Notes under the pieces: model-generated
Seen by the model: the letters and a program-made list of their open reading frames with translations, nothing else
Told to the model about the DNA's origin: nothing
The model's database searches: none
Assembly: GCA_003246895.1 (NCBI GenBank)
Contig: QKCL01000017.1
Location: forward strand, 1-37,411
Origin: Spirochaetota bacterium
GTDB lineage: Bacteria > Spirochaetota > UBA4802 > UBA5550
Reading direction: 5' to 3'
Length of the DNA: 37,411 nucleotides
Program-made: the position numbers and the translations under genes
Shown here: in pieces, positions 1 through 37,411 of the stretch
How positions within the stretch are numbered: position 1 is the stretch's first letter
How the letters are laid out: each line of letters starts with the position of its first letter

Positions 1-12
1 ATAATTAAAAAA

Positions 13-2043
13 TTATTTCTCAACTTCAATTCCATACTTCAGCAGTTCTTCAGGTGAATGGTCATATGGACAGTATTTATGCTCTCCCGATATATAACCA
101 TGTATTGGACAGATACTGAATGTCGGGGTCAGTGTAAAATAGGGCAGAGAATAATTCGAAGAAATCTTTCTGACCAGATTTTTCACAACTTCTATACTCT
201 CAATCTTTTCACCGAGAAACAGGTGAACAACAGTTCCGCCTGTAAACTTGCACTGCAGTTCATCCTGATGGTCAAGAACCTCAAAAAGATCATCAGTATG
301 AGAAACCGGAAGATGAATCGAATTTGTATAATAAGGCTCATTCACTCCTGATCTTTTTATGTCAGGGAATTCCTTAACATCATTCTTGGCAAATCTGTAC
401 GTTACACCCTCAGCAGGAGTAGCCTCAAGATTATAGAAGTTTCCAGTCTCTTCCTGAAACTTCATAATTCTGTCTCTCATGAAATCAAGCACCTTCAGGG
501 CAAACGTCTTGCCTTCAATGGAAGCTATATCTGTGTTCAGAAAGTTAAGGCATGCCTCGTTCATTCCCACAAGTCCTATTGTGGAAAAATGATTCCCCCA
601 GTACTTCTTGTCTCTTTCATATATGCCGGACAGATAAAACTTGGTGTAGGGATAAAGATCTTTTGCCGTAAGATTCTCAAGGGCTTTTCTTTTTATCTCC
701 AGTGAATTTTTAGCAAGTTCCATTAGAGTTTCCAGTTCAGTAAAAAACTCATCTTCCGTCTCCGACCTGTATGCAAGTCTCGGCAGATTTATTGTAACAA
801 CGCCGATACTTCCGGTCAGGGGATTTGCGCCGAATAGGCCTCCTCCTCTTTTTCTGAGTTCCCTGTTGTCAAGACGAAGCCTGCAGCACATTGATCTGGC
901 ATCTTCCGGATCCATGTCGGAATTAACAAAATTGGCAAAATATGGTATACCGTATCTTGCGGTCATTTCCCATACATTGTCAAGGTTTGGGTTGTCCCAC
1001 TCAAAATCCCTTGATATGTTGTATGTGGGAATTGGAAATGTAAATATTCTGTTCTTTGCATCGCCTTCTGTGAGGCATTCGGCAAATGCCGAGTTGAAGA
1101 TATCCATCTCCTTCTGGAACTCGCCGTATTTTTCCTCCTGGACCTCTCCTCCAATTACAACATACTCTTCTGCAATATTTTTCGGGACGTTAAGATCAAG
1201 GGTTATATTTGTAAATGGAGTCTGAAATCCAACCCTTGTGGGGATATTCATATTGAATACAAACTCCTGAAGACTCTGCTTCACATCTTCATAAGTCAGT
1301 TTATCATAACGTATAAAGGGCGCAAGGTATGTGTCAAAATTTGCAAAGGCCTGTGCACCCGCAGACTCACCCTGAAGTGTGTAGAAAAAATTTACAACCT
1401 GGCCTAGTGCGCTTCTGAAATGTTTCGCCGGTTTGCTTTCAACCTTTCCAGGAACACCGCAGAATCCTTTTATAAGGAGATCCTTCAGATCCCAGCCCAC
1501 ACAGTAGGCTGAGAGGAGTCCAAGATCATGTATGTGAAAATCGCACTTTATATGTCTCTCCCTTATTTCAGGAGGGTATATTCTTTCGAGCCAGTACTTG
1601 GCAGTTATGGATGTGGATATGTGATTATTCAGCCCCTGAAGGGAGTAGCTCATATTGCTGTTTTCATTTACTCTCCAGTCTGCTCTCTTCAGGTAATCAT
1701 CAATAAGTTCGAGCCCCTCGTTCAGAAGATCTCTTCCATCACGGATTCTTCGGTGCTGTTCCCTGTATATAATATAGGCCTTGGCTACCCTTGCATGGCC
1801 TCTTTCAATGAGCATCTTCTCAACAAGATCCTGCACATTCTCAACAGTGGGAATCCTTCCATCCTTATATATAATATTCAGAATATCAAGAACAGAGTTT
1901 GAAACAGTAAGAGCCATCTCTCTGCTGGTCCCCCCAACAGCCTGAGCCGCCTTGAATATGGCATCAGTAATTTTATCAACGTCAAAGGGGACTACTCGGC
2001 CATCCCTTTTTCTGATAAATGTTTTAGAGGAATCATTCTCCAT
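13..2043 (-). CDS. nrdD: Anaerobic (class III) ribonucleoside-triphosphate reductase, C-terminally short
   Basis: Class III enzymes reduce ribonucleotides to deoxyribonucleotides without oxygen, using a glycyl radical installed by the activase NrdG. Seen here (676 aa): an N-terminal ATP-cone (residues ~8-100, RKRDGRVVPFDVDKI), the large barrel domain, and the active-site Cys pair at 386-387 in SMCCRLRLDNRE. The C-terminus has the start of the zinc segment (C645-PIH-G ... C658-PYD661). The usual final CxxC and the RVxGYxRPV-type glycyl-radical loop are absent: the frame ends with TAA at 13-15, about 18 residues past Cys658. The rest of the active site is intact, so the gene does not look decayed. 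The glycyl segment may be encoded separately beyond the window edge, or the frame may be broken. The ATG start has a weak AGGA ~10 nt upstream. Confident on family, unsure whether the product is complete. Confidence 0.93.
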   Translation of the reverse strand: MENDSSKTFIRKRDGRVVPFDVDKITDAIFKAAQAVGGTSREMALTVSNSVLDILNIIYKDGRIPTVENVQDLVEKMLIERGHARVAKAYIIYREQHRRIRDGRDLLNEGLELIDDYLKRADWRVNENSNMSYSLQGLNNHISTSITAKYWLERIYPPEIRERHIKCDFHIHDLGLLSAYCVGWDLKDLLIKGFCGVPGKVESKPAKHFRSALGQVVNFFYTLQGESAGAQAFANFDTYLAPFIRYDKLTYEDVKQSLQEFVFNMNIPTRVGFQTPFTNITLDLNVPKNIAEEYVVIGGEVQEEKYGEFQKEMDIFNSAFAECLTEGDAKNRIFTFPIPTYNISRDFEWDNPNLDNVWEMTARYGIPYFANFVNSDMDPEDARSMCCRLRLDNRELRKRGGGLFGANPLTGSIGVVTINLPRLAYRSETEDEFFTELETLMELAKNSLEIKRKALENLTAKDLYPYTKFYLSGIYERDKKYWGNHFSTIGLVGMNEACLNFLNTDIASIEGKTFALKVLDFMRDRIMKFQEETGNFYNLEATPAEGVTYRFAKNDVKEFPDIKRSGVNEPYYTNSIHLPVSHTDDLFEVLDHQDELQCKFTGGTVVHLFLGEKIESIEVVKNLVRKISSNYSLPYFTLTPTFSICPIHGYISGEHKYCPYDHSPEELLKYGIEVEK

Positions 2044-2347
2044 TGGTAACAGGTCCTTTTATCAAAAAAATTGTACTTAAGTTAAGATTTAATCATATTC
2101 AAATTTGTTCTATTTATATTAAGACTGATTAAGCTTGAAAATTTTATCGATGTTTATTTGTATTTATTAAGCGGGTAAAAAGCATTTGCCCTTTGATTAA
2201 TCAAGATCATGCAATATCAAAAATTAAAGTCAATCAAAAATATTATGTCCCACTAAAAAATATTATTAATTAATTTTAACCTGCCGATAAAATATACAGA
2301 TAGATTTTTTTATTTATCATCATTTGTATAAACCTTGTGAGGGTGCC
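2044..2347. promoter_or_regulatory. Divergent AT-rich intergenic region between nrdD and the exported-protein gene
   Basis: About 300 bases without a gene, very AT-rich, separating two outward-facing genes, so both promoters should lie here. It holds the perfect 12-bp palindrome TTGATTAATCAA at 2193-2204, which also occurs upstream of flaA. At 2283-2290 it holds GCCGATAA, identical to the sigma-28 -10 consensus and pointing at the exported-protein gene. No good TAAA -35 box lies 15 nt upstream of it (that position reads TATT), so that promoter is doubtful. I did not recognise an NrdR box. Confidence 0.5.
2193..2204. promoter_or_regulatory. Palindrome TTGATTAATCAA upstream of nrdD (possible operator)
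   Basis: A perfect 12-bp inverted repeat about 150 nt upstream of the nrdD start codon. The same 12 bases occur 22 nt upstream of the flaA start at 35350-35361, and I found no third copy by eye. The half sites TTGAT/ATCAA resemble FNR half sites, but the spacer is 2 rather than 4 bases, so a classical FNR site is not supported. Confidence 0.35.
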
Positions 2348-2869
2348 ATGAAAAAAATTATATTTCCTACACTATTAAGTATTTTAACTATATGTTTTTT
2401 TGTAAGCAATTCTATGTCTATGTCTAATTTACATTCCATAGATAAACTTAAAATTACTTCCGATGAAATTCCTGCAGGATTCCAGATTGGAAAAATTCCT
2501 GATTTTGCAAAAAATGTCCTGAAGAACAACCCCTGGACCCTTGACAACTACGCTATTTCAAAACTGGCACACAGAATATACCCCGGCGGTGACAAAAAAA
2601 ACATCAACCAGGTACATATGACAATTATTGCAAACAATAAAAATCCATTCGGTGATGACATTGTCTGTTATATATTTCTTTTCAGCGACAACAGAACTGC
2701 AAAAATTGAAATGACAAAACTCAGGGATTTTGTCAAATACAACAGCGACAGATCAATTGTTCTGGAAAAAGATGCAGTGGGAGTTTATCTCATGGTGGAC
2801 AGAGTTCAGGACTACCCACTCATTGAAAAAATATCCATGAACATTAAAAAAAGAATGGATACACTTTAA
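2348..2869 (+). CDS. Exported protein of unknown function (173 aa)
   Basis: I do not recognise a family. The start is taken at ATG 2348, preceded by GAGGG about 7 nt upstream. This gives MKKIIFPTLLSILTICFFVSNSM, a typical signal peptide with basic N-terminus and hydrophobic core; an ATG 24 nt upstream would only bury it. The mature part (~150 aa) is soluble-looking, with mixed alpha/beta composition and no cysteine pair or catalytic motif that I can name. It lies first in a run of envelope-directed plus-strand genes and is followed by a strong hairpin at 2883-2908, so it is probably its own transcription unit. Periplasmic location is inferred from the signal peptide. Confidence 0.75.
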   Translation: MKKIIFPTLLSILTICFFVSNSMSMSNLHSIDKLKITSDEIPAGFQIGKIPDFAKNVLKNNPWTLDNYAISKLAHRIYPGGDKKNINQVHMTIIANNKNPFGDDIVCYIFLFSDNRTAKIEMTKLRDFVKYNSDRSIVLEKDAVGVYLMVDRVQDYPLIEKISMNIKKRMDTL

Positions 2870-2882
2870 GAGACATTCACTC

Positions 2883-2908
2883 TTTCGGGCGGGTACATCC
2901 GCCCGAAA
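2883..2908 (+). terminator. Strong hairpin after the exported-protein gene
   Basis: TTTCGGGCGG (2883-2892) pairs perfectly with CCGCCCGAAA (2899-2908) around a 6-base loop. It begins 14 nt after the stop codon. On the plus strand it is followed by A residues rather than a T-run, so it is not a canonical intrinsic terminator. It may still end or stabilise the transcript. Confidence 0.5.
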
Positions 2909-2963
2909 AAAAAATAAACAATCTCCCCCATTCTGCAACTAATATAAATTAGACCCGATAAAC

Positions 2964-2977
2964 GGAGTTACGCCATT
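2964..2977 (+). promoter_or_regulatory. Ribosome binding site and ATT start of the phosphoesterase gene
   Basis: GGAG at 2964-2967 is followed by a 7-nt spacer and ATT at 2975-2977. The frame is closed upstream by TAA at 2945-2947. Between that stop and codon 71 it contains no ATG, GTG or TTG, yet it encodes a lipoprotein signal peptide and the first metal-binding motif of the enzyme. AUU is a known rare initiator (for example infC), so this placement decides the start. Confidence 0.65.
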
Positions 2978-3868
2978 AAGATACGAAGCTACATAGCATA
3001 TATACTATTTATAATTCTGACAGTTTCATGTACATATGAAAAAAAAACTCTCAGGGAAAATCAGCCAAGAGATGACTATTATGTTATCTGGGCCCATTCT
3101 GACATACAGCCGCGGACAGATGACGACAGAGAGGCATACGAAACATCTGTAGACGATGTCATTGACTACCTCCCAAAAATAGACATGGCAATAGTCGGCG
3201 GAGATATTGTTCACCGCAGAAATGCAGTGAATGACTATATCTGGTACCTGAAGCAGAAGGCAAAAACAGGCATAAAGGACTGGTATGAAATTGCCGGAAA
3301 CCATGACATGAAGGATACCGCAAACTACAACAGGTTCATCGGAAAACCGCTCCACTACTCCATTCAGAAAGGGAACCTTCTTATTTTATTCATGTCTGAC
3401 GAGGACAGATTTCCCCCGACATATATCTCAGATGAAACATTTGCATGGTGGAAGGACATGGTCATAAAAAACCAGGACAAAATAATAATCACGGTCACAC
3501 ATGCCTATCCAAAGCACAGCGGGCTCTTCATGGCAAAGTATGTAGAGAGCAGAACAATCCTCAACTCTGAGAGATTTGAGGATGTCATGAAAAAATACAG
3601 GGTTGATCTCTGGCTGAGCGGCCACACTCATATACCTTCAGCGCTTGGCTTCAGCGAAAGCAGAGTAGAAGAATTCAGCAACACTACTTTCATAAACATG
3701 TCCCGCATAAGAAGAGACATGCACTTCAACCCGGAATCCAGGGTCATAATTCTTAAAAAAAATTCATCGGAAATAATAATAAAAAACAGGGACCATAACG
3801 ATCACAAATATGTGAAGAGAAGAGAGGTTATTATCCGTACACCGGTGAAATTTAAATTTAACCAATAA
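2975..3868 (+). CDS. Calcineurin-like metallophosphoesterase lipoprotein, ATT start
   Basis: A binuclear metal phosphoesterase predicted to be lipid-anchored. Read from ATT 2975 the product is 297 aa. Residues 1-18 form a signal peptide (basic KIR, hydrophobic core) ending in the lipobox LTVSC, so Cys19 would be lipidated. Metallophosphoesterase motifs appear in order: SDIQ (Asp43, Gln45 where many members have His), GGD (Asp77), GNHD (109-111), His176 in VTHAY, and GHTH (His217, His219). Starting at the first ATG (3185) would delete the signal peptide and the Asp43 motif, so that start is unlikely. It sits between exported-protein genes, 82 nt before the next one. The substrate is unknown. 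If the A-T-T is a sequencing error or recent mutation of ATG, the annotation is otherwise unchanged. Confidence 0.8.
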   Translation: MKIRSYIAYILFIILTVSCTYEKKTLRENQPRDDYYVIWAHSDIQPRTDDDREAYETSVDDVIDYLPKIDMAIVGGDIVHRRNAVNDYIWYLKQKAKTGIKDWYEIAGNHDMKDTANYNRFIGKPLHYSIQKGNLLILFMSDEDRFPPTYISDETFAWWKDMVIKNQDKIIITVTHAYPKHSGLFMAKYVESRTILNSERFEDVMKKYRVDLWLSGHTHIPSALGFSESRVEEFSNTTFINMSRIRRDMHFNPESRVIILKKNSSEIIIKNRDHNDHKYVKRREVIIRTPVKFKFNQ

Positions 3869-3950
3869 GTTAAAATTGTTATTGTAATAAAACTCACCAT
3901 TTTAATAATCTGACAAAATCCAGTTTTATGACTTATTAGAGAACTCAAAT

Positions 3951-5294
3951 ATGAAAAAAAAATTATTAAAATTTACAACATTGATATTATTCCTTTCATT
4001 ATGCATTACAAACGGGATAACAGATAATTCAGCCTTTGCAGAAGAAGTCAATTCTGTTCAGACAACGGTGGTGGTAAAAAGGCTCAGCACAGGGCTCCAG
4101 CGCCACGGATACAGGACAGCTTCAGAAGGCTCCACTCTCAGGTTCTGGAGATACAATTCATCATCAATTGAAGGAGAAAGTATCCTTACCTTTTCTGAAT
4201 CCGGCAGGGAATCGGTTACAGTAAATGTTCAGTCAAGAATTAATGATCATGCTGAAACCAGAACTTTTCTCATAAAAACCTCTCCCGGGAAAAACATGGC
4301 CGATGAATCTGTCTCAATGCTCCTTCCATATCTCCTGAGCTTTGAAAAGTATGGAGTTAAATCTGACAGTACCATGACTGCCCGGGAATACCATTCTTCC
4401 GTGAGCCTGGGTTATTACAGGACAAACGACAACTCCGACATGATTCCGGACAAGGAAAACGGAATGATTCTCCTTAACTGGAAATTTACCCTTGACCCGC
4501 TCAGGTACAGCCGCGTAAAGGAGAGGACCATGGTCCTGGGAGACTTTCTGGATTCAAACTTCAACATCTCCTTCAACAAAGAGAAGAATAAGTTCTTTGA
4601 AGTACTGGACGAATTTGACTTCCGCATTGATATTATGATATACGGGAAACATAAAGTCTCTGACTACGGAGAAAACAGGAAAACAAGAAGCATCTACGGA
4701 CTCTTCACATCGATGGAGTATTACCGGCCATATCTTAACAACAGCACCCTGCTCTGGAGTGACGACATATACACAGATCATATATACCTGCAATACTGTT
4801 ACTGGGAGCCCATCGCATTCAGGCATGACATTTCAAGAATTAACAATGGAAAGGAACTCTTCCTCTCATACAAAATCGGAATGGGGCCGGGGCAGAACTC
4901 GTCCCTTGCCACGACAAATATTTCTGAATATGAAGAAGATAATTACCTGAACCCGATTTTTGTCAGCAACTGGTACGGTCAGAACGGGCATGGAGACAGG
5001 CGGCACAACTACTACTACAGCATGACATTCCCTGTTCTTGTGGAAATGAAGGCGGATAAATACCTGAACAGCAAGCTCGACTTCAAATATTCATTTTACT
5101 TCTTTCAGGCAATACAGGATTCAAAGGTTCATGACTTTCTTAACAGGCTGAGTATTGATTACGGATTCTACATTACCTCCAGTACAACAATCGGTTTCGG
5201 ATATGAATTCTGGCGTATAGACAGCAGGGAAAACGAAAAAAATAAAAGCCATATGTGGCACAGAATAAATTTTAAAATCGAAAAAGAAATATGA
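3951..5294 (+). CDS. Probable outer-membrane protein of unknown family (447 aa)
   Basis: Begins with MKKKLLKFTTLILFLSLC, a clear signal peptide with a likely cleavage site near SAFA-EE (residues ~28-31). The remainder is rich in Tyr, Asn, Ser and alternating polar/hydrophobic stretches, with segments such as YGFYITSSTTIGFGYEFW near the end. This suggests a beta-barrel or beta-rich surface protein, although it ends in KIEKEI rather than the classical aromatic C-terminus. I recognise no named domain. Its stop overlaps the start of the next gene (ATGA), so the two are translationally coupled and probably act together. The Shine-Dalgarno sequence is weak. Confidence 0.7.
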   Translation: MKKKLLKFTTLILFLSLCITNGITDNSAFAEEVNSVQTTVVVKRLSTGLQRHGYRTASEGSTLRFWRYNSSSIEGESILTFSESGRESVTVNVQSRINDHAETRTFLIKTSPGKNMADESVSMLLPYLLSFEKYGVKSDSTMTAREYHSSVSLGYYRTNDNSDMIPDKENGMILLNWKFTLDPLRYSRVKERTMVLGDFLDSNFNISFNKEKNKFFEVLDEFDFRIDIMIYGKHKVSDYGENRKTRSIYGLFTSMEYYRPYLNNSTLLWSDDIYTDHIYLQYCYWEPIAFRHDISRINNGKELFLSYKIGMGPGQNSSLATTNISEYEEDNYLNPIFVSNWYGQNGHGDRRHNYYYSMTFPVLVEMKADKYLNSKLDFKYSFYFFQAIQDSKVHDFLNRLSIDYGFYITSSTTIGFGYEFWRIDSRENEKNKSHMWHRINFKIEKEI

Positions 5295-6433
5295 TCATGA
5301 AGTTTAGAAAAGCAATTATAACGGCACAACTCCTGATATTTATTACCGGAGTTTTCACAGCATCTGCATGGGCTGACAGCAGTTCAAAGAAACGTGTAAA
5401 AATTGAGTTCAGCAATATTGATGAGTCGGACTTTAATGAGTACATGCTGAAGGAAATGCCGCTGTCACTTTACAATATTGACAGGCTCTACGGCCAAGGA
5501 ATATATTCCACAGTTCCCTCAGCAGATACTCTTAAAATCTCATACAAAAACAGGGACGACAAAGACAACGACTGGGCTGTTCTTGAATCAAACTCGACAG
5601 ATATTTTAAACAAACAGTATTTCCTCAATTTCAGAATATCAAAGGGGAACTACTTCGACAACAGATACGATGAATCACTGAAATTCACTTCAGAACTGTT
5701 CTTCAAATCAAGGGAGAAAGACATAAAATCTGTTTTTACCGATCAGCTTTACAATGACGGGCACATAGAGAATCTCTCCCCCCTTTACAAAAAAAATGAA
5801 AAGGATGAGATAGAAGAAATTCAGGGATATGAATTCGACTACAGAATAAAAAGATCACCGACATACCGTGCCGTGAGAACAACTACAGAAATTCTCCTGG
5901 CATGCGGACTTGGTGTTGCCAACTACTATGCAACAAAACACGAAAACATGGTGGACTGGCAGTACAAATACTCATGGCACGATGCAAAGCAGAAGGTTAA
6001 GGACGGATGGTACTGGGATCCGAACAACTTCAACACCAATACACTTTACCACCTCTATGCAGGGAATACATATTACCAGGTCGCAAGAAGCAATGACTAC
6101 ACAGTACTTGAATCTCTTGCATGGACAATCGGAGGAAGCTTCTTCTGGGAATTCGTCGGAGAGTGGAGAGAGCAGGTATCATTAAACGATATGATTTTTA
6201 CCCCCATGCTTGGAGCTCTTGTAGGAGAGACCCTCATACAGACAACAAATTATATTGAAAGAAACATGCGTCCTTCAGTATTCCGGGACCTCATCGTTAT
6301 TGTACTTAACCCGGCCGGCTGGATCAACAAGAGACTTGATAACTCAAACTCCGGCTCAATCAGAGTACAGCTCATGTTCAAGAACCCTGTTCAGACAGCA
6401 ATTGAAGAGAGAATCGTAGAATCGGCAAAATAG
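5291..6433 (+). CDS. DUF3943-type exported protein
   Basis: A 380-aa protein with a signal peptide (MKFRKAIITAQLLIFITGVF, cut near ASAWA-DS). From residue ~205 it contains features I associate with DUF3943: a WYWDPNNFNTNTLYHLYAG segment, a YYQVARSNDY segment, EFVGEWREQVSLNDM, and a glycine-rich GALVGE. Function of the domain is not established to my knowledge; members are envelope proteins. Two ATGs compete (5291 and 5297): the first overlaps the upstream stop as ATGA, the second gives the better signal peptide. The N-terminal ~200 residues are unlike anything I can name. Coupled to the preceding probable outer-membrane protein, suggesting a two-protein envelope unit. Confidence 0.75.
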   Translation: MIMKFRKAIITAQLLIFITGVFTASAWADSSSKKRVKIEFSNIDESDFNEYMLKEMPLSLYNIDRLYGQGIYSTVPSADTLKISYKNRDDKDNDWAVLESNSTDILNKQYFLNFRISKGNYFDNRYDESLKFTSELFFKSREKDIKSVFTDQLYNDGHIENLSPLYKKNEKDEIEEIQGYEFDYRIKRSPTYRAVRTTTEILLACGLGVANYYATKHENMVDWQYKYSWHDAKQKVKDGWYWDPNNFNTNTLYHLYAGNTYYQVARSNDYTVLESLAWTIGGSFFWEFVGEWREQVSLNDMIFTPMLGALVGETLIQTTNYIERNMRPSVFRDLIVIVLNPAGWINKRLDNSNSGSIRVQLMFKNPVQTAIEERIVESAK

Positions 6434-6469
6434 ACCGGTTCTGCGCCCTGCTTTTTCTTCAATAATTGT

Positions 6470-6497
6470 TTGACTCATTCCATTTTTTTGCTATCTT
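6470..6497 (+). promoter_or_regulatory. Candidate sigma-70 promoter of the ferritin gene
   Basis: TTGACT (6470-6475), 16-nt spacer, TATCTT (6492-6497), ending 29 nt before the ferritin ATG. Both hexamers are close to consensus. I see no iron box overlapping it. Confidence 0.45.
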
Positions 6498-6526
6498 ATT
6501 TACATTAAATATTTCAGGAGAATTTT

Positions 6527-7039
6527 ATGATAAGCGAAAAAATGGAAAAAGCTATAAATGACCAGATAAATGCCGAAATGTGGTCAGCATATCTTTACCT
6601 TTCCATGTCAGCCTACTTCCTTGACCAGAATCTTTCAGGTTTTGCAAACTGGATGAAGGTTCAGTACCAGGAAGAAGTATCTCATGCAATGAAGTTCTTC
6701 GGCTATCTGGCAGAGAGAGGCGGCCGTGTTACATTGAAGCCTATCTCCGAGGTCCCCGTAGAATGGTCAGGGCCTGTTGAAATTTTTGAAGAAACCCTGA
6801 AACACGAAAGACATGTTACTTCTCTAATAAACAACCTCATGAACATTGCCTTTGACGAACGTGATCACGCATCAGTAAGCTTTCTTCAGTGGTTCATTGA
6901 TGAACAGGTTGAAGAGGAAAGCAATGCCGATGAGATTTTAAAACAGCTCAGAATGATCGGGGACCAGAAACATGGTATATTTTTCCTGGACAGGGAACTT
7001 GGCTCAAGAACTTTTGTTGACTCAACACAATCTGAATGA
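6527..7039 (+). CDS. ftnA: Non-haem bacterial ferritin
   Basis: Ferritins form 24-subunit cytoplasmic shells that oxidise Fe(II) and store iron as a ferric core. The 170-aa length is normal for the family. The ferroxidase residues fall exactly at the Escherichia coli FtnA positions: Glu17, Glu50, His53, Glu94, Gln127 and Glu130, with Tyr24 also kept. No haem-ligand Met pattern of bacterioferritin is evident. The start is supported by AGGAG about 8 nt upstream, and a sigma-70-like promoter lies just ahead, so it is probably transcribed alone. Downstream lies a stable hairpin at 7046-7074. Such ferritins protect anaerobes from iron-driven oxidative damage; here that role is inferred. Confidence 0.96.
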   Translation: MISEKMEKAINDQINAEMWSAYLYLSMSAYFLDQNLSGFANWMKVQYQEEVSHAMKFFGYLAERGGRVTLKPISEVPVEWSGPVEIFEETLKHERHVTSLINNLMNIAFDERDHASVSFLQWFIDEQVEEESNADEILKQLRMIGDQKHGIFFLDRELGSRTFVDSTQSE

Positions 7040-7045
7040 TAAATT

Positions 7046-7074
7046 AATCCGGGTTCCGAAACAGAGCCCGGATT
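7046..7074 (+). terminator. Hairpin downstream of ferritin
   Basis: AATCCGGGTTC (7046-7056) pairs with GAGCCCGGATT (7064-7074), 11 bp with one G-U wobble and a 7-base loop. It starts a few bases after the ferritin stop. No T-run follows, so termination is plausible but unproven. Confidence 0.5.
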
Positions 7075-7171
7075 CACAAGGAATAAAAAAATCAAAGAAC
7101 CGGTTAAACATAAATTTTTTATACTTTATCTTTTCTTTCTACAGCTCCTGGTAGTAATAAAAAATGCTGTA

Positions 7172-7714
7172 ATGGATACTCCGGAATACATGCTCTATGT
7201 GTGCAATCACATTCCGTTAATTCTGGCCCTGTTGTTCTTACTGAAAAAATACAGCCTCATAAAATCATTTATAAATGTCGGGCTCATTGTTCAGGCTGGA
7301 TGGGTACTTGATTTGCTTGGAAAAGCATTATTCAATCACTACATATTCGGATCAACAGTATACATTTTCAACAGCTACTCCCCATTAGGCCATACAGTGA
7401 GCATAGCTCTCCATACATCAACGCTGATTCCGGCTTTTTTCATGACATGGAAAACAGAACCTGAAAAATATACACTGAAAGTATCACTTGCATATATGGC
7501 CATAATATATTTAATGTCACTATACCTCACAGAACCTTCACTTGATATAAACTGTGTATTCAACATGTGCAATGTATCATTCCTGTCATCATACAGCTCA
7601 CCTGTTCTTTTCATGCCCCTTGTCACTTTGATAATTATTCTTCCCACTCACCTGATGCAGTCAGCCGTTTCAAATTGGTTTTCAGGGAACAAAAAACACC
7701 TGTTTTCATCATAA
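7172..7714 (+). CDS. Polytopic inner-membrane protein of unknown function
   Basis: A 180-aa protein with about five hydrophobic segments (residues ~10-25, 32-52, 72-92, 103-121, 145-163), so it is an integral membrane protein. Residues that stand out are the His/Asn-containing loops HYIFGSTVYIFNSYSPLGH (~56-75) and a cluster of Cys at ~133-138. I recognise no family. The ATG at 7172 has no strong Shine-Dalgarno sequence. The gene lies about 130 nt after ferritin and about 100 nt before the Tim44-like gene. A promoter (TTGACA) just after it suggests it is separate from the latter. Confidence 0.65.
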   Translation: MDTPEYMLYVCNHIPLILALLFLLKKYSLIKSFINVGLIVQAGWVLDLLGKALFNHYIFGSTVYIFNSYSPLGHTVSIALHTSTLIPAFFMTWKTEPEKYTLKVSLAYMAIIYLMSLYLTEPSLDINCVFNMCNVSFLSSYSSPVLFMPLVTLIIILPTHLMQSAVSNWFSGNKKHLFSS

Positions 7715-7736
7715 TAAAATTTATGCGTTTATTAAA

Positions 7737-7764
7737 TTGACAATATCAAATAATAGTGTTAAAT
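7737..7764 (+). promoter_or_regulatory. Candidate sigma-70 promoter of the Tim44-like gene
   Basis: Perfect -35 TTGACA (7737-7742), 16-nt spacer, and TTAAAT (7759-7764) as a 4-of-6 match to the -10 consensus, about 50 nt before the start codon of the next gene. Confidence 0.4.
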
Positions 7765-7814
7765 CTTAATCATCATCCTTATAAAATAAAATTCATCCAT
7801 CACAAGGAGATGTC

Positions 7815-9641
7815 ATGCTCTGGTATACGCTAAGAAAAAATATAAAATTATTTACGCTTTTGTTTTTTGCTTTCATCACCATTGCTCCTGATCTTTTTGC
7901 AAGAGCCGGCGGAGCAGGAGGAGATTCCAGCGGAGGAGGTGATGGCGGGGACGGTATCGCCACTCTCATATACCTTATTCTGAGGATAATCATCGAGCTT
8001 CCATTCCCGGCAAATGTAATAACAGCCGGTGTATTACTTTTCATTGTTTATTTCATGTCAAGACATGCCAGAAAAAAACTGAAGGAACAGACAATACTGA
8101 ATCAGCTGCCTACCGGCGAACCTGCAAAAAAAATAGACGGTTACAGCAAATTTATTGCCAACAATCCATACTTTGATGAAGAAAATTTTAAAGAGAAGGT
8201 TAAAACCGCATTTGTCAAAATTCAGTCAGCATGGGAAAAGCAAGACCTTTCAGAAGTAAGAAAGTTTATTTCAGACGGTGTATACCAGAGGTTCAACACC
8301 CAGTTTCTCATGATGAACCTGCTGAAGCAGACAAACAAAATTAAAGATCTTGATATTATAAATGTATACATAGACCGCATTGAGACAGACGGAAAGTTTG
8401 ACATAATCCACACGGCAGTTCATGCCAGAATAGATGACAGGTTCATAAGTGAACTTGACTCATCCCTGAATTCGGGCGGGAAGGAAGAATTTGTTGAATA
8501 CTGGTCGTTCCTGAAAAAACGCGGAGCAAAAAGCAGAGATATCTACGATTCTGACTTCTGTCCCAACTGCGGCTCCCCTCTTCCGGAAGACATGGGGGAA
8601 GTCAGCAAATGCCCCGCCTGCGGTACCCTGACCAACTCAGGGGAATATGACTGGGTCCTTTCAGAGATCACCCAGGCCGATGACTATGTCAGTTCAAACC
8701 ACAAACTGAAGCTTTCTAAGACTCTAAGCAATGAAATAGAACGCATCGCCAGTGAGGATGAAGACTTCTCAGTGCAGCTCATTGAAGACAAGGCAAGCAA
8801 CGGATATCTTCAGATAGTTTCATCAAGGTCTCTTAACAATCCTTCAATGATGCGCAGATTCGTAAATGACAGGGTCTTTAACTCCGTTGACATGCCCGCC
8901 AAGGGGCAGACAATCGCATACAACAGACTTTTTCTCAATGATGTCTATGTCATAGGTATCTCGGAAACTTCTGAAAAAAACCATATACACATTGCTCTCC
9001 GTTCATCATACCAAAGGGTATTGATTGAAGGAGATCACATTGAACTGCTGGATCTTGTGATGATCTCAAGAACCGATGTAATAGTAATGTCACGGGACAA
9101 AGCATACAAAACTTCAAAGGGTTCACTCTATGCACACTGCTGCCCTTCATGCGGTGCGCCAGTTGAAAACTCCCTGTCAACAGAATGTCAGTACTGCGGA
9201 TCAACATTTAACAGCACCTCTTCTGAATGGATAATTACAGAACTCATGAGCCTGGGTGATTACTCAAGCTGGCTCGAAAACACTTCAATGAACATGACCT
9301 ACTCAGTAAAACCATCCAAAATTGAAAGTCTCTATGATGTCAGGGATTATGCCCTTAACAACATAATGATACTCATTGCTGCTGACGGAGTATTCAATGA
9401 AGATGAAAAAAACTTTGCCGAAAGGCTTGCCGCTAAATGGGGATATAACACAGATAAAATATCACCTATATTTGATATGGCTATGTCAGGCAGTCTTTCC
9501 ATAAAGATGCCTGATGACAGAAAAAAACAGAAAAAAATATTCAAACTCATGGAGGAAGCGGCAATGGCTGACAAGGAGATGTCCCCTGAAGAGGTACATA
9601 TTCTGAACAGCATAAGATCCGAGTACGGCATAAACGAATAG
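7815..9641 (+). CDS. Membrane-anchored Tim44-like / zinc-ribbon / TerB-like multidomain protein
   Basis: A 608-aa protein. Order seen: signal/hydrophobic segment (residues ~10-30), a Gly/Ser/Asp-rich linker (~31-48), a transmembrane helix (~50-80), then a Tim44-like (NTF2-fold) domain (~105-240). Next come a zinc ribbon (C249, C252, C266, C269), a second similar soluble domain (~278-435), a second zinc ribbon (C443, C446, C458, C461), and a C-terminal TerB-like helical domain (~510-605) containing AADGVFNEDE and MADKEMSPEE. Tim44-like domains bind membranes or peptides in mitochondria; the role of the bacterial versions is not settled. TerB domains occur in tellurite and stress-response proteins. 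AAGGAG lies 7 nt before the ATG. The repeated domain-plus-ribbon unit suggests internal duplication. Function unknown; a cytoplasm-facing scaffold is an inference. Confidence 0.8.
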   Translation: MLWYTLRKNIKLFTLLFFAFITIAPDLFARAGGAGGDSSGGGDGGDGIATLIYLILRIIIELPFPANVITAGVLLFIVYFMSRHARKKLKEQTILNQLPTGEPAKKIDGYSKFIANNPYFDEENFKEKVKTAFVKIQSAWEKQDLSEVRKFISDGVYQRFNTQFLMMNLLKQTNKIKDLDIINVYIDRIETDGKFDIIHTAVHARIDDRFISELDSSLNSGGKEEFVEYWSFLKKRGAKSRDIYDSDFCPNCGSPLPEDMGEVSKCPACGTLTNSGEYDWVLSEITQADDYVSSNHKLKLSKTLSNEIERIASEDEDFSVQLIEDKASNGYLQIVSSRSLNNPSMMRRFVNDRVFNSVDMPAKGQTIAYNRLFLNDVYVIGISETSEKNHIHIALRSSYQRVLIEGDHIELLDLVMISRTDVIVMSRDKAYKTSKGSLYAHCCPSCGAPVENSLSTECQYCGSTFNSTSSEWIITELMSLGDYSSWLENTSMNMTYSVKPSKIESLYDVRDYALNNIMILIAADGVFNEDEKNFAERLAAKWGYNTDKISPIFDMAMSGSLSIKMPDDRKKQKKIFKLMEEAAMADKEMSPEEVHILNSIRSEYGINE

Positions 9642-9648
9642 CTTTTAT

Positions 9649-9682
9649 GTATGAGGTACAGGTATAAGACTGTACCTCATAC
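9649..9682 (+). terminator. Perfect 13-bp hairpin after the Tim44-like gene
   Basis: GTATGAGGTACAG (9649-9661) pairs without mismatch with CTGTACCTCATAC (9670-9682) around 8 bases, starting 8 nt after the stop. No T-run follows. Best read as a transcript-end hairpin. Confidence 0.5.
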
Positions 9683-9818
9683 TCAAATTTCCCGCAGTGC
9701 AAACTCCTCCATCTTTCAAAAAATATTTTTTCTGAATTTTTTTTGTATTTTATCTGTACATTATTAACATTTTAGCAATTCCGGTTTCTATTTAAAGAAG
9801 CAGATAATGGAGAAAACA

Positions 9819-10784
9819 ATGTACAGACCTGAAATAAAAGTGATCGACTGCTCCATAAGAGACGGAGGGCTGATGAACAATTCCCGTTTCTCCATGGACA
9901 TGGTAAAAAAAATAGTCAGCGCCGTAAATGACTCCGGAGTAGATATAATTGAACTTGGCTACAGAAACAGCAAAAATTTCTTTTCACCTTCAGATTACGG
10001 CCCATGGAGATTCTGTGATGAAGATGTACTCAGGGAAGCTGTATCTGATATTGACCTGAAAATGGAAATCGCGGTAATGATGGATTCCCACAAGGCTACA
10101 GCTGACGACATACTGCCCAGAGAGCAGAGTGTTGTGGACATCTTCAGAATTGCCACCTATGTAAAAGACGTTGACAAGGCCATACATCTTGCCAACACTG
10201 CAAGTGAAATGGGCTACAAATCTGCAATAAATATAATGGCCATGTCACACTGTGTTGAAAGAGAACTCGATGAAGCGCTGCAGCAGATAAATGAAGAAAC
10301 AGATGTATTTGCATGTTACATAGTGGACAGTTTCGGTTCCCTTTACTCTGAAGACATAGACTACTACGTTGATAAATACAAAAAATACATCACAGGGAAG
10401 GAGATCGGGATACATTGCCATAACAATATGCAGCTGGCATTTGCCAACACAATTGAAGGCATAATCAAAGGCGTAAACTACCTTGATGGTACACTTTACG
10501 GGATCGGCCGTGCTGCCGGCAACTGCCCACTTGAACTACTCGTCGCTTTTCTCAAGAATCCAAAATACAGCATAAGACCCCTCATTGAAGTAATAGGCAC
10601 AGACATATTGCCTTTAACCAAAGAAATTGAATGGGGCTATCGCATACCATATATGCTCACCGGAATGCTTAATCAGCATCCTCAGGCTGCACTTGCACTC
10701 ATGGAACTGGAAGATGAAAACATTGAAAAATATGATTTCGCAAAATTTTTCACAGCAATAACACAGGAAGATATTGAAATATAA
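9819..10784 (+). CDS. DRE-TIM metallolyase (HMG-CoA lyase / 4-hydroxy-2-oxovalerate aldolase-like)
   Basis: Members of this superfamily use a divalent metal in a TIM barrel for aldol cleavage or condensation. Seen here: the N-terminal strand CSIRDGG (the Arg-Asp pair of the DRE signature, without the Glu), and IGIHCHNN with metal-ligand His199 and His201. ATG 9819 is chosen because GGAG lies 6 nt ahead; ATG 9807 in the same frame would add four residues. At ~321 aa it is a stand-alone aldolase with no C-terminal LeuA allosteric domain. No acyl-CoA reductase partner (as with DmpG/DmpF) is nearby, so the substrate is unknown. It is convergent with ychF across a shared terminator. Confidence 0.85.
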   Translation: MYRPEIKVIDCSIRDGGLMNNSRFSMDMVKKIVSAVNDSGVDIIELGYRNSKNFFSPSDYGPWRFCDEDVLREAVSDIDLKMEIAVMMDSHKATADDILPREQSVVDIFRIATYVKDVDKAIHLANTASEMGYKSAINIMAMSHCVERELDEALQQINEETDVFACYIVDSFGSLYSEDIDYYVDKYKKYITGKEIGIHCHNNMQLAFANTIEGIIKGVNYLDGTLYGIGRAAGNCPLELLVAFLKNPKYSIRPLIEVIGTDILPLTKEIEWGYRIPYMLTGMLNQHPQAALALMELEDENIEKYDFAKFFTAITQEDIEI

Positions 10785-10809
10785 AAAACCGCTCAGAAGG
10801 CGGTTTTTT
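10783..10809. terminator. Bidirectional intrinsic terminator between aldolase and ychF
   Basis: AAAAAACCGC (10783-10792) pairs with GCGGTTTTTT (10800-10809) around a 7-base loop. It has a T-run on both strands, so it can terminate both convergent genes. This is the most canonical terminator in the window, and it overlaps the aldolase stop codon. Confidence 0.9.
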
Positions 10810-10821
10810 ATATTATAACAA

Positions 10822-11925
10822 TTAAACATTAAAAAGAAAATGCATTACATCTCCGTCTTTAACGACATACTCCTTGCCTTCAGTGCGCATTTTACCGGCG
10901 GCCTTGGCCTTTGCCTCACCGCCTTCAGAAATGAAATCATTATACGAGATTACCTCAGCACGGATAAATCCTCTTTCAAAATCATTATGTATCACAGAAG
11001 CGGCTTTCGGTGCTTTCCATCCCTCATTGATTGTCCAGGCCCTTACCTCTTTCACTCCTGCAGTAAAATAGCTGATAAGCCCGAGAGCCTTGTAGCCCTT
11101 GTGTATAATCTGTTCAAGGCCGCTTCCCTCTATGGCACCCAGAGATTCAAGAAATTCATGCCTCTCCTCATCGGACATGTCACTCATCTCCTCCTCAACC
11201 TTGGCACAGATTTTTACAACTTCACAGCCGTTTTCATCTGCATATTTCTTCACGGCAGCAACATGTTCATTATCCTCTGCAAGGCCGTCCTCATCAACAT
11301 TTGCTGCAAATATAACCTTTTTATTTGTGAGGAATCTCGTTTCCTTCTCCATCTCGAAGAATGAATCTTCCTCCTTCCGTGAAAAGGTAAAAACAGGCTT
11401 GCCCTCGTTCAGGTGATCGATGAGTTCCTTTGCAATATCAACCATGGGCTGAAACTTTTTATCTCCCCTTGCCTGTTTCTCAATTCTCTGTATCCTGTTC
11501 TCCACAGTCTGAAGATCAGCAAGGAGGAGCTCTGTGTTTATTACCTCAATATCCCCCAGAGGATTAATTGAACCGTCAACATGAACCACATTTGAATCCT
11601 CAAAACATCGAACAACATGAACTATTGCAGATGTTTCCCTGATATGTGACAAAAATTTATTTCCAAGCCCCTCTCCCTTTGAAGCTCCCTTCACAAGACC
11701 GGCAATGTCAGTAAACTCGACAATTGCCCCCAGAATTCTTTCCGGATTTACAATTTCAGCAAGTTTCCGGAGTCTCTCATCAGGTACAGTTACAACAGCG
11801 GTATTCGGTTCGATTGTACAAAATGGATAGTTTGCAGCTTCGGCATTCTGAGCCTTTGTCAGGGCATTAAACATTGTCGATTTTCCAACATTAGGCAAAC
11901 CAACAATCCCAACTTTCAATGACAT
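10822..11925 (-). CDS. ychF: Redox-regulated ATPase / ribosome-binding GTPase-like YchF
   Basis: YchF (human OLA1) is an Obg-family P-loop protein that binds ribosomes and prefers ATP to GTP. The 367-aa length is typical. Motifs: G1 GLPNVGKST (residues ~9-17), G3 DIAGLVKGASKGEGLGN (~73-89), and the NxxE-type G4 in the AANVDEDGL region that explains the relaxed nucleotide specificity. The C-terminal TGS-like domain ends ...YVVKDGDVMHFLFNV, as in other members. Start ATG has an AGGAGA-type site upstream. It lies downstream of gltBD on the same strand, separated by a hairpin at 11949-11975, so it is probably transcribed independently. Confidence 0.96.
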   Translation of the reverse strand: MSLKVGIVGLPNVGKSTMFNALTKAQNAEAANYPFCTIEPNTAVVTVPDERLRKLAEIVNPERILGAIVEFTDIAGLVKGASKGEGLGNKFLSHIRETSAIVHVVRCFEDSNVVHVDGSINPLGDIEVINTELLLADLQTVENRIQRIEKQARGDKKFQPMVDIAKELIDHLNEGKPVFTFSRKEEDSFFEMEKETRFLTNKKVIFAANVDEDGLAEDNEHVAAVKKYADENGCEVVKICAKVEEEMSDMSDEERHEFLESLGAIEGSGLEQIIHKGYKALGLISYFTAGVKEVRAWTINEGWKAPKAASVIHNDFERGFIRAEVISYNDFISEGGEAKAKAAGKMRTEGKEYVVKDGDVMHFLFNV

Positions 11926-11948
11926 TATTTTCTCCTGATATGACTAAT

Positions 11949-11975
11949 CCACCGGCAGACACAGCCTGCCGGTGG
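11949..11975 (-). terminator. Hairpin downstream of gltD
   Basis: CCACCGGCAG (11949-11958) pairs perfectly with CTGCCGGTGG (11966-11975), 7-base loop. It lies 44 nt past the gltD stop on the minus strand. No T-run follows on the minus strand. It probably separates the gltBD transcript from ychF. Confidence 0.55.
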
Positions 11976-12018
11976 TATATATTACGGGTACAACCAAATC
12001 TATATTACAGAGATTCAG

Positions 12019-13437
12019 TTATGACAGATATTCGTTTATTCCCCTGGCAGCTTCGCGTCCCTCACGAATGGCCCATACAACAAGTGAAGCTCCGCGTGAA
12101 GCATCTCCGCCGGAAAACACTCCCTTGACTGAAGTCATGAATTTTTCATCTACAGTAATGTTACCCCTGCTGTCCAGACCAAGTCCAAGCTCTTTTACAA
12201 GCCCTTCATGAACCGGATGAACAAATCCCATTGCAAGCAGCGCAACATCAGCTTCAATTTCAAAATCCGATCCGGGAATTTCTTTCATGGACATACTTCC
12301 CTTTTCATCTTTTACCCATTCCACTTTACAGGCCAGAATCTTTTTGAGAACGCCATTGTCTCCAATGAATTTCTTTGTCATTATCTGAAAATGTCGCTCG
12401 CATCCCTCTTCGTGTGAACTGGATTTTTTGCTGAGCCTGGGCCATAGGGGCCATGGTTCATCATCGTTTCTGTGAGACGGAGCCTCAGGCATAATCTCTA
12501 TCTGGCTTATACATGAAGCACCCTGCCTGTTCGCATTACCCACACAGTCTGACCCGGTATCACCGCCGCCTATTACAACAACCTTTTTGTTAAGAGTAGC
12601 AATCAGTTCATCCTCGGTAAATGACTGACCGCTGACAATCCGGTTTTTCTGTTCAAGATACTCCATGGCAAAATAAACACCTTTCAGATCCCTTCCTTCA
12701 ATTGAAAGATCTCTCGGTTTTCTTGCTCCTATTGCAAGCATTACTGAATCGTATTCCTTCAGTATTTCACTGCCCTTGACATCAACACCGACATTGACAG
12801 ATGTTCTGAACTCAATTCCCTCTTCCTTCAGTATGTTTACTCTTCTGTCTATTACTTTTTTTTCAAGTTTGAAATCCGGAATGCCGTATCTCAGGTATCC
12901 TCCTACCTTGTCTGTAGCTTCAAATACAGTTACACTGTGGCCGTACTGGTTAAGCATATCTGCACAGGCGAGCCCCGCAGGGCCGCTTCCGATAACGGCA
13001 ACCTTTTTTCCTGTTCTTCCGGCAGGAATTCTTGGTTTTACATAACCTGTTTCAAATGCCTTCTCCGCAACAGATCTTTCATTCTGTCTGATGGTAACCG
13101 GTTCATTGGTTATGGCAAGAACACATGAAGCCTCGCATGGAGCAGGGCAGACACGCCCTGTGAATTCCGGGAAATTGTTTGTTTCATTGAGAATGTCATA
13201 GGCTGCCTGCCAGTCACCTCTGAATATATTATCCTGCCATTCCGGCATTACATTACTCACAGGGCATCCCCAGTGGCAGAAAGGCACACCACAGTCCATA
13301 CACCTTGCGGCCTGTTCCATTCTCTCATTATCGGGCAGAGTTACCTCGACTTCGCTGTAATCTCCTACCCTCTCTTCAACGGGTCTGTAACCCGATTCCT
13401 TTCTCTTTATATTTAAAAAACCTCTAGGATCTCCCAT
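12019..13437 (-). CDS. gltD: Glutamate synthase (NADPH) small subunit
   Basis: Transfers electrons from NADPH through FAD to the large subunit for glutamate synthesis. The 472-aa protein has the N-terminal cysteine-rich segment for the [4Fe-4S] clusters (MDCGVPFCHWGCP, GRVCPAPCEASC), an FAD Rossmann motif GSGPAGLACADML (~residue 150) and an NADPH motif VIGGGDTGSDC (~290). It starts inside the gltB stop (TAATG; one base shared), giving translational coupling and 1:1 synthesis. The adjacent gltB makes the assignment secure, despite the paralogue nfnB elsewhere in the window. Confidence 0.95.
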   Translation of the reverse strand: MGDPRGFLNIKRKESGYRPVEERVGDYSEVEVTLPDNERMEQAARCMDCGVPFCHWGCPVSNVMPEWQDNIFRGDWQAAYDILNETNNFPEFTGRVCPAPCEASCVLAITNEPVTIRQNERSVAEKAFETGYVKPRIPAGRTGKKVAVIGSGPAGLACADMLNQYGHSVTVFEATDKVGGYLRYGIPDFKLEKKVIDRRVNILKEEGIEFRTSVNVGVDVKGSEILKEYDSVMLAIGARKPRDLSIEGRDLKGVYFAMEYLEQKNRIVSGQSFTEDELIATLNKKVVVIGGGDTGSDCVGNANRQGASCISQIEIMPEAPSHRNDDEPWPLWPRLSKKSSSHEEGCERHFQIMTKKFIGDNGVLKKILACKVEWVKDEKGSMSMKEIPGSDFEIEADVALLAMGFVHPVHEGLVKELGLGLDSRGNITVDEKFMTSVKGVFSGGDASRGASLVVWAIREGREAARGINEYLS

Positions 13438-16400
13438 TAGAAACTCTCCTTAAGCTGTTCTTCTTCACATATTGATGCCAGTTTCTCATCTATCTGTGCA
13501 ATTCTCATTTCATTCATTGCCCTCTTGAATTCCAGAGGCATGATTTTTACAAATTTAGGCAGATAATCGTACCAGTTATTTATTATATTTTTTGCAACGG
13601 AGCTGTCAGTGTACCTGATGTGCTTCTTCAGCATATCAATGATGAATTCCTGGTCATCATAGTCCTTAACGGGGGTAAGTTCAACCATACCCTTATTGCA
13701 GTAATAATCAAAATCACCTCTTTCATCGAGCACATATGCAATACCGCCGCTCATTCCTGCAGCGAAGTTTCTTCCCACCTTTCCAAGAACTATGACTCTA
13801 CCGCCTGTCATGTATTCCGCGCAGTGATCACCGGTTCCTTCAACTACGGCAAGAGCCCCGCTGTTACGCACGCAGAACCTCTCTCCCGCAACACCCCTGA
13901 CGTAGGCCTCACCGCTTGTAGCTCCATACAGAACAGTATTTCCTATTATTATATTTTCCTCTGCTTTAAAGGATGACTCAGCAGGAGGAACCACGATAAG
14001 CTTACCACCGGAAAGTCCCTTTCCGAAGTAGTCGTTTGAATCCCCTTCAAGCCTGAAAGTAACTCCCTTTGCGAGAAATGCACCAAAGCTCTGTCCTGCG
14101 TTTCCTGAGAAATTACACCTGATAGAATCTTCAGGAAGCCCCTCTTCACCATAGGCCTTTGAAACTTCATATGAAAGCATTGCCCCCACTGACCTGTCAG
14201 TGTTGCAGATGTTCATGTCCACTGAAATATTAGTATCCCTTGCAGGTGTAAGAAGAGGTTTAATTTTCTCAATGAGTTTCAGATCCTTGACATCATTTAT
14301 TTTATGAAGCTGGTCTGTAACACAGTAGTTGGCATATTTATCCGCTTCAGCAGGTCTGTGAAGCAGATCCTTTGGATCAAGGTAAGCCGCTTTCCAGTGG
14401 TCAAGTTTTCTTGTCTCAAGAAGATCTGTTCTACCTATGAGATCGCTGAATTTTGTTATACCAAGTTCAGCCATGATCTCTCTGACTTCCTGAGCCATGA
14501 ATCTGAAATAATTTATGAGATATTCAGGTCTGCCCCTGAATCTTTTTCTGAGTTCAGGGTCCTGAGTGGCAACACCAACCGGACATGTATTGAGATGACA
14601 CTTTCTCATCATTACGCATCCGAGGACAATTAGAGCTCCTGTCCCGAATCCGAATTCTTCTGCACCGAGAAGAGCAGCCACAACAACATCCCTTCCTGTT
14701 TTAAGTCGCCCGTCTGTCTGAAGCCTGATTCTACCGCGGAGGTCATTTTTTACCAGAGTCTGATGTGTCTCGGCAAGTCCTATCTCCCATGGAAGTCCGG
14801 CGTGCTTGATTGAACTCTGGGGGCTTGCTCCTGTTCCTCCGTCATAACCGCTTATGAGAATGTTATCAGCATATGCCTTTGCAACACCTGAAGCGATTGT
14901 ACCAACACCTGACTCGGAAACGAGTTTTACACTTATTCTTGCGTTTGGATTTGCATTTTTCAGGTCAAATATGAGCTGTGCAAGATCCTCGATTGAATAT
15001 ATATCATGATGAGGCGGAGGAGATATAAGCGTTACTCCTGGAGTTGAGAATCTGGTTTTTGCAATTATCTTGTTAACCTTGTGCCCCGGAAGCTGTCCTC
15101 CCTCTCCAGGTTTTGCCCCCTGGGAGACCTTGATCTGAATCTCATCGGCATTTGCCAGATAATTACTCGTAACACCGAATCGTCCGGAAGCAACCTGTTT
15201 TATGGCACTTCTTGAGGATGTCCCGTCAGAATTTTTCTGAAATCTTCGGGGATCCTCTCCGCCCTCTCCGGAGTTACTTCTTCCATGAATTGAATTCATT
15301 GCAATGGCAATCGACTCATGGGCTTCCTTGCTTATTGAACCGAATGACATTGCACCGGTAGTAAGCCTTTTCATAATGGCTTCAACAGGTTCAACTTCAT
15401 CTATGGACACAGGTGTCATCTTTTTAAAGTCAAAAAGACCCCTTATTGAATGAGGTTCAAGAACCTGTTTATTTACTATTGATGTGAACTTTTTGTATTT
15501 ATCATAATCATTTGTTCTTGTGGCCCACTGAAGCATGTATATTGACTCAGGATTCCATGAATGCCTTTCCCCTGTCTTTCTGTAGCTGTATACACCTTCG
15601 GACTCAAGAAGTTTTCTGTTTTCCTTAAATCCCTTTTCATGTTTCTTTATTGCTTCAAGGGCAAGCTGATCTGTTCCTATACCGGAAAGTCTGCTGCATG
15701 TTCCTGTGAAATATTTCTCCACGGATTCAAGTGAAAGCCCCACAGTTTCAAAAATCTGAGCTCCTCGGTAACTTCTCAGTGTAGATGTACCCATTTTCGA
15801 AAGGACCTTCAAAAGCCCCTTGTCATTGGCTTTAATGAAGTTTTCTTCAAGCTCTTCATATGAAAGGTCTGTATCCAGCTTTTTGCTGTCCTTTAGATTT
15901 TTGATAGTAGCAAATGCAAGATATGGATTAACTGCATCCGCACCGTATCCGAAAAGCAGTGCGAAATGCATAACTTCTCTGGCCTCTCCGGTTTCGATCA
16001 GAATGCCGGCTCTTGTTCTTTTCTTTATTTTGATAAGATGGTGATGTACTGCCGCTGATGCGAGAAGTGAAGGCATTGGAACAGTGTTCTCATCAATTTT
16101 TTTATCAGAGAGTATTATATATTTAAATCCCTTATCAACTGCCTCTTCAGCTTCTCTGCAGAGCCTGTCAAGAGCCGCCCCCAGAACACCGGCGGAGCTG
16201 TCATTTTTAAAAACAGCATCAAGAGTTATGGATTTTATATCAGGATTTTTGCTTCCTCTGATTTTTTCTACTTCTGTATTTGTAAATATCGGCCTGAAAA
16301 ACTTTATCATTTTACAGTGCTCGGCACTCTCGGTGAGCAGGTTTTTCCTCGGTCCTATGTAGCTTGTGAGGCTCATTACCAGCTCTTCCCTGATCGGGTC

Positions 16401-17978
16401 AATTGCCGGGTTTGTTACCTGGGCAAATGTCTGCTTGAAATAGTTAAAAAGCGGCTGCGGCTTATCTGACAGAACAGCAAGAGGAGTATCTGTTCCCATT
16501 GAACCTGTAGGTTCCATTGCTGTAAGAAGCATGGGAGTCATTATTGAATCTATATCTTCACGGTTAAAGCCGAATGTATGCTGCAGTTTCAGAAGCTTAT
16601 CCTGTTCAATTGAAACATCAACATTATCCGCTTCCATGTCATCGAGTACTATTCTGTTCTCATCAACCCACTTTGTATAGGGCTTGCTTGCGGCAATCTT
16701 AGCTTTGACTTCACTGTCGGGAATGATTCTTCCCTCTTCAGTATCAACAAGCAGAATTTTTCCTGGAAGGAGACGACCCTTGTACTCAACCTCTTCCGGT
16801 TCAAAGGTCTGAACACCAACCTCTGACCCCATGACTATCATTCCGCTTTTTGTTACCACATATCTTGAAGGCCTCAATCCATTTCTGTCAAGAGTACCGC
16901 CTATAATTTTTCCGTCACAGAATACCATGGAAGCAGGACCGTCCCATGGTTCCATAAATGTTGAATGAAACTCATAGAATTTTTTCAGGTCATCAGGAAT
17001 GGGGTTCTTGTCATTCCAGGATTCAGGCACCATCATCATAAGAGCATGCGGGAGAGACCTGCCTGATGCCACAAGCATTTCAAGGGCGTTGTCAAATGAA
17101 GCGGAGTCACTCTTTCCAGGCTCAATTACCGGAAGAACCTTTTCAAGGTCATCGCCGAGTATCTCTGAATAAAAATCGGATTCTCTCGCCTGCATCCAGA
17201 ATCTGTTGCCCTTTACTGTATTTATTTCACCGTTATGTGCAATTATTCTGAAAGGCTGCGCCAGATCCCATGAAGGAAATGTGTTTGTGCTGAATCTTGA
17301 GTGCACAAGGGCGATTGCACTTTTGACCCTTTCATCACTCAGGTCACCGTAAAATCCCTTAACCTGTTCCGGTGTAAGCATGCCCTTGTATACTATTGTC
17401 TTGCTTGAAAGACTCGGCATATAGAAATACTGTTTCCCGTCAAGGGAAGAGTCCCTGATGGTTCTTTCAGCATATTTTCTCAGTACAAAAAGTTTAAGTT
17501 CAAGATTGATGTCTGCACTGCCGGACTTGCCGATAAAAACCTGCTTGATACATGGCTCAGACCTTTTTGCAATATCTCCGATATCACTGTTGTCAACCGG
17601 AACGTTTCTCCATGCAAGGACTTTCAGTCCCTCTCCTTCAGCAAGCTTTTCAAACAGGTTTATACATTCTTCCTGTGACTTCTCCTGAGGAGGAAGAAAC
17701 ATAAAACCGGTACCATATTCACCGGCCTCCGGAAGCGCCGGAATCTCCTCTTTATAAAAATCATGCGGTATCTGAAGCAGTATACCTGAACCGTCACCGG
17801 TCTTGTTATCCGCTCCTTCAGCTCCCCTGTGTGTCATTCTTTCGAGAACTTCAAGTCCCCTTTTTACTATATCAAAAGATTTTTTTCCTTTAATATCCGC
17901 AACAAATCCAATTCCACAGGAATCATGTTCATAGGCAGGGTTATACATCCCCTCCTTTACAGGTTTTCCATAACTCAT
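13437..17978 (-). CDS. gltB: Glutamate synthase large subunit
   Basis: Makes two glutamates from glutamine and 2-oxoglutarate: the N-terminal amidotransferase frees ammonia, which tunnels to the FMN site. The 1513-aa length is normal. Cys21 in HDSCGIGF is the class II amidotransferase nucleophile, so residues 1-20 are a propeptide. The central and FMN-binding domains follow (GGEDPRRF, KPGEGGQLPGHKV, GGTGASP). The [3Fe-4S] cluster cysteines are 1121, 1127 and 1132 in CVMMRKCHLNTCPVG. The C-terminal beta-helix carries Gly-rich repeats such as NIIIGNTVLYGATSG. It is the first gene of the gltBD operon. An 8-bp inverted repeat at 18012-18038 lies upstream and may be an operator. Confidence 0.97.
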   Translation of the reverse strand: MSYGKPVKEGMYNPAYEHDSCGIGFVADIKGKKSFDIVKRGLEVLERMTHRGAEGADNKTGDGSGILLQIPHDFYKEEIPALPEAGEYGTGFMFLPPQEKSQEECINLFEKLAEGEGLKVLAWRNVPVDNSDIGDIAKRSEPCIKQVFIGKSGSADINLELKLFVLRKYAERTIRDSSLDGKQYFYMPSLSSKTIVYKGMLTPEQVKGFYGDLSDERVKSAIALVHSRFSTNTFPSWDLAQPFRIIAHNGEINTVKGNRFWMQARESDFYSEILGDDLEKVLPVIEPGKSDSASFDNALEMLVASGRSLPHALMMMVPESWNDKNPIPDDLKKFYEFHSTFMEPWDGPASMVFCDGKIIGGTLDRNGLRPSRYVVTKSGMIVMGSEVGVQTFEPEEVEYKGRLLPGKILLVDTEEGRIIPDSEVKAKIAASKPYTKWVDENRIVLDDMEADNVDVSIEQDKLLKLQHTFGFNREDIDSIMTPMLLTAMEPTGSMGTDTPLAVLSDKPQPLFNYFKQTFAQVTNPAIDPIREELVMSLTSYIGPRKNLLTESAEHCKMIKFFRPIFTNTEVEKIRGSKNPDIKSITLDAVFKNDSSAGVLGAALDRLCREAEEAVDKGFKYIILSDKKIDENTVPMPSLLASAAVHHHLIKIKKRTRAGILIETGEAREVMHFALLFGYGADAVNPYLAFATIKNLKDSKKLDTDLSYEELEENFIKANDKGLLKVLSKMGTSTLRSYRGAQIFETVGLSLESVEKYFTGTCSRLSGIGTDQLALEAIKKHEKGFKENRKLLESEGVYSYRKTGERHSWNPESIYMLQWATRTNDYDKYKKFTSIVNKQVLEPHSIRGLFDFKKMTPVSIDEVEPVEAIMKRLTTGAMSFGSISKEAHESIAIAMNSIHGRSNSGEGGEDPRRFQKNSDGTSSRSAIKQVASGRFGVTSNYLANADEIQIKVSQGAKPGEGGQLPGHKVNKIIAKTRFSTPGVTLISPPPHHDIYSIEDLAQLIFDLKNANPNARISVKLVSESGVGTIASGVAKAYADNILISGYDGGTGASPQSSIKHAGLPWEIGLAETHQTLVKNDLRGRIRLQTDGRLKTGRDVVVAALLGAEEFGFGTGALIVLGCVMMRKCHLNTCPVGVATQDPELRKRFRGRPEYLINYFRFMAQEVREIMAELGITKFSDLIGRTDLLETRKLDHWKAAYLDPKDLLHRPAEADKYANYCVTDQLHKINDVKDLKLIEKIKPLLTPARDTNISVDMNICNTDRSVGAMLSYEVSKAYGEEGLPEDSIRCNFSGNAGQSFGAFLAKGVTFRLEGDSNDYFGKGLSGGKLIVVPPAESSFKAEENIIIGNTVLYGATSGEAYVRGVAGERFCVRNSGALAVVEGTGDHCAEYMTGGRVIVLGKVGRNFAAGMSGGIAYVLDERGDFDYYCNKGMVELTPVKDYDDQEFIIDMLKKHIRYTDSSVAKNIINNWYDYLPKFVKIMPLEFKRAMNEMRIAQIDEKLASICEEEQLKESF

Positions 17979-18376
17979 CTAGCATTCTCCTGACTTTTAT
18001 TTCTATGTTTATATAACAAATATTACAAAATTGTTATAGAATAACTGAAACATCTTTATTTCCGGATACAACCCGTTTTATGTACATATTTGTAATTAAG
18101 AACATTACACATTTACAGACATATACTCAATTGTACAAGTTAAAAAAAGGGTTTATCACAGCAATAAAAAAATCATATTTATGTTACAGTAAAGTAAAAT
18201 TATACATCATCTTAAAAAATTTTAATATGCCCCTGTAACACTTTCATACCACAATCCCGCCTTTTTCACCGGGCTCTTAAAAATTTCCTCTCTTTTGTTC
18301 TGAGCTCTCCATCTTTATTCTATCTTTAAAATTATTTAACAAAAAAATACTATCCCGGAATAAAAACGGATAACCA
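17979..18376. promoter_or_regulatory. Divergent intergenic region between gltB and the radical SAM gene
   Basis: About 400 AT-rich bases with no coding signal. It must contain both outward promoters. The only structure I can point to is the inverted repeat near the gltB side. I see no riboswitch-like conserved core, tRNA or small ORF with a ribosome binding site. Confidence 0.45.
18012..18038. promoter_or_regulatory. Inverted repeat upstream of gltB
   Basis: TATAACAA (18012-18019) and TTGTTATA (18031-18038) form a perfect 8-bp inverted repeat with an 11-nt spacer, 34-60 nt upstream of the gltB start. The position suits an operator for nitrogen control, but the AT-rich context makes chance possible. 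Confidence 0.3.
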
Positions 18377-19642
18377 ATGAACAGCTACTATAAAACAGTT
18401 ACTTCAATTCTCAAGGGCAGGCTGCCCGGCCAGCTAGTAATACAGACAACAGAAAGATGCAACGCAAAGTGCCCCCAGTGCGGAATGAACATCTCCAACA
18501 GTTTTAAAAGATCAACCCTTAGCAGCGAAAAAATCCACCAGGCCATAGACCGTGCAGCAGAACTGAATTTTCAGTCAGTATCCTTCACCGGCGGAGAACC
18601 TTTTCTGATCCATGACGACATCATGAACTACATAAAATATGCATCAGTAAAGGGAATAAAATATACAAGGACCGGAACCAACGGTTTCATGTTTCAGAAG
18701 CACAATGAACCGGGCTACACAAAAAAAATACACGCACTCGCAGGGCAACTTTCTCAATCTGGAATATACACATTCTGGATAAGCATAGACTCTGCATGTC
18801 CGGACACACACGAGAAGATGAGGGGACTGCCCGGAGTAACAGAGGGGATTAAAAAGGCGCTGAAAATTTTTGCGGAATACAAAATATACCCTTCGGCGAA
18901 TCTCGGCATAAACAGGAACACAGGCGGCAGGGACACTGACAGTTACCTGAAATATGGCATATTTCAGAAAGAGATGTTCTACGAGAGTTTTGCCGAAAAA
19001 TTCAGAAAGTTCTACAAACACGTCATCAATATGGGATTCACCATTGCCAATGCCTGCTACCCAATGAGTTTTAAAAATGACACAGACACCTCGGTATACA
19101 CGGCAACATCATCCGAAAATATTACAAGTTTCACAGTGGAGGAGAAGACCGCCCTCTTCAGTGCTCTTGCAGATGTTATACCCGAATTCAGATCGAAAAT
19201 CAGAATCTTCACACCCAGATCATCACTCTACTCCATTCTTTGCGGTCTGAAAGGAGAAAAAGAAAAATTTCCCTGCCACGGAGGAGTGGATTATTTTTTC
19301 CTGGATTCACACAATGGAGAAACCTACCCCTGCGGATTCCGGGGAACAGAATCTCTGGGCCCCTTTCACACTCTGACGTTCACTGAGAACAAAACTCATT
19401 GCCTTGCCTGCGACTGGGAATGCTTCCGTGACCCATCTTCACTTTTTGCACCATTTCTGTCTTTTAAAAATTTCAGGAAACTAATAAGAGATAAAACACA
19501 GTACACTCTATGGAAAGAGGATCTCAGTTACTTCAGGAACTGCAGCTTCTTCAACTGCCGAAAAAACATCAATACAGAAAAACTTTCTTCATCGAAAAAG
19601 CCGTCAAATAAATTCATGTTCAGAGATTTTTTCCTTTCATGA
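18377..19642 (+). CDS. Radical SAM protein with cysteine-rich C-terminus
   Basis: A 421-aa enzyme. The CxxxCxxC motif for the SAM-binding [4Fe-4S] cluster is at Cys28, Cys32 and Cys35 (TTERCNAKCPQCG), followed by the GGEP loop (~residue 73) of the radical SAM barrel. The C-terminal third has many cysteines (FPCHGG, YPCGF, HCLACDWEC, NCSFFNC) that could hold one or two auxiliary clusters as in SPASM/Twitch proteins. The spacing does not match any subfamily I can name. No precursor peptide, methyltransferase or cofactor gene is adjacent, so the substrate is unknown. The start has a poor ribosome binding site (CGGATAACCA). Confidence 0.82.
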   Translation: MNSYYKTVTSILKGRLPGQLVIQTTERCNAKCPQCGMNISNSFKRSTLSSEKIHQAIDRAAELNFQSVSFTGGEPFLIHDDIMNYIKYASVKGIKYTRTGTNGFMFQKHNEPGYTKKIHALAGQLSQSGIYTFWISIDSACPDTHEKMRGLPGVTEGIKKALKIFAEYKIYPSANLGINRNTGGRDTDSYLKYGIFQKEMFYESFAEKFRKFYKHVINMGFTIANACYPMSFKNDTDTSVYTATSSENITSFTVEEKTALFSALADVIPEFRSKIRIFTPRSSLYSILCGLKGEKEKFPCHGGVDYFFLDSHNGETYPCGFRGTESLGPFHTLTFTENKTHCLACDWECFRDPSSLFAPFLSFKNFRKLIRDKTQYTLWKEDLSYFRNCSFFNCRKNINTEKLSSSKKPSNKFMFRDFFLS

Positions 19643-19921
19643 ATCCGCTTCCTGACATCGCTTTTGGCAGAAAATACCCCAGGGCTATATTCACAAAGCC
19701 CATGTGTCTGATCAGCCATAGGTTTCATTATGGTCAATATTGCAGTAAAGCTTTTGCAATTTGGCATGGATCGTCTTAAACTCCAGAGAGATTCTAAACT
19801 ACCGCACCGACCCGGTTCCGATATGATATCTTTTATGATTTGACACAATCACTGTTTTTCAATAAGAACAATTCAGAAATGCAGCACCATGTTTTTCATA
19901 TCTACAATAAAGGAGAAATAA

Positions 19922-20122
19922 ATGACTGACGGCAGGAAACGAATCAATATAAATCCCGGTCTCAGGGTAGCAATAGTTCTTAAGGCCGATCAGAAAAGCG
20001 GAAAACTGACGGAGGGAACGGTTAAAGATATTCTTACAAAATCTCCTGACCATCCCCATGGAATAAAGGTAAGACTTACTTCCGGAGAGGTCGGGCGGGT
20101 CAAAAAAATTCTGACTTCATAA
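19922..20122 (+). CDS. ywbE: YwbE family protein (DUF2196)
   Basis: A 66-aa basic protein typical of the YwbE family: N-terminal NINPGLRVAIVLKADQKSGKLTEG, then KSPDHPHGIKVRLTSGEVGRV, matching the family's KxDQxTGKLT and HPHGIKVRL signatures as I remember them. Predicted small beta-barrel; function not established. Start is firm: AAGGAG lies 6 nt upstream. It stands alone, followed by a weak intrinsic terminator at 20223-20242. Confidence 0.9.
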   Translation: MTDGRKRININPGLRVAIVLKADQKSGKLTEGTVKDILTKSPDHPHGIKVRLTSGEVGRVKKILTS

Positions 20123-20459
20123 TCTCCTCAGCAAATAAACACAGATTCTTCTCCCGGCATAAACTGCTCCTGACAATCCATGCTCTTTCATTAATAATAT
20201 ATAAACCTCTTTTCATCATATTACACCCCGGCGGTGTTTTTTGTCTTCAGACTGTAAAAATAGTTAAACAAATATGGAAATTTCCCATATTCTGAAATAT
20301 TTTATTATAAAGAGATAATACTCATGGGAAGGTATGATTTGAAAAAATTGCCTAAGAAAAATACAATTTTCTGCAGTATTAAAATACAAATCATCACCAG
20401 CATAGTACTGCCCGTTTCTTCATTTAATTACAATACAGTAACATCACGTGGACGTGGGC
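20123..20459. promoter_or_regulatory. Intergenic region between ywbE and the hybrid kinase
   Basis: About 340 bases without a gene. Contents: a terminator-like hairpin with six T residues at 20223-20242, and an inverted repeat AATATGG/CCATATT at 20271-20291 with a 7-nt spacer about 170 nt before the kinase start. The rest is AT-rich with no feature I can support. Confidence 0.45.
20223..20242 (+). terminator. Weak intrinsic terminator after ywbE
   Basis: ACACC (20223-20227) pairs with GGTGT (20233-20237) around CCGGC, followed by a T-run through 20242. Short stem but correct form; about 100 nt after the ywbE stop. Confidence 0.5.
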
Positions 20460-22913
20460 ATGTTTAAATCTCTGGGGGTCCGTATACTCGCATCAATGAT
20501 CTCAGTTATTTTTATTACCACATTGGTTATTGTTATCTTTGTACAAAGAAAAATTGAAAATGAGATTCTGAAAGTACAGAATGAAAACGCCCTCAATCTT
20601 GTAAACACATTCACACTGAATGTTGAAAATGCATACAAAAGCATTATTTTTCATGAGGAAACTACTTTTAAAAACAGAAAGCTGCAGTTAAAAAATATCG
20701 TAAACGTTGCCATGAGCATCATCAGCGGGTACTATCTTGATTATAGAAAAGGAATCATATCTGAAAAAGAAGCCCGGAAAAAGTCCATTTCAGAGATCAG
20801 AAGTTTCCGTTACGATGAGGGCGTGGGATATCTGTGGATCAATAATACGGACAGACCATTCCCGAGAATGATAATGCACCCGACACTTCCTGAGTTAAAC
20901 GGCAAAATTCTGAATGACAAAAAATTCAATTCAGCACTTGGGATTAAAAAAAATCTTTTTGTGGCTCTTGTCGATGTCTGCCTTAAAAAGGGTGATGGAT
21001 ATGTAGATTATCTGTGGCCCAAACCGACTAGAAAAGGCCTGACTGAGTATCAGCCCAAAATATCATATGTAAAAATATTCAGGGAATGGAACTGGGTTGT
21101 GGGGAGCGGGGTTTATATTGATGATATAGAGAAGGAGAAGCAGAACCGCCTGAATGCAGTAATTAAAGACCTGAAGGAAACTTCTTCCAAAGTGACTATT
21201 ACCGAAAGCGGATACATGTTTATTTTCAACGGGGAGAAGAGACTCCTTGTACACCCCAATCTTGAGGGAACTGACGGCAATAAACTGATCAATCCCGTTA
21301 CCGGCAAAAAAATTTTTGATGAGCTGAAAGAAGCATCCAAAAATCCGGAAAAACCATTCGACTATGTCTGGAATAAACCCGGGGATGAAGACAAATACAT
21401 ATACCCGAAGCGGGCATATATACGCTATTTCAAACCCCTGGACTGGTACATAGTGGCTTCAATATATCTGGATGAAATTGAAAAACCGGGACATATACTA
21501 AGCCGCAATATAATACTCTTATCAATTGTATTTGTCTTTATTGCACTGGTCATTTCACTCTTCCTGGCCAGGAATCTTACTAAGCCTCTTATAAACCTCA
21601 TGAATGCTGCAGAAAAAATTGAAAAAGACGGCATTGCAGATGCCGAAATCCCTGTAAGCGGCACAATGGAAACCCGCGAACTGGGAACCATACTTGCCAA
21701 AATGATTACATCAATCGAACGCACCGAAGAACAGCTTCGTCAGTCCCAAAAAATGGAAACTGTAGGAACACTTGCAGGCGGCCTTGCCCACGATTTTAAC
21801 AATGTACTTGGTGGAATAACTGGCACCCTGTCCATTATGGATTTTAAGTTAAAAAAGGACGGCCATATCGAAAAAGACAAAATGGAAGATTATCTCGATA
21901 ATATGATTGGATGCGGAAACAGGGCAGCCGCAATGGTTCAGCAGCTCCTGACGCTGTCAAGAAAACAGGAAATGCACTTTTCTCCGGTAGATATCAATAC
22001 CATAATAAAACATGTAATAAAGATCTGCCAGAGCACCTTTGATAAATCAATTAAAATTGAAACTGAATATCCCGATAGTCCTCCAATAGTAAATGCCGAT
22101 GCAAACCAGCTTGAACAGGTTTTGCTTAACTTCTGTGTTAATGCCGCACATGCCATGACAATCATGCGGGAAGGTTCGGAAACATGGGGAGGCATTCTGA
22201 CAATATCAGTCAGAAACATACCAAAAGACAGATATTTCAGTAAATACCATGCAGAAGCGGAAGAGAAAGATTACTACTGCATTACCGTAAAAGATACAGG
22301 AGTAGGAATGGACAGCAATGTCCTGTCAAAAATATACAACCCGTTTTTCACAACAAAGAAGAAGGGAGAAGGTACAGGACTCGGCCTGTCCATGGTATAC
22401 GGCATAATCAAACAGCACAAGGGATTCATAGATGCCTATTCCGAAGTCGGGACAGGTACAACATTCAACATTTACCTGCCTTCTCTGGAAGTTGCTGACA
22501 TTGAAAAAACAGAAATCAAAAACATAAGCGAACCTCCCAGAGGAGAAGGACTGATTCTGATTGTTGATGACGAAGAGATAATGAGGACCATAGCTTCTGA
22601 AATCCTCATGTCCAGCGGTTACAGTGTAATCCATGCCGAAAACGGAAAAATATGCGTTGATATTTTTAAAGAGCACCATCATGAGATCAAAGCAGTACTT
22701 CTCGATATGGTGATGCCCGAAATGTCGGGGAAGGAGGCATTTATCCATCTCCATGACATTGATCCGGATGTAAAGGTCATTTTATCGTCCGGATTCAAGC
22801 ACGATGAAAGAGTAACAGATCTCCTTAACATGGGAGTAAAATCCTTTATACAGAAACCATACACATTTAAGGAACTGGCAGAAGAGATGCACAGGGTAAC
22901 TCATCACCGCTGA
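20460..22913 (+). CDS. Hybrid sensor histidine kinase with double Cache sensor region
   Basis: A membrane receptor kinase with its own receiver. From ATG 20460 (817 aa): transmembrane helix ~8-28, an extracytoplasmic sensor of two Cache-like units (~80-225 with GVGYLWINN and WNWVVGSGVYIDDIE; ~245-340 with GYMFIFNGEKRLLVHPN and DWYIVASIYLDEIE), second helix ~351-373, and HAMP (~374-425). Then HisKA with phospho-acceptor His444 in GGLAHDFNN, a HATPase domain with VKDTGVGM and GEGTGLGLSM, and a receiver with DDEE and phospho-acceptor Asp749 (LLDMVMPEMSG), plus the conserved Lys (QKP). Cache domains usually bind small metabolites; the ligand is unknown. No response regulator is adjacent. A GTG at 20448 is an alternative start. 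Confidence 0.92.
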   Translation: MFKSLGVRILASMISVIFITTLVIVIFVQRKIENEILKVQNENALNLVNTFTLNVENAYKSIIFHEETTFKNRKLQLKNIVNVAMSIISGYYLDYRKGIISEKEARKKSISEIRSFRYDEGVGYLWINNTDRPFPRMIMHPTLPELNGKILNDKKFNSALGIKKNLFVALVDVCLKKGDGYVDYLWPKPTRKGLTEYQPKISYVKIFREWNWVVGSGVYIDDIEKEKQNRLNAVIKDLKETSSKVTITESGYMFIFNGEKRLLVHPNLEGTDGNKLINPVTGKKIFDELKEASKNPEKPFDYVWNKPGDEDKYIYPKRAYIRYFKPLDWYIVASIYLDEIEKPGHILSRNIILLSIVFVFIALVISLFLARNLTKPLINLMNAAEKIEKDGIADAEIPVSGTMETRELGTILAKMITSIERTEEQLRQSQKMETVGTLAGGLAHDFNNVLGGITGTLSIMDFKLKKDGHIEKDKMEDYLDNMIGCGNRAAAMVQQLLTLSRKQEMHFSPVDINTIIKHVIKICQSTFDKSIKIETEYPDSPPIVNADANQLEQVLLNFCVNAAHAMTIMREGSETWGGILTISVRNIPKDRYFSKYHAEAEEKDYYCITVKDTGVGMDSNVLSKIYNPFFTTKKKGEGTGLGLSMVYGIIKQHKGFIDAYSEVGTGTTFNIYLPSLEVADIEKTEIKNISEPPRGEGLILIVDDEEIMRTIASEILMSSGYSVIHAENGKICVDIFKEHHHEIKAVLLDMVMPEMSGKEAFIHLHDIDPDVKVILSSGFKHDERVTDLLNMGVKSFIQKPYTFKELAEEMHRVTHHR

Positions 22914-23073
22914 GTCCTGATGCAGTTCCCACATTCAGGTCAACTGATTTCTCCTGCAAAAAAACAACATCAGTAAAACAAACAGATAAACCGATCACCG
23001 CGAAAAAACATGGAAATCTACACGATAGCAGTGTATTATTATTTCATGCCGTATATGTGCCGGAGGCTGTACA

Positions 23074-24642
23074 TTGGAAAACTTCAGTCTAAAAGAAATA
23101 ATCAATTACTTCCAAAATTTTCTGATTCAGAACAGGGCTTTTCTTGTGAATCTGGCCATTGCCGCACTGATTCTGGTCATTCTTGTATGCAGCAATATAT
23201 TTCTTTTCTGGATACTCAAAAAATTCAGTTCCTTTTTAAAGGCAAAAGTATTCATCAGAATAAAGCCCATTGAAATAAACGGCAGAGTCCTAATAAATAA
23301 AATACAGATTCTTTCTATAATATCATTTCTGTTTTATCTTCTAAGATTCTTTATCATCATTTTTATTATAATGATCTATTACCGAAGCCTTAACTATCTT
23401 TTCCCTTCCCTGAAAAACTCTGTGGCTTTTGAAGTCATAAAGGGCTTCCTGCTGACACTCATCACAACAGTAATAGTCTATTTGATTATTAAATCAATTT
23501 CCAGAGGAATAGGATTCATTATTGAGAGTATTGAGAGATGGAAAGGCTCAATAATTAATCCCCTTAGTTTCAGAAAAATTATTATTCTCACCGAAACACA
23601 GATTTCCAAAATCCTAAGAAGCCTTCTCACAGTAATCAGAATTGCCTTAATAGCCATTATTCTTTACTTTTCCATTCCCATAATTTTCAGTTACTTTAAA
23701 TTTACCAGTACATGGTCTGACATACTTCTTTCATATATAATGAAACCCATTGGGGATTTTTCAAGATCAGTTATTCAGGCCATTCCGAATCTCTTTTACA
23801 TACTTGTGATCATTTTTGTAAGCAGATTTTTCATTCATTTTGCAAGGGATTTCTTTGAACAGATAGCCATGGAAGAACTGAAATTCAAAGGATTCTCAAA
23901 GGAATGGGCTCTCCCTACATTCAAGCTTGTCAGGGGATTCCTCATTGTTTTCACTTTTATCATTATGTTCCCCTATCTTCCGGGTTCAGACTCTGAAGTG
24001 TTTCGCGGGGTCTCCGTCTTTGTGGGTATTGTTATTTCACTGGGTTCAACATCGGTCATGTCAAATATAGTATCAGGGCTTGTATTAACCTATACGAACG
24101 CTTTCAGTATAGGTGACAGAGTTAAAATAGGAGAGACTACGGGTGATATAATTGAAAAAACACTCCTTGTTACCAGAATCAGAAGCGTCAAAAATGTTGT
24201 CATTACAATACCCAATTCAATTGTCCTTAACAACCATATGATCAACTATTCAATCTCATCAAAAAGCGACGATGGCCTCATACTTCATACAGCAGTTACT
24301 ATCGGCTACGATGTCCCATGGAGGAGAGTTCATGAACTTCTCACAAAAGCAGCACTGACAACAGAAAATATAAAAAATGAACCAAAACCATTTGTCCTGC
24401 AGAATGCCCTGAACGATTATCATGTAAGCTATGAACTGAACTGCTACACACAGAAGCCTAAAATGATGTCTCTGACATATTCCATGCTTCATCAGAAAAT
24501 ACAGGATGTATTCAATGAAGCCGGAATTGAAATTCTTTCACCAGGATACCATGCAATAAGGGATGGAAACAAGACTACTGTACCAGAAACCGTAAATCAG
24601 ACTATTTCTCAAACATCGGAAAAATCTGATGAAAAAAAATAA
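23074..24642 (+). CDS. MscS-family mechanosensitive ion channel
   Basis: Small-conductance mechanosensitive channels open under membrane tension to release osmolytes. The 522-aa protein has about six to seven hydrophobic segments in the first ~310 residues. The MscS core follows: the pore helix region GVVISLGSTSVMSNIVSGLVLTYT, then SIGDRVKIGETTGDIIEKTLLVTRIRS and the IPNSIVLNNHMINYS strand of the beta domain. A C-terminal alpha/beta domain follows, with a polar tail. Longer than E. coli MscS, with an extended N-terminal membrane part. Start TTG 23074 is supported by a strong GGAGG 7-8 nt upstream. Convergent with nfnB, 41 nt apart. Confidence 0.93.
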   Translation: MENFSLKEIINYFQNFLIQNRAFLVNLAIAALILVILVCSNIFLFWILKKFSSFLKAKVFIRIKPIEINGRVLINKIQILSIISFLFYLLRFFIIIFIIMIYYRSLNYLFPSLKNSVAFEVIKGFLLTLITTVIVYLIIKSISRGIGFIIESIERWKGSIINPLSFRKIIILTETQISKILRSLLTVIRIALIAIILYFSIPIIFSYFKFTSTWSDILLSYIMKPIGDFSRSVIQAIPNLFYILVIIFVSRFFIHFARDFFEQIAMEELKFKGFSKEWALPTFKLVRGFLIVFTFIIMFPYLPGSDSEVFRGVSVFVGIVISLGSTSVMSNIVSGLVLTYTNAFSIGDRVKIGETTGDIIEKTLLVTRIRSVKNVVITIPNSIVLNNHMINYSISSKSDDGLILHTAVTIGYDVPWRRVHELLTKAALTTENIKNEPKPFVLQNALNDYHVSYELNCYTQKPKMMSLTYSMLHQKIQDVFNEAGIEILSPGYHAIRDGNKTTVPETVNQTISQTSEKSDEKK

Positions 24643-24683
24643 TCCGTATTTCCATAATCACCACTGAAGCGGTTACTGAATTA

Positions 24684-26072
24684 TTACCACTGGCCTGTTT
24701 TAAGATATTCATCTATTGATGAAGCAGCATTTCTTCCTGCACCCATTGCTTCAATCACAGTTGCGGCACCGGATACTATATCTCCTCCGGCAAAAACTCC
24801 TTTTTTAGAGGTGCGCATTGTTCTGCCGTCCACGACAATATTTCCCCGTCGTGAGGTTTCCATTCCTGGAGTGCTTCTCTGAACTATCGGATTCGGGCCG
24901 TTGCCGACTGCAACAATTGCAACATCAGTTTCTATTTCAAATTCAGATCCCTCAACTTCTGTAGGCCGTCTCCGGCCGCTGTCATCTGGAGCGCCAAGCT
25001 GCATCCTGATGCATCTGACCGATTTCAGATGCCCGTTCTCATCTCCAAGAAATTCCACAGGATTTGCAAGGAGATCAAAAATAACCCCTTCCTCTTCCGC
25101 ATGGTGAATCTCCTCTGTCCGTGCAGGCATCTCCTCCATGGACCTTCTGTATACCAGATGAACTTCCTCTGACCCGAGTCTCAGGGCAGTACGTGCCGAA
25201 TCCATGGCAACGTTGCCTCCTCCAAGAACTGTCACTCTCCTTCCCCTGATGACCGGAGTGTCATATTCAGGGAACATGTATGCTTTCATGAGATTTATTC
25301 TTGTGAGGTATTCATTTGCCGAATAGACCCCCTGCAGGTTTTCACCTGGAATATTCAAAAAAGAAGGGAGTCCAGCACCTGTACCGATGAACACGGCATC
25401 ATATTTTTCAAGGAGATCATCAAGGCTTTCAGAGATTCCGATAACACGGTTTGTCACGATCTCAACACCAGCCCTCACGAGTGCATCAATTTCATAATGA
25501 ACAATATCTTTTGGAAGACGAAACTCCGGGATACCGTAGACAAGTACACCTCCCGGACTGTGAAGTGCCTCAAAGACAGTGACATCATGCCCCATGGAAA
25601 TGAGTTCCCCTGCCGCAGTCAGTCCTGCCGGCCCTGATCCCACAACCGCTACCCTTTTCCCCGTCTTTTCAGTATCCCTGATTTCCAGGACATTTTCCGT
25701 GTTCCTTTCATGGTCCGCTACAAACCTTTCCAGTTTGCCGATTGATACTGAACCGAACTTGTTCCGGAGAACACACCTCTCCTCGCACTGACTCTCCTGG
25801 GGACATACCCGGCCGCAGACAGCAGGAAGCGAATTGGTTCCCTTTATTATGCCGTAGGCATCAAGGAACTTTTCATCCCTGATCTTTGAGATAAATGCGG
25901 GAATATTTACATTCACCGGACATCCCTGAACACAGGGTGAATTTTTGCACTGAAGACATCTCTGTGCTTCAAGGACTGCCATGTCAGATGAAAAACCAAG
26001 AGAAACCTCATCAAAATTTTTTATTCTTTCTTCCGGTTTCTGTTCCGGCATTATCTGCTTTTCTTTATTCAT
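24684..26072 (-). CDS. nfnB: NfnAB transhydrogenase large subunit (GltD-like)
   Basis: The flavin- and NADPH-binding subunit of NADH-dependent reduced ferredoxin:NADP+ oxidoreductase, which couples exergonic and endergonic electron transfer by flavin-based bifurcation. The 462-aa sequence is a GltD paralogue: N-terminal cluster cysteines (CLQCKNSPCVQGCPV, CGRVCPQESQCEERC), FAD motif GSGPAGLTAAGELI, NADPH motif LGGGNVAMDSART. It follows nfnA with a 1-nt gap, and this pairing with an FNR-type [2Fe-2S] subunit is what identifies it as NfnB rather than a second GltD. The organism also has true gltD beside gltB. A related reading is sulfide dehydrogenase (SudA). Confidence 0.88.
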   Translation of the reverse strand: MNKEKQIMPEQKPEERIKNFDEVSLGFSSDMAVLEAQRCLQCKNSPCVQGCPVNVNIPAFISKIRDEKFLDAYGIIKGTNSLPAVCGRVCPQESQCEERCVLRNKFGSVSIGKLERFVADHERNTENVLEIRDTEKTGKRVAVVGSGPAGLTAAGELISMGHDVTVFEALHSPGGVLVYGIPEFRLPKDIVHYEIDALVRAGVEIVTNRVIGISESLDDLLEKYDAVFIGTGAGLPSFLNIPGENLQGVYSANEYLTRINLMKAYMFPEYDTPVIRGRRVTVLGGGNVAMDSARTALRLGSEEVHLVYRRSMEEMPARTEEIHHAEEEGVIFDLLANPVEFLGDENGHLKSVRCIRMQLGAPDDSGRRRPTEVEGSEFEIETDVAIVAVGNGPNPIVQRSTPGMETSRRGNIVVDGRTMRTSKKGVFAGGDIVSGAATVIEAMGAGRNAASSIDEYLKTGQW

Positions 26073-26073
26073 G

Positions 26074-26916
26074 TTATATCATACCGTCCAGTCTGCATTT
26101 GTGCCTGTGCAGTTCATGAGATTCAGCCTCTTCTTTTCTGTATGTTTTATGCCGCATCATGAGCTCATCAAAATCAACTTCATGGGCGTCAAACTCGGGC
26201 CCGTCAACACATGTAAAGAGTGTTTTACCGCCAACTGTCACCCTGCAGCCGCCGCACATTCCTGTCCCGTCAACCATAATCGAGTTGAGGCTCACAAGTG
26301 TGGGAATACCCGTCACCTTTGTCATATCACTCACTGCCTTCATCATGGGAACCGGGCCGATAGCAACAACAAGGTCAATCTTTCCACCGCTGCTGAACTG
26401 TTCAAGTCCATGAGTAACAAATCCCTTTTCTCCGGCTGAACCGTCATCTGTGAAAAGTAAAAATTCGTCGCATATTTTTTTAAATGGATCTTCCAGAATC
26501 AGAAGACTGCTGTTCCTTGAGCCCAGAACCCCAAGAAGCCTGTTGCCGGCACTCTTCATGGCCTCAGCAATTGGATAAAGCGGAGCCATGCCTATCCCTC
26601 CGCCGATACAGAGAACAGTACCGTACTTTTTGATTTCCGTTGCATGACCCAAGGGGCCTGCAATATCCTTTATAAAGTCCCCTGCTTTCAGCGTGGAAAG
26701 TTTATCCGTACTCTTTCCGACAATCTGATAATAAATTGTAATGGTTCCTTCTTTTGAGTCAGCATCTGCTATGGTAAAGGGGACACGCTCTCCAAATTCA
26801 TCAATTATCAGTATTATAAACTGACCTGCCTTTCTGTGCTCTGCCACATAGGGGGCCTCAACTATCATCATGCCGACACGCTCGGCAACAATTTCATTAT
26901 ATCTTATTAAATGCAA
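26074..26916 (-). CDS. nfnA: NfnAB transhydrogenase small subunit (ferredoxin-NADP reductase fold)
   Basis: The NAD(H)-binding subunit of the bifurcating transhydrogenase, also annotated as a sulfide/dihydroorotate dehydrogenase-type FAD/NAD-binding protein. In 280 aa it has the FAD-binding barrel (ERVPFTIAD), the NAD motif CIGGGIGMAPLYPI and the C-terminal [2Fe-2S] segment with Asp216, Cys221, Cys224 and Cys236 (VDGTGMCGGCRV ... FTC). The start is TTG: GGAG lies 7 nt upstream, and no ATG nearby fits better. It lies 18 nt after purT and 1 nt before nfnB, so the three genes should be co-transcribed. Confidence 0.88.
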   Translation of the reverse strand: MHLIRYNEIVAERVGMMIVEAPYVAEHRKAGQFIILIIDEFGERVPFTIADADSKEGTITIYYQIVGKSTDKLSTLKAGDFIKDIAGPLGHATEIKKYGTVLCIGGGIGMAPLYPIAEAMKSAGNRLLGVLGSRNSSLLILEDPFKKICDEFLLFTDDGSAGEKGFVTHGLEQFSSGGKIDLVVAIGPVPMMKAVSDMTKVTGIPTLVSLNSIMVDGTGMCGGCRVTVGGKTLFTCVDGPEFDAHEVDFDELMMRHKTYRKEEAESHELHRHKCRLDGMI

Positions 26917-26934
26917 ATTTATTCTCCAACAAAA

Positions 26935-28116
26935 TCACAAACTGTATTTTACGCTGTCGCGTACATTCCGCGCCTTTTTGCGCGCATCTTCAATATCTCT
27001 GCCCAGGGCAAGTCCCACCCCCATTCTTCTCTTCCCGTCGACTTCCGGTTTTCCGAAAATCCTCAGTGCAGTGCCGTCAACCTCAAGGGCTTCATCAGAA
27101 ATATCATAAATCACATTATCTGATTTTCCCTCCACAAGTATTGCTGCTGATGCGGACGGTCCATACTGGTATATTTTACCCATGGGGATGCCCAGTATTG
27201 CCCTCACATGGAGTTCAAACTCCGACATATTCTGGGATATCATTGTAACCATGCCCGTATCATGAGGCCTGGGTGAAACCTCACTGAAGAAGACTTCATC
27301 CCCCTTTACAAAGAGCTCCACACCGAAAATTCCGTATCCGCCTATGCCATCCGTAACTGCCTTTGCTATTCTTTGGGATTCACTCAGAACTTCCTGAGAC
27401 ATGGGCTGCGGCTGCCATGACTCACGGTAATCTCCATCTATCTGCATATGCCCGATGGGGTCAACAAACGTTGTTCCTCCCCTGTGACGGACAGTGAGGA
27501 GAGTAATCTCATAATCAAAATTTATGAACTGTTCAACTATTACCCTGCCGGCGCCGCTTCTGCTTCCGGATTGTGAATAGGCCCATGCCTTTTCCACATC
27601 CTCAGCCCCTCTGATTACACTCTGCCCCTTTCCGGACGAGCTCATTATTGGTTTAACCACACATGGAATTCCGATCTCTTCCACTGCGGAGATAAATTCA
27701 TCTTTTGTATCTGCAAAAAGGTAGGGAGATGTTTTCAGATTCAGCTTTTCAGCTGCAAATCTGCGGATACCCTCTCTATCCATGGTCAGTTTCGTTGCCA
27801 TGGCATTTGGGATGACATTAAAGCCGTCTTTCTCCAATTCCAGGAGAGTATCAGTTGCTATTGCCTCAATTTCCGGCACAATAAAATCAGGTTTTATCTC
27901 CTCAACAATACGGCGAAGTTCGGTTCCATCCAGCATATTGAAAACACGGTATTCATGCGCCACCTGCATGGCTGGTGCATTTTCATATCTGTCACATGCT
28001 ATAACGTAAACTCCGAGTCTCATTGCCTCTATGACAACTTCCTTGCCCAGCTCTCCGGAACCAAGCATCATGAGTTTTGTTCCTGAAATACGTGATGGTG
28101 TGCTGATCACTGTCAT
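26935..28116 (-). CDS. purT: Formate-dependent phosphoribosylglycinamide formyltransferase
   Basis: PurT makes formyl-GAR for purine synthesis from GAR, ATP and free formate, replacing the folate-dependent PurN step. At 393 aa it has the expected three parts: N-terminal GSGELGKEV dinucleotide-type loop, the ATP-grasp domain ([49 protein letters not shown]) and a C-terminal domain ending in [12 protein letters not shown]. Close to the usual length, with no missing motif. It is the first gene of the purT-nfnA-nfnB operon and is divergent from a TPR gene. Use of formate fits an anaerobe with formate-generating metabolism. Confidence 0.96.
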
Positions 28117-28236
28117 AAAAAAACCTCCGCCGTGTATTTTACTCTATGGATGAGACTTTATTAAGAGATATATTTTTTAAAAAAAAGATGACATATAAAA
28201 AGCCATGCTTTATTGTGTTAAAACACATATAGAAAA

Positions 28237-28758
28237 ATGAACAATAAAGGCAAGAAAAATATTAAGGACATGCTCTTTGAACTGACGAGGTCAGAAAAAA
28301 TAGTTGATCTCGGTTATACATATATTGAAGAAGGAAAATATGCTGAAGCATTCAGGGTATTTTCAAAAGGTGCGGAAATTTCAACAAATGACCCTGACGT
28401 ACTGAACGGCCTGGGTGTCGCTCTCTGCGAAATGGGCCTGTATGAAAAGGCCAGACAGGTTCTGGATTACGCCCTGGATCTCCATCCTGAAGATGCGGTA
28501 ATATATGCCAATATGGCCGGGGTAATGTGGGAGCTTTGTGAATATGACATGGCAATATTCCACTATAATAAGGCCATTGATTTTGACCCCGACATTGAAG
28601 AATCATATATTAATCTGATAAATCTCTATATTGAAACAGGCGCATTTTTCATGGCCCTCATAAAGTGTGAAGAATACCTCAGCACGTTTCCGGACTGCGA
28701 AGAGGGGATAAACCTGAAAAGCGACATCATCCTTAATCTGGGCATCTCAATGCTTTAG
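28237..28758 (+). CDS. Small tetratricopeptide-repeat protein
   Basis: A 173-aa protein made of about four TPR units from residue ~20 on (GYTYIEEGKYAEAFRVFSKG, GVALCEMGLYEKARQVLDYA, AGVMWELCEYDMAIFHYNKA, INLYIETGAFFMALIKCEEY). It has no signal peptide, so it is probably cytoplasmic. TPRs mediate protein contacts; the partner is unknown. The Shine-Dalgarno sequence is weak. Its last 12 bases overlap the 3' end of the convergent lipoprotein gene. Confidence 0.85.
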   Translation: MNNKGKKNIKDMLFELTRSEKIVDLGYTYIEEGKYAEAFRVFSKGAEISTNDPDVLNGLGVALCEMGLYEKARQVLDYALDLHPEDAVIYANMAGVMWELCEYDMAIFHYNKAIDFDPDIEESYINLINLYIETGAFFMALIKCEEYLSTFPDCEEGINLKSDIILNLGISML

Positions 28759-29217
28759 ATAGGAGTCCAGGGATTTTCCTTCTGAATTTCTGTTTCTGAG
28801 CCGGGACATTCTCCTGAAATCCTCTGTTCTGTCTATTTTCCATTGGCCATTTTCTTTTTTTGCCGATAGGTCAACAATAAGCCCCCTTACATTTTCAGAT
28901 ACGCCGCTGGTAAATTTTACAGATATCTTTGCCTCAGAAGCATTTAACTCCGCTACAGAAACTTCAAAGAGAGCCTTTTCCGGAATGATAGACAATATAC
29001 CGAGCAATTCATTATTATCCATGCCAGTTGAATCGGCATAGCTTCGAAGGGCCCCTATAGTGCCGGCTGTATACAAGTCTCGTATTTTTTCTAATCTGTA
29101 GTTTGATTGGAGGAGAGCAGGCAGCTGCCCCGGAGTGCCGGTTTTACCGCTGCTGCCGGAACAGGAAACCAGCACAAAAATAAATAAACAGAGAAATAGA
29201 TAATAAATATTTTTCAT
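28747..29217 (-). CDS. Small lipoprotein of unknown function
   Basis: Read from ATG 29217 (156 aa) it begins MKNIYYLFLCLFIFVLVSC: a hydrophobic core ending in the lipobox LVSC, so Cys19 should be lipidated. An ATG 78 nt further upstream is in frame but would bury this signal. The mature part begins SGSSGKTGTPG and has a predicted alpha region (~35-70) then a beta region (VSVAELNASEAKISVKFTSG ... GLIVDLSAKKENGQWKIDRT) resembling the NTF2-like/DUF4878-type folds of small lipoproteins. That resemblance is only a suggestion. It ends 12 bases inside the TPR gene on the other strand. Confidence 0.75.
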   Translation of the reverse strand: MKNIYYLFLCLFIFVLVSCSGSSGKTGTPGQLPALLQSNYRLEKIRDLYTAGTIGALRSYADSTGMDNNELLGILSIIPEKALFEVSVAELNASEAKISVKFTSGVSENVRGLIVDLSAKKENGQWKIDRTEDFRRMSRLRNRNSEGKSLDSYLKH

Positions 29218-29277
29218 TTGCCATGCCCTAAATTGATTGCTATTATAACAGAATCTCCACAAACCGGGAATGTCAAT

Positions 29278-29829
29278 ATGAAAATGGTATTGCATATATT
29301 AGTTATCATTACACTGGGGGTTCCACTTTTTTCAGAAAGCAGAGAACTATTCACAGTTGAACTTAAAAATACAAAAGACATGACATGCTGGCTTCCCCTG
29401 GACAGTAATAAATTCAATCTGATATTATACAGTGACTACAGGAACCTTGAGGAAAACAGGGACTTCTATGATGCCATGAAAAAAAAACCGGAGGTTTTGA
29501 AAAAGATAAACCCCATTCTCGTCATAAACACAAAACCAGCCTGGTATATTCCCGACTGGTTTATGAAATTCAGGCTCCGTAAAGTAGAAAAAAAATACGA
29601 TGTCTCAACATGTTTCGATAATTCAAGAAAACTGGAATCAAAATGGAGACTCAAAAACTGCGACAGCAAATCTGTTCTGATTCTGCTGGACAAACAGAAC
29701 AGGCTCAGGTATATTCATTATGGAAAAGTGCCTGTACAAATTTATGAAAAATTTTTCAAAGTAACCGCAAATGGACTTAAAAAAATTTTCAAACAGACAA
29801 AAAAGAAATTAAAGGGTACGGGAAAATAA
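29278..29829 (+). CDS. Exported thioredoxin-fold protein, YtfJ-like
   Basis: From ATG 29278 (183 aa) the N-terminus MKMVLHILVIITLGVPLFS is a signal peptide; the in-frame ATG at 29218 would add 20 residues ahead of it. The mature part has the outline of a thioredoxin-like fold: FNLILYSDYRN strand, NPILVINTKPAW strand, then CFDNSRKLESKWRLKNCDSKSVLILLDKQNRLRYIHYGKV. The last part resembles YtfJ-type periplasmic proteins, with the run 'natural residue, then lone helper strand, then lysine-rich tail'. No CxxC redox pair is present, so it is unlikely to be a disulfide oxidoreductase. The C-terminus is strongly basic. Function unknown. Confidence 0.65.
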   Translation: MKMVLHILVIITLGVPLFSESRELFTVELKNTKDMTCWLPLDSNKFNLILYSDYRNLEENRDFYDAMKKKPEVLKKINPILVINTKPAWYIPDWFMKFRLRKVEKKYDVSTCFDNSRKLESKWRLKNCDSKSVLILLDKQNRLRYIHYGKVPVQIYEKFFKVTANGLKKIFKQTKKKLKGTGK

Positions 29830-29893
29830 TTCCACGAAAAAAACCATTAGATACTATCTACAATAAAAGGGACAGAATTTACTGCAGCACCCA

Positions 29894-30259
29894 CTAGTGC
29901 ACATCAGCATCTGAGGAATTCATCTTCTTAAATAGAAGGTCAGACTTGTATCTGCAGTGCATTTCATTTATCAAAAGATCTCTTGTTGAAAGATCAAGGT
30001 CATCCCAGCATATTACACCGGCTTCACCTTCGGGCTTAATATAAATCAGCTCATCTTCAGGGTTAAAAAATACTGTATCGATAAAAATTCGTTTAGGGTC
30101 ACCGCCGTCAAAATCATATACAATTTCTGCATTCACATCTATTTTCAGATCTTCAAAATGAGTCAGCATCTCCGCAGCAAAGGCTGAAATCATCATGTTT
30201 ATTTCAAAGGTTTTGTTTTCAATTTCAACTATCATATCATCAAATCTGTCTTTTTCCAT
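29894..30259 (-). CDS. Hypothetical protein (121 aa)
   Basis: I do not recognise it. Taken from ATG 30259 because earlier in-frame ATGs overlap the preceding gene; the next gene upstream on this strand ends only 19 nt away, so the two form an operon. No signal peptide. Acidic, with a helical N-terminal half (FEINMMISAFAAEMLTHFEDL) and beta segments RIFIDTVFFNPEDELIYIKP and GVICWDDLD. The FFNPEDEL segment resembles FYNSEGIL in the neighbour, hinting that the two are diverged copies. Confidence 0.6.
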   Translation of the reverse strand: MEKDRFDDMIVEIENKTFEINMMISAFAAEMLTHFEDLKIDVNAEIVYDFDGGDPKRIFIDTVFFNPEDELIYIKPEGEAGVICWDDLDLSTRDLLINEMHCRYKSDLLFKKMNSSDADVH

Positions 30260-30278
30260 CTGATCTGCCTGCAGGTTT

Positions 30279-30602
30279 CTATTTTTCCGGTTTTGTCCAG
30301 CTGTTATTCTCAAGGGCAAAGAGTATTCGGGAGAGCCCTTCAGCTTCCATGTTTTCAATTGATTTCCCTGAAAAAATTTCAGCATAACCGGAGTTTATTC
30401 TCCTGTGAAGGTCCGCGCAGAGTATACCCTCGCTGTTATAGAATAGACAGTTAACAGTAACTCTGGCCCTTCCAGCGCCCTTTTCAAGATAGGTTGCTCC
30501 GTCAAGAAAAACCGGAACCCCTGTTTCCCTGCCGACAATTCCCATGAACCTGTTCATAATATTATTCAGACAGTTATCACTGCTCTTCGGCAAACCAGAC
30601 AT
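30279..30602 (-). CDS. Hypothetical protein (107 aa)
   Basis: Not recognised. Start chosen at ATG 30602 because AGGAGG lies exactly 6 nt upstream; an ATG 6 nt earlier directly abuts that site. Small, with an N-terminal helix (NCLNNIMNRFMGIVG), central strands VPVFLDGATYLEKGAGRARVTVNCLFYNSEGIL and a C-terminal helix. No signal peptide, so cytoplasmic. Co-oriented with the 121-aa gene 19 nt downstream. Upstream lies the greA hairpin region, so this pair has its own promoter. Confidence 0.65.
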   Translation of the reverse strand: MSGLPKSSDNCLNNIMNRFMGIVGRETGVPVFLDGATYLEKGAGRARVTVNCLFYNSEGILCADLHRRINSGYAEIFSGKSIENMEAEGLSRILFALENNSWTKPEK

Positions 30603-30709
30603 TGACATCCTCCTGGAGAGTTATATCCGGTTTTATTATCGTCATTTTCAGTATATTTGTTTAAAATAATTGTGCCCGGCAGAGAATGGCGGTTTTAATA
30701 TGCAGGAGA

Positions 30710-30733
30710 AGCATCCTCTTAAAAGAGGATGCT
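30710..30733 (-). terminator. Perfect 11-bp hairpin downstream of greA
   Basis: AGCATCCTCTT (30710-30720) and AAGAGGATGCT (30723-30733) form an uninterrupted inverted repeat with a 2-base gap. It lies 14 nt after the greA stop on the minus strand. No T-run follows beyond TTCTCC. Confidence 0.55.
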
Positions 30734-30747
30734 GATTTATTCAAAGA

Positions 30748-33447
30748 CTATGCGTATTTCTCTATTTTTTCAACAGTGAAATTATACTTTTCATCATCAA
30801 TGTTAAGTACAACCTCTTCACCTGTTTTCTTTCCAATCATTGCCTTGGCAATAGGAGACCGGTATGACAGGATCTTCTGCTCAAAGTCCGCATCCCACGG
30901 CCCAAGTATTGTATAGGAGCTGATTTCCCCTGTCTCTTTGCTTTTAAGCACTACACGGGTTCCTACATTAACAGATTCAGTGCTGATTTCATTGAGTTTA
31001 AGAACATCTGCTCTCTTCATCTCATCCTCGACTCTGGAAATTGCGAGCTTCAGAATAGCCTGTTTCTCCATGAGGGCATTATACTCAACATTCTCCCTTA
31101 TATCCCCTGACGCTTCCGCAACAGATGAAAGTTCCCTGCTCAGGTTAACCATGTCAAACTTGACCATTCTTTCATACTCAGACTTTCTCTTTTCATAACC
31201 TTCAGGAGAAACAATAAGCTTTTCAGCATCCATTACCCAGTCCTCTGATGTATCCTCATGAGTTGTCTGAAAATTCTCGAATTTCTCATTGGCAATCTCG
31301 TTGAATTTCTCAAGCTGCCATTCTTCCACGAATGGAATATTCTCAAAGATATCGATAAGTTTTCCTACAAGAGTCCTATCGAAGGAATTAACAATTTTCC
31401 TGATGGCAGCAGCCTCATCACTGAAAAGAATATCTATCATCATGTTTTTTAAACGGTTTCCATCGATCTCGATTTTCTTTAACTCATTCATGAGCCTGAA
31501 GAAAGTCAGAACAAACTGTTCTTCAGAATAATCAAGCCAGTTGTAGTTCCATGTACCAGAGAATGTATTCTTTGCAATCCAGACAAATATATCCGGGAAT
31601 TCCTTGGCGCCAAGAGTAGCCCTTCCGATGAACCTGTTAATCGTATTGTATTCAGAAGATCTTATAAGTATGTTTACAATATACTTATGAATTCTAAGCG
31701 GTGTCTCAAAAAGCAGTTCAAAGAGCACAAGCGGCCAGTCTTCCCTGTTTTCAACAATGAGATTAACAAAATCCTTTTTATAATCATAGGAAGTAATCTT
31801 AACCGAGAACAGAGGCAGTTCATCACTGTCCTTAAGAAAAGATATGACCTTGTTCTTATGCTGGTCAATTTTCAGTTTGGCAGGGTCAATGTATTTCGCA
31901 AGGTCAGTCAGTATAAAATACGACAGTATCTGCCTTGTCTGTGAATCTCCTTTCATCTGTTCTGTGAAGTAATCGGCAAGATAACCTGCAACTTCCCTGC
32001 CTTCCTCAACATCAATATTATTGATAAACTCAATGGAAATATCCAGCCTTTCACTGAAGGACTCCGTTGCCATGAACTTTCCAAGAAGTTCATCAGAGAA
32101 TGTTACAGGTTTGTCTCTCATGAAAATAAGATTTTTCTTTTTATCCGATACCCCGAAGAGTGGATCTTTTTTTATCATGGTTCTGGCCTTGCTCCACCAC
32201 TTGGTCCAGTTTTTATCTTCAACAAATTCAGGAATCAGTTCAGTCTTAATATCATTAAGGTTGATTTCACCTTTGTATGATTTTATCAGATGTTCAAAGA
32301 AGGCCATGAAGTCAGTATTAAACATTTCCTTAACACCTTCGGGATCTTCAAACTTTATTACATAAAGGTGATCCTTCTGGACCGGTTTCAGTGACTGAAG
32401 GGCCATCTTGATGGACATTCTGTGATCAGGCTTATCCCTGAAATTTATGACAATACCTTCACTGTCAATTTCACTTATCTTTCCAAGCCCCCATGAATTA
32501 TGAAAGGCATAGTTGCCCATATCAAAAACAATATTCTTTTCAAAATCCTCGATGGCAAACCTTGCCTGAACCTTGAAATTATTCAGGTTGGATAGTTTCA
32601 TAAACTGTTCAAACTGGGTATGGTCCCCATACTTCACACCATAGAGTTTAATCAGTTCTCTCCTTGAATGTAGATCTTCAGGTCTGTAAAGCAGTACTTT
32701 CTTTAACAGTTCAATTGACTGATCAGGATTATCTTCATCCCTGTATTTATGCAGGAGAATTTTAAGAAGATCAGCTGTGAGTTCAAACTGTTTGGCATCC
32801 ACAAGCATACGTTCAATTCTTTCAAAGAACTGAATGTCTGTCCATGAAACAGAGACAAGTTTCTGCCAGAGAGGTGCTATCTCGTCAAACTCCCTGCTCT
32901 TTATGAAACCTTCAATGGAAAGTTTCATATACTGAATACTCTTGTCCGGATCCTCATTTATTATGGCAAATGCCAGCTTCTTGGCAACATCAGCGTCAAA
33001 ACGTTCAATTTTAAGAAGATCTTCCCATACAGGAATAGCCTCCTTGTTTTTTCCTAACCTTTCGAGGCTGTTTCCCAGTGAACGCAGGGCAAAACCGCTT
33101 TCTCCATATTCAAGAATTTTCTCTGAAAGAACCTCAACGATGGCCCATTTATGACTTTCATTAAATGTCTCTATGAGCTTCCTTAAATATTTCTTATCAT
33201 CAATTTTGTCGAATTCATAACCCAGAAGCCCAACAATATACGCAGCAATAATTGAAGCAGGATACTCTTCAAGGTGGGCCTTGCAGATTTCAATTGCCTC
33301 ATCGGCAACACCATTGGTGATGATTGAATTAAATATATCATCAAGTATCTTGAACTTTGATATACCTACATCCTTCGGCTCAATACGCCCCCATGTTTCT
33401 TCTTTGAATAAGGAAGAAATCTTTTCAATTATTTTGTTATTAGACAT
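30748..33447 (-). CDS. greA: Spirochaetal long-form transcription elongation factor GreA
   Basis: GreA rescues backtracked RNA polymerase by stimulating transcript cleavage. Here (899 aa) the GreA part is only the last ~160 residues: the coiled-coil with SGDIRENVEYNALMEKQ, which carries the acidic tip Asp and Glu that act in the polymerase channel, and the FKBP-like end (VGTRVVLKSKETGEIS ... SPIAKAMIGKKTGEEVVL). The first ~740 residues are a long, helical TPR/HEAT-like region. Spirochaetes such as Treponema and Borrelia have a similar ~900-residue GreA; the usual bacterial protein is ~158 aa. The N-terminal part is presumably an interaction scaffold of unknown role. Flanked by strong hairpins on both sides. 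Confidence 0.92.
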   Translation of the reverse strand: MSNNKIIEKISSLFKEETWGRIEPKDVGISKFKILDDIFNSIITNGVADEAIEICKAHLEEYPASIIAAYIVGLLGYEFDKIDDKKYLRKLIETFNESHKWAIVEVLSEKILEYGESGFALRSLGNSLERLGKNKEAIPVWEDLLKIERFDADVAKKLAFAIINEDPDKSIQYMKLSIEGFIKSREFDEIAPLWQKLVSVSWTDIQFFERIERMLVDAKQFELTADLLKILLHKYRDEDNPDQSIELLKKVLLYRPEDLHSRRELIKLYGVKYGDHTQFEQFMKLSNLNNFKVQARFAIEDFEKNIVFDMGNYAFHNSWGLGKISEIDSEGIVINFRDKPDHRMSIKMALQSLKPVQKDHLYVIKFEDPEGVKEMFNTDFMAFFEHLIKSYKGEINLNDIKTELIPEFVEDKNWTKWWSKARTMIKKDPLFGVSDKKKNLIFMRDKPVTFSDELLGKFMATESFSERLDISIEFINNIDVEEGREVAGYLADYFTEQMKGDSQTRQILSYFILTDLAKYIDPAKLKIDQHKNKVISFLKDSDELPLFSVKITSYDYKKDFVNLIVENREDWPLVLFELLFETPLRIHKYIVNILIRSSEYNTINRFIGRATLGAKEFPDIFVWIAKNTFSGTWNYNWLDYSEEQFVLTFFRLMNELKKIEIDGNRLKNMMIDILFSDEAAAIRKIVNSFDRTLVGKLIDIFENIPFVEEWQLEKFNEIANEKFENFQTTHEDTSEDWVMDAEKLIVSPEGYEKRKSEYERMVKFDMVNLSRELSSVAEASGDIRENVEYNALMEKQAILKLAISRVEDEMKRADVLKLNEISTESVNVGTRVVLKSKETGEISSYTILGPWDADFEQKILSYRSPIAKAMIGKKTGEEVVLNIDDEKYNFTVEKIEKYA

Positions 33448-33491
33448 TTTACCACCCTGTTAGAAAAAAATATGTACTCTTAATAATGAAA

Positions 33492-33520
33492 ATACCCATC
33501 TTTACTTCAACGATGGGTAT
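33492..33520 (-). terminator. Hairpin downstream of the second flaA gene (distal)
   Basis: ATACCCATC (33492-33500) pairs with GATGGGTAT (33512-33520), 11-base loop. Read on the minus strand it follows the 33530-33552 hairpin and is followed by TTTCATT, giving a tandem terminator. Confidence 0.5.
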
Positions 33521-33529
33521 CTGCATACC

Positions 33530-33552
33530 TTTCTGCGGCAAAGCCGCAGAAA
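33530..33552 (-). terminator. Strong hairpin downstream of the second flaA gene (proximal)
   Basis: TTTCTGCGGC (33530-33539) pairs perfectly with GCCGCAGAAA (33543-33552) around a 3-base loop, 34 nt after the flaA stop on the minus strand. GC-rich core, so very stable; probably insulates greA from the highly expressed flagellar genes. Confidence 0.65.
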
Positions 33553-33586
33553 CGGATTTCACGGAAATAAAATAATATACTGTCTT

Positions 33587-34519
33587 TTACTTATTTGTAT
33601 TATTATTGGTGCTCTTTCCTTTATCTCCGCCGTCAAATTGTGTATGTAGATCCTGTCCATCAAATGACACTTCATATGTATCAGTGAGAACCTTTATCTG
33701 GTCAAAGAAAACATATACATCACTGGCTTTTCTTCTGCTTGTTGCTGAATGAATACCACCAACATTTGTAACTTCCCTGACAACCATTCTTACAAGTTTT
33801 GCCGTTCTAGTAACCGGATATGTATTGGTTGCCTGAGGCACGTTATTTGGAATATTAAACGTCAGCGGCCTCCAGCCTACAAAGTCAATGGTTTGCTTGT
33901 CCAGGATATGAACATCTCCTTTATAATCCTTAACCCAGAGTTCAAGTGTATAGGGGTGCCCTCTTCCATGAACCCACAGGGAAATCGCCTTTGCCCTTCC
34001 CGGTAGCTGAATCCCCCTCTCCTGAACATCTGTTCTTAAAACCTGGTCATAGGTCATTACAGGTGTTCTTTTTTCCCAGTCAACTTCCTTTGGAGGCTGA
34101 ATGGAAACTGAGTTCTTACCAGGATATCTGAATCTGAACTTGATACCAAGAATTTTGTCCTTGGTTTTCCCAAGTCCAGTTACACTCATCTGCTCAATCT
34201 TCATATCCCTTGAACTGCCGCCGAGATACTTCATTTCAAGAGTCATTACCGGATTCTTGCTCTTCAGTGTCTCCGAATCACTGGCAGTTTTATACTGTTT
34301 GGGCGAACTTGTAACAAGCCACCCGTCATCTTCAGAGTTGTTCGCTATTTTTGAATTTTCAAAGTCCTCAACAACAATAGCCCTTGTTTCGCTTCCTGTA
34401 ACGTCGGAAGGAACATTTGTCACTATCTTTGAATCAGCATTTTTGACTCCAAAGTTAATAACAAAGACAAATGTTGCAAAAAGGGTCAATACAAGCATTT
34501 TATTAAAATACATTTTCAT
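33587..34519 (-). CDS. flaA1: Flagellar filament outer layer (sheath) protein FlaA, 310 aa
   Basis: FlaA proteins coat the flagellin core of spirochaetal periplasmic flagella and influence stiffness and helix shape. The N-terminus is a signal peptide (NKMLVLTLFATFVFVINFG), as expected for periplasmic export. FlaA-like segments follow: ETRAIVVEDFENSKIA, the strand-rich centre KAISLWVHGRGHPYTLELWVKDYKGDVH, WRPLTFNIPNNVPQ and SDVYVFFDQIKVLTDTYEVSFDGQDL. The C-terminus ends in a Gly/Lys/Asn-rich tail. GGAGG lies 7 nt before the ATG. It is second in a two-gene flaA operon (32-nt gap), and its mature sequence is clearly related to the first gene. Assignment as FlaA1 follows the leptospiral pair and is less sure than the family. 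Confidence 0.88.
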   Translation of the reverse strand: MKMYFNKMLVLTLFATFVFVINFGVKNADSKIVTNVPSDVTGSETRAIVVEDFENSKIANNSEDDGWLVTSSPKQYKTASDSETLKSKNPVMTLEMKYLGGSSRDMKIEQMSVTGLGKTKDKILGIKFRFRYPGKNSVSIQPPKEVDWEKRTPVMTYDQVLRTDVQERGIQLPGRAKAISLWVHGRGHPYTLELWVKDYKGDVHILDKQTIDFVGWRPLTFNIPNNVPQATNTYPVTRTAKLVRMVVREVTNVGGIHSATSRRKASDVYVFFDQIKVLTDTYEVSFDGQDLHTQFDGGDKGKSTNNNTNK

Positions 34520-34551
34520 ATTCAGGCCTCCATTCTCCTATTCACACTCTC

Positions 34552-35328
34552 TTACCAGTTATCCTTGATTCTCTCATCACCGGTAAATTCAGTCAGATCT
34601 GTTACGACTCTAAACTGGTCCATGTAGAAGTAAAAAGGGCCCGGTGCTTCAAATTTATCACTTTCAACGAAGAATGATACAAAATGAAGATTTTTATCCA
34701 TTATTGCATAGTTTGAAGACTGTGGCAGCCATCCTGGAACTATCACGGACATTTCTCTCCAGCCCCAGAAATCGAGTCTTCCAATTTTCAGCTTATGAAT
34801 TTTTCCTTTATAATCGCGGAGTTTGACATAAAGAGTATGCCTGAACTTTCTTCCGAGTACCCAGACTCTGATCTCCTTTGCCTTTCCCCTTATTATATAC
34901 TCATTTGGCGGGAAAACTTCTACCCTGTCAAAACCTCTGTCCATAAAATGGGTTTTAACACCAAGAATAAACTTGTTATCATGCTGTATACCGTTTTCAT
35001 CTGCTTCTGTCTTGTCGGCAAACTCCTTGCCTGACTCATTCTTTTCATTGATCGGCTGACCGTTTACCATTGGCCTTGGTTTTCCCGGATATTTTCTGAT
35101 TTTTGTATCGCCTAAAGGACAGGTTGCCATGGCTCTCCAGTCTTCACAATCCTCAAAGTCATTTAACCAGTCAACAACCAGACCATCAAGTTTCTTTTTC
35201 TCACCATTCGTTGCCTGATTGCTACCGGTTTTATCCTGAGCGAGCAGGTTTGAAGCATCATTGCCTACCAGGAGAACAAGTGTTCCAATGATAAATGACA
35301 ATGCAGCCATTTTAAACTTCCTGTTCAT
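34552..35328 (-). CDS. flaA2: Flagellar filament outer layer (sheath) protein FlaA, 258 aa
   Basis: Second FlaA-family protein of the window and first gene of the operon. It begins MNRKFKMAALSFIIGTLVLLV, a signal peptide. The mature part has the FlaA pattern: WLNDFEDCEDWRA, then KAKEIRVWVLGRKFRHTLYVKLRDYKGKIH, WGWREMSVIVPGWLPQ and FYFYMDQFRVVTDLTEF. These align by eye with the same segments of the downstream gene (WVHGRGHPYTLELWVKDYKGDVH; FFDQIKVLTD), so the two are paralogues. AAGGAGT lies 7 nt before ATG 35328. A sigma-28-like promoter and the TTGATTAATCAA palindrome lie upstream. Naming FlaA2 rests on size and order as in leptospires. Confidence 0.88.
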   Translation of the reverse strand: MNRKFKMAALSFIIGTLVLLVGNDASNLLAQDKTGSNQATNGEKKKLDGLVVDWLNDFEDCEDWRAMATCPLGDTKIRKYPGKPRPMVNGQPINEKNESGKEFADKTEADENGIQHDNKFILGVKTHFMDRGFDRVEVFPPNEYIIRGKAKEIRVWVLGRKFRHTLYVKLRDYKGKIHKLKIGRLDFWGWREMSVIVPGWLPQSSNYAIMDKNLHFVSFFVESDKFEAPGPFYFYMDQFRVVTDLTEFTGDERIKDNW

Positions 35329-35349
35329 CTTTAACTCCTTTAATCAACA

Positions 35350-35361
35350 TTGATTAATCAA
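35350..35361. promoter_or_regulatory. Palindrome TTGATTAATCAA upstream of flaA (possible operator)
   Basis: Perfect 12-bp palindrome identical to 2193-2204 upstream of nrdD. Here it sits 22-33 nt before the flaA start, with a further ATCAA half site beside it (AATCAACATTGATT). A protein bound here would overlap the early transcribed region. Confidence 0.4.
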
Positions 35362-35403
35362 CTCTATTATTCATGATATTGAATTATACCTGATTACTTT
35401 TTA

Positions 35404-35431
35404 AAATCGGCATAACAATAATGAAAATTTA
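35404..35431 (-). promoter_or_regulatory. Candidate sigma-28 (FliA) promoter of flaA
   Basis: On the minus strand: TAAATTTT (35431-35424), 12 nt, GCCGATTT (35411-35404). This compares with the flagellar consensus TAAAGTTT-N11-GCCGATAA: the first four bases and GCCGAT are exact, with one extra spacer base. It lies ~76 nt upstream of the flaA start, consistent with flagellar late-gene control. Confidence 0.5.
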
Positions 35432-35666
35432 ATAAATTATACTGATAAAACCCTAAAACATCTCATATAAATTAAAATATAATAATTGTCTTTGTCAAGG
35501 AAAATAATAAACACGCATATTCTTAATAAATTTTATTTTTTTATTTATAAAGTATAATGAACAAAAAATCACAGAACCCTGATTATACTGCAGAGCCTAA
35601 AAAAGGTATTGCCATTTTTTCGGCGAAATTAACTAATAGTAAAAAAATGAATCCGGGAAGAATAAT

Positions 35667-36185
35667 TTGAAAAGAAAAAACAGAGCCGATCAACCTATTC
35701 TTTTTAAGATAATAATGTTTTTTTCAGGAATAATTCTTGGCCTGCTTATTATCGGCATAACAATACAGGGGCTTTCCGTAAAGACCGATTCTATGCTTCC
35801 ATCCATAAAAAATGGAGACTTTGTCATCATAAATAAACTCAATGTTCCGGCAAAGGGTGAGATTGCAGCAATCAAAAGCCCCATAGAAGAAGACAAAGTA
35901 ATATTAAGCAGAATAGTAGCATCTGAATTTGACACAGTGGAAATAAAGAATAAGAATATTTTCGTAAACGGTAAAAAATCAGATCCCCCTTCAGGACTGA
36001 AAAAATCAGAAAAGATGCTTCCCATGAAATTTTCATACAGAGACAACATGCCTCCGGTTAAACTCGGGGCAAAGGAATTCTTTGCAGTTTCGGACAACTT
36101 CGACAGGTCCTATGACAGCAGAACCTTCGGAAAGATCAGCGAAAAAATGATCCTTGGAAAAATAATCTATATTCACAGGCGTTAA
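35667..36185 (+). CDS. Signal peptidase I-like protein with altered catalytic dyad
   Basis: Signal peptidase I cleaves export signals at the membrane with a Ser/Lys dyad. Seen (172 aa, TTG start, GGGAAG upstream): one transmembrane helix (~12-34), the serine box TDSMLPSIKNGD (Ser42), an LSRIVASEFDTVEIKN box, and the C-terminal box VSDNFDRSYDSRTFG. The second box normally reads hhKRhhGhPGDTV; here the Lys is Ser81 and PGD is replaced (Arg82 is kept). The general base therefore seems missing, as opposed to the Lys-to-His change in the SipW/endoplasmic reticulum type. It may be inactive, process different substrates or use another base. At the left it faces flaA divergently; the next gene starts 38 nt downstream, so the two may be co-transcribed. 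Confidence 0.82.
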   Translation: MKRKNRADQPILFKIIMFFSGIILGLLIIGITIQGLSVKTDSMLPSIKNGDFVIINKLNVPAKGEIAAIKSPIEEDKVILSRIVASEFDTVEIKNKNIFVNGKKSDPPSGLKKSEKMLPMKFSYRDNMPPVKLGAKEFFAVSDNFDRSYDSRTFGKISEKMILGKIIYIHRR

Positions 36186-36223
36186 TAAAAAATTCACATA
36201 CCTTCACAAGGGGCATACCGCAT

Positions 36224-37324
36224 ATGTATACACTAAGCACAGAAAAACTCACAAAAACTTTTGTAGAACTGGCTCAAATACCTTCACCATCATGGAAAGA
36301 GGAAAAGGTTCTCAAATATATGATAAAGAGGCTAAAGAAAAACGGAGGGGATATCACTGTTTATCCCTGCGGCATATCCTCAAACCTGCTGGTAAGATAT
36401 GAAGGTACCACAAATCAGCCATCAATACTTTTTTCTGCTCACATGGACACAGTCGGCCCATGCGATAAAATAACCCCTGTAGTTACAAAAACAAAGATTA
36501 CATCAGACGGGAATTCTGTACTCGGGGCAGACGACAAATCTGCGCTGACAATGTTCATAGAAGCCATGGACTACATAAAAGAAAACAGAATCAAACACGG
36601 CCCCATTGAATTTGTAATTACATGTGCCGAGGAACTGGGACTAAAGGGTATGAAGGGATTCGACACATCAGTCGTTAATTCAAAATACGCCTTTGTTTTT
36701 GACAGCGGCGGAGACATAGGAAAAATTGTACATAAGGCTCCATTTCACCTTGACATGAAAATATCTATCAAGGGTATTGCTTCACATGCGGGAATAGCTC
36801 CAGAAATGGGCATTAACGCCATAAGGGTTCTGTCAAAAATTATTGCCGAAATGCCCAACGGCCGCATAGATGAAGAAACCACAACAAACGTCGGCATAAT
36901 TGAAGGGGGAAGAGCAGCGAATATAGTTGCCGAGGATGCCAGCTGTCTCCTCGAAGTAAGATCCATCGACAAGTCAAAAATGATTAAAATTGAAAAACAG
37001 ATTAATGATATTGTAAAAAAAATCTGCTCTCAGGAAGGAGCCAGATTCAGAATAGAAAAATCTCTTGAATACTGCGGATTTTCAATCCCCGAGTCCGCGC
37101 AGATTTCAAAACTAGCAGTAAAGGCAATGGAAAGAATAGGAGTCAAGCCGTCATTTGTAGCTCTAGGTGGAGGCAGTGATACAAACATTCTCAACCGCGG
37201 TAAAATCAAGGCCATGAACCTATCCTGCGGAATGGAAAAAATACACAGTACCGGTGAATATATCAAAATCAGCGAACTTAAAAAAGGCACCGAACTTGTT
37301 CTTTCTCTTATTGAATCAGTCTAG
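36224..37324 (+). CDS. M20-family metallopeptidase, peptidase T-like
   Basis: A zinc aminopeptidase/deacylase of the M20 (PepT-like) family, cytoplasmic (no signal peptide). In 366 aa: metal and catalytic motifs SAHMDTVGP (His-x-Asp), LGADDKSALT (bridging Asp), CAEELGLKG (Glu base and ligand), FVFDSGG (Asp) and LGGGSDTNI near the end; the dimerisation lid domain (~HKAPFHLDMKISIKGIASHAG onward) lies between. This matches the two-zinc active site of the family. Substrate (tripeptides or another amide) is not determinable by eye. Start ATG has AAGGGG ~9 nt upstream. The gene is complete; the window ends 87 nt after it. Confidence 0.92.
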   Translation: MYTLSTEKLTKTFVELAQIPSPSWKEEKVLKYMIKRLKKNGGDITVYPCGISSNLLVRYEGTTNQPSILFSAHMDTVGPCDKITPVVTKTKITSDGNSVLGADDKSALTMFIEAMDYIKENRIKHGPIEFVITCAEELGLKGMKGFDTSVVNSKYAFVFDSGGDIGKIVHKAPFHLDMKISIKGIASHAGIAPEMGINAIRVLSKIIAEMPNGRIDEETTTNVGIIEGGRAANIVAEDASCLLEVRSIDKSKMIKIEKQINDIVKKICSQEGARFRIEKSLEYCGFSIPESAQISKLAVKAMERIGVKPSFVALGGGSDTNILNRGKIKAMNLSCGMEKIHSTGEYIKISELKKGTELVLSLIESV

Positions 37325-37411
37325 CAGACAAACAAAAAGAATCACCCCAATCACAAATATTCCCCGCATTCACTGAATATTATTTTCTTTACATAATCTA
37401 AATATTACTAT

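What the first reader, a model, noticed from the sequence alone, without database searches (positions are those of the whole stretch)
35667..36185. Signal peptidase I homologue with Ser in place of the catalytic Lys
The protein keeps the serine box (Ser42), the membrane anchor and the SDN..DSRTFG box. In the middle box, where the family has KR...PGD, it reads LSRIVASEFD, so the general base is Ser81. Known exceptions use His instead of Lys. A Ser/Ser arrangement would be unusual and could mean a pseudo-peptidase or a new dyad. It sits next to genes for exported flagellar sheath proteins.
Basis: partly seen in the sequence, partly recalled or inferred. Interest (0 to 1): 0.6.

Follow-up and report, generated by a model that had tools for sequence, protein, structure and literature searches.

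The report
Catalytically dead signal-peptidase-like membrane protein
A small spirochaete membrane protein has the fold of the enzyme that trims exported proteins but has lost part of its cutting machinery; its relatives across the phylum lost the same parts many times over, so it most likely works by binding rather than cutting, while a normal enzyme elsewhere in the genome does the trimming.

Summary
ORF 35667-36185 (+, TTG start, 172 aa) belongs to the S26 signal peptidase family (PF10502, TIGR02227), with Ser42 kept and Ser81 (AGC, 35907-35909) exactly where Lys belongs, with no gap. A "Ser/Ser dyad" is not supported. In the seven-member clade around the window protein the position reads S,S,S,S,L,L,G, and Ser42 becomes Asn in one sister. 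No periplasmic Lys or His is conserved as a substitute, and Lys77 is a K/R position also in members that keep the catalytic Lys. A separate long LepB accompanies it; all 42 long LepB sequences read in the order have Ser/Lys, including this genome's own. The short protein is a distinct paralogue found widely in the phylum: 66 of 83 sequences lack the Ser/Lys pair, with at least six changes at each position within the order alone. The residues beside the dyad, the box-E Asp/Ser/Arg and the hydrophobic cleft stay conserved, and dN/dS is about 0.04-0.25. This is a maintained pseudo-peptidase, not a decaying gene or a new dyad. Its closest functional parallel is Streptococcus pyogenes SipA. Its client or partner is unknown. 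The flaA neighbours are conserved only within the host family.

The parts
35667..36185 (+). S26 signal-peptidase-like gene, 172 aa, TTG start (TTG at the same place in five of the six nearest relatives)
35694..35762 (+). single membrane anchor, residues 10-32 (helix in the AlphaFold2 model)
35790..35792 (+). Ser42, nucleophile position (TCT)
35907..35909 (+). Ser81 (AGC) at the catalytic Lys position
36090..36131 (+). box E, residues 142-155 SDNFDRSYDSRTFG; D143, D150, R152 and G155 invariant in the order's small paralogues
34552..35328 (-). flaA2 (flagellar filament outer layer protein), divergent neighbour
33587..34519 (-). flaA1
30748..33447 (-). GreA C-terminal fusion protein (PRK14720 type), part of the conserved neighbourhood
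36224..37324 (+). PepT-like M20 peptidase, downstream on the same strand

Best explanation
The gene encodes a pseudo-signal-peptidase: a single-pass membrane protein with a periplasmic S26 (SPase I) fold that has lost the Ser-Lys catalytic pair and no longer cleaves signal peptides. It is the host's copy of a short paralogue, separate from the housekeeping LepB, that is widespread in spirochaetes. In this paralogue the catalytic positions drift while the fold and the hydrophobic substrate cleft are maintained. Shown here: orthology, loss of the Lys, non-conservation of any replacement, repeated loss in relatives, purifying selection, and an intact LepB in the same genome. Inferred: the protein is inactive, and it acts by binding, either an exported precursor or envelope protein (as a SipA-like assembly or export factor) or LepB or the translocon as an accessory subunit. 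FlaA is not demonstrated as the client.
For: S26 family by sequence and fold: the AlphaFold2 model matches S. aureus SpsB, E. coli LepB and S. pyogenes SipA, with 4n31 SipA giving TM 0.78 over the target at 2.8 A. Dyad table: order-wide small paralogue Ser/Lys in 17 of 42 rows against 42 of 42 long LepBs. Phylum sample: 66 of 83 small paralogues lack Ser/Lys; 59 lack Lys, 43 lack Ser, 36 lack both. Tree built with the dyad columns masked: at least 8 changes at each position over all small rows, at least 6 within the order; a single loss of Lys in the order rejected at p-AU 0.033. Window clade (support 100/100): base S,S,S,S,L,L,G. Entropy rank of positions 42 and 81 is 74 and 93 of 160, while M43, R82, D143, D150, R152 and G155 are invariant in the order. 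Positions lining the cleft (38, 43, 47, 79, 80; assignment from the E. coli and SipA literature by alignment) stay hydrophobic in 95-100% of dyad-lacking members. dN/dS about 0.04 for the closest Ser/Ser pair, 0.12-0.25 for other dyad-lacking pairs.
Against: No assay exists, and residual activity cannot be excluded from sequence. Ser42 is kept in six of the seven nearest relatives, more than drift alone might leave. Seventeen order members keep Ser/Lys and may be active, so the family as a whole is not dead. The binding partner is unknown. In SipA itself the cleft mutant V99R still supported pilus assembly (PMC4049620), so cleft retention does not prove peptide binding.
Confidence: 0.82

Rival explanations
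1. A new Ser42/Ser81 catalytic dyad, with Ser81 acting in place of the Lys general base.
For: Both serines are present, and Ser/Ser occurs in four rows (window, L006, L007, L008).
Against: Within the same clade the base position is Leu (L009, L011) or Gly (L010), and Ser42 becomes Asn in L010. Elsewhere Ser at the base position occurs with Leu, Val, Asn or Lys at the nucleophile (L043, L045, L044, L040, L051). A Ser hydroxyl alone is a poor general base (general chemistry).
Confidence: 0.03
2. An active peptidase that uses another Lys or His as the base (for example Lys77).
For: Lys77 is close in sequence. In SipA, Lys83, two residues before the lost base, lies near the nucleophile position (PMC4049620).
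Against: No Lys or His of the periplasmic part is invariant in the seven-row clade; position 77 is K,K,R,R,N,K,R and is K/R in members that keep the catalytic Lys. The SipA-like i-2 position is Ile79 here. The alignment has no gap.
Confidence: 0.05
3. A dedicated non-catalytic factor for FlaA flagellar sheath proteins, analogous to SipA for pilins (a specific form of the best explanation).
For: flaA2-flaA1 lie divergently beside the gene, within about 2 kb, in all 19 members of the host family (one with a gene in between). FlaA is exported.
Against: None of the order members outside that family has flaA within the 1.5-2 kb read. FlaA is nearly universal in these genomes, so co-occurrence is uninformative, and G140 has the paralogue but no FlaA hit. 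The gene is not in the flaA transcription unit.
Confidence: 0.12
4. A decaying pseudogene.
For: Catalytic residues are lost.
Against: Full-length open frame kept across families; dN/dS well below 1 (0.04-0.25) in dyad-lacking pairs; box E and fold residues invariant.
Confidence: 0.02

Closest known systems
Streptococcus pyogenes SipA (LepA), PDB 4N31/4K8W
   Same: S26 SPase I fold, membrane anchored, Ser-Lys dyad replaced (Asp48/Gly85), cleft retained; works without cleavage (PMC4049620). Found by both sequence profile (E 3e-8) and fold (TM 0.78 over the target).
   Different: SipA sits in a sortase pilus operon of Gram-positive bacteria and keeps a nearby Lys83; here there is no sortase locus, the host is a spirochaete, and Ser42 is kept.
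Staphylococcus aureus SpsA
   Same: Catalytically inactive SPase I paralogue accompanying an active one (SpsB) in the same genome (PMC12445088).
   Different: Lacks both conserved catalytic residues and is reported dispensable; not compared here at sequence level.
Canonical bacterial LepB / SPase I (S26A), e.g. L001 in this genome
   Same: Same fold, serine box, box E Asp-Ser-Arg.
   Different: Long LepB of the order is about 356-425 aa with Ser/Lys in all 42 sequences; the present protein is 172 aa, lacks Lys, has KTDSM where LepB has PTGSM, and the box-E Gly is Ser.
SPases with His as base (ER/archaeal type, SipW)
   Same: Lys replaced in the same column.
   Different: His is a functional base there; three S/H enzymes exist in the same order as a separate branch (L140-L142).

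Membership tests
S26 (PF10502) fold family | profile match above curated cut-off and SPase fold | tested here: met
   92.1 bits against 22.9; Foldseek to SpsB 7e-9 and SipA 6e-8
Active SPase I (LepB, S26A) | catalytic Ser in the xxSM box | tested here: met
   Ser42, but lost in 43 of 83 family members
Active SPase I (LepB, S26A) | catalytic Lys (or His) general base | tested here: not met
   Ser81, no gap, no conserved substitute
Active SPase I (LepB, S26A) | box E GDN...S.DSR | tested here: inconclusive
   DN, Ser148, DSR present; Gly replaced by Ser142
Active SPase I (LepB, S26A) | cleavage of signal peptides | not testable with these tools
   needs an assay
SipA-type pseudo-SPase | SPase fold without an intact Ser-Lys dyad | tested here: met
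SipA-type pseudo-SPase | located in a sortase/pilin operon | tested here: not met
   neighbours are flaA2/flaA1, greA-like and pepT-like
SipA-type pseudo-SPase | required for assembly of a surface polymer without cleavage | not testable with these tools
   no genetic data

The most novel reading that the evidence does not exclude
Spirochaetes share a widespread non-catalytic SPase-fold membrane protein, evolved from an SPase and freed from catalysis many times in parallel, that serves as an accessory subunit or client-specific factor for export or assembly of periplasmic envelope proteins (possibly the flagellar sheath in this family): a counterpart of SipA outside the Gram-positive bacteria.
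Probability: 0.25. Interest if true: 0.65.

Novelty: new member of a known kind. Interest (0 to 1): 0.42.

Why it matters
Profile-based annotation calls these proteins 'signal peptidase I': the window protein scores about twice the equivalog cut-off, and all 14 diverse members scanned match the model, although most of the family lack the catalytic pair. That matters for counting LepBs, for judging SPase inhibitor targets in spirochaetes, and for reading knock-outs. The family also gives many independent natural losses of a Ser-Lys dyad on a conserved scaffold, which makes the question 'what does an SPase fold do without catalysis' testable outside SipA.

Tried and rejected
Ser/Ser dyad: rejected by variation in sister lineages. 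Displaced Lys (Lys77 or any other periplasmic Lys/His): rejected by alignment. Sequencing error at codon 81: rejected because three other genomes share Ser. Pseudogene: rejected by dN/dS and retained fold residues. FlaA-specific role by synteny: supported only in one family, so kept as a rival. FlaA presence/absence comparison was uninformative because FlaA is nearly universal. The first alignment (A1) was too diverse for the search for related loci; a closer set worked. Literature searches found no report on a spirochaete pseudo-SPase, which covers open-access papers only. The AlphaFold2 model gives no coordinates to me, and residues 112-124 and 147-152 are below pLDDT 50, so distances around Ser42 were not measured.

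Full report
Observation. The ORF at 35667-36185 (+) encodes 172 aa from a TTG start and is an S26 family protein (PF10502 5e-26; TIGR02227 91.4 bits, cut-off 47). Ser42 (TCT) occupies the nucleophile position and Ser81 (AGC, 35907-35909) the catalytic Lys position. No column is gapped around it in the window protein. The register is fixed by 42 canonical long LepBs of the same order, by the invariant Arg82 next to it, and by S. aureus SpsB.

Genome context. The host genome has one other clear S26 protein, a 376-aa LepB with SSM and KRCIALPGD (L001). Every one of 46 genomes of the order has an S26 match, and 41 have a strong match to the short paralogue; of the five without one, G026 is 96% complete and the other four are 66-76% complete. 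All 42 long LepB sequences read have Ser/Lys.

The paralogue. In the order the short protein has Ser/Lys in 17 of 42 rows (the count includes one row, L044, from another family). The rest read S/S, S/R, S/L, S/G, A/R, L/R, T/K, A/K, T/G, N/G, N/S, D/V, L/S, L/G, L/T, I/G or V/S. A phylum sample gives 83 short paralogues, of which 66 lack Ser/Lys. On a tree with the two catalytic columns masked, the short paralogues separate from canonical S26 proteins (95/95) and show at least eight changes in Lys status and eight in Ser status; within the order at least six each. A single loss of Lys in the order is rejected at p-AU 0.033, a modest value for a group chosen after seeing the data. A larger quick tree keeps the same split (SH-aLRT 97). 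Long branches of dyad-lacking proteins could attract each other, so the deep unity of the phylum-wide clade is less certain than the order-level result. Named relatives are all metagenome-assembled spirochaetes, e.g. HGW-Spirochaetae-5, UBA5763, UBA5550, ADurb.Bin218.

Why not a Ser/Ser dyad. The seven-row clade around the window protein (100/100) reads S,S,S,S,L,L,G at the base and S x6, N x1 at the nucleophile. No Lys or His in the periplasmic part is invariant in it. Lys77 is K,K,R,R,N,K,R and is also K/R in most members with the true Lys. Positions 42 and 81 rank 74 and 93 of 160 in variability although the neighbouring M43 and R82 never change in the order. The equivalents of E. coli Gly272 (Ser142 here) and, in many relatives, Ser278 (position 148) are altered too. 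Position 40, beside the nucleophile, is Asp in most of the family where LepB has Thr, so even some Ser/Lys members may be poor enzymes; that last point is inference.

Maintained, not decaying. The frame is full length in families f1-f7. dN/dS (NG86) is 0.010/0.248 for the Ser/Ser pair L007/L008 and 0.12-0.25 for other dyad-lacking pairs; Ser/Lys pairs give 0.13-0.25 and canonical LepB about 0.03-0.15. Cleft-lining positions stay hydrophobic in 95-100% of dyad-lacking members.

Fold. The AlphaFold2 model (mean pLDDT 75.8, pTM 0.67) has one N-terminal helix and an SPase-like beta domain. Best PDB matches are SpsB, SipA and E. coli SPase.

Neighbourhood. In all 19 members of the host family flaA2-flaA1 lie divergently beside the gene, once with another gene in between. 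Downstream comes an NDP-sugar pyrophosphorylase/phosphomannomutase-like fusion in most relatives, then the PepT-like gene; the fusion is absent here and not found in the genome assembly. In other families of the order the neighbours differ (aminotransferase, K+ channel, NUDIX/GuaA, HEAT-repeat-like genes, named by eye from sequence) and flaA is not within the 1.5-2 kb read.

Working model. Inferred: the protein holds a substrate-like segment or a partner without cutting. SipA is the tested precedent: inactive, same fold, essential for pilus polymerisation; but mutating its residual active-site residues or its cleft had minimal effect (PMC4049620), so the mode of action there is also open. S. 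aureus SpsA is a further inactive paralogue beside an active enzyme (PMC12445088).

Limits. No coordinates of the model were available for distance measurements. No biochemical data exist.

Noticed in passing
L047, L054, L172, L175, L178, L183-L186, L188, L189, L192, L194, L195, L203: In another branch of the paralogue family Cys replaces the catalytic Lys and a second Cys occupies window position 140 (E. coli Met270 by box-E alignment): 15 of 15 with both, 0 of 88 other non-long-LepB rows with either. A disulfide across the dead active site is plausible but untested.
   Followed up: partly
   Followed up: partly
window 36185-36224: An ~830-aa NDP-sugar pyrophosphorylase/phosphomannomutase-like fusion lies between the S26-like and PepT-like genes in most relatives but is missing here, and no good match exists in the genome assembly.
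   Followed up: partly
L140, L141, L142: Separate Ser/His type SPases occur in family f4 of the same order.
   Followed up: no
L135: A 193-aa LepB-like duplicate in G018 has Ala at the nucleophile with Lys kept, a separate loss inside the canonical LepB branch.
   Followed up: no
window 35557-35670: A 37-codon ORF (ATG) ends overlapping the TTG start of the S26-like gene by four bases; no similar ORF was looked for systematically in relatives.
   Followed up: no
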